Source: Methylohalobius crimeensis 10Ki (GTDB lineage Bacteria; Pseudomonadota; Gammaproteobacteria; Methylococcales; Methylothermaceae). From it: DNA of 64,000 nt. The stretch lies in NCBI RefSeq assembly GCF_000421465.1, contig NZ_ATXB01000001.1, positions 1,860,001-1,924,000 of the forward strand, written 5' to 3'. A program made the position numbers and the translations under genes. The notes under the pieces were generated by a model, which saw only the letters and a list, made by a program, of their open reading frames with translations, had not been told where the DNA came from and made no database searches. Position 1 is the first letter of the stretch; each line of letters starts with the position of its first letter. Below are positions 1-64,000 of the stretch, piece after piece.

Positions 1-1587
1 ACCCCCGCTGCTTCCGAAAAGAAAAAATCTCTGGCGGCGTTGTCCGCCATGGGACAGAGGGGAGATCGGGAATCCGCCATCACTCAACGCTATGCGGTCA
101 ATCTTCTGGTCGACCGCGATAACGCCGAAGGCGCACCGGTCATCTTCGAAGACCATCCCACCTACCCTTATCTGATCGGACAAATCGAGCACATCGCCCA
201 GATGGGAACCTTGACCACGGATTTCACCCTGATCCGCGCCGGCGCCCTGCATCGCGCCAACGGCGGTTATCTGGTCATCGATGCGCGCAAAATCCTGCTC
301 CAGCCGTTCGCCTGGGACGCCCTGAAACGGGCTCTCAAGTCACGAGAAATCGATGTCAAATCCCTGGCCCAGGAATACAGCCTGGTAAGCACGGTGTCCC
401 TCGAGCCCGAGCCGATTCCCTTGAACGTCAAAGTCGTCATTATCGGAGACCGTCTGCTCTATTACCTGTTGCAGCAACTCGACCCCGAATTTCCGGAGCT
501 TTTCAAGGTGGCGGCGGATTTCGAGGACGATATGGAACGCAGCGAGGACAATGTTCAGGATCTTGCCCGGCTAATCGCCACCATCGCGCGCCGGGAAAAA
601 CTCAAGCCCTTGGATAGGGATGCCGTGGCCCGTATCATCGAGGAAAGTTCGCGTCACGCAGGCGATGCCGAAAGACTCTCCGCCCAAGTGCGACGGATGG
701 CCGACATCGTCCGCGAAGCCCACTATTGGGCGGGCCGCAACGGGCATGAGATCATCGACGCCGAAGCGGTGCATAGCGCCATCGAGGGCCAACAACGCCG
801 GATGAATCGGATTAACGATCAAATTCTGCGGGAAACCCTGAGGGGCACCCTCTTGATCGACACCGAAAGCGGGGTGATCGGTCAAATCAACGGTCTGGCG
901 GCGATTCAATTGGGCGACCATCTCTTCGGCCGCCCCACCCGCATTACCGCTCGCCTGTCCATCGGATCGGGCAAAGTCATCGATATCGAACGTGAAGTAG
1001 AATTGGGCGGGCCCATCCACTCCAAGGGCGTGCTCATTCTGTCGAATTTTCTGGCCTCCCATTACGTCACGGATCGCCCACTGTCGCTGTCGGCCAGTCT
1101 GGTGTTCGAGCAATCCTACGGTCCCATCGAAGGGGACAGCGCATCGGCCGCCGAACTCTGCGTGCTTCTCTCGGGCCTCGCCCGGCTACCGATCAAGCAG
1201 TCGATGGCGATTACCGGTTCGGTGAACCAACATGGACGCATTCAGGCCATCGGCGGCGTCAATCAGAAAATCGAGGGCTTTTTCGAACTCTGCCGGGCAC
1301 GCGGATTGACCGGCGGCGAGGGGGTAATCATTCCTTCCGCCAACGTCAAACATCTCATGCTGCGCCAACCGGTCATCGACGCCGTCGCCGACGGCCAGTT
1401 CCAAATTTATTCCGTGAACCATATCGACGACTGTATGGAAATACTCACCGGACTCGAAGCGGGCATACGCGACGAGGCGGGAAACTTCCCCGAAAATTCG
1501 CTCAATCAAAAAATTACGCACCGATTGATCGAATGGGCCGAAAAGCGTCGTCAGTTTGCCGGCAAGCATCAGGAGGAATCGTCCTGA
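1..1587 (+). CDS. Lon-like ATP-dependent protease (LonB/COG1067 type), 3' part
   Basis: The reading frame is open from base 1 to the stop at 1585-1587, so the 5' end lies outside the window; 528 residues are visible. The C-terminal half is an S16 Lon protease domain: the catalytic serine lies in GDSASAAELC (codons around 1132-1150) and the lysine of the Ser-Lys dyad in GGVNQKIEGFF. The upstream part (FEDHPTYPYLIGQIEH, ANGGYLVIDARKIL, FKVAADFEDDME) matches the AAA module of the COG1067 Lon-like family, which has no classical Lon N-domain; the Walker A region would lie off the window. The usual family length is about 800 residues. Family members are ATP-dependent proteases of poorly defined substrate range. 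It ends 25 bp before the convergent BON-domain gene. Confidence 0.9.
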   Translation, partial: TPAASEKKKSLAALSAMGQRGDRESAITQRYAVNLLVDRDNAEGAPVIFEDHPTYPYLIGQIEHIAQMGTLTTDFTLIRAGALHRANGGYLVIDARKILLQPFAWDALKRALKSREIDVKSLAQEYSLVSTVSLEPEPIPLNVKVVIIGDRLLYYLLQQLDPEFPELFKVAADFEDDMERSEDNVQDLARLIATIARREKLKPLDRDAVARIIEESSRHAGDAERLSAQVRRMADIVREAHYWAGRNGHEIIDAEAVHSAIEGQQRRMNRINDQILRETLRGTLLIDTESGVIGQINGLAAIQLGDHLFGRPTRITARLSIGSGKVIDIEREVELGGPIHSKGVLILSNFLASHYVTDRPLSLSASLVFEQSYGPIEGDSASAAELCVLLSGLARLPIKQSMAITGSVNQHGRIQAIGGVNQKIEGFFELCRARGLTGGEGVIIPSANVKHLMLRQPVIDAVADGQFQIYSVNHIDDCMEILTGLEAGIRDEAGNFPENSLNQKITHRLIEWAEKRRQFAGKHQEESS

Positions 1588-1612
1588 TGCTTCCTGCCGC
1601 TGAACGCAATCG

Positions 1613-2173
1613 CTAATAGGACATCGTTTCTTCGACGACCTTGAGATGGTTTTCCACCTCCACCACACCCTTGGTATTCAGGGCGATTTGACGGGCCATT
1701 TCGGCTTCTATTTCAGCACCCACTTGTCCTTCAAGGATGACGACGCCATTTTTAGTGGTCACATTGATGGCCAGACCCTGGGTGTGCTTATTCATGAGCA
1801 GCCTGGATTTTACCTTGGCGGTAATGGTCGCGTCCTCCACATAGCGTTTGAATGATCCCTCTTCCTCCGCGGGTTGGAATTCTCGATCGATTTTCAATTG
1901 ATTATTCACTTCTTTGACCCCTTCAACCCCCTCGGCGATCAATTCCGCCAGCTCCCGCTCGACATCGTTCTCCACCGTACCGGTTAAAGTAACGGTCCGA
2001 TCGTTTACCTCCACCTGTATCGGAAATGGATTCAAATGCTCGTTCAAGGCATAAGAAGTCACAATCTTGGATTTTATCCAGGTATCGGAATATATTTCTT
2101 TTTCTTTCGCAGCACTTGCACAACCCATTATCATCCCGATACAGGCCAACATCATTAAAAGTAGATTTTTCAT
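1613..2173 (-). CDS. BON-domain lipoprotein (OsmY-like), two BON domains
   Basis: 186 aa. The N-terminus is a short hydrophobic signal ending in IMGC, a plausible lipobox, so an outer-membrane or periplasmic lipoprotein is likely. Two BON domains follow, roughly residues 30-95 (WIKSKIVTSYALNEHLNPF ... VNDRTVTLTGTVENDVERE) and 110-182 (ITAKVKSRLLMNKHTQG ... NGVVILEGQVGAEIEAEMA). BON domains bind phospholipid and are typical of osmotic-stress envelope proteins such as OsmY. A GGGAGAG ribosome site sits 6 bases before ATG. It lies downstream of the DUF3096 gene on the same strand, 33 bp away, so the two may be co-transcribed. Confidence 0.85.
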   Translation of the reverse strand: MKNLLLMMLACIGMIMGCASAAKEKEIYSDTWIKSKIVTSYALNEHLNPFPIQVEVNDRTVTLTGTVENDVERELAELIAEGVEGVKEVNNQLKIDREFQPAEEEGSFKRYVEDATITAKVKSRLLMNKHTQGLAINVTTKNGVVILEGQVGAEIEAEMARQIALNTKGVVEVENHLKVVEETMSY

Positions 2174-2206
2174 GTTTCTCTCCCTATTACACCGACAGCC
2201 TTCAAT

Positions 2207-2350
2207 TTAAGAAACCAATCCCAATATTCCGATAAGAATCAGATAAATAGCCACGATAAAATTGAGCGCACGCGGCATAACCAAAATCAAAATCCCTGCG
2301 ACCAAAGCCAGAATGGGTTCCACGTGAGTTAAGTTGATACTAATATTCAT
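2207..2350 (-). CDS. DUF3096-type small membrane protein
   Basis: 47 aa, with ATG at 2348-2350 preceded by GAGGTGCGATT. Almost the whole chain is hydrophobic: two membrane segments around EPILALVAGILILVMPRALN and FIVAIYLILIGILGLVS. The length, the central MPR turn and the IAxYLIxIGxLGL ending match the DUF3096 family, whose function is unknown. It precedes the BON-domain lipoprotein on the same strand, which suggests a small envelope-stress transcript. Confidence 0.7.
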   Translation of the reverse strand: MNISINLTHVEPILALVAGILILVMPRALNFIVAIYLILIGILGLVS

Positions 2351-2660
2351 AATCGCACCTCTTCGACGATAGAAAAATAAGCGTCAATGCGCTTCGGACC
2401 GGAAACCGCCCCTAAATCCATTGAACACAATTACCATAAGGTCGGCCGTTGGAAATTAAAATTTGTCAAACGCACCGACATGACTCCAGAGTCAGGAAAA
2501 CTTTTCAGCGGCCATGTATGTTGCGCACTTCAAGTAAAAATAAAATATAGCGGGTGATCGTTCTCGTCTTATTGTTTGATTTTTCTCAATGTCATCGGCT
2601 CGTTTGACGAGTATGTTCGAGCATGTGGTCAAGGGATAAATACGTCCAAAACTTTCCGGC
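2351..2660. other. Intergenic region with a TGACTC palindrome
   Basis: 310 bp between the divergent DUF3096 and HAD-fusion genes; no convincing coding sequence. The most regular element is the 14-bp perfect palindrome TGACTCCAGAGTCA at 2481-2494, a possible operator. Promoters for both flanking transcripts should lie here, but I cannot assign clear -35/-10 boxes. Confidence 0.4.
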
Positions 2661-4232
2661 ATGCGCGAATTCATCGACAAGTCGTTTTCACCGGACTGCT
2701 TCGACGCCGTCGTATTCGATCTCGACGGCGTCGTCACCCGGACCGCCAAGGTTCACGCCAAGGCGTGGAAGACTATGTTCGATGACTATCTGGCAAGCCG
2801 AACTCCATCGTTCAAACCCTTCGATATCGAAACCGACTACCGCCCCTACGTGGACGGCAAGCCCCGTTACGAGGGGGTTCGCAGCTTCCTCGAATCTCGC
2901 GGTATCGACATACCTTACGGAGACCCCGAGGATAGCTCCGACCAGGAAACCATCTGCGGACTGGGCAACCGCAAGAATCGGCTGTTTCGGGAAATGCTTC
3001 GCACCGACGGCGTCGAAGTCTACGAATCGAGCCTTGCGTTCATCCGCGCCGTGCGCCGCGCCGGAATGAAAACGGCGGTGGTGTCTTCGAGCCGAAACTG
3101 CCGGGCGGTGCTGGAAGCCGCCGGGATCGCCGATCTCTTCGACGCCCGGGTCGACGGCACCGATCTTGAGCGGATGGGCCTTTCGGGCAAACCCGCGCCG
3201 GATATGTTCCGGGAAGCCTGCCGCAGGCTAGGCACCGATCCCCAACGCACGGTCGCAATAGAAGACGCCGAAGCGGGCGTGCAAGCGGGATACGCCGCCG
3301 GTTTCGGATGCGTCGTCGGCGTGAACCGGGGCGATCGGAGCAAGGCTTTGTACGACCACGGCGCGGATGTGATGGTCGATGATCTGGCCGAACTGCAGGT
3401 CGCATCCAATGCGCCAAAAGCTTCCGAGGAAAAGATCGCTGTTAGCAGCCTGCCATCGGCGTTCGATTGCATGGAGGAGATCCTCCGTGACGATCGGGCG
3501 CCGATGTTTTTTCTCGATTACGACGGCACGTTGACCCCGATCGTCCCCCACCCCGATGACGCCGTCCTCAACGATTCCATGCGAGCCACCCTCAAGCGAC
3601 TCGCCGAACGATGCCAAGTCGCCGTCATCAGCGGGCGGGATCTCAGCGATGTCAGGGAACGGGTCGGCATTGAATCCCTCTGGTATGCGGGCAGCCACGG
3701 CTTCGACATTGCCGGTCCTGGAGGCCGGCGCACTTCCCATCAGCAGGGCGGCGAATTTCTGCCTTCCCTCGATGCGGCGGAGAAATCCCTTAAGAAGGCG
3801 TTGGCGTCCGTTCCCGGTTGTCTCGTGGAGCGCAAGCGATTCTCCATCGCCATCCATTATCGCCAGGTAGGGAAGGACGACGTCCCCAGCGTCATGCGCC
3901 TGGTCGAGCAAATCCACGCCGAACATCCCGATTTACGCCTGTCGACGGGAAAGAAAATCCGGGAACTGCAACCGGATATCGATTGGAACAAGGGAAAAGC
4001 GCTGCGCTGGTTGATGCAAACCCTGAACTTGGATTCGAAAAAATTCATGCCCGTCTATATCGGCGACGACGTCACCGACGAGGACGCCTTCCGCGAAATC
4101 GAAGCGGAAGGCGTCGGAATTCTGGTGGCGGAACGAGACCAGTCCACCCGAGCGGCCTATCGCCTCGACAATCCCGAAGCGGTGGAACGATTTCTCAATC
4201 GAATGAGCGACAAACTCGAAAGGCGAAAATAA
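2661..4232 (+). CDS. Bifunctional HAD protein: beta-phosphoglucomutase-like / trehalose-6-phosphate phosphatase fusion
   Basis: 523 aa made of two HAD enzymes. Residues about 14-250 are a beta-phosphoglucomutase-type HAD: nucleophile motif FDLDGVVT (Asp20, Asp22), SSSRN motif II, GKPAPDMF motif III and AIEDAEAGVQAG motif IV. Residues about 280-515 are a trehalose-6-phosphate phosphatase (OtsB-like): FLDYDGTLTPIV (Asp286, Asp288), VISGRDLSDV, and the Mg-binding YIGDDVTDEDAF. Expected activities are isomerisation of beta-glucose-1-phosphate and dephosphorylation of trehalose-6-phosphate. Its stop codon overlaps the start of the GH65 gene by one base, so the two are co-translated. The domain order HAD-OtsB-GH65 is that of the single mycobacterial OtsB1-type polypeptide. 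No strong ribosome site precedes the chosen ATG, so the exact start is uncertain. Confidence 0.88.
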   Translation: MREFIDKSFSPDCFDAVVFDLDGVVTRTAKVHAKAWKTMFDDYLASRTPSFKPFDIETDYRPYVDGKPRYEGVRSFLESRGIDIPYGDPEDSSDQETICGLGNRKNRLFREMLRTDGVEVYESSLAFIRAVRRAGMKTAVVSSSRNCRAVLEAAGIADLFDARVDGTDLERMGLSGKPAPDMFREACRRLGTDPQRTVAIEDAEAGVQAGYAAGFGCVVGVNRGDRSKALYDHGADVMVDDLAELQVASNAPKASEEKIAVSSLPSAFDCMEEILRDDRAPMFFLDYDGTLTPIVPHPDDAVLNDSMRATLKRLAERCQVAVISGRDLSDVRERVGIESLWYAGSHGFDIAGPGGRRTSHQQGGEFLPSLDAAEKSLKKALASVPGCLVERKRFSIAIHYRQVGKDDVPSVMRLVEQIHAEHPDLRLSTGKKIRELQPDIDWNKGKALRWLMQTLNLDSKKFMPVYIGDDVTDEDAFREIEAEGVGILVAERDQSTRAAYRLDNPEAVERFLNRMSDKLERRK

Positions 4233-6637
4233 TGAGCGGCTGGAAACTCGTCTACGAATCCTTCGAGCCCGCCCAAGAGGGCATCCGCGAGGCGCTGTGC
4301 ACGGTCGGCAACGGCTACTTCGCCACCCGCGGCGCGGCACCGGAGTCGGCGGCAAGCAATTTCCATTACCCGGGCACCTATATCGCGGGCTGTTACAATC
4401 GGCTGCGCACCGAAATCGCAGGCGAAACGGTGGAAAACGAAAGCCTGGTCAATGCCCCCAATTGGCTACCCCTCACCTTCCGGATCGAAGACGGCGACTG
4501 GTTCGATATCGATTCGGTCGATATCCTCTCCTATTATCAGGAGTTGGATCTGAAACAAGCGATTTTGAAGCGGACGATTCGTTTCCGCGACCCCGAAGGA
4601 CGGCATACACGCATTGAGCAGAGGCGCTTGATTTCCATTGAATATCGCCACCTGGCCGCGTTGGAAACGACGATCCACGCCGAGGATTGGAGTGGGACGA
4701 TCGAGGTGTGCAGCGCACTGGACGGCTGCGTCGAGAACGGCGGCGTGGCGCGCTACCAGGATCTCAACAATCACCACCTCTCCTTCCTCGCCGCGGAAAC
4801 TCTTTCCGACACAACCATGGCGTTGGAAATGGAGACCCACCAGTCCCATATCCGCATCGCCCAGGCGGCCACCACCCGTTTTTGGCTGGGCGACAACCCC
4901 ATCGAGCCCGCCCTCAAGACGGAACAGGCGGAATGTTACATCGCCCATCGCTATGCCGTCGAAGTCGATTCCCAACAGACTCTGCAAATCGAAAAAACCG
5001 TCTCCCTTTACACCTCCCGCGATCGCGCCATCAGCGAAGCGGGGCTCGAGGCACGCAAAGCCGTCGCCGAGGCGCCGCGCTTTGCCGCGCTGGCCGCCCG
5101 CCATATTCTGCTCTGGAAACAATTGTGGCGACGCTTCGATCTGGATATCGAGCACGACGACCCGGCGGAGGAAAAACACACCGAACGCATCCTCCGGCTA
5201 CATATCCTGCATCTCATTCAGACCACCTCTCCCCATATCATGGACCTCGACGTGGGGGTGCCGGCACGAGGCCTCCACGGCGAAGCCTACCGAGGCCACA
5301 TTTTTTGGGACGAACTGTTCGTCTTTCCCCTCTTCAATCTGCGCATGCCGGAGATTACCCGCGCCCTTCTGCGCTACCGCTATCGCCGTCTGAACGAAGC
5401 CCGCCGGGCGGCGCGCGACGCCGGTCATCGCGGCGCCATGTATCCCTGGCAAAGCGGCAGCAACGGACGCGAGGAAAGCCAACGCCTGCACTTGAACCCG
5501 CAATCGGGCAACTGGATACCGGACAATTCCCACCTGCAACGCCATATCAACGCCGCCGTCGCCTACAACGTCTGGCAGTATTATCAGGTCACTCGCGATC
5601 TGGAATTTCTCTCCTTTTACGGCGCAGAAATGATCCTGGAGATCGCCCGTTTTTGGGCCAGCATCGCGACCTATAACAATGCGCTAGAACGCTATGAGAT
5701 TCTTCGGGTGATGGGGCCGGACGAATACCACGACGCCTACCCGGATGCCGAACAACCGGGTCTGAATAACAACGCCTATACCAATCTCATGGCGGTCTGG
5801 GTGATATTGCGCGCCCTCGAACTGCGCGATGTGCTGCCGAGCCAGCGCTTCATTGAACTGTGCCGGCAGCTGGAATTGTCCCCGGAAGAGTTTTCCCATT
5901 GGGAGGAGGTCAGCCGCAGGATGCATATCCCCTTCCACGACGATGACATCATCAGCCAATTCGAAGGCTACGAGAAACTGGAGGAATTCGATTGGGAAGG
6001 TTATCGTGAGAAATACGACGATATCCAGCGTCTGGACCGGATTCTCGAGGCGGAGGGCGACTCGCCCAACCGGTACAAGGTCTCCAAACAGGCCGATGTA
6101 TTGATGTTGTTCTATTTGTTTTCTTCCGAGGAACTCGGCGAATTGTTCGCCCATCTCGACTATCCGTTCGAACCCGAGATCATTCCTCGCAACATCGACT
6201 ATTACATCCAACGCACTTCCCACGGTTCCACCCTGAGCCGAGTGGTCCATTCCTGGGTGCTGGCCCGTTCCAACCGCCCGGGCGGCTGGCCGCTGTTTTT
6301 GGAGGCGCTAAAAAGCGATGTCTCGGACATCCAGGGCGGCACCACCGCCGAAGGCATTCATACCGGGGCCATGGCGGGCACGGTGGATCTGATTCAGCGC
6401 TGCTTCACCGGCATCGAAACCCGCGGCGATAGGTTGTGGTTGAACCCCTGCCTGCCGGAGGGACTGCAAAGCCTCACCCTGAATATCCGCTATCGGCAGC
6501 ACGTATTGAAGTTATACGTGACACCGGTCTGTATTCGGATCAGTACCGAACCCTCTTCCGAGCATCCGATCAAGATCGGCATCCGGACCAAAATTCATCG
6601 GCTCAACCCGGGCGATGTGCGTGAATTTCAGCTTTGA
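4232..6637 (+). CDS. Glycoside hydrolase family 65 (kojibiose/trehalose/maltose phosphorylase type)
   Basis: 801 aa from the ATG that overlaps the stop of the upstream gene by one base (TAATG). The reading frame is open further upstream, but that part is antisense-like filler inside the HAD gene. It has a full GH65 layout: N-terminal beta-sandwich (EGIREALCTVGNGYFATRGA), (alpha/alpha)6 barrel with WDELFVFPLFNLRMP, and the general-acid glutamate in MGPDEYHDAYPD (Glu498), then KQADVLMLF and RTSHGSTLS. GH65 enzymes cleave alpha-glucobioses, usually by phosphorolysis giving beta-glucose-1-phosphate. That product is the natural substrate of the upstream phosphoglucomutase-like domain. Which disaccharide it uses cannot be read from sequence alone. 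Confidence 0.9.
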   Translation: MSGWKLVYESFEPAQEGIREALCTVGNGYFATRGAAPESAASNFHYPGTYIAGCYNRLRTEIAGETVENESLVNAPNWLPLTFRIEDGDWFDIDSVDILSYYQELDLKQAILKRTIRFRDPEGRHTRIEQRRLISIEYRHLAALETTIHAEDWSGTIEVCSALDGCVENGGVARYQDLNNHHLSFLAAETLSDTTMALEMETHQSHIRIAQAATTRFWLGDNPIEPALKTEQAECYIAHRYAVEVDSQQTLQIEKTVSLYTSRDRAISEAGLEARKAVAEAPRFAALAARHILLWKQLWRRFDLDIEHDDPAEEKHTERILRLHILHLIQTTSPHIMDLDVGVPARGLHGEAYRGHIFWDELFVFPLFNLRMPEITRALLRYRYRRLNEARRAARDAGHRGAMYPWQSGSNGREESQRLHLNPQSGNWIPDNSHLQRHINAAVAYNVWQYYQVTRDLEFLSFYGAEMILEIARFWASIATYNNALERYEILRVMGPDEYHDAYPDAEQPGLNNNAYTNLMAVWVILRALELRDVLPSQRFIELCRQLELSPEEFSHWEEVSRRMHIPFHDDDIISQFEGYEKLEEFDWEGYREKYDDIQRLDRILEAEGDSPNRYKVSKQADVLMLFYLFSSEELGELFAHLDYPFEPEIIPRNIDYYIQRTSHGSTLSRVVHSWVLARSNRPGGWPLFLEALKSDVSDIQGGTTAEGIHTGAMAGTVDLIQRCFTGIETRGDRLWLNPCLPEGLQSLTLNIRYRQHVLKLYVTPVCIRISTEPSSEHPIKIGIRTKIHRLNPGDVREFQL

Positions 6638-6701
6638 AATGCCGTTGACATTCTCCCGTGTGGAGAGCCGAACCCCGAAAGCTTCGGAATAGGAGGGCAC
6701 C

Positions 6702-7376
6702 ATGACCCACCCCAATACTATCGAATCCCATGAATTATATGTTCAGGCCGGCGAGACCGAATTGGCAGGGAATCTGGCCGTTCCCGAACACGCGAAGGGC
6801 GTGGTGGCTTTCGCCCACGGCAGTGGCAGCAGCCGTTTCAGCGCGCGTAACCGTTATGTTGCCAGTGTACTCAACGAAGCGGGATTGGCAACCCTCTTAT
6901 TTGACCTTTTGACCGACGCTGAAGAGGTCATCGATCAACGCACCCGGGCGCTTCGCTTCGATATCGGCTTGCTGAGTCAACGAATGGTCGACGCCGTCGA
7001 TTGGTTATTGAAACAGCCGGTCCTAGGGGATCTCCCGGTGGGACTGTTCGGTGCCAGTACCGGCGCGGCGGCGGCGCTGAATACGGCGGCCGCCCGGCCG
7101 GAAAAAGTAAAAGCCGTGGTATCGAGGGGGGGACGTCCCGATCTGGCCCCCGAGGCCCTTCCCTTGGTCCGATGCCCGACCTTGCTGATCGTCGGAGGCA
7201 ATGACCCGGCGGTCATTGAAATGAATAAACAAGCCGCCAACCGTCTCATCGCCCCCCACGAGTTGGATATTGTCCCCGGAGCGACCCATCTTTTCGAGGA
7301 ACCGGGCAAACTGGAGGAAGTGGCGAGACTCGCCCGCGATTGGTTTGTAAACAGTTTTTCTGAAAATACCTCCTGA
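6702..7376 (+). CDS. Alpha/beta hydrolase (dienelactone-hydrolase-like)
   Basis: 224 aa. Alpha/beta-hydrolase fold with nucleophile elbow GASTGAA (Ser119), acid in VGGNDPAV and histidine in PGATHLFEE, so the full triad is present; the oxyanion region AFAHGSGSSRFSARN is typical of this group. Homologues of this type are often found in proteobacterial stress clusters, sometimes fused to a phosphoribosyltransferase, which is absent here. The substrate is unknown. A ribosome site GGAGGG lies 5 bases before ATG. It starts 64 bp after the GH65 gene and may be read with it. Confidence 0.85.
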   Translation: MTHPNTIESHELYVQAGETELAGNLAVPEHAKGVVAFAHGSGSSRFSARNRYVASVLNEAGLATLLFDLLTDAEEVIDQRTRALRFDIGLLSQRMVDAVDWLLKQPVLGDLPVGLFGASTGAAAALNTAAARPEKVKAVVSRGGRPDLAPEALPLVRCPTLLIVGGNDPAVIEMNKQAANRLIAPHELDIVPGATHLFEEPGKLEEVARLARDWFVNSFSENTS

Positions 7377-7458
7377 CACCCTCTCCGCCTTTTAGGTTGA
7401 GAATCAAAGCAGATAACGCATATTTAAGTCCCTCTAAACAGCGACGAGGATAATTCCC

Positions 7459-7896
7459 ATGACGACGCCAGACACCCATATCCGGACATTTGATTCAACC
7501 CTCCAGACCACCCACCGTTGGCTCCAGGAGCTGAAGCTTGTCGCCTCCCTGGAAAATGAATCCCAAGCTTATGCCGTGCTACGCGTTGTGCTCCACGCAT
7601 TGCGCGATCGCTTGCCCGCCGATGAAGCGGTCCAACTCGGTGCCGAATTGCCCATGCTTATCCGCGGTTTTTATTACGAAGGGTGGAAACCGAGCGCAAC
7701 GCCCAAAAAACAGCGGTCCCTCGATGCTTTTCTCGAAGGCTTGCAACCCATGCCCAGACTGAAAGGCGAGTTGAGCGCCGAGGAAGCCGTACGAAGCGTC
7801 TTTATGATGCTCGATCACCGCATCAGTGAAGGTGAAATAGCGGACGTGCGCCATGCGCTGCCCGCAGAAGTTCGGGACCTGTGGCCCAAGCATTGA
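7459..7896 (+). CDS. DUF2267 domain protein
   Basis: 145 aa, soluble and mostly helical. The pattern (THRWLQELKLVASLENESQAYAVLRVVLHALRDRLP, AVQLGAELPMLIRGFYYEGW, then a C-terminal repeat-like half with AEEAVRSVFMMLDHRISEGEIADVRHALPAEVRDLW) matches DUF2267. Its biochemical role is unknown; such genes commonly sit beside BON, CRP and universal-stress genes. A GAGG ribosome site lies 10 bases before ATG. It converges on the Crp/Fnr gene. Confidence 0.85.
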   Translation: MTTPDTHIRTFDSTLQTTHRWLQELKLVASLENESQAYAVLRVVLHALRDRLPADEAVQLGAELPMLIRGFYYEGWKPSATPKKQRSLDAFLEGLQPMPRLKGELSAEEAVRSVFMMLDHRISEGEIADVRHALPAEVRDLWPKH

Positions 7897-7968
7897 TCCG
7901 GATCGCGATTAGGGACACCATAGCGCTCCTTTTCACGATCCCGGATCGAGACGCGGCACAAGGGGACG

Positions 7969-8679
7969 CTATTTTCGCGCCTCTTGATGCAGCATTTGGA
8001 TATCAAGCTGATAAATGGGACTGACTTGCTTTTGCAGCAAGTCGCAACGCTTGAATCCCGCCAGTATCCGGCTGACGCTTTCCGACGTCACTCCGAGTAT
8101 TTCGGCCATATCGTGCACCGAAAGCAGTGAGACCTTATCTGCGCTTTGACCGTATTCAAGCTCGGCGAGATATTCCAGTAGGCGCGCTAGCCGGGCCTTG
8201 ATGCCACCGGTGGAAAACCCCGCGATCCAACGATCGGCTTGAGCCAAATCCTGGTGCCATTGGCAAAGCAGCTGACTGAATGTATCGGGATCGTCACGGA
8301 AAAGTCGGCGCAGGCTAAGGATCGAAAAATACTCGGCTTCCACCTTGTCGACGGCAATGGTGGTATGCCGATAGGATTGCCCCAGCAACCCCTCCAGTCC
8401 CAGCCAGTGCCCCGAGGGATGCAATCGCACGATCCGAGCACGGCCGTTGGGAAGATAATTGAGCTGCTTGACCAGGCCGCTACGAATCAGGTAAACCCTA
8501 TCTATCTGCTCGCTTTCGTGATAAATGACATCCTTGGCCGAAAAGCTTTTCCGCTTGCCTTCATTCGGCGCCATGGGAGACCTAAAAGCCGACCGTAAGT
8601 CGTCGCTCTTCTCTCTTTCCGGAAGCCCATAAGCCGGATGCCCAAGGTCGCGGTGATTCTCAGTCAGTGGTTTCGGCAT
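7969..8679 (-). CDS. Crp/Fnr-family transcriptional regulator
   Basis: 236 aa. Residues about 45-150 form a cyclic-nucleotide-type beta-roll (IYHESEQIDRVYLIRSGLVKQL, LHPSGHWLGLEGLLG), followed by a dimerisation helix and a winged helix-turn-helix (VHDMAEILGVTSESVSRILAGFK). There is no N-terminal cysteine cluster of the oxygen-sensing FNR type, so a different ligand, or none, is likely. The strong ribosome site GAGGAGG precedes ATG. It lies just downstream of the PilZ and two-component genes on the same strand. Targets are unknown. Confidence 0.88.
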   Translation of the reverse strand: MPKPLTENHRDLGHPAYGLPEREKSDDLRSAFRSPMAPNEGKRKSFSAKDVIYHESEQIDRVYLIRSGLVKQLNYLPNGRARIVRLHPSGHWLGLEGLLGQSYRHTTIAVDKVEAEYFSILSLRRLFRDDPDTFSQLLCQWHQDLAQADRWIAGFSTGGIKARLARLLEYLAELEYGQSADKVSLLSVHDMAEILGVTSESVSRILAGFKRCDLLQKQVSPIYQLDIQMLHQEARK

Positions 8680-8736
8680 CCCCCCTCCTCTTGCGCTGTT
8701 GGTTATATAGATGGCCTTATTAGCCGTTGAGCAGAT

Positions 8737-9105
8737 TCACCCCGCTCTTCCCATAGCATACTTTTGATCGCAGGCGGGGGGCCCGGCTTCAACCCTTCCG
8801 CCCGGACCATCTTCGGAGAGAATATGGGTGACCGCCTTATAGTATCGGGGATTCACGTCTATCAATACGAGGCCGATGCCGTGGGTCTCTCGGCGAACCA
8901 CCAAGCCTCGCATGAGGTAACGCTCGCCAAATAACATCAGGTCTACCTGGATGACATCGTTCTTGAAGAAATCCAGATCGCCCGTTTCTACAAACATGCC
9001 ATCGAGGCTAATATCGCGGGTAGCGAAACGCCCAAGATGCGTATCGCCGTGATAAAGTTCCACCGGCAAGGCGTTCTTGAGTCGAGTAAAGCAGCGGTGT
9101 TGCAT
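8737..9105 (-). CDS. PilZ-domain c-di-GMP receptor candidate
   Basis: 122 aa from the ATG at 9103-9105, chosen because AAAGGAGG lies 6 bases upstream; an upstream in-frame ATG at 9156 has no such site. A single PilZ domain shows both c-di-GMP motifs: RxxxR as RCFTR near the N-terminus and (D/N)xSxxG as DISLDG. It should therefore bind cyclic di-GMP, unlike the second PilZ protein at 53990-54361. No effector domain is attached. It lies between the Crp/Fnr gene and the FixJ-like regulator, all leftward. Confidence 0.85.
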   Translation of the reverse strand: MQHRCFTRLKNALPVELYHGDTHLGRFATRDISLDGMFVETGDLDFFKNDVIQVDLMLFGERYLMRGLVVRRETHGIGLVLIDVNPRYYKAVTHILSEDGPGGRVEAGPPACDQKYAMGRAG

Positions 9106-9209
9106 CTTGGCCTCCTTTGGGTTATTGATCGGGATTCGACCTATCCTGAAGACCAAGTCTAATATTTTGAATCAAAAAGAAAATTAGGGCGGACACTAAG
9201 CATAATCAC

Positions 9210-9225
9210 GTAGGAATACACCTAC
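9210..9225. promoter_or_regulatory. Inverted repeat GTAGG-N6-CCTAC upstream of pilZ-type gene
   Basis: A perfect 5+5 inverted repeat (GTAGGAATACACCTAC) lies about 105 bp upstream of the PilZ start codon and just downstream of the FixJ-like gene. A 13-bp palindrome TTTTGAATCAAAA follows at 9165-9177, closer to the gene. Both could be operators; the binding protein is not known. Confidence 0.35.
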
Positions 9226-9240
9226 ACGAGACCATGCGCA

Positions 9241-9843
9241 TTAGGAGGTGCAGTGGGCGGCCATGCTCACCAATTCGGCCAGATTGGCGGCGCCCATTTT
9301 ATGCATCACGTGGGTGCGGTGGACCTCCACGGTGCGGGGACTGAGATCCAGTTTACGGGCGATTTCCTTGTTCGACAAGCCGGAGAGCACCAGATCCATG
9401 ACTTCGCATTCTCTGGGGCTTAATCGGGCATAACGCTGACGGATATCGCAAGCGCGGGCTTCGGTCTGGCGACGCTCCTCGTCGATCGCCAAGGCCTGCC
9501 GCACCCGCTCAAGCAACTCGGCGGTATCCACCGGTTTCTCGAGGAAATCCACCGCCCCGGCCTGGATGGACTTGACCGCCATGGGAATATCGCCGAAACC
9601 GGTCAGAAAGATAATCGGCAGTCGCATGCCGTGTTTCTGGAGCGCCGCTTGCACTTCGTAGCCATTCATATCGGGCATGGCCATATCCAGCACCACGCAT
9701 CCGGCACAGCCTTCTCCGCATGCCTTTAGGAAGGAAGAACCGTCCGGATAGGTTTTCACCTGAAAGCCGACCGATTCCAGCAATTGACGGAGGGCGCTGC
9801 GCAAGTCGGCATCGTCGTCGACAATGTATACGATGGGTCTCAT
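9241..9843 (-). CDS. FixJ-type response regulator (REC + LuxR helix-turn-helix)
   Basis: 200 aa. The receiver domain (residues 1-120) has Asp9/Asp10, the phospho-acceptor Asp53 in VVLDMAMPDMNG and Lys103 in LEKPVD. A LuxR/GerE-type helix-turn-helix occupies about residues 138-190 (LSPRECEVMDLVLSGLSNKE, SPRTVEVHRTHVMHKM). The sequence is of the FixJ/TtrR/TodT subfamily. Its start overlaps the stop of the sensor kinase gene by 4 bases (ATGA), so the pair is translationally coupled. Confidence 0.93.
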   Translation of the reverse strand: MRPIVYIVDDDADLRSALRQLLESVGFQVKTYPDGSSFLKACGEGCAGCVVLDMAMPDMNGYEVQAALQKHGMRLPIIFLTGFGDIPMAVKSIQAGAVDFLEKPVDTAELLERVRQALAIDEERRQTEARACDIRQRYARLSPRECEVMDLVLSGLSNKEIARKLDLSPRTVEVHRTHVMHKMGAANLAELVSMAAHCTS

Positions 9844-11003
9844 GACGCGAACGGTACCTCTAAATGGAAAATCCCCTTGTCAGAGCCGAATTCCGCCCAC
9901 AAGCTGCCGCCGGAGGCTTCGATCAAACTGCGGCTAATGCTCAAGCCCACGCCCAAGCCCTCACTTTTGGTGCTGTAGAAGGGCTCGAATAAATGCTCGG
10001 CGACCTCGGTGCCGACACCCGGGCCACTGTCATAAAACGTGATCCGGGCCATATTCCCACAGCGCCGCGTTTGGATGCGGATACGACCGTTCTCCATGCC
10101 CGCCTCATAGATGGCTTCGATGGCGTTGCGCAGCAAATTGAGCGCGATCTGCTCGAGATAGATATCCACCCCCAGGACCTCTGGCAATTCATCGTCAAGG
10201 TCCAAGCTCAAACGGATGCCCAAGCTCATCGCTTTCGGTCTGATCAAGGAACAAGTGCTTTCCAGCAACGGATTCAATGCCAACGGCGCCGCTTCGATCT
10301 TTTTGCCGTTCACGAACCTGCGCATGCGACGGATGATCTCACCCGCGCGCATGGTTTGCTGGGCAATCTGGCGCAGATTTTCATCCAACCTGTCTTTATC
10401 TAAATCTCGATGGTCGAGCAGTTTACGGCTAGCCTCGGCGAACATGGCAATGGTGCCCAAGGGTTGATTGATTTCATGGGCGAATAGGTTGGCCAGTTCG
10501 CTGACCGTTTGCAGGCGCTGCAATCTCGAGGCCTCTTCCAGATGGCGGCGGGCATCCAGTTCGGCTTTCCGCTGTTCCGTGATGTCGACGCCGCTGCCGA
10601 TGATATATTTCACCTCGCCCGAGGCATCCTTGAGCACCGTATTGTTCCAGCTAAACAGACGCTTCGAGCCGTCCTTGTGAAGCCAATGATTTTCATGCCG
10701 GAGCGGCGCTTTTCCCGCTAGCAAGGCATCGAATACCGCCGTTACCTCTTCCCGTTCCTCGAGTGGGATCAGCTCGAGCCAAACTCGGCTACCCCGCATC
10801 TCGCCAAAATCGTAACCCGTTGCCGATTCACAAGCCTTGTTGAACCGGACAATGTGCCCCTCCCGATCGAAGACCACTACCGGCGCCGGTTGACAGTCGA
10901 GCAACTTATCCATCAGCAGCATCGCCAGATCCCTCTTGTCGACGTCATCATATGGGGAAGATTCAGAAGCAAGCGAACGACGCTTTCTTTCCTTTTGAGC
11001 CAT
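9840..11003 (-). CDS. PAS-domain sensor histidine kinase (FixL-like)
   Basis: 387 aa, cytoplasmic; no membrane segment is visible. One PAS domain (about residues 33-150; PAPVVVFDREGHIVRFNKAC ... GVDITEQRKAE) is followed by a HisKA region with AHEINQPLGT (His176) and a HATPase_c domain with N box LNLLRNAIEA, G1 DSGPGVG and G2 GLGVGLSISRSLIEA. The EINQPL H-box is the FixL/DctB type. Whether the PAS binds haem cannot be judged from sequence alone. It is the partner of the overlapping FixJ-like regulator. Confidence 0.92.
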   Translation of the reverse strand: MAQKERKRRSLASESSPYDDVDKRDLAMLLMDKLLDCQPAPVVVFDREGHIVRFNKACESATGYDFGEMRGSRVWLELIPLEEREEVTAVFDALLAGKAPLRHENHWLHKDGSKRLFSWNNTVLKDASGEVKYIIGSGVDITEQRKAELDARRHLEEASRLQRLQTVSELANLFAHEINQPLGTIAMFAEASRKLLDHRDLDKDRLDENLRQIAQQTMRAGEIIRRMRRFVNGKKIEAAPLALNPLLESTCSLIRPKAMSLGIRLSLDLDDELPEVLGVDIYLEQIALNLLRNAIEAIYEAGMENGRIRIQTRRCGNMARITFYDSGPGVGTEVAEHLFEPFYSTKSEGLGVGLSISRSLIEASGGSLWAEFGSDKGIFHLEVPFAS

Positions 11004-11376
11004 GGGCTTATTTTTGACTCTCTGCTAAGGGTCGTTCTCGGCCTTTAAAACCGGGAGAGCCGACCGATTGGTGGGCGACGGGGTCATTGCCTTTCGGCGT
11101 GATGATGGGTTGTGGCGCGCATGTCGTCACTGGTCTATCCCTCTTTTCTCATCGCGTCGCATTCAGGTGAGGAGAAGCCGGGAAAGCCGTGTCTCAGAGA
11201 CCAACCGGGCACAGCTTACGGCATCTGCTACCAACCATGCGTCAGCTTCCTCGATCCCTTGCATTGTTCGTACTTTACCTAAGAATTGAAAAATATCAAT
11301 GATCTCCTTTTCCAACAGGTTTTAAATTTTTTCAGGCGATCGCTCCTTCAGGCATACCTTCCACCCAACCGCTGCC
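11004..11376. other. Intergenic region between kinase and LigD-PE gene
   Basis: 373 bp between divergent genes. I see no gene, repeat or clear terminator. It must carry promoters for the leftward kinase operon and the rightward phosphoesterase gene, but no box is strong enough to name. Confidence 0.4.
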
Positions 11377-11973
11377 ATGAAAGACAAGCTCCAAACGTAT
11401 CGAAGCAAGCGCGATTTCCGCAAAACCAAGGAACCGGCGGGACGCATGATTCAACCGCAGGAGGGGAAACGCCGCTTCGTCATCCAGAAGCACGACGCTT
11501 CCAGTTTACACTACGATTTCCGCTTAGAATTCGGCGGCCTCCTGGTTTCTTGGGCGATCCCCAAGGGTCTTTCCACCGATCCTCGGGAAAAGCGTCTCGC
11601 CATCCAAACCGAAGATCATCCGCTGGAATACATCGATTTCGAAGGGGTTATTCCCGATGGCGAGTACGGCGCAGGCACGGTGCTGGTCTGGAATACCGGA
11701 AGCTATCGCAACCTGAAAGCCAACCGGGACCCACACGATCAGAGCATGGAAAAAGCCTTAGACAACGGGCTGATCGAGGTCTGGCTGGAAGGCGAGAAGC
11801 TTCAGGGCGGATACGCGCTGAAGCTTCTCGAAGGTGGAAAGAAACCCCGTTGGCTTATTATCAAGATGAACGATGAACACGCCGATGCGAGGCGGCGTCC
11901 TACAAGCACCGAGCCCGCTTCGGTCAAAACAGGCCGAGATCTCGACCAAATCTCCAAAGAAGAGACTCAATAA
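11377..11973 (+). CDS. Stand-alone 3'-phosphoesterase domain of the LigD type
   Basis: 198 aa. The active-site set of the LigD phosphoesterase is visible with the same spacing as in Pseudomonas LigD: His39, His45, Asp47, Arg49 (KHDASSLHYDFRLE), then His81 and Tyr85 (DHPLEYIDFEG) and IPDGEYGAG. In full LigD this domain trims 3' ends during non-homologous end joining; here it is a separate protein with a charged, disordered C-terminal tail. No Ku or ligase gene lies in the window. No clear ribosome site precedes ATG. Confidence 0.88.
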   Translation: MKDKLQTYRSKRDFRKTKEPAGRMIQPQEGKRRFVIQKHDASSLHYDFRLEFGGLLVSWAIPKGLSTDPREKRLAIQTEDHPLEYIDFEGVIPDGEYGAGTVLVWNTGSYRNLKANRDPHDQSMEKALDNGLIEVWLEGEKLQGGYALKLLEGGKKPRWLIIKMNDEHADARRRPTSTEPASVKTGRDLDQISKEETQ

Positions 11974-12290
11974 ATCACTGGCAGGACATAGTAAATCGAA
12001 ACCAAAGCAAAAACCCGCCCGCCTGTCCCAAGCGGCGAAGATATGAAAAACATCAATACTCTTTGCAAAAAACAAAAAATTGGGTCTGAAAAACCTCCTT
12101 CAACCCTCAATAAAACGCTTTGTTATTTATCAATTTCAAGCAACTTAATTCAAAAATATGGAAGAAATAAATTGATATTTTTCAATTTTAAATATTCACT
12201 TCATAAGAAAAATCTTGCAATAAAAAAATCATCTTGCATTCAGCGGGTAACGATGTCATTCTAAAAATACATCCACACAGGAGAGACGTT
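11974..12290. other. AT-rich intergenic region
   Basis: 317 bp, markedly richer in A+T than the flanking genes (long A and T runs at 12040-12240). No coding sequence is convincing. It probably contains the promoter of the downstream secreted protein; the base composition is consistent with a silencer-bound or recently acquired segment. Confidence 0.4.
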
Positions 12291-12623
12291 ATGCTAAAAG
12301 CTACATTATATAGTTTTCTGACAGCAGTCTTTCTCGTATTGGTTTCACCTTCCACGCTAGTCGCCCAGGAGATGAAAACCGAAGCAATGCAGCAAGAGGA
12401 GGTGTTTTCTCAACCGGTTGAAGAACTGACTAAAGGGGAAAAGAAAGACGAAGATTATATCCCCGTCTATTCCCATATTTATGGCGCTCAATTTATGACT
12501 GAGCAGGAGCGCTGCGAATACTTGTTAAAGTTGGACGGCATGAAAACCAGGGAAGAGCGCGACGCTTTTCGGGAACAACATCATAAGAAAATTGATGAAC
12601 TTCGCAAACGAATGGGAGGTTAA
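12291..12623 (+). CDS. Small secreted protein of unknown function
   Basis: 110 aa from the ATG at 12291, preceded by AGGAGAGACGTT. A signal peptide (LYSFLTAVFLVLVSPSTLVAQ) is followed by an acidic linker and a conserved-looking C-terminus, YGAQFMTEQERCEYLLKLDG and EERDAFREQHHKKIDELRKR. I recognise the YGxQxMTxxERxEY...REQHH pattern from unnamed small periplasmic proteins, but know no function. It is followed by a strong terminator, so it is probably monocistronic. Confidence 0.75.
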   Translation: MLKATLYSFLTAVFLVLVSPSTLVAQEMKTEAMQQEEVFSQPVEELTKGEKKDEDYIPVYSHIYGAQFMTEQERCEYLLKLDGMKTREERDAFREQHHKKIDELRKRMGG

Positions 12624-12711
12624 AACTTCGTTTGTCTAAATATACGCGTAGATTCTAGCAATTTATACATGCCATAAAATCAGGGCGCAGATCTCTTTAA
12701 TAGAGACATAC

Positions 12712-12738
12712 AACCCGCTTTTTCATAGCGGGTTTTTT
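12712..12738 (+). terminator. Rho-independent terminator
   Basis: Stem AACCCGCT / AGCGGGTT, loop of 7, followed by a T run (12733-12738). Located 88 bp after the small secreted protein gene. Confidence 0.85.
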
Positions 12739-12885
12739 GTGAGTCATGAAAAATATCGAGTTACCGCTGGTATTGTCAACAATGGGAACCGAGTGGACAT
12801 TCAAACAAACCGGCGTCAATATAGCCTTCCTTCCAGCAAACCAGAATAGCGTGAATCGAAATCACCGCGAGGCTATCGCAGATAC

Positions 12886-15570
12886 ATGACTGAACCCTAT
12901 CAACAGTCAGTCGAGGAAGTCCTTGAACAGCAGAAAACCTCTGCAGATTCCGGGCTGTCCCCTGCCGAAACTCGCCGTCGACGCCGCCATTACGGTCCAA
13001 ACCGTCTTCGCAAGACCGCCGTGCGTCCGACCTGGCGCATTCTTATCGACCAGCTCAAGAGCATCGTCGTCCTGTTGCTTTTAAGCGCTTCGGCCGCAGC
13101 GGCTGTTTTCGGTCACAACGTCGAGGCGGTAGCCATCGGGGTGACGGTGCTCATCAACACGCTGATCGGATTCGGCATGGAGCTCCGAGCCACCCGGGCC
13201 ATGGAAGCCCTGCAGCGCATGGGCAAAATGACGGCCCGGGTACGGCGCGGCGGGAGAATCCAGGAAATCGAGGCCGACGCCCTGGTACCCGGCGATATCG
13301 TGCTGTTGGAAGCGGGAGACATGGTCGCCGCCGATCTGCGCCTACTCGAGGCCAATGAGCTGCAATGCGACGAAGCCGCCTTGACCGGCGAATCCGTCGC
13401 CACCGACAAGCAGATGGACCCACTGCCTGAACGAGAGATTCCTCTGGGCGAAAGAAACAATATGGCCTACAAAGGCACCGCCGTAACCCAGGGTTCCGGG
13501 AGCGGCGTGGCGGTGGCCACGGGCATGGAAACGGAATTGGGGCATATCTCCCGCTTGGTGGAGGAAGCCGAGCAGGCGGTCACCCCGCTGGAAAAGCGGC
13601 TGGATACGCTGGGTCGGGGACTCATCTGGCTGACCCTGGTCATCGCGATGGCGGTGATGGGCGTCGGTTTTATCGCGCATAAAAATCCGCTGGTTATGTT
13701 GGAAACGGCCCTCGCCCTGGCCATCGCCGCCGTGCCCGAAGGACTGCCAGTGGTAGCCACCCTGGCTTTGGCTCAGGGAATGCGACGGATGGCGCGGCGC
13801 AATGCCGTGGTAAAGCGGCTCTCCGCCGTGGAGACCCTGGGCGCGGCGAATCTCATTTTTACCGACAAGACCGGCACCCTGACCGAAAACCATATGACCG
13901 TCGCCCATCTCGCATTGGCACGCGGAACGTTGACTGTCGAGGACAACCACGGCACCGGATTCGTCCTCGACGGCAAGCGGCTTACTCCCGCCCATACGCC
14001 CGAACTGCAAGCGGCATTGGAAATCGGGGCTTTGTGCAACAACGCCAGCGTGGAAGAAGATCCCCCGGTGGGCGACCCCACCGAAGTCGCCCTGCTGGAA
14101 GCGGCGGCCAAGGCAAACATTACCCGGGAAGACCTGCTCGAGAAGTCCCCCGAAGCGCGCGAGGTAAGCTTCGATCCCGATATCAAGATGATGGCGACCT
14201 TTCATCACCAAGACGGCGGCTACCGAGTGGCCGTGAAAGGCGCGCCGGAGGCGGTCATCGATCTCTGTTCCCGGGTACTGACGCCGGAGGGAGAAATGGA
14301 ACTCGACGACAGCGCCCGCGAGCGCTGGCATGAACGCAGTGACACGCTGGCTTCGGAAGGACTGCGCATCTTAACCCTGGCGCAAAAATCGGTCGATGAC
14401 GAACAGACGGAGCCTTACCAAGATCTCACTCTACTGGGCTTGGCCGGTCTCTACGACCCGCCTCGCGCCGGAATCCAAAGCACCATCTCCCAATGCCAGG
14501 CCGCGGGTGTCCGCGTCGTGATGGGCACGGGGGACCATGCCGCCACCGCCCGCGCCATCGCCACGGAAATCGGTTTGGCCGGCGATAAAAACGCGCCCGT
14601 GGAAGCCGCTCAGCTCAAGAACCTGGATTCGCTCGTGGATGACGAACGCGATGCCCTCCTGAAACGCTCGGTATTCGCCCGCATCAGTCCGGAGCAAAAA
14701 CTGGATCTCATCCGTCTTTATCAGGACACCGGCTGGGTGGTGGCCATGACCGGCGACGGGGTCAACGACGCTCCCGGACTCAAGAAAGCGGATATCGGCA
14801 TCGCCATGGGCAAGCGCGGCACCGAAGTGGCACGCGAAGCCGCCGACATGGTGCTGAAAGACGACGCCTTCGCCACCATCGTCGCGGCCATCGAGCACGG
14901 TCGCACCATTTTCCAGAACATTCGCCGCTTCATCGTCTATTTACTGTCGGGCAACCTTGGAGAAGTGATGGCCATCTCCGCCGCGGGGCTTGCCGCCGCG
15001 CCGCTTCCCATGCTGCCGCTGCAGATTCTCTACATCAATTTCGTCTGCGACGTTCTGCCGGCCCTCGCCCTAGGCCTGAGTCCCGGCGAAATCGACGTCA
15101 TGCGAAAACCGCCGCGCGACCCCGGCGAACCCATATTGCTGCGCCGTCATTGGGTCGCCATTATCGGCTATGGGGCATTCATCGCGGTTGCGGTGCTGGG
15201 CGCCTTCGCCGTCGCCCTTGAAATGTTGCATTACGAAGCAGGCCAGGCGGTCACCATCGGCTTTCTCTGTTTCGGCTTCGCTCGGTTATGGCATATCTTC
15301 AATATGCGCAGTCCCGACTCCCCCACCTTTCTCAACGAAGTGACTTGCAACCGCTTTGTGTGGGTTTCCATCGCGGTCGGAATCGGTCTACTGCTCGCCG
15401 CCACCTATGTTCCCGTCCTCGCCAAGATCCTGTCGGTGCATGCCCCGGGCAGGGAGGGATGGTTGTTGAGTCTGTCTTTTTCAGTGCTCCCCCTCATACT
15501 CGTGCAACCCCTGAAGTGGAGCGGTTTGCTGTGGGAAACCCATGCCACCGGAAAGCATCGATTGGATTGA
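12886..15570 (+). CDS. P2-type cation-transporting ATPase (Ca2+-ATPase-like)
   Basis: 894 aa. Order: N-terminal cation-ATPase domain (SADSGLSPAETRRRRRHYGPN), actuator with LTGES, M4 with VPEGLP, phosphorylation site TDKTGTLTEN (Asp327), nucleotide-binding domain with KGAPEAV, hinge GDGVNDAPGLKKADIG, and six C-terminal membrane segments. M6 reads NFVCDVLPALALG, keeping the Asn and Asp used for Ca2+ in SERCA/PMR1-like pumps. A Ca2+ or Mn2+ exporter is the best guess; the ion is an inference. It stands alone on the plus strand. Confidence 0.9.
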   Translation: MTEPYQQSVEEVLEQQKTSADSGLSPAETRRRRRHYGPNRLRKTAVRPTWRILIDQLKSIVVLLLLSASAAAAVFGHNVEAVAIGVTVLINTLIGFGMELRATRAMEALQRMGKMTARVRRGGRIQEIEADALVPGDIVLLEAGDMVAADLRLLEANELQCDEAALTGESVATDKQMDPLPEREIPLGERNNMAYKGTAVTQGSGSGVAVATGMETELGHISRLVEEAEQAVTPLEKRLDTLGRGLIWLTLVIAMAVMGVGFIAHKNPLVMLETALALAIAAVPEGLPVVATLALAQGMRRMARRNAVVKRLSAVETLGAANLIFTDKTGTLTENHMTVAHLALARGTLTVEDNHGTGFVLDGKRLTPAHTPELQAALEIGALCNNASVEEDPPVGDPTEVALLEAAAKANITREDLLEKSPEAREVSFDPDIKMMATFHHQDGGYRVAVKGAPEAVIDLCSRVLTPEGEMELDDSARERWHERSDTLASEGLRILTLAQKSVDDEQTEPYQDLTLLGLAGLYDPPRAGIQSTISQCQAAGVRVVMGTGDHAATARAIATEIGLAGDKNAPVEAAQLKNLDSLVDDERDALLKRSVFARISPEQKLDLIRLYQDTGWVVAMTGDGVNDAPGLKKADIGIAMGKRGTEVAREAADMVLKDDAFATIVAAIEHGRTIFQNIRRFIVYLLSGNLGEVMAISAAGLAAAPLPMLPLQILYINFVCDVLPALALGLSPGEIDVMRKPPRDPGEPILLRRHWVAIIGYGAFIAVAVLGAFAVALEMLHYEAGQAVTIGFLCFGFARLWHIFNMRSPDSPTFLNEVTCNRFVWVSIAVGIGLLLAATYVPVLAKILSVHAPGREGWLLSLSFSVLPLILVQPLKWSGLLWETHATGKHRLD

Positions 15571-15706
15571 ATTGCGAAATTTCATTGTCCCTTGCGGTAT
15601 AGTCGCTAATATGGCGATCAATGGAAAAGCGACAACCGCCGGACAGTTTTTTCTTTCCCTTCACCCCCGCCGATCGTCCAAGGTGTGATGTGGGGAGCCG
15701 TCGGAT

Positions 15707-18385
15707 ATGACACGCGCCAAGTTCGATACACTGATCGATACGCTTGAGAGGCGAGGCGATCAAGCGCTGGTTCAGGTATTCACCGCGGCAGAGACGGAAA
15801 AATGGTCGTATCGCCGTGTTGGTGAGCAAATACAGGCACTCGCCCGCGGATTGCGTGAACGTATCGAACCGGGCGAAGCCGTGGCGTTGCTCGGCACCAC
15901 CCGCCCGGAGTGGATCGTCGCCGCATTCGCCGTCTTGCGCGCCGGCGGCGTGGTCACGCCTCTGGACACCCAACTCGCCGACGATACGCTGAGGTACCTG
16001 CTGAAGGACAGCGGCGCGCGCTGGGTATTCACGACCGCCGAGCATCGGGAACGCGTGGGCGCGGCCGCGCCGGAGGCCCGGATCGTATTGCTGGATGCCG
16101 GCGCAGAGGATCGAAATAGTTGGCGCGCGCTCGCCGGCGGTGCAGTCGCTCTGCCCGAAAACCACGCCGACGACCCGGCGGCGCTGTTCTATACCTCAGG
16201 CACCACCGGTCTCCCCAAAGGGGTGCCGCTCAGCCATCGCAATCTGGAATTCCAATTGGACGTTTTGGCCCAAGCCGGAATAGCGCTGGCGAACGACCGC
16301 GTGTTGCTGCCCCTGCCCCTGCATCATGTCTACCCCTTTGTGGTGGGTTTGCTGACGCCTATTTCGCTGAACCTGACCCTGATTCTGCCTTATGCGCTGA
16401 CCGGTCCCCAGCTGGTCCGCGCGATACGCGAGGGCGAAGTCACCGTCGTCATCGGCGTACCGCGGCTCTATGCCGCCATGTTCGAAGGCATCGCCGCCCG
16501 CGCCGCGGGCACCGGCCGGATCGCCAGCGCGACTTTTCAGGGACTGTTGCGGCTCAGCCGAACCATTCGGCGAAACTTCGGCCTGCGGCTCGGAAAAAAA
16601 TTGCTGTATCCCCTTCACCGCCAAATGGGAACCCAACTGCGAGTATTGGCTTCCGGCGGCGCCGCGCTCGACCCGGATTTGGCCTGGAACCTGGAATCCC
16701 TGGGATGGCAGGTGGCGGTCGGCTACGGTTTGACCGAGACCGCGCCAATACTCACCATCGCCCCGCCGAACCGGACTCGGCCCGGCGCCGTCGGCCAACC
16801 CGTGCCGGGAATAGAGCTGCGCATCGATCGGAAGGCCGCCGCGGCCAAGGCGATCACCGGCAACGAAGGCGAAATCCAGGTCCGCGGACCGAATGTATTC
16901 ACGGGCTATCGCAATCGGCCGGAGGAAACCCGCGAAGCGTTCAGCCCCGACGGCTGGTTTCGCACCGGCGATCTGGGCTGGCTGGACGAGGACGGCTATC
17001 TGCACATCACCGGCCGACTGTCGACGCTGATCGTCACCGAAGGGGGCGAGAACATTCAGCCCGACGATCTGGAAGCCCGCTACGCGGCCCATCCAGCCGT
17101 CGAGGAGATCGGTATCCTCCAGCACGAGGGCCGTTTGGCGGCGCTCGTGCTACCCGCCAAGGCGAACGCCGACGAACCGGAGCATCGAGTTCGGGAGGCG
17201 ATCGGCGAAATCGCCGCCAAACGGCCCTCCTATCAGCGACTCGTCGATATCGTGCTGACGCGGAAACCGCTGCCTCGCACCCGACTCGGAAAGATCAAGC
17301 GGGACGAACTCGTGCAGCGCTTCCAAGAGGCGCGCGCGGCGGGCGTCGAACCGCCAGAAACCGCCCCCCTCGCCCTCGAGGAAATGGCCGCCGAGGATCG
17401 CAATCTGCTCGAACTGCCCGCTGCGCGCGCTACCTGGCAATGGTTGGCGGAACGCTATCCCAAACAGGGGCTCACCCCCGATACCCGCCTGCAGCTGGAG
17501 TTGGGGGTGGATTCGCTGGAATGGCTCAACTTGACCATGGAAATCGGCCAACGCACCGGGATCGAACTGGATGACGAAGCCATCGGCCGCATCGAGACGG
17601 TACGCGATCTCCTGCGGGAAGTGTTGAACGCCGCCGGCCGGCGCGAGCAGTTGGTCGACCCGCTCGCAGCCCCTGAACGAGCCCTCGACGCGGCACACCG
17701 TCGCTGGCTCCGTCCACGCGGCCTTCTCTTGCGCCCTCTGGCCATCGGTTTGCATGCACTCATCCGATGGCTCATGCACGGTCTCTTCCGGCTGCAGGTG
17801 TTCGATCGACAACGACTGCCCGAATCAGGACCGCTGGTGCTGATCTGCAACCACGCCAGCTATCTGGATCCTTTCGCCGTGGCGGCGGCATTGCCGTGGT
17901 CCCGTTTACACGCTTTGTATTGGGGCGGCTGGACAGGGGTGGCGTTTACCAATCCTTTGACCCGTTTCGGCAGTCGTGTCGCGCAAATCATTCCCATCGA
18001 TCCGAAACAGGGCGTACGCGCCAGCCTGGCGCTCGCCGCCGCCGTACTCGCGCGCGACCGCGGCCTGATCTTGTTTCCCGAAGGCCAGCGCTCGCCGAGT
18101 GGTCAGCTGCAGCCGTTCCGCCCGGGCATCGGTATGCTGCTGGAACGCTATCCCGTCCCGGTGATGGTCGCCTCTATTCGCGGCAGCCACGAAGCGTGGC
18201 CGCCGGATCGAAACCTCCCGCGCCTGCACCCCCTGACGATACACTTCGGCGAAGTACTCGATCCACGCCGACTCGCCCAACAAGGCCGCGGGGATAACGC
18301 CGCGGAAAGGATCGTCGATGCCCTGACTCAGCACATGCGCGAATTGATAAACGGGGCAGATCGACAGCAAGAAGGATTATCGTAA
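15707..18385 (+). CDS. Acyl-AMP ligase / acyl carrier / 1-acylglycerol-phosphate acyltransferase fusion
   Basis: 892 aa, three modules. Residues about 1-540 are an AMP-forming acyl-CoA/acyl-ACP synthetase (FYTSGTTGLPKGVPLSH, GYGLTETAPIL, GWFRTGDLGWLDEDGYLHIT, LPRTRLGKIKRDE). Residues about 570-640 are an acyl-carrier-like domain with GVDSLEW, where Ser603 is the likely phosphopantetheine site. Residues about 690-885 are a PlsC-type acyltransferase with NHASYLD (His716, Asp721) and FPEGQRSPSG. The protein could activate a fatty acid, hold it on its own carrier and transfer it to a lysophospholipid. The ligase-ACP-PlsC order differs from that of the second ligase/acyltransferase fusion at 36162-39695. 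Confidence 0.88.
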   Translation: MTRAKFDTLIDTLERRGDQALVQVFTAAETEKWSYRRVGEQIQALARGLRERIEPGEAVALLGTTRPEWIVAAFAVLRAGGVVTPLDTQLADDTLRYLLKDSGARWVFTTAEHRERVGAAAPEARIVLLDAGAEDRNSWRALAGGAVALPENHADDPAALFYTSGTTGLPKGVPLSHRNLEFQLDVLAQAGIALANDRVLLPLPLHHVYPFVVGLLTPISLNLTLILPYALTGPQLVRAIREGEVTVVIGVPRLYAAMFEGIAARAAGTGRIASATFQGLLRLSRTIRRNFGLRLGKKLLYPLHRQMGTQLRVLASGGAALDPDLAWNLESLGWQVAVGYGLTETAPILTIAPPNRTRPGAVGQPVPGIELRIDRKAAAAKAITGNEGEIQVRGPNVFTGYRNRPEETREAFSPDGWFRTGDLGWLDEDGYLHITGRLSTLIVTEGGENIQPDDLEARYAAHPAVEEIGILQHEGRLAALVLPAKANADEPEHRVREAIGEIAAKRPSYQRLVDIVLTRKPLPRTRLGKIKRDELVQRFQEARAAGVEPPETAPLALEEMAAEDRNLLELPAARATWQWLAERYPKQGLTPDTRLQLELGVDSLEWLNLTMEIGQRTGIELDDEAIGRIETVRDLLREVLNAAGRREQLVDPLAAPERALDAAHRRWLRPRGLLLRPLAIGLHALIRWLMHGLFRLQVFDRQRLPESGPLVLICNHASYLDPFAVAAALPWSRLHALYWGGWTGVAFTNPLTRFGSRVAQIIPIDPKQGVRASLALAAAVLARDRGLILFPEGQRSPSGQLQPFRPGIGMLLERYPVPVMVASIRGSHEAWPPDRNLPRLHPLTIHFGEVLDPRRLAQQGRGDNAAERIVDALTQHMRELINGADRQQEGLS

Positions 18386-18440
18386 GACTCGGGACACGAA
18401 CTCTGGACCGTGCCGAACGATTCGAACCATGCCGCGCTCC

Positions 18441-20876
18441 TCATCCAGCAGATCCGAAGCACACTTCGACGGTGGCGGCACCTGCTTGTTCGGATAACCG
18501 GAGAACGAGTCGATCGCCATCACTTCGGTAGCGGTCGAACGTCTCGCCGTTTATTTTGACACCGCCGATGCTTGGCATTCCCGGCAGTTCCAAGCGAATC
18601 TCACGTCTTTCGGGCACGAAAGTCCCTTCGCGCGCTCCCAGGCGAATGGTTACCCCGTCGCCGGTCTCGCAGGAGATCGAGCGACGGGCATACGCTCCCT
18701 TCCGGTAACCGAAACCGTCCCCCGCATCCTCATAAAGAGCGAACTCGCCTCGTCCTTCCGCCGGATAGATCAGCAAAGTGAGCGGATCGATGGGCCGCTC
18801 ACCGGTATGGCTCATCGACGGCCCCAGGGGCAGCGGTGTGTTGGCCTTGACATAAAGCGCCGGCTGCCCCAGGGGGGCATGGGCGAGTATATGGGCCGGA
18901 CCGTCGAAGCGTTCGCCGGTCCAGTAGTGAAACCAGGTGCCCGCAGGCAGATAGACGTAGCGGTATTCCACCCCGGGGCGGGTGACGGGGGCGACGAGCA
19001 AGGCGCTGCCGAGGAGGAATTGGTCGTCCATGGCATCGCTCGTCGGGTCGTCCGGATATTCGAAGAGCAAGGGGCGCAGGATCGGGGCGCCGGTCCGGTG
19101 ACATTCCTCAAAAAGGGTATAAAGATAGGGGATCAACCGCATTCGGAGCTGGATCATCTTGCGGCAAACCGACTGGCAGGGTTCCCCGAATGCCCAAGGT
19201 TCCTGGGGAATCGTTCCCTTGGCGGAATGATTGCGGCAAAAGGGCTGAAACACGCCGAATTCGGTGAAACGCGCCAGTAGCTCGCCGTTGCAGTCGTCGT
19301 AGAAACCGCCGATATCCACTCCCGCCCAGGCCGCCCCGGAAAGACCGAGGTTTTGCAGCTGCGGTAGGGCCATGGCCAAATGTTCCCACCAGGAAGAGTT
19401 GTCCCCGGTCCACAATAAAGCGTGACGCTGAACCCCGGCATATCCCGAGCGGGTGAGCACGAAGGGACGGGATTGGGGGCGCAGCCGCCGGATTCCCTCG
19501 TGGGCGGCGCGGGCCATCAGGGTGCCGTAGAGGTTGTGGACCTGACGGTGCAGGCGTGGCTTGCCGTCGCCGGGATGGACCACATCGGGCGGCATGGTTG
19601 CCCGCTCCGGAATGCCCAACGCCGGCTCGTTCATGTCACACCAGATGCCGGCAACGCCCGCATCCAGGAGCGCCGCGTGATGCCGGCCCCACCATTCCCG
19701 GACCCGCCGGCCGGTAAAGTCGGGAAACGCGCACAGACCCGGCCAGACCGTGTTGCGGTATTCCTCGCCCTCGAAGGTCTGGCAATAGAAATCCTTGTCC
19801 CGACCTTCCGTATAAACCGGATAGTCCTCGTCCACCTTCACCCCGGGATCGACGATGGCGACCACTCGAAAACCGTCCTTGCGGAGCTCGGAAATCAGGG
19901 TCTTGGGATTTGGAAAACGGTCCCGGTCCCAGGTGAACACCCGATAACCGTCCATGTAGTCGATGTCCAGATGAATGACGTCGCACGGAATATCCCGGTC
20001 TCGGAACTCCCGCGCCACCCGGCGTACATGGGGTTCGTCGCGGTAACTCCAGCGAGATTGCTGGTTGCCCAACGCCCACAAGGGCGGCATGGGGATGCGG
20101 CCGGTGAGCTCGGTATAGCGCGCCAGAACCGCCCGAGGGGTGGGGCCGCAAAAGACGTAATAGATCAGGTTTCCGCCCGTCGCCTCGAAGCAGGAGAGAT
20201 CGGCATTCGTCCTGGCCAAGTCGAATACCGCCCGGTGGGTATTATCGAACAGCAGACCGTGGGCCGCCCCCTCTTGGAGGGAGAACACAAAGGGAATGGA
20301 CACGTAAAGATTATTGAAGGAAGGCGCGTGTCCGGCCGGCGGGTCGATATTCCAGAAAAGCGGGCGCGAGCCGGTCTTCTCCAGCCCTCCGGTGCGCTCC
20401 CCGCAACCGAAATAGCGTTCGCCCCGCCCGCGCCGCTTGTACACTCGAACGACAGCTTCCGGCGCGCATAAGCCGATGGCCGGCTCATCGCGCCCGGCAA
20501 ACCCCATCCCCAGCCTCTCGTCGTCGGCGGCGAAAACCCGTCCTGACGGATCGCTGAAGCGAATCCGCAGCGGATTCAGGGAGATGCGGGCCGTCGCCTT
20601 CGAAGTCGATAGGCTGAGATTTCCGGCTTGTTCGGCCACGGATACTTCGATAGGGTCCCACGCCGTTTTGGCCACCGCCTCCGAATCGTATTCGACGGAC
20701 TTGCCATGCGGGAATGCCCCCACCCGAAACAGATCCTCGGCCAGGGCCGCGATTTCCACCGTGGTGGCGCCGACTTTCAGGCGCAGGGTAGCGCCATTTC
20801 GCCCCAGAATTTCCGCCGTTCCCAAGGGCTCGTAACCGTCCCCGGCTCGCGGCCATTTAGAATGCGCTTCCGTCAA
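18441..20876 (-). CDS. Alpha-glucosidase, glycoside hydrolase family 31
   Basis: 811 aa from a TTG start at 20874-20876, chosen because GGAGG lies 7 bases upstream; there is no nearby ATG, and the upstream open frame lies inside the patatin gene. Typical GH31: N-terminal galactose-mutarotase-like region, catalytic nucleophile Asp in GIWCDMNEPALG, acid/base Asp in WTGDNSSWW, and HVRRVAREFRDRDIPCDVIH in the barrel. No signal peptide is seen, so it probably acts on intracellular alpha-glucans or alpha-glucosides. It lies 25 bp after the patatin gene and is probably co-transcribed with it. Confidence 0.9.
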   Translation of the reverse strand: MTEAHSKWPRAGDGYEPLGTAEILGRNGATLRLKVGATTVEIAALAEDLFRVGAFPHGKSVEYDSEAVAKTAWDPIEVSVAEQAGNLSLSTSKATARISLNPLRIRFSDPSGRVFAADDERLGMGFAGRDEPAIGLCAPEAVVRVYKRRGRGERYFGCGERTGGLEKTGSRPLFWNIDPPAGHAPSFNNLYVSIPFVFSLQEGAAHGLLFDNTHRAVFDLARTNADLSCFEATGGNLIYYVFCGPTPRAVLARYTELTGRIPMPPLWALGNQQSRWSYRDEPHVRRVAREFRDRDIPCDVIHLDIDYMDGYRVFTWDRDRFPNPKTLISELRKDGFRVVAIVDPGVKVDEDYPVYTEGRDKDFYCQTFEGEEYRNTVWPGLCAFPDFTGRRVREWWGRHHAALLDAGVAGIWCDMNEPALGIPERATMPPDVVHPGDGKPRLHRQVHNLYGTLMARAAHEGIRRLRPQSRPFVLTRSGYAGVQRHALLWTGDNSSWWEHLAMALPQLQNLGLSGAAWAGVDIGGFYDDCNGELLARFTEFGVFQPFCRNHSAKGTIPQEPWAFGEPCQSVCRKMIQLRMRLIPYLYTLFEECHRTGAPILRPLLFEYPDDPTSDAMDDQFLLGSALLVAPVTRPGVEYRYVYLPAGTWFHYWTGERFDGPAHILAHAPLGQPALYVKANTPLPLGPSMSHTGERPIDPLTLLIYPAEGRGEFALYEDAGDGFGYRKGAYARRSISCETGDGVTIRLGAREGTFVPERREIRLELPGMPSIGGVKINGETFDRYRSDGDRLVLRLSEQAGAATVEVCFGSAG

Positions 20877-20901
20877 TTTTTTTCCTCCCCCATGCGGTCG
20901 T

Positions 20902-22749
20902 TCACGGTTGTCCACGTTCGCGAAGAATCTGCTGAATCGCCGGCAAGACTTCCTCGGCGGCCCGCTCCCCCCGCTCCACCAGTTCGTCCATCCGCCCGAA
21001 ATCGGCGGCCGAGAACGAGCCCACCGGCGGCTGCACGCTGGCGTCCGCCAGAGCCAAGTTGGTGAGGGTCCGTTCGCGCGCCCCCACATCCAGAGAACGC
21101 AAGACGATCCGGATGATCGACGGCGTCAAATGTCGGCGCAGATGCTCGAACTGGCCGGCCCATCCTCCCATCCGATCGACGGGTGAAAAATCCGGCATCG
21201 CCTCCACCTTGGCGGAGGTAGCCACCGCCACGACGATGTCCGCCCCCTCGCGCCGCAGAATATCGGTGGGAAGCGGGTTGACGATCCAACCGTCCACCAG
21301 CAAATGATCGTCCACTCTCACCGGCGGAAACACCGCCGGGACGGCGCTGGTGGCATCCAGTATCTGCCAGAGGCGCCCGCTTCCGAACGCCACCTCCCGC
21401 CCGGACATCAAATCGGCGGTCACCGCCCAAAACGGAATCGGCAAATGCTCGATATTCGCATCGCCGATATATTGGCGAATCAGCGCCCGCTTTTTCGTGC
21501 CGCGCAGCAAAGCGGTCGCCGGAATGCCGTAATCGAGCAAAAGCCGCCGCGAATGCCGCGCCAGGTGCCGAAAATCGGTCAAGAGCTTGTCGTTTCCGTG
21601 ACCCTGGGCATACAGGCCACCGACAATGGCCCCCATGCTGGTACCGGCGATGAGATCGAATTCCAATCCGGCGCGCTCGAAACACCGCAAGGCGCCGAGA
21701 TGGGCCAGGGCCTTGGCCCCGCCCGCGCTCAAGGCCAAACCCAGCCGGCACCCCAGGATTTGGCGGGCGAAACGGCGGAGCGTGCGGGCGGCGGGGCTTC
21801 GGGGAGCCAGTTGGAGAATCGGCACGGAATCCAGCAGCGCCGATTCCAGAACCACGGTATCGGTCATGCGATCTGCGAGATGCGACCTTCGCCCCGGAGA
21901 GGCGCCCCCCATGGATGGATCGCATGAAATGGCGGTCCAGCATTTTTTCGCTTTCATCTTTTCCAGCCACTTTTCCCCCTCCCTGTCCAGCGACCAAACC
22001 GTCTCGGCCTTTCGGAGCCAATCTCCCGCCCGGGGGTCGATGGCCGAAAGACGGAGAATCACCAGCGAGTAGCTGGCTCGAAGCGCATCGAGATCGGCAA
22101 AGTCATCATCGGCGAGAATCGATATCCCCTCACACCCGCCGGCGGGTAGGACAGATGGGAGGGTCGGAAGCGCCGCCCCATCGACGATGGCCACCCGAAT
22201 CGCGCCCACGCTTGCCAGCGCGGCGGCCAGATTCAAGACCAGCCGCGCCTCTTGGAGGTTGGGATGTCCGCTCACCGCCGCAATCACGCCGGGATGGGCT
22301 CGCCGAGGCTGAAACAGCGTCTGCATGCGGAGGCGGTGGCTCAGATAATAGCTGATCCCCAGCGCGACGGTGGGGGCTTGCTGCAATAGCCGATAAAAAT
22401 CGGATCGCGCAATGGTTAGGAGATTAACCTCCGTGGCGGCCGCCGCGGTGGCCGAACGGGGTTCTCCGGTGAGCAAAGCCATCTCGCCGAACCAATCCCC
22501 CGCTCCCAGTTCGTTGACCACCGGTTCGCCCTGCTCCCTCGGTCCAAGCAGGCGGATTTTCCCATTTACGATCAGGTAAAATTCTTCCCCGTGCTCGCCG
22601 ATGCGAAACAGCACTTCACCGGCTTGCAGTAGGCGGCGGTGCGCGCGGCTGCCGAGCTGATGGAGGATTTCCGTGGCCAATCCGGCCAGCAGCGGAGAGC
22701 GCCGCAAGCTGGCAAGCAGGTCGGAATCGACAGGAGTAGACACGCTCAA
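20902..22749 (-). CDS. Cyclic-nucleotide-binding patatin-like phospholipase
   Basis: 615 aa. Residues about 12-130 are a cNMP-binding beta-roll (GEVLFRIGEHGEEFYLIVNG, GDWFGEMALLTGEPRSATA). A middle region (residues 155-270) resembles a degenerate ParA/MinD-like fold (VAIVDGAALPTLPSV). Residues about 330-530 are a patatin domain: oxyanion SAGGAKALAHLGAL, nucleophile GTSMG (Ser371) and the dyad Asp in LLVDGWIVNPLP, where the usual DGG/DGA reads DGW. Architecture is that of bacterial NTE-like lysophospholipases. Cyclic-nucleotide control is inferred. The gene is divergent from the thioredoxin/CcdA-like gene. Confidence 0.88.
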   Translation of the reverse strand: MSVSTPVDSDLLASLRRSPLLAGLATEILHQLGSRAHRRLLQAGEVLFRIGEHGEEFYLIVNGKIRLLGPREQGEPVVNELGAGDWFGEMALLTGEPRSATAAAATEVNLLTIARSDFYRLLQQAPTVALGISYYLSHRLRMQTLFQPRRAHPGVIAAVSGHPNLQEARLVLNLAAALASVGAIRVAIVDGAALPTLPSVLPAGGCEGISILADDDFADLDALRASYSLVILRLSAIDPRAGDWLRKAETVWSLDREGEKWLEKMKAKKCWTAISCDPSMGGASPGRRSHLADRMTDTVVLESALLDSVPILQLAPRSPAARTLRRFARQILGCRLGLALSAGGAKALAHLGALRCFERAGLEFDLIAGTSMGAIVGGLYAQGHGNDKLLTDFRHLARHSRRLLLDYGIPATALLRGTKKRALIRQYIGDANIEHLPIPFWAVTADLMSGREVAFGSGRLWQILDATSAVPAVFPPVRVDDHLLVDGWIVNPLPTDILRREGADIVVAVATSAKVEAMPDFSPVDRMGGWAGQFEHLRRHLTPSIIRIVLRSLDVGARERTLTNLALADASVQPPVGSFSAADFGRMDELVERGERAAEEVLPAIQQILRERGQP

Positions 22750-22826
22750 ACCCAGGACGGTATTTTGAACTTCAAGGAAAATCGATTAGCCATACCCATA
22801 CATCCACACATCCTCGGCACACAATC

Positions 22827-24158
22827 GTGATTGAACCACTTTCGGCGTTAAATAAACAGACCGAGCAAACACTTCGAGCAGGCAGGATATACCCATGCTC
22901 CCGCGCCCTGCTCATTGGCTTGCTCACTTGGCTTTCCTTCTGGATTCCGCCTGCTGTCGCCCAGCCCTCCTATCCTTGGACCGTTCCGGATGCCCACGGC
23001 AATCCCCGGGTGCAGTTGTGGTTCTTTTGGTCCTCCCACTGCCCCCACTGCCTGGAAGCACGCCCTCACGTGGTGAAAATGGCCAAGGAAAATTCCTGGC
23101 TGATCCTCCACGACATGAATCTCACCGGTCACCCCGAGTATATGCGGCGTTATATGGCCATGGCCGCCGCCCTGAACCGAAAGGCCCAGTCCGTCCCCGC
23201 TTTCATCTTCTGCGGAGAAATGCACGCGGGGTGGGGAAGACCGGAAACCACCGGCGCCATGCTCCTCGAGCGGCTTACCCAATGCCGACAGCGCACCCTC
23301 GCCGGACGGCCGGATGCAGCCACGACGGAGGCGGAGAACCGCTTGGATTTACCTTGGATCGGTGAGGTGGATGCAGGCACCCTCTCCCTGCCCGTCCTCA
23401 CCCTGGTAATCGCCGGCCTGGATGCGTTCAATCCGTGCGCGTTCTTCGTGCTCTTGTTTCTGCTGTCCCTGCTGGTGCATCTTCGGGACCGACGCCGAAT
23501 GCTCCTGATCGGCGGGCTCTTCGTGCTGATCTCGGGAGTCATGTATTTCGCTTTCATGGCCGCCTGGCTGACCCTGTTCCGAATCATGGGTGGGTTGCCC
23601 TGGGTCACCGCGGCCGCAGGCGTACTAGCGGTCTTCATCGGCAGCGTCAACGTGAAGGACTTTTTCGCCTTCCAGCAGGGACTGTCCTTATCCATTCCCG
23701 AATCGCGCAAGGCGGACATCTTTCGCCGAGGCCGAGAAGTCCTTTCCGCCGGCAACCTACCCGCCATGTTAGGGGCCACTGTCATTCTGGCCGTCGCCGC
23801 CAATTTCTACGAGCTTCTGTGCACGGCGGGCTTTCCCATGGTCTATACCCGGCTGCTTACCTTGCAAGTGAAAAACGGTGTCGAACATTTTTTCTGGCTC
23901 GTCTTCTACAACCTGATTTATATTCTTCCCCTACTGTTGATCGTTCTGGTCTTCGTTCATACCATGGGAACTCGGAAGCTCTCCGAACGGGAAGGTCGTC
24001 TGCTGAAGCTCTTTTCCGGACTGATGATGCTTGGACTGGGCCTGTTGCTGTTGACGGCACCGGAACGACTCGACAATCTTGCCATTGCATTCGGTATCCT
24101 TGGCGGAGCGGCACTCATCACCGCTCTCGCCGCACAATTTCAAAGGAGCACGTCATGA
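22827..24158 (+). CDS. Thioredoxin-fold / CcdA-DsbD-like membrane redox protein
   Basis: 443 aa. A signal or anchor segment (residues 27-46) leads to a periplasmic thioredoxin-like domain with active site CPHC (Cys72, Cys75). After residue 185 there are six or more membrane helices with CcdA/DsbD-like cysteines in FNPCAFFVLL and LLCTAGFP. DsbD carries its thioredoxin domain after the membrane part; here the order is reversed. It likely moves reducing power across the inner membrane. The start is a GTG without a clear ribosome site, so the N-terminus is uncertain. It overlaps the DoxX gene by 4 bases. Confidence 0.8.
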   Translation: MIEPLSALNKQTEQTLRAGRIYPCSRALLIGLLTWLSFWIPPAVAQPSYPWTVPDAHGNPRVQLWFFWSSHCPHCLEARPHVVKMAKENSWLILHDMNLTGHPEYMRRYMAMAAALNRKAQSVPAFIFCGEMHAGWGRPETTGAMLLERLTQCRQRTLAGRPDAATTEAENRLDLPWIGEVDAGTLSLPVLTLVIAGLDAFNPCAFFVLLFLLSLLVHLRDRRRMLLIGGLFVLISGVMYFAFMAAWLTLFRIMGGLPWVTAAAGVLAVFIGSVNVKDFFAFQQGLSLSIPESRKADIFRRGREVLSAGNLPAMLGATVILAVAANFYELLCTAGFPMVYTRLLTLQVKNGVEHFFWLVFYNLIYILPLLLIVLVFVHTMGTRKLSEREGRLLKLFSGLMMLGLGLLLLTAPERLDNLAIAFGILGGAALITALAAQFQRSTS

Positions 24159-24547
24159 ACGAAACCCTCCATAAATCCACCGATCTTATCGGCCGCATTT
24201 TCATGGCGGTCATCTTCCTGACCGCCGGCCTGGGCAAAATCGGCGGCTACGCCGCCACCCAAGCCTACATGGAATCCGTCGGGGTGCCCGGCATGTTTCT
24301 GCCGCTGGTGATCCTGATCGAGGCGGGCGGCGCCCTCGCCCTCATCGTCGGCTGGCAAACCCGTATCGCGGCCCTGGTTTTGGCGGGCTTCAGCGTGCTA
24401 TCGGCGCTGCTGTTCCACGCCGATTTCGGAGAAAAGATGCAGATGATCCAGTTTCAAAAGAATATCGCCATCGCGGGCGGATTCCTGATTCTGGCCCTCC
24501 ACGGCCCCGGCTCTTGGAGCCTGGACGCTTACCGGAACCGCGCTTGA
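24155..24547 (+). CDS. DoxX family membrane protein
   Basis: 130 aa from the ATG at 24155 (overlap ATGA with the upstream stop; AAAGGAGC 4 bases upstream). Four hydrophobic helices with the DoxX pattern: RIFMAVIFLTAGLGKIGGYA, MFLPLVILIEAGGALALIVG, IAALVLAGFSVLSALLFH, FQKNIAIAGGFLILAL. DoxX proteins are linked to quinone or redox functions and sulfur stress. Translational coupling to the thioredoxin/CcdA-like protein points to a shared redox role. Confidence 0.85.
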   Translation: MNETLHKSTDLIGRIFMAVIFLTAGLGKIGGYAATQAYMESVGVPGMFLPLVILIEAGGALALIVGWQTRIAALVLAGFSVLSALLFHADFGEKMQMIQFQKNIAIAGGFLILALHGPGSWSLDAYRNRA

Positions 24548-24560
24548 CGGGGGTCGACTT

Positions 24561-25412
24561 ATGGGTACACGCAGACTTTCCAAGGTAATTCCCTCCCGGG
24601 CCACTTCCGACGGTGCCGGGGTCAAACTGCGACGCAGCCTGGGCAGCTCCCAACTGCGGCACGACCCTTTTCTATTGCTGGACGAGTTCTTCTCCGACGA
24701 CCCGCAGGACTACATCCGCGGCTTCCCGCCCCACCCCCACCGCGGTTTCGAAACCGTCACCTACATGCTCGACGGCCACATGCGCCATGAAGACAGCGTC
24801 GGCAATCGCGGCGACTTGGGTCCCGGCGACGTCCAATGGATGACCGCCGGACGCGGCATCGTCCACTCGGAAATGCCGCAGCAGAAACAAGGCCGGATGC
24901 GCGGTTTCCAGCTCTGGATCAACCTACCCGCCGCGGAAAAAATGAAACCGGCGAGCTATCGCGATATTCCATCCCACGAGATCCCCACTGTGGCGCTGGA
25001 ATCCGGCGGCGAAGTCCGGGTGATCGCCGGCACGTTCATTCCCGGTGAACAAGGCGTCTCCGGCCCCATTCAAGGCTTGACCACGGATCCCCTGTTTCTC
25101 GACGTCCACCTGCCGGCGGAGGCCGGCTTAGAAGTCCCGGTGAATCCCGGCTATAACGCTTTCATTTATCTCTACGACGGACAGACCACCATTGGCGACG
25201 ACGAGCAATCGTTACCGGAGCATTCCGCGGGGCTCCTGAGCGACGGCGACGAAATTCACGTCCGGGCCGGACCGAACGGCGCTTGCTTCCTGCTGCTCGC
25301 GGGAAAGCCCTTGGGCGAACCCGTTGTCCAATCCGGACCATTCGTGATGAATACCCGCGAAGAAACCGAACAGGCTTTGGCCGATTACCGAAACGGAACC
25401 CTGACCGGCTGA
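24561..25412 (+). CDS. Pirin family protein
   Basis: 283 aa bicupin. The N-terminal cupin has the pirin metal-binding signature HPHRGFETVTYMLDG ... HEDSVGN ... HSEMP (two His, then His and Glu), and the C-terminal cupin includes LPAEAGLEVPVNPGYNAFIY. Some bacterial pirins have quercetinase-like activity; the role here is unknown. It follows DoxX by 13 bp and is probably the last gene of that operon. Confidence 0.9.
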   Translation: MGTRRLSKVIPSRATSDGAGVKLRRSLGSSQLRHDPFLLLDEFFSDDPQDYIRGFPPHPHRGFETVTYMLDGHMRHEDSVGNRGDLGPGDVQWMTAGRGIVHSEMPQQKQGRMRGFQLWINLPAAEKMKPASYRDIPSHEIPTVALESGGEVRVIAGTFIPGEQGVSGPIQGLTTDPLFLDVHLPAEAGLEVPVNPGYNAFIYLYDGQTTIGDDEQSLPEHSAGLLSDGDEIHVRAGPNGACFLLLAGKPLGEPVVQSGPFVMNTREETEQALADYRNGTLTG

Positions 25413-25461
25413 TACTGTCTGATTTATTCAGTTCCCGAGACGCTCGGGCCACTTATATCAA

Positions 25462-25491
25462 TTGATTCGAAATCCGATCATTTGCTATGAT
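25462..25491 (+). promoter_or_regulatory. Probable sigma-70 promoter of tmRNA
   Basis: TTGATT at 25462-25467, an 18-bp spacer, and TATGAT at 25486-25491 with an extended -10 (TGC before TATGAT). Predicted transcription start is near 25498, about 87 bases before the mature tmRNA 5' end. Confidence 0.6.
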
Positions 25492-25554
25492 GAACTGTCA
25501 ATTTCGGGAGGGATGAAAAACCGCTTCAAGGCTGAAAACCTTGGAACTTTTCCG

Positions 25555-25570
25555 ATAGACGCAAGTCTAT
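25555..25570 (+). other. GNRA-capped hairpin in the pre-tmRNA leader
   Basis: ATAGAC-GCAA-GTCTAT forms a perfect 6-bp stem with a GCAA tetraloop, 14 bases upstream of the mature tmRNA 5' end. It could mark or protect the RNase processing site. Confidence 0.4.
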
Positions 25571-25584
25571 ATAAACGTACCAGA

Positions 25585-25949
25585 GGGGGCGATCTGGCTT
25601 CGACGCGGGTCGCGAAACCTACAGGTGCATGCCGAGGTGCAGAATACCTCGTAAAACCATCTGCAAACTCTATAGTTGCCAACGACGACAACTACGCACT
25701 CGCTGCTTAAAACCCAGTAGGGTGCCATCTGACCGGAGCCGTGCTTGTGCGTCCGGATTTCAGGTGTCATATCTCACAAGATCGCGGTGAATCGCGTCCG
25801 GCGCGGATCCGTTAAAACCTATACCGGACTCGCCGTTTGTTTTCCCCGCCGTTCGGGTAGCAAACGGTTAAATGAATAGAACGGACAAGCATGTAGAGCC
25901 TGAGGCGGAGGATTCGCGGACGGGGGTTCAATTCCCCCCGCCTCCACCA
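25585..25949 (+). ncRNA. ssrA: Transfer-messenger RNA (tmRNA)
   Basis: 365 nt. The acceptor stem pairs GGGGGCG (25585-25591) with CGCCTCC, followed by encoded CCA at 25947-25949. The 5' end continues with the conserved GGCTTCGACG, and the 3' end has the T-arm GGGGGTTCAATTCCCCCC. The resume codon GCC at 25678 opens the tag ANDDNYALAA with TAA at 25708-25710. tmRNA rescues stalled ribosomes and tags the peptide for proteolysis. Its 3' end is a common integration target, and an integrase stub follows within 160 bp. Confidence 0.97.
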
Positions 25950-25985
25950 TTAGCACTTCCGAATACACCCGATAAAGCCTTACAT

Positions 25986-26008
25986 CCCGCCGCGTTGCGG
26001 GCTTTTTC
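25986..26008 (+). terminator. Rho-independent terminator of tmRNA
   Basis: Stem CCCGC / GCGGG with a 6-base loop, followed by CTTTTTC. Located 37 bp after the tmRNA CCA end. Confidence 0.75.
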
Positions 26009-26103
26009 ATTCCTACCAATTCCGACGAAATCCGGTGAAAGCAACCACGCTTCTGTGGTATTTTCGCGTGGCAACATGCCCCATTGAATCGGAGTTACCC
26101 CAC

Positions 26104-26210
26104 ATGGCCAAACTATCAGACGCCAAGATCAAAAACGCCAAGCCGGGAGACAAGCTGTATAAGCTCTACGACGAGAAAGGCTTGTTCATTATCGTAACCC
26201 CGAGCGATTT
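26104..26210 (+). pseudogene. N-terminal stub of a P4-type tyrosine integrase
   Basis: The translation from ATG 26104 (MAKLSDAKIKNAKPGDKLYK, then LYDEKGLFIIVTPS) is the arm-binding N-terminus (DUF4102) of phage P4/SsrA-type tyrosine integrases. The family sequence stops matching after about 34 residues, and the frame ends at 26280 with unrelated residues. The catalytic domain is gone, so the island cannot excise with its own enzyme. Position and direction relative to tmRNA are as expected for an ssrA-targeting integrase. Confidence 0.8.
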
Positions 26211-26276
26211 CTTCAGTCGAGTCTTGGCCATTACCGAATGGCAGGCGTTGGTCTCGGACGAGCATTCAAAAGCTTC

Positions 26277-26408
26277 GTGAAGAAAGACGGCAGCGGGCCG
26301 GACAAGCCGCCGGGACGGCGACTCGGCCAATACGCCGTCACCTGGCAAGACGGCAAATCCGTCGTTAAGGGCGAGGATGCGCCGAGCGCGAATGACAATG
26401 GTCATTGA
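26277..26408 (+). pseudogene. C-terminal fragment related to the 61-aa zeta-partner protein
   Basis: In this frame the sequence ends GRRLGQYAVTWQDGKSVVKG, then EDAPSANDNGH and stop. That parallels the end of the small protein at 35623-35808 ([19 protein letters not shown], then [11 protein letters not shown]). At DNA level I estimate about four-fifths identity, so it is an older paralogue rather than a recent copy. The N-terminal half is missing or replaced; a GTG at 26277 could start a 43-residue remnant. It abuts the integrase stub, consistent with a deletion joining two island fragments. Confidence 0.6.
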
Positions 26409-26418
26409 AAGACATCAT

Positions 26419-26751
26419 ATGAAACAGATGAAACCGTTTACCGGAAAGTGGCGCATCGCCGAGATGGAGGTGTGGGACCAGGATTATGTGGATATGGAGG
26501 TGCCGGGTTACATCCGAATCGACTCGGAAGGGACCGGACAGTTTCAGTTCGGGCTGGTATCCGGAGATATCGACGGCCGGGTGGAGCAATACGGCAATGC
26601 TTCACGTTTTGAGTTCTCCTGGTCTGGACAGGATGAAAACGATCCGGTCTGCGGCCGAGGTTGGGCGGTCATTGAAAATGGCGAGTTGAAAGGCCGCATC
26701 TATATGCATTTGGCTGACGATTCGGCCTTTCAGGCCATCAAGAGCAAATAA
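26419..26751 (+). CDS. Conserved small protein of unknown function
   Basis: 110 aa from ATG 26419; an upstream in-frame start at 26377 would lie in the preceding fragment. The chain is acidic and beta-rich (MKPFTGKWRIAEMEVWDQDY, VPGYIRIDSEGTGQFQFG, EFSWSGQDENDPVCGRGWAV, LKGRIYMHLADDSAF). I recognise this pattern from unnamed proteins scattered among mobile and toxin-antitoxin regions; no function is known. No cysteine pair, membrane segment or catalytic motif stands out. It is the first apparently intact gene of the island. Confidence 0.7.
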   Translation: MKQMKPFTGKWRIAEMEVWDQDYVDMEVPGYIRIDSEGTGQFQFGLVSGDIDGRVEQYGNASRFEFSWSGQDENDPVCGRGWAVIENGELKGRIYMHLADDSAFQAIKSK

Positions 26752-26759
26752 CGGGGCCT

Positions 26760-27629
26760 ATGAAAATCGAACAAGTACCATCGCGGGCATGCGGTGGAAA
26801 TTTGTGAAGATGGCGTTATTGCCCCTGCCATGGCACAGAAGCATTGATCAAGAAAGAAAACTGGTATGGATGATTTCCAACTACTCATAGACCTCCACCG
26901 ACCTGCCGAACGGCAAGGACCCGGCGGAAAAGCTGAAACAAAACAGGCGCTGGAACTGGCCGGACTCGACCGATCGCGCCCATTGAAGATCGCGGATATT
27001 GGCTGCGGCACCGGCGCATCGACCATTACCCTTGCCAAGGAGCTGGATGCCGACATCACCGCCGTGGACTTCTTGCCGGAATTCCTCGACGAGCTTCAAT
27101 CCAGAGCCAACGACCATGGCGTGGCGGACAGGATCACCACGCTGAACTGCTCCATGGATGCCCTGCCATTTGAGGAAGGTGAGTTCGACGTGATCTGGTC
27201 CGAAGGGGCCGTCTACAACATGGGTTTTGAGGCCGGGGTATCCGTCTGGAGCCGATTCCTGAAGCCCGGGGGAAAGCTCATCGTTTCCGAGATCACCTGG
27301 CTCCGCGCCACGAGACCGGCGGAGCTCCAGTCCCATTGGGAAATTGAGTACCCGGAGATCGATCTCGCTTCGGCAAAGATCGGAATCCTTGAGCGGCATG
27401 GCTATAGCCCGCAAGGTTACTTTGCCCTGCCGGTGCATTGCTGGCTTGAGAATTACTATCGCCCCCTACAGAGCCGATTTGATGCGTTCCTTCAGCGGCA
27501 TGGCCGAAGCGATCAGGCCAAGGCTGTCGTCGAAGCGGAACAGCACGAAATTGCCCTTTATGAAAAATACCGTGACTACTACAGCTACGGCGTTTATGTG
27601 GCAAAAAAGGTGTGAGGCATGACGACTCG
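26760..27629 (+). repeat. Direct repeat copy 1: small ORF + methyltransferase cassette
   Basis: This segment matches 29672-30543 over its whole length, with roughly a dozen substitutions, one 3-base indel and one single-base indel. Homology begins exactly at an ATG and ends just after the methyltransferase stop (GACGACTCG). In this copy the leading small ORF has an early TGA at 26805-26807 and the methyltransferase is intact. Confidence 0.9.
26866..27615 (+). CDS. Class I SAM-dependent methyltransferase (intact copy)
   Basis: 249 aa. Rossmann methyltransferase with motif I IADIGCGTGAST, motif II acidic residue in ITAVDFLPEF, NCSMDALPF, and motif IV WSEGAVYNMGF, followed by FLKPGGKLIVSEITWL. 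The nearest general family is Methyltransf_11/25; the substrate is unknown. Only a weak ribosome site (AGAAAG) precedes ATG. In the second copy the start overlaps a small upstream ORF, so translational coupling was probably the original arrangement. A frameshifted second copy lies at 29781-30529. Confidence 0.88.
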   Translation: MDDFQLLIDLHRPAERQGPGGKAETKQALELAGLDRSRPLKIADIGCGTGASTITLAKELDADITAVDFLPEFLDELQSRANDHGVADRITTLNCSMDALPFEEGEFDVIWSEGAVYNMGFEAGVSVWSRFLKPGGKLIVSEITWLRATRPAELQSHWEIEYPEIDLASAKIGILERHGYSPQGYFALPVHCWLENYYRPLQSRFDAFLQRHGRSDQAKAVVEAEQHEIALYEKYRDYYSYGVYVAKKV

Positions 27630-27834
27630 GCAGTGGTTAAATTTTTCGTGCTGGCTTCCATGGGATTCACATACCGGAACGATTTTGAATCTGTCGGAGA
27701 TACCTCGAACCCTGAGTTGCATGCCGCATAGCGGATGTAATATTACCGAACAGTTTTGAATGGCTCTTGTGCGCCCCACGCTTTCCGGTGGGCAAAGGCT
27801 CAAAAAATGAATAGGACCGTTTGGAGGTTGAACG

Positions 27835-28125
27835 ATGAACAGACAGCGAGCCCTTGAGCTGTTGAGCCACAGCAAGCCGGAGCTGCAGGTCCGTTTCGGC
27901 GTGACCCGGCTGGCCCTGTTCGGCTCCACCGCCCGTGACACGGCGACCAGCGGCAGCGATGTCGATGTGCTGGTGGCCTTCGACGGTCCGGCCACATCCA
28001 AGCGTTATTTCGGAGTGCAGTTCTATCTGGAGGACCTACTCGGTTGCCCGGTCGACCTGGTCACCGAAAAGGCCCTGCGGCCAGAACTGCGCCCCTATAT
28101 TGAACAGGAGCGGGTCAATGTCTGA
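27835..28125 (+). CDS. MNT-type nucleotidyltransferase (antitoxin of a HEPN/MNT pair)
   Basis: 96 aa. The minimal nucleotidyltransferase signature is complete: LFGSTARDTATSGSDVDVLV, with Gly-Ser and the two metal-binding Asp residues. MNT proteins neutralise HEPN RNase toxins, in characterised cases by AMPylating them. GGAGG lies 7 bases before ATG. Its stop overlaps the start of the HEPN gene (ATGTCTGA, 8 bases), the usual mntA-hepT layout. Because the HEPN partner is broken, the pair may now be silent. Confidence 0.87.
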   Translation: MNRQRALELLSHSKPELQVRFGVTRLALFGSTARDTATSGSDVDVLVAFDGPATSKRYFGVQFYLEDLLGCPVDLVTEKALRPELRPYIEQERVNV

Positions 28126-28474
28126 TGCCAGCCAGCGCGAATGGCGCTTCTACCTCGACGACATGATCGACTTCGCCGGAAAGGTACTCGCCTACACTGA
28201 CGGCATCGATCAGGCCGGTTTCGTGGCCAGCGGCCTGACCTACGACGCTGCCCTGCGCAACCTGGAACTGATCGGTGAAGCCGCCACCCATATCCCGGAC
28301 TAAGTCCGCGCCGCCCATCCTGAAATCCCCTGGCGGATGATCATCGCCACCCGCAACCGCCTTATTCACGGCTACTTGGGCATCGACGACGACACCCTGT
28401 GGAGCATCATCCAAGATGACGTGCCTGAACTGCTGCCGCTGCTCAAGGCACTGAAAAACGAGGCGCAGTCATGA
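28118..28474 (+). pseudogene. HEPN (DUF86/HepT-like) toxin with an in-frame stop codon
   Basis: ATG 28118 opens a DUF86 HEPN protein (REWRFYLDDMIDFAGKVLAY ... RNLELIGEAATHIPD). TAA at 28301-28303 interrupts codon 62; the same frame then continues without shift through VRAAHPEIPWRMIIATRNRL and IHGYLGID to TGA at 28472-28474. The RNase motif RxxxxH (RNRLIH) lies after the stop. The intact length would be 118 residues, normal for the family. A single base change (GAA to TAA) would explain it. It is inactive unless the stop is read through. Confidence 0.85.
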
Positions 28475-28821
28475 AACCCGGCAGCGTCAAGATTGTCGAC
28501 CGCGTCTCCGCCATCGAGGCATCAAGCGATTGGCAGTTCTCCACCGGCCGCCTGATCGGTGAAGGCTTCGACCATCCGCCGCTCGACACGCTGGTGCTGG
28601 CCATGCCGATCTCCTGGAAGGGAACCTTGCAGCAATACGCCGGACGCCTACACCGGGAACACGTCGACAAGCAGGATGTGCGCATCTACGACTATGCCGA
28701 GACTGATCAACCCCGGCTTGCCCGCATGTGGGACAAACGCCAGCGCGGCTATAGGGCCATGGGATACGAGATCAAACCGATGGAGACCGTAGTTTTAGGA
28801 AACGGCACGAACCTAAAATAA
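28471..28821 (+). pseudogene. C-terminal remnant of a superfamily 2 helicase
   Basis: 116 residues open from an ATG overlapping the HEPN stop. Residues from about 23 on carry the end of an SF2/COG1061-type helicase: STGRLIGEGFDHPPLDTLVL (motif V) and GTLQQYAGRLHRE (motif VI with QxxGRxHR). Motifs I-IV and any nuclease domain are missing. The first 20 residues do not match. It is probably a deletion scar from a restriction-type helicase gene. Confidence 0.75.
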
Positions 28822-28877
28822 GACGAGCTGCTATTTTATGTTCGTGAGCCCATCGCCAGCAGAACGCCAGATCGGCA

Positions 28878-29012
28878 CTACTTGATCAGATCCACTTGAT
28901 CCACCATCTCCATCACAAATCGGGCCAGATGATCTTCCGGCAGATAGTCCTGGATGCTCGGTGGAAGCAAATAAGGGGTGTCGCGATCTACGGGGACAAA
29001 CTGGACAGCCAT
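28878..29012 (-). pseudogene. 5' stub of an IS1182-like transposase
   Basis: From ATG 29010-29012 the translation MAVQFVPVDRDTPYLLPPSI, QDYLPEDHLARFVMEMVDQ is the N-terminus of IS1182/IS5-like transposases, cut after 44 residues by a stop. No terminal inverted repeats or catalytic DDE region are present. The stub runs opposite to its neighbours and ends just before the toxin operator. Confidence 0.75.
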
Positions 29013-29031
29013 ATTTTCGCCTATCGAAAAA

Positions 29032-29049
29032 TATACAAAATTTTGTATA
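29032..29049. promoter_or_regulatory. Palindromic operator overlapping the toxin-antitoxin promoter
   Basis: TATACAAAATTTTGTATA is a perfect 18-bp palindrome. Its right end overlaps a consensus -10 box TATAAT at 29046-29051. A start site would fall near 29058, directly at the toxin ATG (29059), giving a leaderless message. This fits autorepression by the HTH antitoxin. Confidence 0.65.
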
Positions 29050-29058
29050 ATTAACCGC

Positions 29059-29397
29059 ATGCCGAAACGCAAACCACTTAGTTTTCTTGGAAGCGCCCTT
29101 TCAGATCTTCGAAGTTTTCCAGCGGCGCCTAAACAAGAAGCCGGTCACCAGCTCGACCAAGTGCAACGAGGACTTGATCCGGACCACTGGAAGTCGATGA
29201 ATACGATAGGCCCGGGTGTTCGGGAAATTCGGATTCAGGATGCCGAGGGTGCGTTTCGTGTGATCTATATTGCCAAGTTCGAGGAGGCCATCTATGTTCT
29301 GCATTGCTTCCAGAAAAAAACCCAGAAGACCAGTAAAGCAGACCTCGATCTTGCGAAAAGGCGATACCGAGAGTTGATCAATGAGGTGAGACGGTGA
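29059..29397 (+). CDS. HigB/RelE-type toxin (Gp49-like, DUF891)
   Basis: 112 aa. The pattern KPLSFLGSALSDLRSFP, GHQLDQVQRGLDPDHWKSM, GVREIRIQDAEGAFRVIYIA and YVLHCFQKKTQKTSKADLDL is that of phage Gp49-like HigB toxins, ribosome-dependent mRNA endonucleases. Family members begin just at this MxxxKPLxF, supporting ATG 29059 even though almost no leader is left after the predicted promoter. Its stop overlaps the antitoxin start by 4 bases (GTGA). Both partners look intact, so this may be a working module. Confidence 0.88.
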   Translation: MPKRKPLSFLGSALSDLRSFPAAPKQEAGHQLDQVQRGLDPDHWKSMNTIGPGVREIRIQDAEGAFRVIYIAKFEEAIYVLHCFQKKTQKTSKADLDLAKRRYRELINEVRR

Positions 29398-29675
29398 GTA
29401 ACGAGACGTTTGAAAGTGTGTGGGATGCTCTTGAAGACACGGTGGCGGAAGCGGAAAGCATGAAGCTCCGGTCGAGCCTGATGATCGTGCTCAAGCAGCA
29501 CATAAAGCAAAAAGGTTGGACCCAGGCGGAAGCGGCCCGGCGACTCGGGATCACGCAACCACGTGTTTCGGATCTCATGCGTGGAAAAATTCAGCTTTTT
29601 GGCCTTGATGCCCTAGTGAACATGGCGGCATCCGCGGGATTGCATGTCGAGTTGCAAGTCTTGAATGCTGCATGA
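29394..29675 (+). CDS. XRE-family antitoxin (HigA-like)
   Basis: 93 aa from a GTG start overlapping the toxin stop. An N-terminal acidic helix region is followed by a Cro/C1-type helix-turn-helix (KGWTQAEAARRLGITQPRVS, DLMRGKIQLFGLDALVNMA). Antitoxins of this type bind their toxin and the operator; the palindrome at 29032-29049 is the obvious site. Its stop overlaps the ATG of a 38-codon ORF that leads into the second methyltransferase copy. Confidence 0.87.
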   Translation: MSNETFESVWDALEDTVAEAESMKLRSSLMIVLKQHIKQKGWTQAEAARRLGITQPRVSDLMRGKIQLFGLDALVNMAASAGLHVELQVLNAA

Positions 29676-29788
29676 AAAATCTCGAACAAGTACCATCGCG
29701 GGCATGCGGTGGAAATTTGTGGAGATGGCGTTATTGCCCCTGCCATGGCACAGAAGCATTGATCAAGAAAGAAAACTGGTATGGATGA
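29672..29788 (+). CDS. Possible 38-aa cysteine-containing peptide upstream of the methyltransferase
   Basis: ATG 29672 overlaps the antitoxin stop (ATGA), and TGA 29786-29788 overlaps the methyltransferase start (ATGGATGA), so it sits in a fully coupled chain. The peptide contains SRACGGNLWRWRYCPCHGTE, with three Cys and a His that could hold a metal. In the other repeat copy the homology also starts at its ATG, and the length difference near the start is exactly three bases, which suggests coding. I do not recognise a family, and it may be only a leader. Confidence 0.3.
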   Translation: MKNLEQVPSRACGGNLWRWRYCPCHGTEALIKKENWYG

Positions 29789-30529
29789 TTTCCAACTACT
29801 CATAGACCTCCACCGACCTGCCGAACGGCAAGGACCCGGCGGAAAAGCTGAAACAAAACGGGCGCTGGAGCTGGCCGGACTCGACCGATCGCGCCCATTG
29901 AAGATCGCGGATATTGGCTGCGCACCGGCGCATCGACCATTACCCTTGCCAAGGAGCTGGATGCCGACATCACCGCCGTGGACTTCTTGCCGGAATTCCT
30001 CGACGAGCTTCAATCCAGAGCCAACGACCATGGCGTGGCGGACAGGATCACCACGCTGAACTGCTCCATGGATGCCCTGCCATTTGAGGAAGGTGATTTC
30101 GACGTGATCTGGTCCGAAGGGGCCGTCTACAACATGGGTTTTGAGGCCGGGGTATCCGTCTGGAGCCGATTCCTGAAGCCTAGAGGTAAACTCATCGTTT
30201 CCGAGATCACCTGGCTCAGCGCCACGAGACCGGCGGAGCTCCAGTCCCATTGGGAAATTGAGTACCCGGAAATCGATCTCGCTTCGGCAAAGATCGGAAT
30301 CCTTGAGCGGCATGGCTATAGCCCACAAGGTTACTTTGCCCTGCCGGTGCATTGCTGGCTTGAGAATTACTATCGCCCCCTACAGAGCCGATTTGATGCG
30401 TTCCTTCAGCGGCATGGCCGAAGCGATCAGGCCAAGGCTGTCGTCGAAGCGGAACAGCACGAAATTGCCCTTTATGAAAAATACCGTGACTACTACAGCT
30501 ACGGCGTTTATGTGGCAAAACAGGTGTGA
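29781..30529 (+). pseudogene. Frameshifted copy of the class I methyltransferase
   Basis: Nearly identical to the intact gene at 26866-27615, but one G is missing near 29921 (GGCTGCGCACC instead of GGCTGCGGCACC). The shift falls inside the SAM-binding motif I and destroys it. The downstream frame is open from 29978 to the stop at 30527-30529 and retains the rest of the enzyme without its cofactor loop. Several neutral substitutions separate the copies, so the duplication is not brand new. A sequencing error in a short GC run cannot be excluded. Confidence 0.85.
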
Positions 30530-30543
30530 GGCATGACGACTCG

Positions 30544-30957
30544 AAGGGGGGAGAAAATTGTTTCTCTGGTCGGGTTGGCGGAAAGTGGTTGATACTCTTC
30601 ATGATTCCGTCAAACAGGTCGTTGATGCTTATGGTCGGTCGCTCCTCGTTGTGAATTTTGATTGCTTCCCCGCTTACTTACCGGAGAGACGGAGACAAGT
30701 CCGCAGGAGAGCGGATTTGGACGTCCCTGAGGACGCCCGCAGGGTGAGCGCCATGGATGGCGCGAATCACAGTGTCGGGCGTCAGCTGATTTTTTTATGC
30801 TGGCTTTCTGAGGGCTTACTTACCGGGTGGCGTTGGGATGTGTCGGAAAAATCCCGCAACTGGTCAAATTTCCTGTTTTCTTCTTGTCTTTATAGATGGC
30901 CAGGGTTATTTTTCTTTATCAATTTTTTACTACGAATCTCTTCCGAACGGTGAGGTC
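30544..30957. other. Non-coding segment with short repeats
   Basis: 414 bp before the HTH gene. No convincing protein is encoded. It holds a 13-bp exact direct repeat, GCTTACTTACCGG, at 30672-30684 and 30814-30826, and a near-perfect hairpin GCGCCAT-GG-ATGGCGC at 30748-30763. The last 100 bases are AT-rich and probably contain the promoter of the restriction operon. Confidence 0.5.
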
Positions 30958-31155
30958 ATGGATACATACGACAAATGGCTGACCATTGATGAACTGGCGG
31001 GCTACATCAAGATGAGCAGGACCAAGCTCTACGGCATGGCCCAGCGCGGCGAGGTTCCCGCTTCCAAGATCGGCAACCAGTGGCGTTTCGACCGGGAGGA
31101 GATCGATCAGTGGATGAAGGCGCACGGGACCGGCAAAGGGGGAATCAAGGAATGA
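30958..31155 (+). CDS. Excisionase-type helix-turn-helix protein
   Basis: 65 aa from ATG 30958 (GGTGAGG 3 bases upstream). One HTH_17/MerR-like DNA-binding domain: WLTIDELAGYIKMSRTKLYG, MAQRGEVPASKIGNQWRFDR, EEIDQWM. Proteins of this kind act as excisionases or small regulators and often precede restriction-modification genes. Its stop overlaps the start of the large R-M gene (ATGA), so it probably controls or is co-expressed with it. Confidence 0.85.
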   Translation: MDTYDKWLTIDELAGYIKMSRTKLYGMAQRGEVPASKIGNQWRFDREEIDQWMKAHGTGKGGIKE

Positions 31156-34100
31156 TCAGTCAGGACAATTTCATCGCGCTGCTGGACTTCCTCGGCTTTG
31201 CCAAGAATAAATCCATTTACAGCAAGACGATTGGCGCAACCTCTTTAAGTGTCGATGTCACCAAGCAGACCATCCATTACCCGGAGTCTGACGGGCTGGT
31301 CGTGAACGAACGCCAGACCTGCAACTTTACGGCGAATGAGAACTTTGTGGTGTTCGAGTGTGTTCATCGTCTGCTGGACAAAGGCTACAAACCGGAACAC
31401 ATCGAGCTGGAGCCAAAATGGAAGCTGGGCCGCGGCGCCAGCGGCGGCCGCGCCGATATTCTGGTCAAGGACAATTTCGGCAAGCCGCTGCTCATCATCG
31501 AGTGCAAAACTGCCGGGGCCGAGTTCAAAAAAGCCTGGAACAAGACCCTGCAGGACGGCGACCAGCTTTTCAGTTACGCACAACAGATCAGCGAGACCCA
31601 GTTTCTTTGCCTCTACACCTCGGATTTTGAAAACGCCGAACTGAGCTACCAGAGCCATATCATCGCCCACCGCGACAACGACCAGTATCTGGTCGCCAAT
31701 CCGCACTTCAAACCCTTCCGCAGCGTCACCGACGTCAAGGAGAGATTCGCGGTCTGGCGCGATACCTACAAACTCGACTTCACCACCAAGGGGATCTTCG
31801 AGGACAACATCCAGCCCTACCAGATCGGCAAGGACAAGTATTCCTTGGCTGATCTGCACGCCATTTCCGCCTCGGATCAGCAGAAGAAATATCATGAGTT
31901 CGCGACCATTTTGCGTCAGCACAACGTATCGGGCCGGGAAAACGCCTTCGACAAGCTGGTGAACCTGTTTCTCTGCAAGCTGGTGGACGAGATCGAGAAC
32001 CCCGACGACCTCAAGTTTTACTGGAAGGGTGTCGCCTACGACAGCCATTTCGATCTGATGGATCGCCTGCAGCAGCTCTACCAGTCGGGCATGGACAAGT
32101 TCCTCGGCGAGGACATCACCTACATCAATCAGAACGATGTCAATAACGCCCTGCGCTTCATCCGCCAGAATCCGGACGCCACCCAGCGGGCGGTGTGGAA
32201 TCTGTTCATTCAGCAGAAGTTTTTCACCAACAACGACTTTTCCTTTATCGACGTCCACAACGAACGGCTTTTTTACCAGAACGCCGACGTGCTGCTAAAA
32301 CTCCTGCAAATGTGGCAGGACATCCGCCTGACCAACCCCAACGGCCACAACCAGTTTCTCGGCGACATGTTCGAGGGCTTCCTCGACCAAGGCATCAAGC
32401 AGAGTGAGGGGCAATTTTTTACCCCCATGCCCATCTGCCGCTTTGTCCTGATGAGCCTGCCACTGGAAAGCCTGGTGCGCGACAACCCCACGCCGCCCAT
32501 GGCCATCGATTACGCCTGCGGCGCGGGCCATTTCCTCACCGAACTGGCCTTGCAGCTTCAACCCCTGCTCAAACAGCACAAGCCCCAGGCCAACCCGGCC
32601 GAATACCACAAATCGATGGTCGGCATCGAAAAGGAGTACCGGCTCTCCAAGGTCGCCAAGGTATCCGCCTTCATGTACGGCCAGCAGGGCATCCAGGTCT
32701 GCTACGGCGATGGCCTGGTGAACAGCCACGAGGCCTTTCCCGACATCCGCGACGGCCATTTCGACCTGCTCGTCGCCAATCCGCCCTACAGCGTGCGCGG
32801 CTTTCTCGAAACCCTGCCCGAGGAGGAGCGCAAGGCCTATTCGCTCACCGACACCATCAACGACGCCGAGACGGCCAACAGCATCGAGACCTTCTTTGTC
32901 GAGCGGGCCAAGCAGTTACTGAAGAGCGACGGCGTGGCCGCCATCATCCTGCCCTCGTCGATCCTCTCCAACGGCGGCTCCACCTACATCCGCGCCCGCG
33001 AAATCCTGTTGCAGTATTTCGATATCGTCGCCATCGCCGAATTCGGCAGTGGCACTTTCGGCAAGACCGGCACCAACACCGTCACCCTGTTCCTGCGCCG
33101 CAAGCCGACCCAGCCCGACACCGCCGAGCACTACCGCGAACGGGTGGAGGAATGGTTCAAGGGCTGCGCCGCCAGCAAGCGCAAGCAGGCGATCTACAAG
33201 GACGGCCACCTGATCGAGCAGTATTGCGCCCATATCAATGTGCCCCTGGCCGATTACCAAAGCCTGCTGCGCGGTGAGACGGAGGGAAGCTGGAAGCCGC
33301 AGGAGCATTTCCAGCCCTATCACGACAAGTTCGACAGGAGCACCGAGCTGGTCAACCTGCGCAAGCAGAAGAAATTCAAGGCCCTAAGCAAAGCCGAACA
33401 GACGGCGGAGATCGCCAAGCGCTACCTGGCCTATGTGCAGTCCATCGAGCGCGACAAGCTCTATCACTTCTGCCTCGCCTCGGATCAGAGCAACCCGGTG
33501 CTGATCATTCGCAGTCCGTCCGGAACCAAGGAGATCAAGCAGTTTCTCGGTTACGAGTGGAGCAGCGCCAAGGGGGATGAAGGCATCAAGCTCATCGAGG
33601 ACGCCGCTGGCCGCCACATCACCGCCCTGTACGACGGCCCGGACCACGCCAACCCGATGCGCTTTACCCGCGCCAACCCGGCCAAGCTCAGCGGCCACAT
33701 TGCCGCGAATTTCGATGGGACACTTGGGACGATTCCGGCTGAATTGAGCGAGGTGGCCAACCCGGCACGGTTGGTGGATATGCTGGATTTTTCCCAAACA
33801 GTATTCGAAAAACAGTTCTCGCTTGTAGTCCGTGCCAGCCTCACGTCCGTCACAAAGTGGCCGCAAATGCCAATCCGACAGGTTGCGGTGTTGAATCCGC
33901 GAAAGAGTGAGTTGAAAGGTGTTTCTGCCTCAACAGAAATATCTTTCGTTGAAATGGCCTCTGTGAGCGAGGATGGTTTTATCACCGGTGCGGTCCCTAG
34001 AAAACTTGGAGAAGTATTGAAGGGCAGCTACACCTACTTTGCCGAGGACGACATCATCATTGCAAAGATTACCCCTTGCATGGAAAACGGCAAATGCGCA

Positions 34101-35018
34101 CTTGCAAGAGGATTAAGCAATAAGATCGGGATGGGAAGCTCTGAGTTTCACGTCATTCGTGCGGATAAAGGAAAGGTTCTTCCTGACTATGTTTTCGGCT
34201 ACTTGAATAGAGCGGAGGTCAGGAAAGTTGCCGAGAAAAACATGACTGGTTCAAGCGGCCACCGACGAGTCCCTGAATCGTTCTATGCCGACCTGAGAAT
34301 CCCGGTACCGCCCCTCAAGGTTCAATCGCAAATTTGTGACGACTTCACAAAGGTTGACAAAGCTGTTCAATCTGCAAGAACCAAGATCGCCAGCACGCAA
34401 CAATCTATCGAACTACTTGTTGAGTCCATCTACGCCTCCACCGCCCCCCGCATCGAAATCGCCAAGCTGAGCACCAACATCCAATACGGCCTGAACGAGA
34501 AGATGAACGAGGCCGGTATCGGCTACAAGATTTTCCGCATGAACGAGATCATTCAGGGGCGGATGGTGGACAACGGCGCGATGAAGTGCGCCGACATCAG
34601 CGCCGAGGAGTTCGCCAAGTACCGGCTTAACAAGGGCGATTTACTTTTCAACCGCACCAACAGCATCGAGCATGTCGGCAAGACCGGCCTCTTCGATCTG
34701 GACGGCGACTACTGTTTTGCCTCCTACCTGGTTCGCGTGGTGCCCGACACCAGCAAGATACTGCCGTTGTTCCTCGTCAAAATGATGAATTCTCCGGCCT
34801 ATCAAGCTGAGGCCAAGGGCAAGGCTTCAAAGTCGATCAACCAGTCCAACATTAACGCCACCGTGATGAAAAACATCAAGGTGCCGGTTCCCTCCCTGGC
34901 CGAACAGAAAAAATTCGTCGCCAAGGTCGAGGATCTGGAAAAACAGATCACCGAGGCACAGGCCATCATCGACACCGCCCCCGCCCGCAAAGAGGCGGTG
35001 ATGAAAAAGTATCTGTGA
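31152..35018 (+). CDS. Single-chain restriction-modification enzyme (nuclease + N6-adenine methylase + specificity domains)
   Basis: 1288 aa from ATG 31152. The N-terminus is an HsdR_N-like PD-(D/E)xK nuclease: GRADILV (Asp102) and IIECKT (Glu117, Lys119). The centre is an HsdM-type N6-adenine methylase with motif [13 protein letters not shown] (near residue 455) and motif IV NPPYSV (Asn543). The C-terminus carries two HsdS-like target-recognition units, about residues 900-1090 and 1096-1288, each followed by a helical spacer (ending [14 protein letters not shown] and [15 protein letters not shown]). No helicase/translocase motor is present, so it should act as a type IIG/IIC-like enzyme, not classical type I. 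It overlaps the HTH gene by 4 bases. Confidence 0.9.
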
Positions 35019-35026
35019 GGGGTGAC

Positions 35027-35626
35027 ATGAGCGCGCAACGAAACGACAATACCAACCCCACCTGCTGGATCATCGCCGGGCCCAACGGCGCGGGAAAAAC
35101 CACCTTCGCCTTGGAGTACCTGCCGAAGGCTGCGGGTTGCACCCATTTCATCAACGCCGACCTGATCGCTGCCGGGCTCTCGCCGCTGGCCCCGGAGCGG
35201 GAGTTGCTGGCCGCTAGCCGTCTCTTTCTGCGCGAGATCGAGGAACGCATTACAGCCCACGAGAATTTCGCCTTTGAAACCACCCTGGCCGGGCGTACCT
35301 ATCTGCGGCTGGTCGAGCGGTTGCGTGCCGATGGCTGGCGGGTGGAACTGATCTATCTAGCCCTGCCCAGCGTCGAGATGTCCAAACTGCGTGTCGCCGA
35401 ACGGGTCGCCCACGGCGGGCACAACATCCCGGTGGCGGATGTCGAACGGCGCTTTCCCCGCAGCCTGCGCCATCTTTTGAACGATTTCAGCCATCGCGTC
35501 GATAGCTGCACCTGCTTCATGAACAACGGGGAAAGCCCGGTGCTGGTTTTCGAACAGCGCGACAGTGAACGCGATATCTTGCATGACGACTTCTATCAGC
35601 TTCTGCTTGAGGAGGCCAAACAATGA
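35027..35626 (+). CDS. Zeta-toxin-like P-loop protein
   Basis: 199 aa from ATG 35027 with GAGGGG just upstream; a GTG at 35015 would overlap the R-M gene. Walker A is [13 protein letters not shown] (residues 17-29), then [14 protein letters not shown], a switch-like [14 protein letters not shown] and [14 protein letters not shown]. This is the COG4185/zeta-like kinase group. Zeta toxins phosphorylate UDP-sugars, but many homologues are uncharacterised. It overlaps the next small gene by 4 bases, a typical toxin-antitoxin layout, and is in one transcript with the restriction enzyme. Confidence 0.82.
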
Positions 35627-35808
35627 CTACCAAACGAAAAACCACGCCATCTCCGGAAGGGCTGCGGCAGTTGGAAACGCTGCGTCAGGCCGTCGGCAAG
35701 ACGCTGGAGAAAAAGCGCCGGTTGGGCCAGTACTCCGTGACATGGCAGGATGGCAAGCCGGTCGTGAAGGGTGAGGATGCGCCGGGTGCGAATGACAACG
35801 CTCATTGA
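35623..35808 (+). CDS. 61-aa partner of the zeta-like protein (candidate antitoxin)
   Basis: ATG overlaps the stop of the zeta-like gene (ATGA). A basic N-terminal half ([20 protein letters not shown]) leads into a short beta-like tail, [19 protein letters not shown], ending [11 protein letters not shown]. No known domain is recognised. A diverged C-terminal fragment of the same family lies at 26277-26408, at the other end of the island. Coupling to a zeta-like gene suggests an antitoxin or regulator; this is inference. Confidence 0.65.
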
Positions 35809-35819
35809 ATGGTGAGCTT

Positions 35820-36111
35820 ATGAGCGTCTACCAGCCGCCCTACACCATCACCCCCGAGATCCTGAACCGGGTCGCCGCGATCAGCGAGGCCATCGGGCGG
35901 CTGACCGTGCTCACCGATGATGACGCGGCAATAGCTCAAAGAGGCGCTTGGGCTGAAAGACGATGAGCATTTCCGCAAGGCCTATCTGCTCCCCGCTTTG
36001 GATTCCGGACTGATTGAAATGACCATCCCCGACAAGCCGTGCAGCAGCAAACAGAAATACCGACTGACCGACAAGGGACGCCAGCGACTGGCGCAGTTTG
36101 GCGGTGGATAA
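35820..36111 (+). pseudogene. Fic-family gene with its catalytic core deleted
   Basis: ATG 35820 gives YQPPYTITPEILNRVAAISE, AIGRLTVL, the N-terminus common to Fic/DOC proteins, and then runs into TGA near 35963. In another frame the sequence continues with LGLKDDEHFRKAYLLPALDS, GLIEMTIPDKPCSSKQKYRL to TAA at 36109-36111, the winged-helix end of the same family. The HxFxxGNGRxxR centre is absent. An internal deletion with frameshift has removed about two thirds of the gene. Confidence 0.78.
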
Positions 36112-36129
36112 CTTGCGACAAACTCTCGC

Positions 36130-36157
36130 GACACGGCCTGTGAGAGCGAGCTGTGTC
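36130..36157. terminator. Hairpin between the island edge and the aas-like gene
   Basis: GACACGGC and GCTGTGTC pair with one wobble around a 12-base loop. It lies between the Fic remnant and the convergent acyltransferase gene. There is no U-run on either side, so terminator function is only a guess. Confidence 0.35.
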
Positions 36158-36161
36158 AAAG

Positions 36162-39100
36162 CTACGACGAGGGATATGACATCTTGGGGGGAAGGCCGAG
36201 CACGTCGAGTTCATCGAAATTGCACGAAAAATGCGCGTGGTCACGGCAGGACGACGCCACCCATTGTTTAACGACACCGAAATCCGTTTTGCCGCTTCCG
36301 AGTTTGGGAATGGCTGCCAGCGTGATCACTTCCGACGGGATCATCAATGGATTGCATTTCGATTCAAGCAAACCGGTTCTCAACGCATCGAACGAGATTG
36401 GTCGGGTGACCGCCAAAACCACCCGTTCGCCTTTTTTGGGATCCGGGCGGTTCACCGCCACGAGATCCGTTTCCGGATCGTGCAGTACGGATCGAACCGC
36501 TTGTTCCACCGCCCCGAGACTGACCATTTCCCCGCCGATTTTGGCGAACCGTGCGTATCGATCTTCGATGGTCAGAAATCCGTCCTCATCCAAATGGCCT
36601 TTGTCGCCGGTTCGGTACCAACGGCGCCCATCGATTTCGATCAAGGCTTCATGCGTTTTTTCGGATTGGTTCAGATAACCTTGCATCACTTGAGGGCCGG
36701 CAATCAAAACCAGACCGCCCTCCCCGATCGAACACGCTTTCAAGGTCACAGGGTCCACGATTTGGAGGCTCGTTCCCGGAAGCGGCAAACCGACGGTTCC
36801 GGATTTGGCGCCTTTTTGCGCTTTCCAGGAAGCGGCGTCCAGGCGATCGGGAATATTGACCGCGGCAACCGGCGAGGTTTCCGTGGCGCCATAGCCTTCA
36901 AAAACGGGTCGGTTGAATTTCAACCGGAAGGCTTGCTCGGTGTCGGGATTCAATTTTTCGGCGCCGCTCACCACAATTCGCAAGGATTCGAGCATCAAGG
37001 GATGGATGCGGGGATTTCGGGCAAAAAGCCCCAAAAAGGTGGGGGTGGTGCAAAAAATCGTGGCCCGGTGTTCGGCGATCAGCTTGGCGATCTTAGCGGT
37101 ATCGGAGGGATCGGGGTGGCACACCACCGGCATGCCTTCGACCAGCGGCATAAACGTCGTCACGGTGAGTCCGAAAGCGTGAAACAGCGGCAAGGCGTTC
37201 ATCACGACATCTCCGTGCTCCGTATTCAATACATCGGAAGTTTGCTTCAAATTCGCCATCAGATTGCGATGACTCAAAACGATACCTTTGGGTTTGCCCT
37301 CGCTGCCACTGGAAAACAGGACCGTCGCCGGTGAATCGATCGAAACCGGCGCCGCATGCAGCCATTTGAGCACCCATGCCGGAAATGCCCGCACCTGAAG
37401 GAAGGTGGTCAACCATTGGAAGGTTCCGATCCGGGCGAAGATGTCCTCGAGATAGGATATTTCGAGGTCTTGAAAGAGTTCTTCCGACGAGAATCCCTTC
37501 CTGTCGAGGCGCTTCAAAAACGATCTCGCGGTGATCACCCGTTCGATGCCGGCCTGTTCGAGGGCTTCCTTCAACGCTTTTTTGCCGGCGGTGTAATTCA
37601 AGTTGACGGGGGTTTTCCCGGCCATCAGCGCCGCAAGGTTAGCAATAATTCCGGCCGCGCCGGTCGGCAGCAACAAGCCGATCATTCGGCCGGAAAGCGT
37701 TTTTCTAAGCCGTCTCGAAACACACAGCACGGAGATCAGAAGCCGGCTGGATGTCAGACGCTTTCCGGTCGAATCGACGACGCCGATCTCCGAAAGGGCC
37801 CGTTTGGCCGTCTCCATCCAGGCGACGTGCAGGAGCGGCAGCTTTTCCGTGTAGATCTCCCAGGCATCGGTGGACAATGCCAGAATGCGTTGCTTGACGA
37901 CTTCGGCCCGAACTGTCTTCGGTAACGGTTCACCGAACACGACCGTCACATCGTATTTTCCATTGACCCTCCGCTGCCGTTTCAATTTATCGCTCGACCG
38001 GGAAAACCGGCTCCCCCAAAGTCCATGCAAATAAAAAGGCAGGACCACGGCGTCGGTCCCTTCGAGGGCCTTTTCGAATCCGCGCTGAAAGGCATTGAGA
38101 TGCCCGGTCCGGCTGATGGTGCCTTCCGGAAACAGGCAGACCACTTCGCCTCGATTGAGCCGTTCGGTGACTTGGGAAAGCGCGGATTTGGCACCCCGAT
38201 CGGAAATGGGAATCACCCCGAACCGGTCGAACAGCCATTTCAGATACCACTTTTCGTAAATGCTTCGAATCATCACGAATCGAATCGGGCGCGGACTGAC
38301 GATTTGGAGGAGCGCCCAATCGATCCAACTGATGTGATTGCCGAGCATCAACACGCCGCCGGATTCCGGGAGATGCTCGAACCCGAGCACGTCCACCCGG
38401 TAACGCCGTTGGATCAGGCAAGTCACCGCGATACGAATCAAGGATTGCGGAAGCTTCCAAAGGGTGTAGAGCGCGCTGATCGAGGCAATGATCGTCAGCG
38501 AGGCAAACAGGCCGGTGCTGCCGGCGCCGACCGTCACCAACATCGCCGAGGCGGTGAGAAACCCCAGCATCGCCACGTTTTGGATGAAATTGTTGCCGGC
38601 CAGGATGCGGCCGGAATCATGGGAGTGCGCATGGAATTGAATCAGCGCATTGAGCGGAATGACCAAAAGACCGCCGAAAATACCCCAGACGGCGAAATTC
38701 AAAGCCTGCCACAGGGGATCATGCAGCACGGGAAGCAGTGAGAGCGTCACCACCACCCCGAGGGCGCCGACGGGAATCAAACCGGTCTCGATGTGTCTTT
38801 GAGAACTTTTCCCGGCAATGACCGAACCGATGATGATGCCGATGCCGGCGCACGCCATCAAACCCTGGACGACGGCGGCATTCGTGATAGCCAGTGCATC
38901 CTTGGCAAAGGCGGGAAAAGCGGCCAAAACGACCTGGGAGATCCCCCAAAAAACCGCCAGGCCCAAAACGGGCAGGAAGACCTGTTCGCGATCGAACAAG
39001 GTTTTCAGGTTGCCACGCAGGTAGCGGCCACAAAGATAGTCCCGGAAATTGAAAGCAAGCGCTGCGTCGACGGGTTGTTTTTGGGGTAGCCGGTAAGCGA

Positions 39101-39695
39101 GAAGCGCCTCGACGACGGCAATGGCGAGTAAGCTCCATCCCAGGGGGGCGATGTGTTTCAGGACATTGGTTCGAGTGAAGGATTCGACCCCTTCCAAAAG
39201 ATTTTCGAACGGAATCGAGTACACCAACACGCCGGTCAAAATGGCCGTGATGGTGACCGCTTGAACGTACCCGTTCACGGAGGCCAGGTGCTGCTTGCCG
39301 ACCAGTTCCTTGATGTAACCGTATTTGGCCGGAGAGTAAACGGCGCTTTGGACCGCCAGCAGGAAGGTCATGGAGAATGCCGGCCAAAACCAGCCGAGGT
39401 AATAGAACACGGTAATCAAGCCGACAAGACCGATCGCAACCAACGCGCTCTGGCGTAAGACGCGGTTTTTGGGGTATTTGTCCGACAAGTACCCCGACGG
39501 CGAAAACAACGCCACGAACGGCACCAGGATCAAAGCGTTGACGGCTGCCGTCAGAACGATCTGCGTTTGCCCCTCGTAAACCTTGAAAATCGTGTTCTGA
39601 ATCAGAATTTTGTGGCCGAGATCCACAAATGCATTCAGAAACACAATGACCAGATAGATGAGCAAAGCCTGTTTGTTTGGCATTTTTGTATTCAT
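36162..39695 (-). CDS. aas: Lysophospholipid transporter / acyltransferase / acyl-ACP synthetase fusion (LplT-Aas)
   Basis: 1177 aa in three modules. Residues about 1-410 are an MFS transporter of the LplT type (12 hydrophobic helices, YLSDKYPKNRVLRQ loop). Residues about 425-620 are a PlsC acyltransferase with NHISWIDWAL and FPEGTISRTG. Residues about 640-1150 are an acyl-AMP ligase with LFSSGSEGKPKGIVLSH, GYGATETSPV and WYRTGDKGHLDEDGFLTIED. The fused enzyme should flip lysophospholipids inward and re-acylate them. In E. coli LplT and Aas are separate. The last 25 or so residues, next to the island edge, look atypical. A 13-bp inverted repeat starts two bases upstream of ATG. Confidence 0.9.
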   Translation of the reverse strand: MNTKMPNKQALLIYLVIVFLNAFVDLGHKILIQNTIFKVYEGQTQIVLTAAVNALILVPFVALFSPSGYLSDKYPKNRVLRQSALVAIGLVGLITVFYYLGWFWPAFSMTFLLAVQSAVYSPAKYGYIKELVGKQHLASVNGYVQAVTITAILTGVLVYSIPFENLLEGVESFTRTNVLKHIAPLGWSLLAIAVVEALLAYRLPQKQPVDAALAFNFRDYLCGRYLRGNLKTLFDREQVFLPVLGLAVFWGISQVVLAAFPAFAKDALAITNAAVVQGLMACAGIGIIIGSVIAGKSSQRHIETGLIPVGALGVVVTLSLLPVLHDPLWQALNFAVWGIFGGLLVIPLNALIQFHAHSHDSGRILAGNNFIQNVAMLGFLTASAMLVTVGAGSTGLFASLTIIASISALYTLWKLPQSLIRIAVTCLIQRRYRVDVLGFEHLPESGGVLMLGNHISWIDWALLQIVSPRPIRFVMIRSIYEKWYLKWLFDRFGVIPISDRGAKSALSQVTERLNRGEVVCLFPEGTISRTGHLNAFQRGFEKALEGTDAVVLPFYLHGLWGSRFSRSSDKLKRQRRVNGKYDVTVVFGEPLPKTVRAEVVKQRILALSTDAWEIYTEKLPLLHVAWMETAKRALSEIGVVDSTGKRLTSSRLLISVLCVSRRLRKTLSGRMIGLLLPTGAAGIIANLAALMAGKTPVNLNYTAGKKALKEALEQAGIERVITARSFLKRLDRKGFSSEELFQDLEISYLEDIFARIGTFQWLTTFLQVRAFPAWVLKWLHAAPVSIDSPATVLFSSGSEGKPKGIVLSHRNLMANLKQTSDVLNTEHGDVVMNALPLFHAFGLTVTTFMPLVEGMPVVCHPDPSDTAKIAKLIAEHRATIFCTTPTFLGLFARNPRIHPLMLESLRIVVSGAEKLNPDTEQAFRLKFNRPVFEGYGATETSPVAAVNIPDRLDAASWKAQKGAKSGTVGLPLPGTSLQIVDPVTLKACSIGEGGLVLIAGPQVMQGYLNQSEKTHEALIEIDGRRWYRTGDKGHLDEDGFLTIEDRYARFAKIGGEMVSLGAVEQAVRSVLHDPETDLVAVNRPDPKKGERVVLAVTRPISFDALRTGLLESKCNPLMIPSEVITLAAIPKLGSGKTDFGVVKQWVASSCRDHAHFSCNFDELDVLGLPPKMSYPSS

Positions 39696-39696
39696 A

Positions 39697-39743
39697 TTGA
39701 AGACTCAACGGGTTAAAACTTGCACTCACAGTTGAGTCTTCAA
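39697..39743 (-). promoter_or_regulatory. Perfect 13-bp inverted repeat next to the aas-like start codon
   Basis: Arms TTGAAGACTCAAC (39697-39709) and GTTGAGTCTTCAA (39731-39743) flank a 21-base spacer; the proximal arm ends 1 base before the ATG at 39693-39695. If transcribed it would form a stable hairpin covering the ribosome-binding region, and no other ribosome site is visible. It could act as a translational switch or as a DNA operator. Confidence 0.6.
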
Positions 39744-39937
39744 AAAACACGCCAAGACATTCCTTCTTGCCGCTCTCAATAAATACAATCACTTGCAAGA
39801 CGACCCCACGCACCCTTCATTTTGGAATGCGCAATTTATGCATATATACCAAACAAAATTTGTACTCAACACAGATAAAACCTGCGAGGTGGAAAATATC
39901 AAAGATAACGGTCCGGAAGGGGGAATAATGCCCTCCA

Positions 39938-41320
<1,383 letters not shown>

Positions 41321-41646
41321 GAGGGTCTCGTCGATAAAATGGCCGGAAGCGGCTCAAGTAACTTTCCTTCTTCCGCTAGAGGGAGAGGGCGCTTTTGCGA
41401 CACCGTTACCAACTGGAGAGAAAAACAATGACATTTGCGATCACCCCGACCCTCACACGAATCTTGAAAGAGTTTAAACCAGGGACAAACGTTTCGGGCG
41501 TAGGTTTCGAATATTTTAGGCTTTGTCGCCGCCGTGCTCCGGGCAAAAAAAAGCTCCGATCCAATAATTGACCGGAGCATTCTCAGTAGGGGCTGGATGG
41601 AAGCCACGAGGAGGCAATCGCCTTGGCGATATTCGGATGTTGGTAA
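41321..41646. other. Intergenic region upstream of sdaA
   Basis: 326 bp. It contains the leftward terminator at 41545-41578 and, nearer sdaA, a stretch reading CCCTCTCCCTCTAGCGG on the minus strand, like the pyrimidine-rich repeats scattered in many proteobacterial genomes. No gene is visible. The sdaA promoter must lie here. Confidence 0.4.
41545..41578 (-). terminator. Rho-independent terminator (leftward)
   Basis: On the minus strand GCTCCG pairs with CGGAGC around a 14-base loop, followed by eight T. It lies 69 bp after the stop of the small minus-strand gene at 41647-41850 and supports that gene being transcribed. Confidence 0.8.
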
Positions 41647-41850
41647 CTATTTATTCGGAAATTCGTCCAACGCACGCGCTTTGACCAACTGCAGAGCGGT
41701 ATTCTCGGAATACCAGAGCAATGACAACGGATCTTGCCACTGCACCACCTTTTCCCCCAGATAAAGACATCTTCTGCGTTGCCAGCGGTAGCTGCTCAAA
41801 ACGAGCTGATTGAATTGCCGAACGATCAGATTGTGAATGAACGCGAACAT
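41647..41850 (-). CDS. Small basic protein of unknown function
   Basis: 67 aa from ATG 41848-41850, preceded by AAAGGGGAAAGCT. The chain starts MFAFIHNLIVRQFNQLVLSS and has a basic stretch (YRWQRRRCLYLGEKV) and a C-terminus with LWYSENTALQLVKARALDEF. I do not recognise a family. A good ribosome site and a strong downstream terminator argue that it is real. Confidence 0.5.
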   Translation of the reverse strand: MFAFIHNLIVRQFNQLVLSSYRWQRRRCLYLGEKVVQWQDPLSLLWYSENTALQLVKARALDEFPNK

Positions 41851-42079
41851 AGCTTTCCCCTTTGGTCGAATAACAAAGCCCGAAGGCACTGCTCATCTCC
41901 TCCCGGAAAACCATTATGCTTGTGAATAATTTAAAACAATATCCGTGCCATCGGCCCGAGCGACCGTTCGACGGGTTTCCGGTCCGGTGGCCGGCCTTTT
42001 TACGCCCCATCCATGCACCAGAATTCAGCACGATGAATCGAAATAGCGCAATCGCTTTCGAGCGAATGGAAATCGGCCC

Positions 42080-43144
42080 GTGACTTACGATGTCTTGATC
42101 CTGGGCCAAGGTTTGGTCGGCAGCCTCCTGGCTTGGCGGTTGATCCGCGCCGGATTGACCGTATTGGTGGTGGACGGCGGCGGGAATAACGCCTCCCGGA
42201 CGGCGGCGGGATTGGTGACGCCGGTGACCGGAAAGCGTTGGGTCAAAACGGTCGGCGTCGATACCGCCTTGCCCGAAGCGCGCGGCGGTTACAAGGACTT
42301 GGCCCAAGACCTGACGTGTCGGGTTTGGCATGAACACCCTATCCTCCGTCTGTATCGGAACCAATCCGAACGCGACCAGGCCCGAAAGCGCCGCCGGGAA
42401 GCCGACTACCTACCCTATTTGGGAGAGGAAATCCCCCCCGGAACCGCCGGCTGGAACCTGGCCGACGATTACGGCGGCTGCTGGCTCAAAGAAGCCGCTC
42501 ATCTGGATACGGAAGTGCTTTTGGATCGACTCCGGGATTGGCTGCAAGCACGCGGCGCTTATCTGGGCCGACGAATGGACTACGCCGCCCTCGCCATGAG
42601 CCAAAGCGGCATCCGATGGAACGATCTGCACGCGGATCGGGTGATTTTCTGCGAGGGCTGGCGGGGCGTTGACAATCCCTGGTTCGGCGCATTGCCCTGG
42701 CAGCCTTCCCAGGGGGAAATTCTCACCCTGGAAAGCCGGACGCCCTTGCCGCCTTTTCCGGTTAACGCCGGCTGCTGGACGCTTCCTTTGGGCAAAGGAC
42801 GTTTTCGCGTCGGCGCCACCTACCGCTGGCAGCCCTTGACCGAAGACGTTTCGGAAAGCGCGCGCAGACGTTTGTTGGCCGGTCTGAACGCTTTGTTTCG
42901 AAAGCCGCTTCAAGCGCAGGTCATCGTACAGAGGGCCGGCATTCGTCCCAATACTTTGGATCACCAACCCTTCGTCGGCCGCCATCCCCGCCACTCCCGC
43001 TTGCTGCTGTGCAACGGATTCGGTTCCAAGGGCAGTCTCCTGGCGCCCTGGGCGACCCGCTGTTTGACCGAATATCTGCTCAGCGAGGTCCCCTTGCCCG
43101 CCTCCATCGATCTGAGACGCTATCATGCACGTCTCGCTGACTGA
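42080..43144 (+). CDS. FAD-dependent oxidoreductase (DAO/glycine-oxidase-like)
   Basis: 354 aa from a GTG start. The N-terminal dinucleotide fold is ILGQGLVGSLLAWRLIRAG, followed by VVDGGGNNASRTAAGLVTPV; the C-terminus has RPNTLDHQPFVGRHPRHSRL and GFGSKGSLLAPW, the DAO-family FAD site. Members oxidise amines or amino acids; the substrate is unknown. The gene stands alone between the small minus-strand gene and the L,D-transpeptidase. Confidence 0.87.
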   Translation: MTYDVLILGQGLVGSLLAWRLIRAGLTVLVVDGGGNNASRTAAGLVTPVTGKRWVKTVGVDTALPEARGGYKDLAQDLTCRVWHEHPILRLYRNQSERDQARKRRREADYLPYLGEEIPPGTAGWNLADDYGGCWLKEAAHLDTEVLLDRLRDWLQARGAYLGRRMDYAALAMSQSGIRWNDLHADRVIFCEGWRGVDNPWFGALPWQPSQGEILTLESRTPLPPFPVNAGCWTLPLGKGRFRVGATYRWQPLTEDVSESARRRLLAGLNALFRKPLQAQVIVQRAGIRPNTLDHQPFVGRHPRHSRLLLCNGFGSKGSLLAPWATRCLTEYLLSEVPLPASIDLRRYHARLAD

Positions 43145-43231
43145 ACGGGACCCTAGAGGAAGAAGAGGCGGATGCGATTTCCGCATGGCTCGCCAGCCGA
43201 TCCGTCGATTTGTTAAGCTGACGGATAATTT

Positions 43232-44555
43232 ATGATTCGACACGCGATGAATCGATATTTTCTTGTCTGGCTGGCGCTCCTGTTGAGCCTGAGCGGCTGC
43301 CAGTCCCTCCTGCCTCGATTCGGGGAAATTTCGCCGGAATCGCTGGAAACCGAGCATTTCCATGTTTCCCAACACGACCGATCGATCGGCCGAATCGCCC
43401 ACATCTCGGTCCGGGAAGGCGACACCCTGGCGGATATCGCCCGCCATTTCGGCATCGGACTCCAGGCCATCCGCGATGCCAATCCGGGCATCGATCCGTG
43501 GCTTCCGCCGGCCGGCGAAGAAATCCTATTGCCTTTGGCGTTCATCCTGCCCGACGCCCCGCGAGAAGGGATGGTCCTGAATCTCCCGGCGATGCGCTTG
43601 TTTTATTTTCCGCCCGACGATTCGGGGGGCGGTCTGGTCCTATCCGGTGGGAATCGGCCGCGAGGACTGGGAAACCCCGCGCGGCAAGACGCGAATCGTC
43701 CAGAAAAAAGCCGATCCGAGCTGGTTCGTGCCGGCCTCCATCCGCCGCGAGCACGCCCGCAAAGGCGATCCCCTCCCCCGAGTGGTTCCGCCCGGTCCCG
43801 ACAATCCCTTGGGCAGTCATGCCCTGCGCCTGGGCATGCCCGGCTACCTGATCCATGGAACCAACAAGCCTTATGGGGTGGGGTTGCGCGTCAGCCACGG
43901 CTGCATCCGCCTCTACCCGGAGGATATCGCCGCCCTGTTTCCGCAGGTGCCGGTGGGAACCCCGGTCGCCATCGTGGACCAACCCTACTTGATCGACCGG
44001 CTGGGGGACGAAATTTATCTCCAGGTCTACCCGCCCTTGCAAAGCGACAGCAAACGCTTGCACGCCCTGAAACAGGCAGTGATCCGCGATCTGCGCGAGA
44101 TCGAACGGGCCTCCGAAGTGTCCGTCGATTGGGAAAAAGTCGATCGAGCCATCGCCGGTAGCCACGGGATTCCCCTGCCCGTGGGCGGGCGATCCCTTGC
44201 TTGGCAAGCCTATCTGGAACGGACGCCGCGGCTTTCCCATCCGTCCTCTTGGCGGGGCGATTACCAACCTCCCGCCGCGGACCCGGGTTGGTATCTGGTG
44301 GTCGATGGGGTATTTTCGGAGTCGAACGCCCGGCGGCTGGTCGCCATGCTCAAACACCAAGGACCGCCCCTTCCCGCCCGGTTGATCCGTACCGAAGCGG
44401 GGGAACGAGCCATGATTGGCCCTTACGGGAACAAGACGAAGGCCAAGACCATCCAGCGCCGCTTACAGCTGGATCTGGATCTGGCCACTCGCCTGCGTTT
44501 CAGGCAAAGCTATTCCGCCTTGTCGTCGGTATCGAGGCGGAATGCCGGTCCGTAG
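43232..44555 (+). pseudogene. L,D-transpeptidase lipoprotein (LysM-YkuD-SPOR), frameshifted
   Basis: The first frame (from ATG 43232) encodes a lipoprotein signal (LLSLSGCQS), a LysM domain (HISVREGDTLADIARHFGIG) and the start of the catalytic domain up to LPAMRLFYFPPDDSG. At the G6 run 43624-43629 the frame must shift by one base to continue as AVWSYPVGIGREDWETPRGK, with the catalytic HGTNKPYGVGLRVSHGCIRL and a C-terminal SPOR-like domain (WYLVVDGVFSESNARRLVAM). With five G the gene would be one open frame of about 440 codons. Either a sequencing error, a mutation or a phase-variable tract. L,D-transpeptidases cross-link peptidoglycan or anchor lipoproteins. Confidence 0.85.
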
Positions 44556-44890
44556 CTGGTATCGGCGTCGAAGTTGTCCCAAACCATCGGAGGCTGTGGC
44601 ACCGGCTTGGTGGGAACGTAAAACGTCAACACATCGATGGTGCCGGTAATCGCCCGCCCGCCGGTATTCACCAAACCTTTGGCAAAGCCGCCGGTGATAC
44701 CGAATATAAAGTTGGTTTGGTTGTAGGTATTGATCATCGTCTTGGGGACTTCCAACCAAGAGGTGACGATATTGGCCGCGCCCATCCCCAGCTTACGGCC
44801 CGCCTTGGCGCCGTAGTTTTCCTCCGCCATCGCGCTTCCGACGCCGATCCCCACCACCACGCTCAATAAAACACCCCGGAACCAATTCAT
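44510..44890 (-). CDS. TIGR04073-type exosortase-associated protein
   Basis: 126 aa from ATG 44888-44890 (GGGAGAG upstream). A signal peptide (MNWFRGVLLSVVVGIGVGSA, cleaved after AMA) precedes a conserved stretch: KAGRKLGMGAANIVTSWLEV, PKTMINTY, then GGFAKGLVNTGGRAITGTID. This is the pattern of the TIGR04073 family, named for its link to exosortase systems; function unknown. No exosortase gene is in the window. Its 3' end overlaps the convergent transpeptidase gene by 46 bp. Confidence 0.75.
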   Translation of the reverse strand: MNWFRGVLLSVVVGIGVGSAMAEENYGAKAGRKLGMGAANIVTSWLEVPKTMINTYNQTNFIFGITGGFAKGLVNTGGRAITGTIDVLTFYVPTKPVPQPPMVWDNFDADTSYGPAFRLDTDDKAE

Positions 44891-44985
44891 AGGTTGTCTC
44901 TCCCGATCGTGATTTCCTACGGCAAAGCCGCTCTTTCGTTTCAAATTACTCCTTTAACCATAGAAAATTCCGACCGGATTGCAAC

Positions 44986-45681
44986 TCACCAAGGCACGTT
45001 TTTGCCGCTGTAGTCCACAAAACGGCCGGAATCTTCCAGGGTGAAGCCCTCGATTTGCCGATTCATGCCTCGAACGCTCTCTTCCGGTGAGATCAGGGCA
45101 TTGGGACCGCCCATGTCGGTTTCCACCCAGCCGGGATGGAAGATCAGCACCCCGACGCCTTGGGGACGCAGATCGATGCTGATGCTTTTCATCGCCATAT
45201 TCAGGGCCGCCTTGCTGGAACGATAGAGAATCGATCCGCCGCTGGAATTGTCGGCGATACTTCCCATCTTGCTGCTCAATGCAACCATCAACTTTCGATC
45301 GCTTGCCACCACGTGCGGCAAGAAGGCCTCGCACATTTTCACCGTCCCTTGCACGTTGACTCGAAAGACTTCCTGCCATTTTCGATGATCCAGCTTGCCG
45401 AATCCCCGCCCGCGCTCATCGCCGTAGATGCCGGCGTTATTGATCAGAAGATCGATCGGTTCGGCGCGCAAATCCGCCGCCAATTGATCGATCCGCTCGA
45501 AATCGCTTATATCCAGTGGATGGATATACAGCGCATCGAAGCGGTTCGTCAAGGCTTGCAGATCGCGGGCTTCCCGGGGCCGTCGACAGCAAGCCAGCAC
45601 CCGCCAGCCCGCTTGGAGATATTGGCGGACGAACTCCAATCCGATGCCGCGATTGGCGCCGGTCACCAAGACTGTGGGCAT
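44986..45681 (-). CDS. Short-chain dehydrogenase/reductase
   Basis: 231 aa, ATG preceded by AGGAGG. NAD(P) site TGANRGIGLEFV, NNAG motif in LLINNAGIYGD, catalytic YRSSK (Tyr and Lys) and HPGWVETDMGG. The sequence is of the C-factor/sniffer-like group of SDRs, often acting on carbonyls; the substrate is unknown. It lies 84 bp after sodB, beyond that gene's terminator. Confidence 0.88.
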   Translation of the reverse strand: MPTVLVTGANRGIGLEFVRQYLQAGWRVLACCRRPREARDLQALTNRFDALYIHPLDISDFERIDQLAADLRAEPIDLLINNAGIYGDERGRGFGKLDHRKWQEVFRVNVQGTVKMCEAFLPHVVASDRKLMVALSSKMGSIADNSSGGSILYRSSKAALNMAMKSISIDLRPQGVGVLIFHPGWVETDMGGPNALISPEESVRGMNRQIEGFTLEDSGRFVDYSGKNVPW

Positions 45682-45701
45682 ATGTTTTTCCTCCTATATC
45701 G

Positions 45702-45736
45702 AATAAAAACGCCTCCAAGGTTTCCCTTGAAGGCGT
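45702..45736 (-). terminator. Rho-independent terminator of sodB
   Basis: On the minus strand ACGCCTTCAAGG pairs with CCTTGGAGGCGT around a GAAA loop, followed by TTTT. It lies between sodB and the SDR gene. Confidence 0.85.
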
Positions 45737-45765
45737 CTCGTTTGACCCAAATTCCGTAGGACGGA

Positions 45766-46347
45766 TCAGCTGGCCAAATTCTGGTTGGCAAACTCCCAGT
45801 TCACCAAATTCCAGAAATTCTCCACGTATTTGGGCCGGGCGTTGCGATAATCGATGTAATAGGCGTGTTCCCAGACGTCGCAGGTCAGAAGCGGAGTTTT
45901 ACCGTCGGTCATGGGATTGCCGGCGTTGCTGGCCTGGACGATTTCCAGCTTGCCGTCGGCGTTTTTCACCAGCCACGCCCAACCGGAACCGAACAGAGTC
46001 GCCGCGGCTTTGGAAAAGGCTTCCTTGAAGGCGTCGAAGGAACCGAAATCCCGATTGATCGCATCGGCGATCGCCCCCTGAGGCGCTCCGCCGCCGTTGG
46101 GCGAAAGGCCGTTCCAATAGAAGGTGTGGTTCCAAACCTGAGCGGCGTTATTGAAAATCGGTCCGGAAGCCTTGCGGATGATGTCTTCCAAGGACAGGTT
46201 TTCGAATTCCGTCCCCGGAACCAGATTATTCAGGTTGGTGACATAGGTGTTGTGGTGCTTGCCGTAATGGTATTCCAAAGTTTCCTTGGAAATGTAAGGT
46301 TCCAAGGCATCCATCGCATAGGGCAATGCCGGCAGTTCGTGTTTCAT
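45766..46347 (-). CDS. sodB: Superoxide dismutase, iron type
   Basis: 193 aa from ATG 46345-46347 (AAAGGAGA upstream), the same length as E. coli SodB. Metal ligands are visible: His in [13 protein letters not shown], His in [12 protein letters not shown], and Asp/His in [14 protein letters not shown]. The AAQVWNH sequence carries the active-site Gln characteristic of Fe-SODs. It detoxifies superoxide in the cytoplasm. It has its own terminator. Confidence 0.97.
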
Positions 46348-46562
46348 TAGATATCTCCTTTGGTTATTATTCACAGGAAGTAATTACCCTGCACCGTACT
46401 CGGAAATAGCTACTTTAACATTGCGCCCGGGACAAATAAAGCATTCCTGCGGCGTTCAGTCTCGGCGCAGTATGACTTGCTCGAGAATCCTCCCGCATTG
46501 AGGCAACGTCTAACCGACCTCAAGTGTAAAAAACCAACGCTTATAGTCAAGGGCGGAATGCA

Positions 46563-46856
46563 TCAATCGGTTTTTTCCTCGCTCCAAAGACGCAGCAGAT
46601 GGTACTTGCGTAGCCACCAAGCTGCCAGCAAACCGATCGCGACCCCGGCATAATGGACGAGCATCCCCATCGTCACGCTGCTGTGGTGAAGCGTCTCCAT
46701 GAATCCGGTATTGGCAAACCAGCGCCAAAGGAACATCGCCACATAGTAGACGGCCGCTCCGATGGCGCCCCATTTAAAGGGTTCCGGATGACCGACCCGA
46801 TCCGCCGAGCGGTAAAACCAGATCGCCACCAAAATCGCAAGAAGCCCGCCTAGCAT
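46563..46856 (-). CDS. Small membrane protein, unknown function
   Basis: 97 aa, ATG preceded by GAGGAG. Three hydrophobic segments: MLGGLLAILVAIWFYRSA, KWGAIGAAVYYVAMFLWRWF and VHYAGVAIGLLAAWWLRKYH, with a His-rich loop (METLHHSSVTMGM). No family is recognised. It lies 27 bp after the DUF3014 gene and is probably co-transcribed with it. Confidence 0.75.
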   Translation of the reverse strand: MLGGLLAILVAIWFYRSADRVGHPEPFKWGAIGAAVYYVAMFLWRWFANTGFMETLHHSSVTMGMLVHYAGVAIGLLAAWWLRKYHLLRLWSEEKTD

Positions 46857-46883
46857 ATTGAGTCTCCTCAGAGGATTATTTTC

Positions 46884-47780
46884 TCACTCGTTCTTCAGAA
46901 GTTTTCCCCGCACCAGCCCCAGCTTATGCTTGATCATGGTGGCGTTGACCGGCCCCATCCGCAGCAATTGTTTTTGGGCGTCGCTCAAGGCCTCCAGCTT
47001 CGGATCGGCGTATTTGTACATCACCGCCGGTTTGACCAGGCCTATCTCTCCCCGCGGTTGCGGCGTCTGCAGTAGATGCTCGATCGCCGACAGCAGCACA
47101 TCGTCGAATTTCGTGTCGGGCCGGCCGATCTGGGCATAGACCTGATCGATCAGGGGTTTGAGATGCTGGTACATGCGCCAGGCCAAATCGATGTCCCAAC
47201 CGTCCACTGCTTGGGCGAGTTCGTCGTAACGGTGGTAACCGGCCGGATCGATCACGTAGCCTTCCTCGGTTTCTTGCACCGCAAACGGCGTCTGCGGGGC
47301 CCAAAACGGAAAGAGTTTACGCGGCACCCGACCTTGGGCGACCTCGCTGACCAAAACCACCCATTTGCGCAATAGATCGGAGGTTTCATTCAGCCAGTCC
47401 ATGAAAAGGGGATAGGGGTTGGCAAGCGGCAACTGCTCCCGCAACCAGGGGTCGCTTTCGGCCTGGGACTCCGGCGCAGGCGGCAATTCGACCGTGGTGT
47501 CTTCCCTGGGCACGAACTCTTCCGAAGGCCCCTCCCGAGCCGCTTCTTCGGAGGGAGAGACGGGTTCGGAAACGCCGGGTTGAATCGGCCCGGTCGTTTC
47601 CGCCGGGGACGTTTGAGGGGCTTCCTCCTCACTCATGATGGAAGCCTGTTGCGCCTGGTAGGAACGCCACAAAATGACGCCCGCGACTGCCAATAGAATC
47701 AATATGGCGAGGATCCACAAGAGTTTACGCAAGGGAGAAGCGCTCACATCGTTTTTTTGTTTGGATAGATCGTCTGGCAT
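46884..47780 (-). CDS. DUF3014 domain membrane-anchored protein
   Basis: 298 aa. One N-terminal membrane anchor (LLWILAILILLAVAGVILW), a proline- and glutamate-rich linker (residues 45-105), then a DUF3014 domain (LPLANPYPLFMDWLNETSDL, RVPRKLFPFWAPQTPFAVQE, GYHRYDELAQAVDGWDIDLA). The bulk should be periplasmic. No function is established for DUF3014. It is first in a two-gene unit with the small membrane protein. Confidence 0.85.
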   Translation of the reverse strand: MPDDLSKQKNDVSASPLRKLLWILAILILLAVAGVILWRSYQAQQASIMSEEEAPQTSPAETTGPIQPGVSEPVSPSEEAAREGPSEEFVPREDTTVELPPAPESQAESDPWLREQLPLANPYPLFMDWLNETSDLLRKWVVLVSEVAQGRVPRKLFPFWAPQTPFAVQETEEGYVIDPAGYHRYDELAQAVDGWDIDLAWRMYQHLKPLIDQVYAQIGRPDTKFDDVLLSAIEHLLQTPQPRGEIGLVKPAVMYKYADPKLEALSDAQKQLLRMGPVNATMIKHKLGLVRGKLLKNE

Positions 47781-47918
47781 CTCGGGTTCCTATGTGGCTC
47801 TTAGTTAATCGTACCCCACCCAGGCCAATCCCATGAGAGGTAAAATGCATTGAGTCATTGAGTGGCAGGCCCTCCTTGGCCTCCAACAAACATACTAAAG
47901 CGCTTTTTCGTCAGTCGC

Positions 47919-48134
47919 CTACTTTTCCGGGCCTTGGGATTCTTCGGCTTCACAAGTGTTGATGTGCAACGGCGCATAGCCGGGACACCAACGCAACACC
48001 GCCGTGGCGATGGGAAGGAGCCCGATCGCCCCCCACCAACTTTTAAAGTACAGGCCTACGGCAACGATGGCTACCCCGGCGATAATCCGGATCATACGAT
48101 CCTTGCTTCCCACATTGGGTTGCAGTTTCAACAT
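47919..48134 (-). CDS. DUF2892 family membrane protein
   Basis: 71 aa from ATG 48132-48134, chosen for GAGGAGGTG 5 bases upstream. The sequence MLKLQPNVGSKDRMIRIIAG, VAIVAVGLYFKSWWGAIGLL, CPGYAPLHINTC is the YgaP-type inner-membrane hairpin domain with its two conserved Cys. Function unknown. Confidence 0.85.
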   Translation of the reverse strand: MLKLQPNVGSKDRMIRIIAGVAIVAVGLYFKSWWGAIGLLPIATAVLRWCPGYAPLHINTCEAEESQGPEK

Positions 48135-48170
48135 CGTAGTCACCTCCTCGATGGAGTTCAAATTATAATG

Positions 48171-48191
48171 GCCGGGCCTTGACGACCCGGC
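48171..48191 (-). terminator. Hairpin downstream of htpG
   Basis: GCCGGG and CCCGGC pair around a 9-base loop, followed on the minus strand by an AT-rich but not T-only tract. A possible htpG terminator. Confidence 0.5.
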
Positions 48192-48225
48192 TCGAATTAT
48201 CGCTCGGTTTGATCCCCCGCGGCAA

Positions 48226-50130
48226 TCACTTAGCGGCGGTCAAGGTATCTTGCAACAACCGGTTGAAGCGGCCGACGAAGGAAGCGGGGTCCTCCAGCTG
48301 CCCGCCTTCGGCCAGCACCGCCTGATCGTAGAGGAGCCAAGCCAAATCCTCGAAACGCTGTTGCTCGGGCGCATCCTGCAATCGCTTGACCAGGGGATGT
48401 TTGGGGTTGAGCTCGAACACCGGCTTGCTGGCGGAGAAAACCGGCTGTCCCGACGCCTTGAGGATGCTTTCCATGCGCCGGCTGAGGGCGTTGTCCTCCA
48501 ACACCAGGCAGGCGGGAGAATCGGTCAATCGGCGGCTGAGTTTCACATCCGCCACCTTGTCGCCGAAGACTTGCTTGATCTTGGCGAGGGTGTCGGCGAA
48601 CCCCTGTTCCACCAGTTCGTGAGCCTTGTCTTCGCCCTCGTCGGCCAGCTTGCCCAGGTCCAAATCCCCTTGCGCCACCGACTGAAGCGGCGTGCCCTCG
48701 AACTCCGACAAATGTCCCACCAGCCATTCGTCCACCGGGTCCCAAAGCAGCAGCACTTCGATGCCCTTCTGCTTGAGAATCTCCAAATGGGGGCTGTTCT
48801 TGGCGGCTTGATAACTATCGGCTACCAGATAATAGATTTTCTCCTGGCCTTCCTGCATCCGCGCCACATAATCCTGAAGGGAAACATTCTGGCCCTCGGA
48901 ATCGTCCCCGGTGGAAGCAAAACGCAGCAGCTTGGCGACCCGATCGCGGTTCTTCGAATCTTCGATCACCCCCTCCTTGAGCACCGGTCCGAACGCCGCC
49001 CAGAAGGTTTGGTATTTTTCCGCATCGTTCTTGGCCAGATCCTCCAACTGCCCCAGGACCTTCTTCACCGCCCCGGCGCGAATCCGGTCCAAGGTGCGGT
49101 TTTCCTGCAGGATTTCCCGGGATACGTTGAGAGGCAAGCTGTCGGAATCGATCACCCCGCGCACGAAACGCAGATACCGGGGCAGTAATTTGGGATCTTC
49201 CATGATGAATACCCGGCGCACATACAGCTTCACGCCGTGGCGCGGCTCGCGATCCCACAGATCGAAGGGTGCTCGGCGGGGAAGATACAACAACAAGGTG
49301 TATTCGGTGGTTCCCTCCACCCGACTATGCAGATAAGCCAATGGCGCTTCGAAGTCGTGGGCGACGTGTTTGTAGAACGCCTCGTAATCCTCGGCGGAAA
49401 TGTCTTCCCGGGATCGGGTCCACAAGGCCGAAGCCCGATTGACCACTTCTTCCGCTTCCTCCTTGGAGCCTTCCGGTCCTTCTTTTCGCATCACGATGGG
49501 CAGGGGGATGTGATCGGAGAATTTCTTGACGATCTCCTGCAATCTAAACCCTTGGAGAAACTCGTCTTCGTCCGGACGCAGATGCAGGGTCACCGCCGTC
49601 CCCCGTTCGGGTTGGGTGACGGATTCGATGGTATAGTCCCCTTCTCCCGCCGATTCCCAGCGCACCCCCTCTTCCGCCGGCACGCCCGCCTTGCGGGTCT
49701 CCAAAGTCACCCGGTCGGCGACGATGAAGCTGGAATAAAAACCCACCCCGAATTGGCCGATCAATTGGCTGTCCTTGGCTTCGTCCCCGGTCAGGGATTC
49801 GAAGAAACGGCGGGTTCCGGAGCGGGCGATGGTGCCGATGTTTTCCATCACTTCCTGACGGGTCATCCCGACCCCGTTATCGCGCACCGTCACCGTGCGG
49901 GCTTCGGGATCGTAATCGACCCGAATTTTCAATTCGGAGTCGCCTTCCAACAAGGACTCATCCGACAAGGCTTGGAAGCGCAGCTTTTCGGCCGCATCGG
50001 CGGCGTTGGAAATCAGTTCGCGCAAAAAAATCTCCTTATTGCTGTATAAGGAGTGAATCATCAGCTTCAACAGCTGAGTGATTTCCGTCTGAAAACCGAC
50101 GGTCTGTTTGGACTGGACTGTCTCGTTCAT
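48226..50130 (-). CDS. htpG: Molecular chaperone HtpG (Hsp90)
   Basis: 634 aa from ATG 50128-50130; the in-frame extension to 50178 lacks Hsp90 homology. N-terminal GHKL ATPase: QLLKLMIHSLYSNKEIFLRE, LISNAADAAEKLRF, DNGVGMTRQEV, GQFGVGFYSSF. Middle domain with LYVRRVFIMEDPK and LPLNVSREILQENRTL, and a C-terminal dimerisation domain. Length matches E. coli HtpG (624). A cytosolic heat-shock chaperone. Only a weak ribosome site (GGAAAAGC) is visible. Confidence 0.97.
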   Translation of the reverse strand: MNETVQSKQTVGFQTEITQLLKLMIHSLYSNKEIFLRELISNAADAAEKLRFQALSDESLLEGDSELKIRVDYDPEARTVTVRDNGVGMTRQEVMENIGTIARSGTRRFFESLTGDEAKDSQLIGQFGVGFYSSFIVADRVTLETRKAGVPAEEGVRWESAGEGDYTIESVTQPERGTAVTLHLRPDEDEFLQGFRLQEIVKKFSDHIPLPIVMRKEGPEGSKEEAEEVVNRASALWTRSREDISAEDYEAFYKHVAHDFEAPLAYLHSRVEGTTEYTLLLYLPRRAPFDLWDREPRHGVKLYVRRVFIMEDPKLLPRYLRFVRGVIDSDSLPLNVSREILQENRTLDRIRAGAVKKVLGQLEDLAKNDAEKYQTFWAAFGPVLKEGVIEDSKNRDRVAKLLRFASTGDDSEGQNVSLQDYVARMQEGQEKIYYLVADSYQAAKNSPHLEILKQKGIEVLLLWDPVDEWLVGHLSEFEGTPLQSVAQGDLDLGKLADEGEDKAHELVEQGFADTLAKIKQVFGDKVADVKLSRRLTDSPACLVLEDNALSRRMESILKASGQPVFSASKPVFELNPKHPLVKRLQDAPEQQRFEDLAWLLYDQAVLAEGGQLEDPASFVGRFNRLLQDTLTAAK

Positions 50131-50170
50131 GCTTTTCCGTTCCCTAATCTGTTCATCCGATAAACGACGA

Positions 50171-50190
50171 GGGGCCACTGGCGTGGCCCC
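50171..50190 (-). terminator. GC-rich hairpin downstream of the 66-aa gene
   Basis: GGGGCCA and TGGCCCC form a perfect 7-bp stem with a 6-base loop, 36 bp after the small minus-strand gene and before htpG. The T tract is weak. Confidence 0.5.
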
Positions 50191-50226
50191 GGCCGTCTAT
50201 ATACATAGGGACGAATAAAGGGAATT

Positions 50227-50427
50227 TCAAGCGATGAAACGCCGTTTGCGCGCCTCTTTTCGCTCCTCCCGCTTTTTCTCCGCCACCGGCTGCTGCATTT
50301 TGTAGCAGAACCAAAAGACGATCAGGAGTAAAATCCACCACTTGACCCAGAAAAGGGTATGCATGAGGTTGATGACTTCGGCATGGGTCATGGCATAGGC
50401 GTTGAAAGCCTCGAAAAACTCGGACAT
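50227..50427 (-). CDS. Small membrane protein, unknown function
   Basis: 66 aa from ATG 50425-50427, with AGGTG upstream; a GTG three codons earlier is possible. One membrane helix (HTLFWVKWWILLLIVFWFCY) is followed by a strongly basic cytoplasmic tail (AEKKREERKEARKRRF). No family is recognised. It lies upstream of htpG and divergent from the NSS transporter. Confidence 0.7.
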   Translation of the reverse strand: MSEFFEAFNAYAMTHAEVINLMHTLFWVKWWILLLIVFWFCYKMQQPVAEKKREERKEARKRRFIA

Positions 50428-50571
50428 GGTCGTCACCTATTCGGATTGGGACAATTCAAAATTACGCTCACCCATTCATCAAGTCAATGAAAGGGGGGAC
50501 AACATGCGCTTGATCCGACGCGGGATTTTCACGTAGAGTTCCCTTCATCGGCGCTTATAACGGAAAACAAT

Positions 50572-52074
50572 ATGGCCCGTGAACAGTGGAAAAGTGAAGT
50601 GGGGTTTCTGATGGCCGCGGTGGGTTCCGCCATCGGCTTGGGAAACATTTGGCGTTTCAGCTACCTTGCCTACGAACACGGCGGCGGCGCGTTCATGATC
50701 CCCTATTTGACCGCCCTCCTGACCGCCGGCATCCCTCTCCTCATCCTGGAATACGCCATTGGTCACGAGCGCATCGGCTCGGCGCCCCTGGCCTACGCCA
50801 AAATCAGCCGGCGCTGGGAATGGGTCGGCTGGTGGCCGGTGTGTTTCGTGATGTTCGGAATCGTACTCTATTACACGGTGATCATCGCCTGGTGCCTGGC
50901 TTATTTCTTCTACTCCTTCGGGCTGGAATGGGGCGCCGATCCCGACCAATTCTTCTTTCAGAAATTTTTGGCCGTCTCCGATTCCCCCGCCGATTTGGGG
51001 GAAATCCGTACCCCCGTTCTAATGGGCTTGGCGGTGATTTGGTTCATCAACTGGGGGGTGGTCTACGGCGGAGTGCAGCGAGGCATCGAATTGGCCAACA
51101 AGATCTTGATGCCCACTCTGATGGTTTTAATCGCCGTCCTGGTTTTCTGGTCCCTCAGCCTGGAAGGGGCCTGGACCGGCCTCAAGGCCTATGTCACCCC
51201 GGATTTTTCCAAGCTCACCAACCCCAAAGTCTGGATCGACGCCTACAGCCAGATCTTTTTCACCCTCAGTCTGGCCTTCGGGGTCATGATCACCTATGCC
51301 AGCTACCTGCCGGATAAGGCCAATATCACCGGCAGCGCCCTGTTGACCGCGTGCATCAACTGCGGCTTCTCCTTGTTCGCCGGGATCGCCGTCTTTTCGG
51401 TCCTGGGTTTCATGGCCACCGCCGAAAACAAACCCCTGGCCGATGTGATCAGCCAAAGTATCGGCCTGGCGTTCGTGGCTTATCCCAAGGCGATCAGCAT
51501 GATGCCGGGGGGCAATCTGTTCGGGGCGGTGTTTTTCCTGTGCCTGGTGGTGGCGGGCCTGTCGTCCTCGGTGTCGATCACCGAAGCCTTCGTATCGGCG
51601 ATCGTGGACAAATTCGGAGTCCGGCGCCAACCCCTGGTGACGGGGGTTTGCGTCCTGGGTTTTGTCGGCTCGATGATGTTCACCACCCGCGCCGGCATGT
51701 TGTGGCTGGACATCGTCGATCATTTCATCACCCATTACGGCTTGGTCACCGTCGGCATCTTGGAATGCCTGGTGATCGGCTGGCTGTTCGACCTGCCCAT
51801 GCTGCGCGACCACATCAACCGCATCTCCAGCGTTCAATTGGGGGGGATCTGGGATATTTTGATCAAAGGCTTCGTCCCCTTGGTGCTGATGGTCATTTTG
51901 ATCGGCGATTTGTATCAGGATTTACGCGTTCCTTACGGGGATTACGATTGGACCGCCTTGATTTTGATCGGACGCGATTGGCTGCTGTTCACCCTGGTGC
52001 TGGCGTTCTTCCTCGCCACCCGCCCCTGGCGCACCAAAAACCACCGCCGTCCCGGCCGAGGTGCGAAAACATGA
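50572..52074 (+). CDS. Sodium-dependent transporter, NSS/SNF family
   Basis: 500 aa. The first helix carries the family signature AVGSAIGLGNIWRFSYLAYE followed by GGGAFMIPY; about 11-12 membrane segments follow, including the TM6 region QIFFTLSLAFGVMITYASYL and TM8 CLVVAGLSSSVSITEAFVSA. NSS proteins import amino acids or similar solutes with Na+; the substrate cannot be read directly. Its stop overlaps the start of the aminotransferase gene by 4 bases, so a nitrogenous substrate processed by that enzyme is a reasonable guess. Confidence 0.92.
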   Translation: MAREQWKSEVGFLMAAVGSAIGLGNIWRFSYLAYEHGGGAFMIPYLTALLTAGIPLLILEYAIGHERIGSAPLAYAKISRRWEWVGWWPVCFVMFGIVLYYTVIIAWCLAYFFYSFGLEWGADPDQFFFQKFLAVSDSPADLGEIRTPVLMGLAVIWFINWGVVYGGVQRGIELANKILMPTLMVLIAVLVFWSLSLEGAWTGLKAYVTPDFSKLTNPKVWIDAYSQIFFTLSLAFGVMITYASYLPDKANITGSALLTACINCGFSLFAGIAVFSVLGFMATAENKPLADVISQSIGLAFVAYPKAISMMPGGNLFGAVFFLCLVVAGLSSSVSITEAFVSAIVDKFGVRRQPLVTGVCVLGFVGSMMFTTRAGMLWLDIVDHFITHYGLVTVGILECLVIGWLFDLPMLRDHINRISSVQLGGIWDILIKGFVPLVLMVILIGDLYQDLRVPYGDYDWTALILIGRDWLLFTLVLAFFLATRPWRTKNHRRPGRGAKT

Positions 52075-53198
52075 GCCATCCCGAATTTTCGCTGAGTTCG
52101 GACCTGATTTACCTCAACCACGCCGCGGTGGCGCCCTGGCCCCGCCGGACCCAAGATGCCGTAATGCGTTTCGCCGAGGAAAACGCCCGCTTCGGCGCCG
52201 CCCATTACCCCCAATGGCAGGAAACCGAACGGCGTCTGCGCCGGCATTTCCAGGCCCTGTTGAACGCCCCTTCCCCCGACGACATCGCCCTGGTCAAAAA
52301 CACCTCCGAGGCGCTTTCTTTCGTCGCCTACGGCCTGGACTGGCAAGCCGGCGACAACGTCGTCACCAGCAACGAGGAATTCCCCTCTAATCGAATTCCC
52401 TGGGAATCGCTCCGCGCTCGGGAGGTGACTCTGCGCCAGGCGGATTTGAGCCGGGCCTCGAACCCGGAGGAAGCGCTGTTTTCCCTGGTGGACCGTCGCA
52501 CCCGTCTGCTCACCGTCAGTTCGGTGCAATACGCCAGCGGCAGGCGCATGGATTTGAAGCGAATCGGCGAATTTTGCCGCCAAAACGGCACCCTGTTCTG
52601 CGTGGACGCCATCCAAAGCCTGGGAGCATTACGCGCCGACGTTCAGGCGTGGCAGGCGGATTTCGTTATGGCCGACGGGCATAAGTGGCTGCTGGGTCCG
52701 GAGGGCATCGGGGTTTTCTATACCACGCCGACAGCGCGCGACCGCTTGCATCTGACCCAATACGGCTGGCACATGGTGGAACACGCCGGCGACTACGACC
52801 GGCCCGATTGGGAAATCGCCCGCAGCGCCCGCCGTTTCGAATGCGGCAGCCCCAACCAATTGGGCATTCACGCCCTGGAGGCGAGCCTTTCGCTTTTGCT
52901 GGAAATCGGCATGGAATCGGTGGAGCAGCAAGTGTTGGCGGGTGCGGAATATCTCATCGAGCGGATCCAGGGGGATGACGAGTTGATGCTGCTGACCCCG
53001 CCGGATCGCCACGCCGGCATCATTACTTTCCGACCCCCGAGCGGGGATCTGGAATCTCTCTTTCGACACCTTCGCCAGGAAGGCATCGTCTGCGCCATGA
53101 GGGGCGGAGGAATCCGTTTCTCGCCCCATTTCTACAATACTCTCGAAGAACTGGATCGAGCGCTGGCAACGGTTAAGCAGGGACCGCCGCCAGGGTGA
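52071..53198 (+). CDS. Class V aminotransferase (cysteine-desulfurase-like)
   Basis: 375 aa from ATG 52071, overlapping the transporter stop (ATGA). PLP-enzyme fold type I: LIYLNHAAVAPWPRRTQDAV, LVKNTSEALSFVAYGLDW, FCVDAIQSLGALRADV and the PLP lysine in MADGHKWLLGPEGIGVFY. Class V includes desulfurases, kynureninase-like and phosphonate aminotransferases; exact activity unknown. It ends inside the convergent tatD gene (26-bp overlap). Confidence 0.88.
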   Translation: MSHPEFSLSSDLIYLNHAAVAPWPRRTQDAVMRFAEENARFGAAHYPQWQETERRLRRHFQALLNAPSPDDIALVKNTSEALSFVAYGLDWQAGDNVVTSNEEFPSNRIPWESLRAREVTLRQADLSRASNPEEALFSLVDRRTRLLTVSSVQYASGRRMDLKRIGEFCRQNGTLFCVDAIQSLGALRADVQAWQADFVMADGHKWLLGPEGIGVFYTTPTARDRLHLTQYGWHMVEHAGDYDRPDWEIARSARRFECGSPNQLGIHALEASLSLLLEIGMESVEQQVLAGAEYLIERIQGDDELMLLTPPDRHAGIITFRPPSGDLESLFRHLRQEGIVCAMRGGGIRFSPHFYNTLEELDRALATVKQGPPPG

Positions 53199-53961
53199 AC
53201 AAATCGTAGAAATTACGGGCGCTGACCTCCGCCACCCGTTCGAAAGAAACGCCGCGCAGTTCCGCCACCTTCTCCGCCACATGGCGAACGTAGATGGGAT
53301 AATTGGGTTTACCGCGAAAAGGCACCGGCGCCAGATAAGGCGAGTCGGTTTCGATCAGAAATCGGTCCTCGGGAACCTTGGCCGCCACTTCTTGAATCTC
53401 GGGGGCATTTTTGAAGGTCACGATGCCGGAGAAGGAAATGTACAGATTCATCTCCAGAGCACGCTGGGCCATGTCCCAATCCTCGGCAAAGCAGTGCAGC
53501 ACGCCGCCGATTTCCGCCGCCCCCTCCTCGGCCCAGATTTTTAAGGTGTCCTCCTTGGCCGCCCGGCTATGAACGATCAGCGGTTTACCCAAGGCCTTGG
53601 CCACCTGAATGTGCTGCCGGAAACGGGCCCGCTGCCAATCCAGTTCGCCCTCGCTGCGGAAATAATCCAAGCCGGTTTCGCCGATGGCCACCACCCGTTC
53701 TTCCCGGCCGTATGCCAAGAGCTGTTCGGTGGAAATTTCCATTCCCTTGCAGTCGTTGGGATGGACGCCGACGGCGGCGGAAATCTCGTCCGGATAGGAC
53801 TCGGCCAAGGCCCGTACCCGGGGATAGGTTTCCAGATTGATGCCCGGACACAGCATGTGGGCGATCCTCTCCTCCCGGGCATGATCCATAAATCGGTCGA
53901 AATCCTTATCGTACGGCTTCAAATCGAGCCGATCCAAATGACAGTGCGAATCGATCAACAT
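53173..53961 (-). CDS. tatD: TatD-family metal-dependent hydrolase
   Basis: 262 aa. Metal ligands of the amidohydrolase fold: DSHCHLDRLDL, Glu in GETGLDYF, IVHSRAAKEDTLKIW, LHCFAEDWDMA and LIETDSPYLAP. TatD proteins are nucleases involved in DNA or RNA repair. It is the last gene of the leftward fab/holB operon, 28 bp after the PilZ gene, an arrangement common in gammaproteobacteria. Confidence 0.93.
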   Translation of the reverse strand: MLIDSHCHLDRLDLKPYDKDFDRFMDHAREERIAHMLCPGINLETYPRVRALAESYPDEISAAVGVHPNDCKGMEISTEQLLAYGREERVVAIGETGLDYFRSEGELDWQRARFRQHIQVAKALGKPLIVHSRAAKEDTLKIWAEEGAAEIGGVLHCFAEDWDMAQRALEMNLYISFSGIVTFKNAPEIQEVAAKVPEDRFLIETDSPYLAPVPFRGKPNYPIYVRHVAEKVAELRGVSFERVAEVSARNFYDLFTLAAVPA

Positions 53962-53989
53962 GAGAGAATTTTTCAGGAGTCAAGAATCG

Positions 53990-54361
53990 TCACATGGTAT
54001 GCGTCGGCCGCTCGGTTTGCAACATGCCGGCCAGATGGGTTTCGATCTTGTCCCGGGTTTTTCCCTGATCCTCCACGCTGAATTGCACCCCCACGCCCGC
54101 CGCGCGATAGCCTTCCGCGCCTTTCGGCGTCACCCAGACGATCCGACCCGCCACCGGAATCCGTTCAGGCTCGTCCAGCAAACTGAGGAGCATAAATACC
54201 TCGTCGCCGATCTCGTAATTCCGGGTGGTGGGAATAAACAAGCCGCCATTGCGGACGAACGGCATATAGGCGGCATACAGCGCGTTTTTATCCTTGATGG
54301 TCAAGGACAAAATCCCCTGTTTCGCCTTGTTCTCTTCTCCGGAGCCTTTCGATTGAGTCAT
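53990..54361 (-). CDS. pilZ: Type IV pilus PilZ-like protein
   Basis: 123 aa. PilZ fold with YMPFVRNGGLFIPTTRNYEI, GDEVFMLLSLLDEPERIPVA and GRIVWVTPKGAEGYRAAGVG. Unlike the protein at 8737-9105 it has no N-terminal RxxxR, as in the PilZ of Pseudomonas, which works in pilus assembly without binding c-di-GMP. It overlaps holB by 4 bases and keeps the holB-pilZ-tatD order of relatives. Confidence 0.9.
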   Translation of the reverse strand: MTQSKGSGEENKAKQGILSLTIKDKNALYAAYMPFVRNGGLFIPTTRNYEIGDEVFMLLSLLDEPERIPVAGRIVWVTPKGAEGYRAAGVGVQFSVEDQGKTRDKIETHLAGMLQTERPTHTM

Positions 54362-55347
54362 GCCTTGAGTGCCGGGATTTCCAGAAACAACGTTTCCAAC
54401 TGCAATTGCTTGTTGAGGTGGGTATTGAGCGCTTCCCGCACCTCCAACAAATAGCGCCAGAATTTGAACAGTCGCTTTAAGTTTAGTCCCTTCGCCTGAT
54501 CCTGCAACAAATCCCGCTGATCGGGATTCGACAACCGCCCTCCCAACGCCATGGAAAGCCGCACCAAATCCGCGATGATCGCCAACAACCAGGTCACCAC
54601 CTGTTCCAGCGATTCATCCCCCCACTTCTGAGCCAGCACCACGGGATCCCCCTGCTTCTCGAGCAAGCGGACCCAGGTTTTCAGGAATTCGCGCCGTTTG
54701 GCCGGCCCTTCGCCTTGCAGCCACTCGAGTGCCGCCAGCGGGGCACCGCCGTTGAGCGCCAACGCCAACTCGGCCGCTTCCTCGCCGAACCCTTGCGATG
54801 CCAGCCACGGTCGGGATAAGGCCGAAGGCGGAGCCGCCAATTTCAACTGTTGACAACGACTGCGGATCGTCGCCGGCAGACGCGAGGGAAATTCGCTGAG
54901 CAAAAAAATCACCGTGTCCGGCGGCGGTTCCTCGAGGGTCTTGAGAAAAGCGTTGGCGGCCGCCGCGTTCATCCGGTCGCTGAATTGGATAATCACCGTC
55001 CGGCCCGGACGATAATGGGGTTTCAGCGCCAAGGCGGCGATCAGATCGCGGATTTTGTCGATGGTGAGTTCCTTGCCCGCCTCCGGCGCCACTTCCAGCC
55101 AATCGGGGTGGGTCTCGGCCGCCACCCTTCGACACGCGGCACAAGCGCCGCAGGCGGATTGATGCTCACACAGAAGGTGACGGGCGAAGCGGCGCACTAG
55201 ATGATACTTGCCCACACCAGCCGGTCCGCTCACCAACAGAGCGTGAGGCAAGCGGCCTTGGCCGCGATAGGATTCCAACTCCCGCCACCACCCCGTCTGC
55301 CAAGGAAGCTCGGTATTTTGAGAACTGATCGAATCTATTCCCGCCAC
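54358..55347 (-). CDS. holB: DNA polymerase III delta' subunit
   Basis: 329 aa. Clamp-loader AAA+ subunit with GPAGVGKYHLVRRFA, a zinc-binding cysteine set (CEHQSACGACAACRRV), NAFLKTLEEPPPDTVIFLLS and SRCQQLKL (SRC motif). The C-terminal helical domain follows. It is part of the clamp loader that places the sliding clamp on DNA. It overlaps tmk by 13 bases at its start. Confidence 0.95.
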   Translation of the reverse strand: MAGIDSISSQNTELPWQTGWWRELESYRGQGRLPHALLVSGPAGVGKYHLVRRFARHLLCEHQSACGACAACRRVAAETHPDWLEVAPEAGKELTIDKIRDLIAALALKPHYRPGRTVIIQFSDRMNAAAANAFLKTLEEPPPDTVIFLLSEFPSRLPATIRSRCQQLKLAAPPSALSRPWLASQGFGEEAAELALALNGGAPLAALEWLQGEGPAKRREFLKTWVRLLEKQGDPVVLAQKWGDESLEQVVTWLLAIIADLVRLSMALGGRLSNPDQRDLLQDQAKGLNLKRLFKFWRYLLEVREALNTHLNKQLQLETLFLEIPALKA

Positions 55348-55967
55348 GCGTCCACCAAGGGTTGCAGATAATGCATGATTTCCCGTTGGACCCGGGGAAG
55401 GGATTGGGTAACGTCGATGCGCTTGATCCTATCCGGATATCGCTGGCCCAAGGACAAATAGGTGCGCCGCACGCGCTGCATGAATGCCAGGGCCTCATCC
55501 TCGAATCGATTCACTTCCCCCCGCGCCCGGGCACGCTCGAGACCCACCTCCACCGGCGCATCCAAAAGCAAGGTCAAATCCGGTTTGCACTCTTTTAGCA
55601 GCCATTCCTCCAGGTACTCGATGCGCTGCCAGGGCATTCCCCGGCCCCCGCCCTGATAGGCGAAACTGGCATCGACGAAACGATCGCTCACCACCCATTT
55701 GCCCTGGGCCAGGGCCGGCAAGATCAGCTCGTGGACGTGATGCACCCGGCCGGCGAACAAAAGCAGTAGCTCCGCTTCCGGAAGCAAACTCTTTTCGGTG
55801 ACAATCAGTTCCCGCAAGCGCTCGCCGATGGGCACCCCGCCCGGTTCCCGGGTCGTCACCACCTCGATCCCGACGCCTTCGAGAAAGGAACGAATAGAGT
55901 CCAGGTTGGTGGTCTTGCCGACGCCTTCCCCGCCTTCCAGAGTGATGAAACGGCCTCGCCGTTTCAT
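55335..55967 (-). CDS. tmk: Thymidylate kinase
   Basis: 210 aa. P-loop EGGEGVGKTT (residues 11-20), dTMP-binding region TREPGGVPIGERLRELI, DRFVDASFAYQGGGRG and a LID segment LDAPVEVGLERARARGEVNR. It phosphorylates dTMP to dTDP. Its start overlaps the stop of mltG by 4 bases; the tmk-holB pair is a classic arrangement. Confidence 0.96.
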   Translation of the reverse strand: MKRRGRFITLEGGEGVGKTTNLDSIRSFLEGVGIEVVTTREPGGVPIGERLRELIVTEKSLLPEAELLLLFAGRVHHVHELILPALAQGKWVVSDRFVDASFAYQGGGRGMPWQRIEYLEEWLLKECKPDLTLLLDAPVEVGLERARARGEVNRFEDEALAFMQRVRRTYLSLGQRYPDRIKRIDVTQSLPRVQREIMHYLQPLVDAWRE

Positions 55968-56965
55968 GGGTGCTTTTGATAACGGGCCACCGCCCGGTTA
56001 TGGGCCTTCAAGGTGGCGGAAAACACGTGACTGCCGTCTCCTTTGGCCACGAAATAGAGTTCGTCGCCGTCTTCCGGGTGGAGGACGGCGTGAATGGAAT
56101 CGCGTCCCGGCAGCGCAATGGGCGTGGGCGGCAAACCCGACCGGACATAAGTATTGTAGGGCGTATCGGCGCGCAAGTCCCGGTAACGGATATCTCCATC
56201 GAAAGCATCTCCCATGCCGTAAATGATGGTCGGGTCGGATTGCAGCAACATGGCTTTTTGCAGGCGGCGAATGAATACGCCTGCAATTTTAGCCTGCTCG
56301 TCGCGGAGCGCGGTTTCTTTCTCCACGATGGAGGCCAGGATCAAAGCTTCGGTGGGGGTTTTCAAGGGCAGTTCGGGCGCCCGCCGCTCCCATTCTTCGT
56401 CCAGCACTTGCTCCATGCGCCGATAAGCCCGGCGCAATATCTTGCGATCGGTGGTCCCGCGAACGAAAAAATAAGTGTCGGGAAAAAAACGTCCTTCCGG
56501 ATGACCCGGAGGCAAACCCAATTCAGCCAGCAGATTTTCCTCGCCGATTCCCTCGAGAGTCGTTTGGAGCGCCGGCGTGGAACGCATAGCGGTCAGCATT
56601 TCCTTGACCGTCCATCCTTCGATGAGGGTGAGCTTGTGCTGCTTGACTTTGCCCGAAACCAACAGATCCAGCAATCCCTTGAGGGTGGTGCCCGGTTGGA
56701 TCTCGTATTCTCCGGCTTTGATGTCGCCCGACACCCCTTGCTGGAGAGCCAGGAGGTATAACCACAACTTTTCCTCCAGCAACCCTTGGGCCTCGAAACG
56801 TTGCGCCACCGATTTGAGCGATTCGCCTTTATGGATTTCGAACACGACCGTCTCGGTATTGGCCAGCGGCTTTTTCAAAGCGCTGCGATATTCAGACACG
56901 CCCCAGCCGGCGGCGCCGAGCACCGCCACCACGATCACGATCAATCCCACCAGAAGCGTTTTCAT
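55964..56965 (-). CDS. mltG: Endolytic murein transglycosylase
   Basis: 333 aa from ATG 56963-56965 (AGAGGAAA upstream), overlapping the pabC stop by 4 bases. One N-terminal membrane anchor (TLLVGLIVIVVAVLGAAGW), a LysM-like subdomain (VVFEIHKGESLKSVAQRFEA) and the YceG/MltG catalytic domain with glutamate in ILASIVEKETALRDE and DPTIIYGMGD. It cleaves nascent glycan strands and helps set their length. Confidence 0.95.
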   Translation of the reverse strand: MKTLLVGLIVIVVAVLGAAGWGVSEYRSALKKPLANTETVVFEIHKGESLKSVAQRFEAQGLLEEKLWLYLLALQQGVSGDIKAGEYEIQPGTTLKGLLDLLVSGKVKQHKLTLIEGWTVKEMLTAMRSTPALQTTLEGIGEENLLAELGLPPGHPEGRFFPDTYFFVRGTTDRKILRRAYRRMEQVLDEEWERRAPELPLKTPTEALILASIVEKETALRDEQAKIAGVFIRRLQKAMLLQSDPTIIYGMGDAFDGDIRYRDLRADTPYNTYVRSGLPPTPIALPGRDSIHAVLHPEDGDELYFVAKGDGSHVFSATLKAHNRAVARYQKHP

Positions 56966-57810
56966 ACGATTTCCTCTTGCACCAGACACCGCTTCCAATC
57001 CGACATCAGACGAGCGGTGAACGATCCCACCGGCCAACTGCCCCGAACCGGCCGATCTACACCCGCCACCACCGGAATGACACCGATGACGCTGTTAGTC
57101 AAAAAGACTTCCTCCGCCTCCGCCAAGACCTCGGGCCGCGCCCGCACTTCTTTCACCGCCGCATTCCATTGCCGGGCTCGATCCAGCACCCATGCCCGAA
57201 CCACCCCGGCCACCCCGCAACGATCCACCCGCGGGGTAATGAGAACGCCCGAGCGGCGCCAAAAAACATTGCTTAGCGTCCCTTCGACCAGAAAACCTTC
57301 GCCGTCGCACATCAATCCCTCGTAGACGGAAGGATCGTTCCATTCCTTCCGCGCCAAGACTTGTTCCAGACGATTGCAGTGTTTGATTCCGGCCAACGCC
57401 GGATTGATGCCGAGGCGGGTATGGCACAAACGCACTCTGGCCCCCCGCTTCCGGAGTTCTTCCAGCCCGTCGGGCAGGGGGTGGAGGCGCCATACTCGAG
57501 TCGGCTGCGTTTCCTGCGGCGGCGTATATCCGCGCCCGCCGGAGCCGCGGGTCAACTGAAACTTTAACACGCCCTCGGGCAACCCCATGCAAGCTGTATC
57601 GGCTTCGCGGCGAAGCAACTCGGAAGAGGGAAAAGGCAGGTCCAAACGTTCGCATCCGCGGCGGAGACGATCCATGTGGCGCTGCCAGAACAAGGGCACG
57701 CCCCGGTGAATTCGGAAGGTCTCAAACAGACCGTCTCCGTACTGAAATCCTCGATCGGCCGCATCCACCCAACGATGCGGTCGACCGTTGATCCATACAG
57801 ACGAGGTCAT
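56962..57810 (-). CDS. pabC: Aminodeoxychorismate lyase
   Basis: 282 aa from ATG 57808-57810; a GTG six codons upstream is possible. PLP fold type IV: DRGFQYGDGLFETFRI, the PLP lysine in GIKHCNRLEQVLARKEW and the glutamate in LVEGTLSNVFW. It makes p-aminobenzoate and pyruvate for folate. It sits between fabF and mltG as in other gammaproteobacteria. Confidence 0.93.
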   Translation of the reverse strand: MTSSVWINGRPHRWVDAADRGFQYGDGLFETFRIHRGVPLFWQRHMDRLRRGCERLDLPFPSSELLRREADTACMGLPEGVLKFQLTRGSGGRGYTPPQETQPTRVWRLHPLPDGLEELRKRGARVRLCHTRLGINPALAGIKHCNRLEQVLARKEWNDPSVYEGLMCDGEGFLVEGTLSNVFWRRSGVLITPRVDRCGVAGVVRAWVLDRARQWNAAVKEVRARPEVLAEAEEVFLTNSVIGVIPVVAGVDRPVRGSWPVGSFTARLMSDWKRCLVQEEIV

Positions 57811-57842
57811 AGATAGCCGGCGCCCCACAATGCGGCGCGAGG

Positions 57843-59090
57843 TCAGTCGCTAAACCGTTTGAAGATCAAAGTGGAATTGGTGCCGCCGAAGCCGAAGGAG
57901 TTGGAAATGGCGATATCGATATCCATTTCCCGAGCCGTATGGGGAACGTAATCCAAATCGCATTCCGGATCCGGCTCGTCCAGATTGATGGTCGGAGGAA
58001 CCACCCGATCGCGAATGGCCAGCGCGGTGAAAATCGCTTCGATCCCGCCTGCGGCGCCCAGCAAATGGCCGGTCATGGACTTGGTGGAACTGACCGGAAT
58101 CCGATGGGCGGCTTCTCCGAAGACCTTTTTGACCGCCCGCGTCTCGGCCAAATCCCCGGCCGGCGTGGAGGTCCCGTGGGCGTTGATGTAATCCACCTGC
58201 TGCGGATCGATCTTCGCCGAGCGCAAGGCACGACGCATGCACAATGCCGCCCCGTCCCCCTGTTCCGGAGGTTGGGTCATGTGATAGGCGTCCGCGCTGG
58301 CCGCGTACCCGATCAATTCGGCGTAAATGGGCGCCCCCCGTTTTTGGGCATGCTCCAGGGATTCCAACACCACCACCCCGGCGCCCTCGGACAGCACGAA
58401 CCCATCCCGATCCTTGTCCCAGGGACGGCTCGCCCGCCGGGGATCGTCGTTGCGCCTCGACAGCGCGCGGGCGGCGGCGAAACCGCCGAGCCCCGTGGGC
58501 GAAATGGGATATTCGGCTCCCCCCGCAATCATGACATCGGCGTCGCCGGTGCGGATGATACGGGCCGCCTCGCCGATGTTATGGTTGGAGGTGGCGCAAG
58601 CGGAAACGACGGCGAAGTTGGGCCCTTTAAGCCCCTTCATCACGGAGAAATTGCCGGAAATCATGTTGATGATATTGGCGGGGACGAAGAACGGGGAAAT
58701 CCGCCGCGGCCCCCCCTGCAAAAATGCGGAGTGACCGTTTTCGATGCCGGTGATGCCGCCGATTCCGGCGCCGATCGCCACGCCCATCCATTCGGCGCTT
58801 TCCTCGGTGATTTCCAAGTTCCCATCGTCGAACGCCTGACACGCGGCGGCGATGCCGTAATGGATGAAAGGATCCATTTTTTTGGCCTCCTTGGCCGTCA
58901 TGTAATCCGTTATGTCGAAGTCCTTTACCGTCCCGCCGAAACGGGTGGAAAACCCGCTCACGTCGAAGTATTCGATCGGACCGATTCCGCAGTTGTTACC
59001 GGCGAGAATATTCCGCCATGCGTCGGCAATCGTGTTTCCCACAGGGCAGACAATACCCAACCCGGTGATGACAACCCGTCTTTCGTTCAA
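57843..59090 (-). CDS. fabF: Beta-ketoacyl-ACP synthase II
   Basis: 415 aa. Thiolase-fold condensing enzyme with Cys165 in [11 protein letters not shown], active-site His in [11 protein letters not shown] and in [12 protein letters not shown], and [12 protein letters not shown] at the C-terminus. It elongates acyl-ACP with malonyl-ACP. It follows acpP after a 67-bp gap that contains a terminator-like hairpin. Confidence 0.97.
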
Positions 59091-59110
59091 CTCGCTTACC
59101 TGACCAAATA

Positions 59111-59151
59111 CAAAAAAACAAAAGCCCGCAAGGCATGGATGACCCTGCGGG
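59111..59151 (-). terminator. Intrinsic terminator/attenuator between acpP and fabF
   Basis: On the minus strand CCCGCAGGG pairs with CCTTGCGGG (one wobble) around a 9-base loop and is followed by CTTTTGTTTTTTT. It lies 6 bp after the acpP stop, inside the operon, and would lower transcription of fabF and later genes relative to acpP. Confidence 0.75.
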
Positions 59152-59157
59152 ATGGAA

Positions 59158-59394
59158 TCATTTGTTCAGGTTGCTTTCGATGTAATCGACCGCTTCCTGA
59201 ACGGTGGTGATTTTCTCGGCTTCTTCGTCGGGGATTTCGCAGTCGAATTCCTCCTCCAGGGCCATCACCAATTCCACGGTATCCAGCGAATCGGCGCCCA
59301 AATCATCAACGAACGAAGCGTCGTTGGATACCTCCTCCTTGACGCCCAATTGCTCAGCCACAATTTTCTTTACGCGTTCTGCCACGTCACTCAT
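59158..59394 (-). CDS. acpP: Acyl carrier protein
   Basis: 78 aa, highly acidic. The phosphopantetheine site is [12 protein letters not shown] (Ser36). The remaining sequence ([35 protein letters not shown]) is standard for fatty-acid ACP. It is read between fabG and fabF, as in E. coli, and is followed by a terminator-like hairpin. Confidence 0.98.
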
Positions 59395-59475
59395 GATTTT
59401 CTTATTACCTCGGTAAAGTTATGTTTTATACCAGGGCGGGCATTTTAATGGCCGCCCTCCCCAAACACAAACTTT

Positions 59476-60216
59476 TTACGGCATATACATGCCGCCGTTC
59501 ACATGCAGGGTTTCTCCCGTAATATAAGCCGCTTTGTCCGAGCAGAGGAAAACCACCGCGTGGGCGATTTCCTCGGCATCTCCCAATCGCCCCACGGCGA
59601 TTGCTTGCAACAGGGCCTCACGCTGCTTTTCCGGCAGCTCTCGGGTCATATCGGTATCGATGAACCCCGGCGCGACCAGATTGGCCGTAATGCCCCGGGA
59701 ACCGACCTCCTTGGCCAGGGATTTGGTGAATCCGGCCATGCCCGCCTTGGCGGCGGCATAATTGGCCTGGCCGGGATTGCCGGTCGCTCCGACCACCGAA
59801 CCGATGTTGACGATCCGCCCCCAGCGCGCCTTCATCATGCCGCGCAGGCAAGCCTTGGACAGCCGATAGACAGCAGTCAGGTTGGTATCGAGGATGGACA
59901 GCCACTCCTCCTCCTTCATCCGCATGACCAAATTATCGCGGGTAATGCCGGCGTTATTGACCAATGCCACCGGCGGACCGAATGCTTCGCCGGTCGCCTC
60001 CACCACCGCCTGGACTTGATCGGCGTCGGTTACGTCCAATACCATTCCCCTGCCCGAAGCGCCGCTTTCCGCAAGGGCTGCAGTGATGTTGTCGGCGCCG
60101 CTTTGCGAAGTGGCGGTCCCGACGACCGTCCACCCCTCGTGAGCCAACTGCATCGCGATGGCCCGGCCGATTCCCCGACTGGCGCCGGTGACCAGGGCGA
60201 CTTTCTCCGCTTTCAT
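59476..60216 (-). CDS. fabG: 3-oxoacyl-ACP reductase
   Basis: 246 aa from ATG 60214-60216 with TTGGAGG upstream, overlapping the fabD stop by 4 bases. SDR with GASRGIG (11-17), NNAG, Ser140, Tyr153 and Lys157 (ANYAAAKAGM), and GFIDTDMTRELP. NADPH-dependent reduction of 3-oxoacyl-ACP. Confidence 0.97.
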   Translation of the reverse strand: MKAEKVALVTGASRGIGRAIAMQLAHEGWTVVGTATSQSGADNITAALAESGASGRGMVLDVTDADQVQAVVEATGEAFGPPVALVNNAGITRDNLVMRMKEEEWLSILDTNLTAVYRLSKACLRGMMKARWGRIVNIGSVVGATGNPGQANYAAAKAGMAGFTKSLAKEVGSRGITANLVAPGFIDTDMTRELPEKQREALLQAIAVGRLGDAEEIAHAVVFLCSDKAAYITGETLHVNGGMYMP

Positions 60217-61151
60217 TCCAATGCCTCCAATGCGTTCGCCAATGTTTTCGGATCGTGAACCGGTAGTGCGATGCACTCCGGAACAATGCGCTTATTGAGC
60301 CCGGTCAATATCTTGCCCGGGCCGCATTCGACGAACTCCTGCACCCCTTGATCGCGCAGAAAACGGATCGTGTCGCTCCAGCGCACGGGGGAATACAATT
60401 GTTCCGCGAGCAGCGCCCGAATCACCTCGGGGGCGGCGTGGGTGCCCACGTCAACGTTGTGGACGACGGTCACCTCGGGCATTTGCACCGACGTCTGCTC
60501 CAATAAGCGCGAGAATTCGGCGGCGGCCGGGCGCATTAGGTCAGAATGGGAAGGCACACTCACCGCCAACTTCAACGCCCGTTTGGCACCGGCCTGTTTA
60601 GCCGCCTCGCATACCTCGGCCACGGCCTCCGCTTCGCCGGCGATCACCACCTGCCCCGGGGCGTTGAAGTTGGCCGCCGACACCACCCCCGCAGAGGCAT
60701 GTTCCCGGCATAAGCGCACCACGATGTGATCCTCCAGCCCCAGAACCGCCGCCATGGCGCCCTTTCCTTCCGGCACCGCACTTTGCATCAAACGACCGCG
60801 TTCGGCCACCAGACGAACCGCGTCGGCGAAATCCAAGGCGCCGGCACAAACCAAAGCCGTGTATTCTCCCAAGCTGTGCCCGGCCATCCATGCCGGCCGC
60901 ACCGATGTGCGCTCGGACCAAACCCGCCAAACGGCCACCCCCGCCGCCAACAGAGCCGGCTGGGTATTGGCGGTCTGGTTGAGCCGATCCTCCGGCCCCT
61001 CCTGCACCAATTGCCACAAATCCCAGCCGAGCGCCCGGGAGGCTTCGGCGAAAGTTGCCTCCACCTGCGGGAACGTTTGCGCCAATTCCGCCAACATCCC
61101 GAGGGACTGCGACCCCTGCCCGGGAAATACGAACACCAGATTCGAATGCAT
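60213..61151 (-). CDS. fabD: Malonyl-CoA:ACP transacylase
   Basis: 312 aa from ATG 61149-61151 (GAAGGTG just upstream); an in-frame ATG five codons earlier is less likely because family members begin close to LVFVFPGQGSQS. Nucleophile GHSLGEYTAL (Ser93) and GQGSQS are present. It loads malonyl groups onto ACP. Confidence 0.96.
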   Translation of the reverse strand: MHSNLVFVFPGQGSQSLGMLAELAQTFPQVEATFAEASRALGWDLWQLVQEGPEDRLNQTANTQPALLAAGVAVWRVWSERTSVRPAWMAGHSLGEYTALVCAGALDFADAVRLVAERGRLMQSAVPEGKGAMAAVLGLEDHIVVRLCREHASAGVVSAANFNAPGQVVIAGEAEAVAEVCEAAKQAGAKRALKLAVSVPSHSDLMRPAAAEFSRLLEQTSVQMPEVTVVHNVDVGTHAAPEVIRALLAEQLYSPVRWSDTIRFLRDQGVQEFVECGPGKILTGLNKRIVPECIALPVHDPKTLANALEALE

Positions 61152-61169
61152 ATCACCTTCAACCATCGA

Positions 61170-62135
61170 TTAATACCGTATCAATGCCGATCCCCAGGTA
61201 AAGCCGCCCCCGAATGCTTCCATCAAAAGCACTTGACCGCGGCGAATGCGACCGTCCTGGATCGCTTCGTGCAGCGCCAACGGAACGGAAGCGGAAGAAG
61301 TATTGCCTTGCTTCTCGATGGTGACCACCACCCGCTCCATGGACATCCCCAGTTTGCGAGCCGTCGCCGCAATGATGCGAATGTTGGCCTGGTGGGGAAC
61401 CAGCCAATCCACCTGGGACTTGTCCAGGCCGTTGGCCATCAGGGTTTCGTCGACGATCCGCCCCAAGGTATTGACGGCGATCTTGAAGACTTCGTTACCC
61501 TGCATTTTCACGTAAGGAAACTCGCCGTGGATGCCCGCATCCGGATTGGGCAAATAAAGCAGATCCTGATAGCGACCGTCGCCGTGGATATGCGTGGAGA
61601 GGATGCCCGGCTCGCTGGAAGGCTCCAAAGCGATGGCGCCGGCGCCGTCGCCGAATAAAATACAGGTGGCGCGATCGCTCCAATCCACCAAGCGGGAATT
61701 GATCTCGCTTCCCACCACCAGCACCCGCCTGGAGGTGCCGGCGCGGATAAACTGGTCGGCGATGCTGAGGGAATAGACGAACCCCGAACAAGCCGCCTGG
61801 ATGTCGAATGCGCCACACTGGCTCCGAATGCCGAGCCGCTGCTGCAACATGCAAGCGGCGCTGGGGAAAATTCGATCCGGCGTACTGGTCGCCATGATGA
61901 TCAAATCCACTTCCTCCGGATCCCAGCCGGCCGCTTCGATCGCTTGACGAGCCGCGATTTCCCCCATGCTCGAAGCGGTCTCTTCCGGCGCCGCGATACG
62001 CCGTTCCCGAATCCCGGTGCGCTCCAGAATCCAAGCGTTGGAGGTATCCACTATTTGGGCGATATCGTCATTGGTGCGCACCGATTCGGGCAAATAGCCG
62101 CCGGTTCCGGCAATGTGGGAATAATATCGGCTCAT
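61170..62135 (-). CDS. fabH: Beta-ketoacyl-ACP synthase III
   Basis: 321 aa. Catalytic Cys116 in [13 protein letters not shown], His in [11 protein letters not shown] and Asn in [12 protein letters not shown] form the FabH triad. It starts fatty-acid synthesis from acetyl-CoA and malonyl-ACP. Its start overlaps the plsX stop by 4 bases. Confidence 0.97.
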
Positions 62136-63205
62136 GCGTTACTTATCCGGACCGAGGGCGATTTGGAGGCGGCGGATTCGTCCCCGTGATTCGCGAAAAT
62201 AGTGGAAACCCGCTCCCCGATCCGCTGGGGCACCGCTTTATCGATCTCCAGGAGCGCCATGCGTATGGCATTGGCAAAAGCATAACGATCGGCGTTGCCG
62301 TGGCTTTTGATCACGATCCCTTGAAGCCCCAGCAAGGACGCCCCATTATAACGGCGCGGGTCGAAGCGCCGCTTGAAGGATTTGAGTACCGGCAAGGCCA
62401 TCAACCCCACTATTTTGGTGTAAAGATTGCTGCGGAATCCATCCTTGAGCGTTTGGCCCAAAAGCCGCGCCAATCCCTCGACCGTTTTCAGCGCCACATT
62501 CCCCACGAATCCGTCGGTGACCACGATGTCCACATCTCCCATGAAGATATCGTCGCCTTCGATATAGCCGATGAAATTCAGATAGGAATCGCTCAACAGC
62601 TTGGCCGCCTGTTTGACCTGCTCGTTGCCTTTGATTTCTTCCTCGCCGATGTTGAGCACCCCTACCTTGGGGGCTTCCACATTTTCCAGCGCGCGCACCA
62701 ATTCGTGGCCCATCACCGCAAATTGGTATAGATGCTCGGCGCTGCAACCCACGTTCGCCCCCATGTCCAAGATATGGGTATGACCGTGTAGGGCAGGCAA
62801 AGACACGATGATCGCCGGCCGGTCGATCCCCGGGATGGTCTTGAGGACGAAGCGCGCCGTGGCCATTAGGGCGCCGGTGTTGCCGGCGCTGACACACGCA
62901 TCGGCCTCGCCGTCGCGCACCAGATTCAAGGTGACCCGCATGGAAGAATCGCGCTTGTTGCGCAATGCCTTGGATGGCAAATCGTCCATGCTGACCACCT
63001 GGGAGGCGTGGCGAATCACCAATCGCTCCCGGGCGGCGTGATCGTGGCGTTGCAACTCCTCCGTGATCGCATCTTGCTGTCCCACCAAGATCAACCGCAA
63101 ACCGGGAAATTCTTGGAGGCAGTCCAATGCTGCTGGAACCGTGACTTCCGGACCGTAATCACCACCCATCGCATCCAATGCGACTACGGGTGTCCGACTA
63201 GGCAT
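62132..63205 (-). CDS. plsX: Phosphate acyltransferase PlsX
   Basis: 357 aa. [20 protein letters not shown] at the N-terminus, [39 protein letters not shown] and [16 protein letters not shown] are PlsX signatures. It makes acyl-phosphate from acyl-ACP for phospholipid synthesis. It lies 72 bp after rpmF. Confidence 0.97.
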
Positions 63206-63277
63206 GATTCAAGCCTGCACTTATGTTAAACATGGGGTTTTTCTGGTCTGGAAAGAAATTAAGCTCGGAAAAGAAAC

Positions 63278-63475
63278 TTACTCTTCCTCGAATTCTTCTT
63301 CCTGTTTGACTTCGATTACGTGCTGACCACGGTAGTAACCGTCCGGGCTCACATGGTGACGCCGGTGGGTTTCGCCGGTCAAGGGATCCTGGGAAAGGGT
63401 CGGTTTCTTCAATGCATCGTGGGCGCGACGCTTACCGCGCGTAGCACGAGTTCTTCGGTTTTGTTGTACCGCCAT
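63278..63475 (-). CDS. rpmF: 50S ribosomal protein L32
   Basis: 65 aa, basic, starting [20 protein letters not shown], with [20 protein letters not shown]. It lacks the four-Cys zinc ribbon of some L32 forms, as in most gammaproteobacteria. The C-terminus is an acidic tail (KQEEEFEEE). It is co-transcribed with yceD, 21 bp downstream of it. Confidence 0.96.
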
Positions 63476-63496
63476 GATGAATAGCTCCTTAATGTC

Positions 63497-64000
63497 TCAA
63501 GAATTGTCCGTCTTCAACTTTTCCAATTCCGCAAACGGGTTGCGACGCTCGGATGCCTTTTCCGTCGCGTCACCGGTCTTAAACGCGGCCGGTTCACAAT
63601 CGGCATGCCGCGGTATGGGAGGGATCGCCAGAATCAATTCGTCCTCGACGATGTCCCCGAACGGAATTCGGGCCTCCGTCAACAGCAACGGTTCGTAAGG
63701 CTCCGGAAGCAGATCGCCTTCGTCTATGGAAGTCACCACCCCCAAATTGACCGAGCTGCGAACTTCGATCCACAAAGGTTCCAGACAACGCTGGCAAATC
63801 ACTTCCAGATCGGCGGACACCCGACCGGTGATGACCGCCGTGCGCCCTTCCCGGGCAAAACTCAAATCCACATCCACCGCGTCATCCAGATTCAAGATCA
63901 TGTCCCTCAGCCGGCTCAAGCACCTCAACGGCAACTTTCCCCGGCACCGCCACCCCTGGTCCGCGCAGACGAGGGGATCGATCAAATCAGGTAGATGCGT
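63497..64000 (-). CDS. yceD: YceD/DUF177 family protein, 5' end beyond the window
   Basis: The frame stays open to the right edge; upstream codons read THLPDLIDPLVCADQGW, which matches the usual YceD N-terminus, so the start codon lies outside. About 167 residues are visible. The domain has the conserved VICQRCLEPL (Cys-x2-Cys) and a later Cys in RHADCEP, with the acidic stretch DEGDLLPEPYEPLLL. The protein is linked to 23S rRNA accumulation and always sits before rpmF. Confidence 0.92.
   Translation of the reverse strand, partial: THLPDLIDPLVCADQGWRCRGKLPLRCLSRLRDMILNLDDAVDVDLSFAREGRTAVITGRVSADLEVICQRCLEPLWIEVRSSVNLGVVTSIDEGDLLPEPYEPLLLTEARIPFGDIVEDELILAIPPIPRHADCEPAAFKTGDATEKASERRNPFAELEKLKTDNS

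What the first reader, a model, noticed from the sequence alone, without database searches (positions are those of the whole stretch)
30958..35808. Four-gene coupled operon: HTH, helicase-free R-M-S fusion, zeta-like P-loop protein and a 61-aa partner
HTH/R-M and zeta/61-aa overlap by 4 bases, and the zeta-like gene starts 8 bp after the R-M stop. The restriction enzyme joins an HsdR_N nuclease (Asp102, Glu117-x-Lys119), an HsdM methylase and two HsdS units in one chain with no translocase motor. Linking such an enzyme to a zeta-like protein and a small partner suggests a restriction system with a built-in abortive or addiction module. The link between the two halves is inference.
Basis: partly seen in the sequence, partly recalled or inferred. 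Interest (0 to 1): 0.6.

Follow-up and report, generated by a model that had tools for sequence, protein, structure and literature searches.

The report
Restriction enzyme with a docked toxin pair
A one-piece bacterial DNA-cutting defence enzyme is followed, in the same run of genes, by a toxin-like kinase and its tiny partner; the kinase pair looks like a separate movable module that also turns up beside other kinds of DNA-defence genes, so the parts are familiar in kind but the way they are stacked is informative.

Summary
An HTH gene (30958-31155), a 1288-aa R-M-S chain (31152-35018), a zeta-like kinase (35027-35626) and a 61-aa ORF (35623-35808) lie in one tightly spaced run. The R-M-S chain is an ordinary single-chain type IIB/IIG enzyme with conserved catalytic residues. 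The proposed unit "this R-M fusion plus zeta" is not supported: among 83 fetched homologues none has a zeta gene next in line on its strand (0 of 47 with the gene's 3' end and at least 300 bp beyond), and the nearest relative (about 90% DNA, also beside ssrA) has a DUF559 gene there. The zeta/61-aa pair is its own bicistron: 7 of 7 intact close zetas have the small ORF with the same 4-base overlap. The module recurs in other R-M loci (HsdS-zeta-small-HsdR; DUF4391-zeta-small-methylase) and before TOTE and Fic genes. A methylase gene lies within 5 kb of it in 4 of 29 other genomes, 0.5 expected. Best reading: a mobile zeta-type toxin-antitoxin-like cassette docked behind the specificity part of a type IIB enzyme in a decaying ssrA-linked island. 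Toxicity, neutralisation and coupling to restriction are untested. New variant of a known kind.

The parts
30958..31155 (+). HTH_17 / excisionase-type small DNA-binding protein, 65 aa; probable regulator (inference)
   Evidence: a 92% identical homologue directly upstream of the R-M relative in L073
31152..35018 (+). single-chain R-M-S enzyme, 1288 aa: nuclease (about 50-230), N6 adenine methylase (about 400-660), two target recognition domains (about 900-1095 and 1100-1288)
33852..34450 (+). first target recognition domain; GC3 0.48-0.56 against 0.82 in the R-M body; identity to the L073 relative ends near its start; probably exchanged
35027..35626 (+). zeta-like P-loop kinase, 199 aa: [12 protein letters not shown] (Asp45), ETT and GGH motifs
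35623..35808 (+). 61-aa partner; single-sequence model gives one helix (11-33) and a beta hairpin (37-50); probable antitoxin (inference)
35820..36111 (+). remnant of a Fic gene: stub 35820-35966 (no Pfam match; start like the Fic of L181, by eye) and a Fic-like_C piece from 35935 in another frame
   Evidence: Fic after broken zeta and small ORF in L181
25585..25949 (+). tmRNA (ssrA), left landmark of the island
26104..26211 (+). likely start of a tyrosine integrase, truncated (Arm-DNA-bind_3 19.9 bits, below the cut-off of 27)
26316..26409 (+). second, truncated copy of the 61-aa gene (3' half, 80% DNA identity)

Best explanation
Two modules were joined in a decaying, ssrA-linked defence island. 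Module 1 is an HTH regulator plus a single-chain type IIB/IIG R-M enzyme that methylates adenines at a split site and cuts unmodified DNA. Module 2 is a zeta-like kinase with a 61-aa helix-hairpin partner: a self-contained toxin-antitoxin-like pair that can land directly behind specificity modules, as it does between HsdS and HsdR of type I loci. Here its start lies at the end of the R-M frame, so it is probably made from the R-M message. Most likely working: the small protein binds and silences the kinase; loss or arrest of the operon frees it, and it phosphorylates a target and stops growth, which helps keep the island and may abort infections that beat the R-M enzyme. Shown: gene order, overlaps, family assignments, conserved catalytic residues, recurrence of the pair, its absence beside relatives of the R-M fusion. 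Inferred: toxicity, neutralisation, shared mRNA, substrate, any phage role.
For: R-M enzyme: PADLOC type IIG model matched over 1-1288 with 1779 bits; best PDB sequence match RM.BsaXI; catalytic residues conserved in 69 sequences. Separate modules: zeta next in line on the same strand in 0 of 47 usable fusion loci, small ORF in 0 of 83; the L073 relative has HTH and R-M 0.7-0.9 kb after ssrA and then DUF559. Zeta pair as a unit: zeta in 30 of 299 genomes at E<=1e-25 and small ORF in 17 of 299 at E<=0.001, window's genome included; 7 of 7 intact zetas with at least 60% identity have the small ORF with a 4-base overlap; small ORF open beside a broken zeta in L159, L160 and L182, and in L178 fused to a zeta fragment. 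Docking: HsdS-zeta-small-HsdR in L157; HsdM-HsdS-zeta-133 aa-HsdR in L170; helicase-DUF4391-zeta-small-methylase in L164; HsdS-nucleotidyltransferase-zeta-59 aa on Synechocystis pSYSG. Methylase within 5 kb in 4 of 29 genomes, 0.49 expected, P=0.0013. Fold: top Foldseek hits AvrRxo1-ORF1, PezT and zeta; Z 15.1-15.7 to 1gvn, 3q8x, 2p5t and 4z8v.
Against: No toxicity or neutralisation data. The small ORF also occurs without zeta: after HsdS (L017), after HsdR (L183), before a methylase (L186). In 25 of 29 genomes no methylase match lies within 5 kb of the zeta. Two of the four linked genomes share a genus; with three, P=0.012. The zeta of one of the four, L170, is cut short by an in-frame stop. 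Of 16 more distant zetas (41-52% identity) only 8 have a recognisable small ORF after them, judged by eye. Both genes are broken in L158, L179 and L181, which is neutral. Polynucleotide kinases tie with zeta toxins by Z, so the substrate is open. The link between the two kinds of small ORF is weak (hhalign probability 10.6%).
Confidence: 0.6

Rival explanations
1. A truly integrated, PrrC-like system: the zeta kinase is held inactive by the R-M protein itself and released when a phage inhibits or bypasses restriction; the small protein is only a helper.
For: Zeta starts at the end of the specificity module here and in type I loci L157 and L170. Precedent: PrrC is silenced by a linked type I enzyme and activated by a phage anti-restriction factor (abstract of PMC2610378).
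Against: The same pair occurs away from R-M genes in most surveyed genomes (25 of 29 without a methylase match within 5 kb), and 0 of 47 R-M fusion relatives carry it next in line, so neither seems to need the other.
Confidence: 0.15
2. The 61-aa protein is an accessory of R-M or other DNA-defence genes rather than the antitoxin of zeta, and zeta is a kinase with a metabolic or nucleic-acid end-processing role.
For: Small ORF without zeta after HsdS (L017), after HsdR (L183), before an N6_N4 methylase (L186). Polynucleotide kinases have the same Z as zeta toxins.
Against: 7 of 7 intact close zetas keep the small ORF with the same overlap. Two Nostoc plasmid zetas have a downstream ORF that aligns with the 61-aa family at 21-28% identity, and no R-M gene is listed within 5 kb (that gene table is incomplete).
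Confidence: 0.15
3. Chance stacking of passengers in a decaying island; the zeta pair has no present function.
For: Integrase, Fic, a nearby HEPN-like gene (by eye) and a second small ORF are broken. Zeta is broken in several other loci.
Against: All four genes of the run are open over their full length, with conserved catalytic residues and tight overlaps.
Confidence: 0.1

Closest known systems
Single-chain type IIB R-M enzymes AloI and TstI (PMC4027205, passages read)
   Same: nuclease, methylase and specificity functions in one chain, no translocase
   Different: sequence relation to AloI/TstI not tested (no sequence at hand); cutting pattern unknown; a zeta pair follows here
RRDM island, rptR-hsdM-hsdS-DarTG2-hsdR (PMC12255303, abstract and passages read)
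   Same: small regulator first, R-M next, a toxin-antitoxin pair directly after the specificity gene
   Different: type I three-gene R-M and DarTG2 there; fused type IIB/IIG enzyme, HTH_17 protein and a zeta pair here; homology of the HTH to RptR not tested
epsilon/zeta, PezAT, AvrRxo1-ORF1/ORF2
   Same: predicted kinase fold, P-loop and catalytic Asp
   Different: partner is a 61-aa protein encoded downstream; epsilon and PezA are encoded upstream, AvrRxo1-ORF2 downstream (positions recalled)
Rv0366c-Rv0367c non-canonical PezAT pair (PMC6362051, passages read)
   Same: zeta-like kinase with P-loop and Asp
   Different: antitoxin there is an upstream 129-residue protein with a ribbon-helix-helix domain
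Synechocystis pSYSG defence island (PMC4963859, passages read; record)
   Same: zeta and a 59-aa ORF after HsdS; the paper lists five TA-related genes there that missed its criteria (that these include this pair is my inference from gene order)
   Different: a nucleotidyltransferase lies between HsdS and zeta; separate type I genes
PrrC with EcoprrI (abstract of PMC2610378 read)
   Same: toxin gene linked to an R-M locus
   Different: anticodon nuclease silenced by the type I enzyme; no such dependence shown here

Membership tests
Single-chain type IIB/IIG R-M enzyme | R, M and S in one chain | tested here: met
Single-chain type IIB/IIG R-M enzyme | no ATP-dependent translocase | tested here: met
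   no helicase family
Single-chain type IIB/IIG R-M enzyme | conserved nuclease and NPP[YF] methylase residues | tested here: met
Single-chain type IIB/IIG R-M enzyme | cuts on both sides of a split site (IIB proper) | not testable with these tools
   needs digestion
Single-chain type IIB/IIG R-M enzyme | sequence homology to AloI/TstI themselves | not tested
   sequences not at hand; RM.BsaXI matched
Zeta toxin family | Pfam Zeta_toxin above gathering score | tested here: met
   35.2 against 22.3 bits
Zeta toxin family | zeta/PezT fold | tested here: met
   two-sequence alignment, best model mean pLDDT 80, the other four 69 to 53; polynucleotide kinases tie
Zeta toxin family | UDP-GlcNAc kinase activity | not testable with these tools
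   needs assay
epsilon/zeta or PezAT module | antitoxin of the epsilon or PezA kind encoded upstream | tested here: not met
   the upstream gene is the R-M enzyme; the small ORF is downstream and matches no such family
Type II toxin-antitoxin pair | toxin neutralised by a bound small protein from the same operon | not testable with these tools
   pairing and polarity are consistent
RRDM-type R-M locus with embedded toxin-antitoxin pair | pair between hsdS and hsdR genes | tested here: not met
   R, M and S are one gene here; L157 and L170 do have it
MADS | MAD1 above NCBIfam cut-off, with the other MAD proteins | tested here: not met
   HTH 67.6 against 80 bits; MAD2 and MAD5 models far below cut-off on the R-M chain; only the four proteins were tested in PADLOC

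The most novel reading that the evidence does not exclude
A largely undescribed zeta-kinase toxin-antitoxin family whose antitoxin is a downstream helix-hairpin protein of about 60 aa. It docks, translationally coupled, behind specificity genes or beside methylases of several R-M types, and before TOTE and Fic genes, giving two-tier loci that restrict first and halt the cell if restriction fails.
Probability: 0.25. Interest if true: 0.6.

Novelty: new variant of a known kind. Interest (0 to 1): 0.42.

Why it matters
How one defence module comes to sit inside another is a current question. This locus places a zeta-type module behind a single-chain type IIB/IIG enzyme, and the survey shows the same kind of module behind HsdS and beside an N6_N4 methylase. 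That makes the pair easy to test as a portable back-up to restriction, and offers a candidate antitoxin for a group of short zeta kinases.

Tried and rejected
MADS membership: the HTH resembles MAD1 but is below the cut-off, and the MAD2 and MAD5 models score far below theirs on the R-M chain. Empty-site test at ssrA: contigs of several near relatives end soon after ssrA, and the window's right-flank genes were not found in the relatives searched beyond two short matches; no second copy of the ssrA end in the window at up to 3 mismatches; inconclusive. Viral contigs: 3 relatives of the R-M fusion, none confirmed for zeta or the small protein with single-sequence queries. Plasmids: no R-M fusion match at E<=1e-100. 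Three searches of two families meant to enlarge the survey gave the same hits again. Operator search before the HTH gave only short repeats. Profile comparison of the two kinds of small ORF was weak.

Literature: searches showed no paper that describes a zeta gene with this small partner docked in an R-M operon. Only open-licence PMC papers are in the library, and hits were judged from listings and passages; no paper was read whole. PMC4963859 comes close for the Synechocystis case.

The 4 of 29 were read off the listings, rechecked, and leave out the window's genome; the expected value uses rounded genome sizes and one zeta per genome. G117 (HsdS-zeta-small-HsdR, methylase off the contig) is not in the 4. 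L156 was left out of the 7 intact zetas because its contig ends there. L174 was not counted as broken because a contig end is near. The HTH profile was built from 5 sequences, 4 of them from the loci it then found again.
Full report
What is there. The four genes are present at the stated coordinates and overlaps. The first encodes a 65-aa HTH_17 protein. The second encodes a 1288-aa chain with an HsdR_N-type nuclease, an N6 adenine methylase and two specificity domains, without a helicase family. It matches a PADLOC type IIG family end to end, and RM.BsaXI is its best match among solved structures by sequence. In 69 aligned sequences Asp102, Glu117, Lys119, the GxGHF motif and NPP[YF] are nearly or fully invariant. 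The third encodes a 199-aa zeta-like kinase, and the fourth a 61-aa protein without a known family.

Is the R-M fusion tied to the zeta pair? A scan of one genome per species found 241 stretches that encode relatives; the best 80 were kept, and viral contigs gave 3 more. In these 83 loci one zeta gene was found, in L094, on the opposite strand about 660 bp on, and no relative of the 61-aa protein. Of the 47 loci with the 3' end of the gene and at least 300 bp beyond it (42 with at least 1000 bp), none has a zeta gene next in line on the same strand. Neighbours of the R-M gene look diverse by eye in the loci printed (part of that printout was cut). An HTH homologue lies directly upstream in 5 of the 78 loci with at least 300 bp upstream, one of them degenerate. 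The nearest relative, L073, is about 90% identical in DNA over most of 30772-33824, lies beside ssrA as here, is broken by frame changes, and is followed by a DUF559 gene. So HTH plus R-M behaves as one module and the zeta pair as another.

The zeta pair as a module. The zeta is found in 30 of 299 genomes of the phylum sample at E<=1e-25, the small ORF in 17 of 299 at E<=0.001, the window's genome included in both. All 7 intact zetas with at least 60% identity (L151-L155, L157 and the window) are followed by the small ORF with a 4-base overlap. Of 16 more distant zetas (41-52% identity) 8 have a small ORF of another kind in the same place, judged by eye (L161-L166, L170, L171). Two Nostoc plasmid zetas have one that aligns with the 61-aa protein at 21-28% identity. 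The small ORF is open beside a broken zeta in L159, L160 and L182, and fused to a zeta fragment in L178; both genes are broken in L158, L179 and L181; no intact close zeta lacks the small ORF. That is the polarity expected of toxin and antitoxin, but numbers are small and some genomes are close kin. AlphaFold gives the 61-aa protein one helix and a hairpin (single sequence, mean pLDDT 74, pTM 0.40). It gives the kinase a zeta-type fold (two-sequence alignment; best model mean pLDDT 80, the others 69 to 53) whose top Foldseek hits are AvrRxo1-ORF1, PezT and zeta, with polynucleotide kinases tied by Z.

Where the module sits. In R-M loci: HsdS-zeta-small-HsdR with 4-base overlaps throughout in L157; HsdM-HsdS-zeta-133 aa-HsdR in L170, where the zeta is cut short by an in-frame stop; HsdS-nucleotidyltransferase-zeta-59 aa on Synechocystis pSYSG. 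In L164 the order is helicase-DUF4391-zeta-small-N6_N4 methylase; L161 has DUF4391-zeta-small-methylase, L162 zeta-small-methylase with a helicase upstream, and L163 DUF4391-zeta-small. In L151, L152 and L159 the pair comes before a protein of about 190 aa and a TOTE primase-helicase; in L180 the small ORF alone comes before a split TOTE gene. In L181 a broken zeta and small ORF are followed by Fic, as the window's pair is followed by a Fic remnant. The small ORF without zeta lies after HsdS in L017, after HsdR in L183 and before an N6_N4 methylase in L186. Methylase domains lie within 5 kb of the zeta in 4 of 29 genomes other than the window's (G006, G097, G153, G165) against 0.49 expected from their genome-wide numbers, P=0.0013; two share a genus, and with three P=0.012. 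In the other 25 there is none within 5 kb.

Mechanism. Shown: order, overlaps, families, conserved residues. Inferred: one message; silencing of the kinase by the 61-aa protein; growth arrest when the operon is lost or blocked; methylation and cutting by the R-M enzyme. The RRDM island is the closest published arrangement, a small repressor followed by a type I R-M with DarTG2 between hsdS and hsdR; its authors call that site a potential recombination hotspot (PMC12255303, passages). Two other genes embedded in a type I locus were shown to be an anti-phage system (PMC11411939, passages). A PrrC-like link, with the toxin held by the R-M enzyme, stays open at low probability (PMC2610378, abstract). 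For Synechocystis pSYSG a published survey already names a defence island with type I R-M genes and five TA-related genes that missed its criteria; that the zeta pair is among them is my inference from gene order (PMC4963859, passages).

The setting. The run lies 5 kb after ssrA in a stretch with a probable integrase start, a second truncated copy of the 61-aa gene, a duplicated methyltransferase gene, a nucleotidyltransferase gene and a Gp49/HTH pair, several of them broken. The first target recognition domain has GC3 of 0.48-0.56 against 0.82 in the R-M body, and identity to L073 ends near its start, so it was probably exchanged.

Verdict. Correct observation; the specific link claimed is not supported; the zeta pair as a mobile module that docks at R-M loci is the more interesting finding. 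New variant of a known kind, interest 0.42.

Noticed in passing
window 26767-27307 and 29682-30221: A SAM-dependent methyltransferase gene is duplicated at 98-99% DNA identity, flanking the nucleotidyltransferase and Gp49/HTH genes; the second copy is split over two frames.
   Followed up: partly
window 27835-28480: Nucleotidyltransferase gene whose protein is 78% identical to the one beside zeta on Synechocystis pSYSG; the gene after it, read by eye as HEPN-like, is cut by an in-frame stop.
   Followed up: partly
window 28978-29675: Gp49-like toxin and HTH_37 antitoxin-type pair.
   Followed up: no
window 33852-34450: First target recognition domain has much lower GC3 than the rest of the R-M gene, a sign of domain exchange.
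   Followed up: partly
L171 7855-8767: A zeta gene with a VbhA antitoxin ORF upstream and a small ORF downstream, both overlapping it by 4 bases.
   Followed up: no
L170 5246-5647: The small ORF after zeta continues into a HicB-like antitoxin domain (29.2 bits, cut-off 27).
   Followed up: no
L018 11805-14318 and L098 11769-14282: R-M fusion with an upstream HTH is followed by an 837-aa protein with an AAA_5 domain, possibly another docked partner.
   Followed up: partly
L151 1416-5177: Zeta-small pair directly before an unknown 190-aa protein and a TOTE primase-helicase; the same order in L152 and L159.
   Followed up: partly
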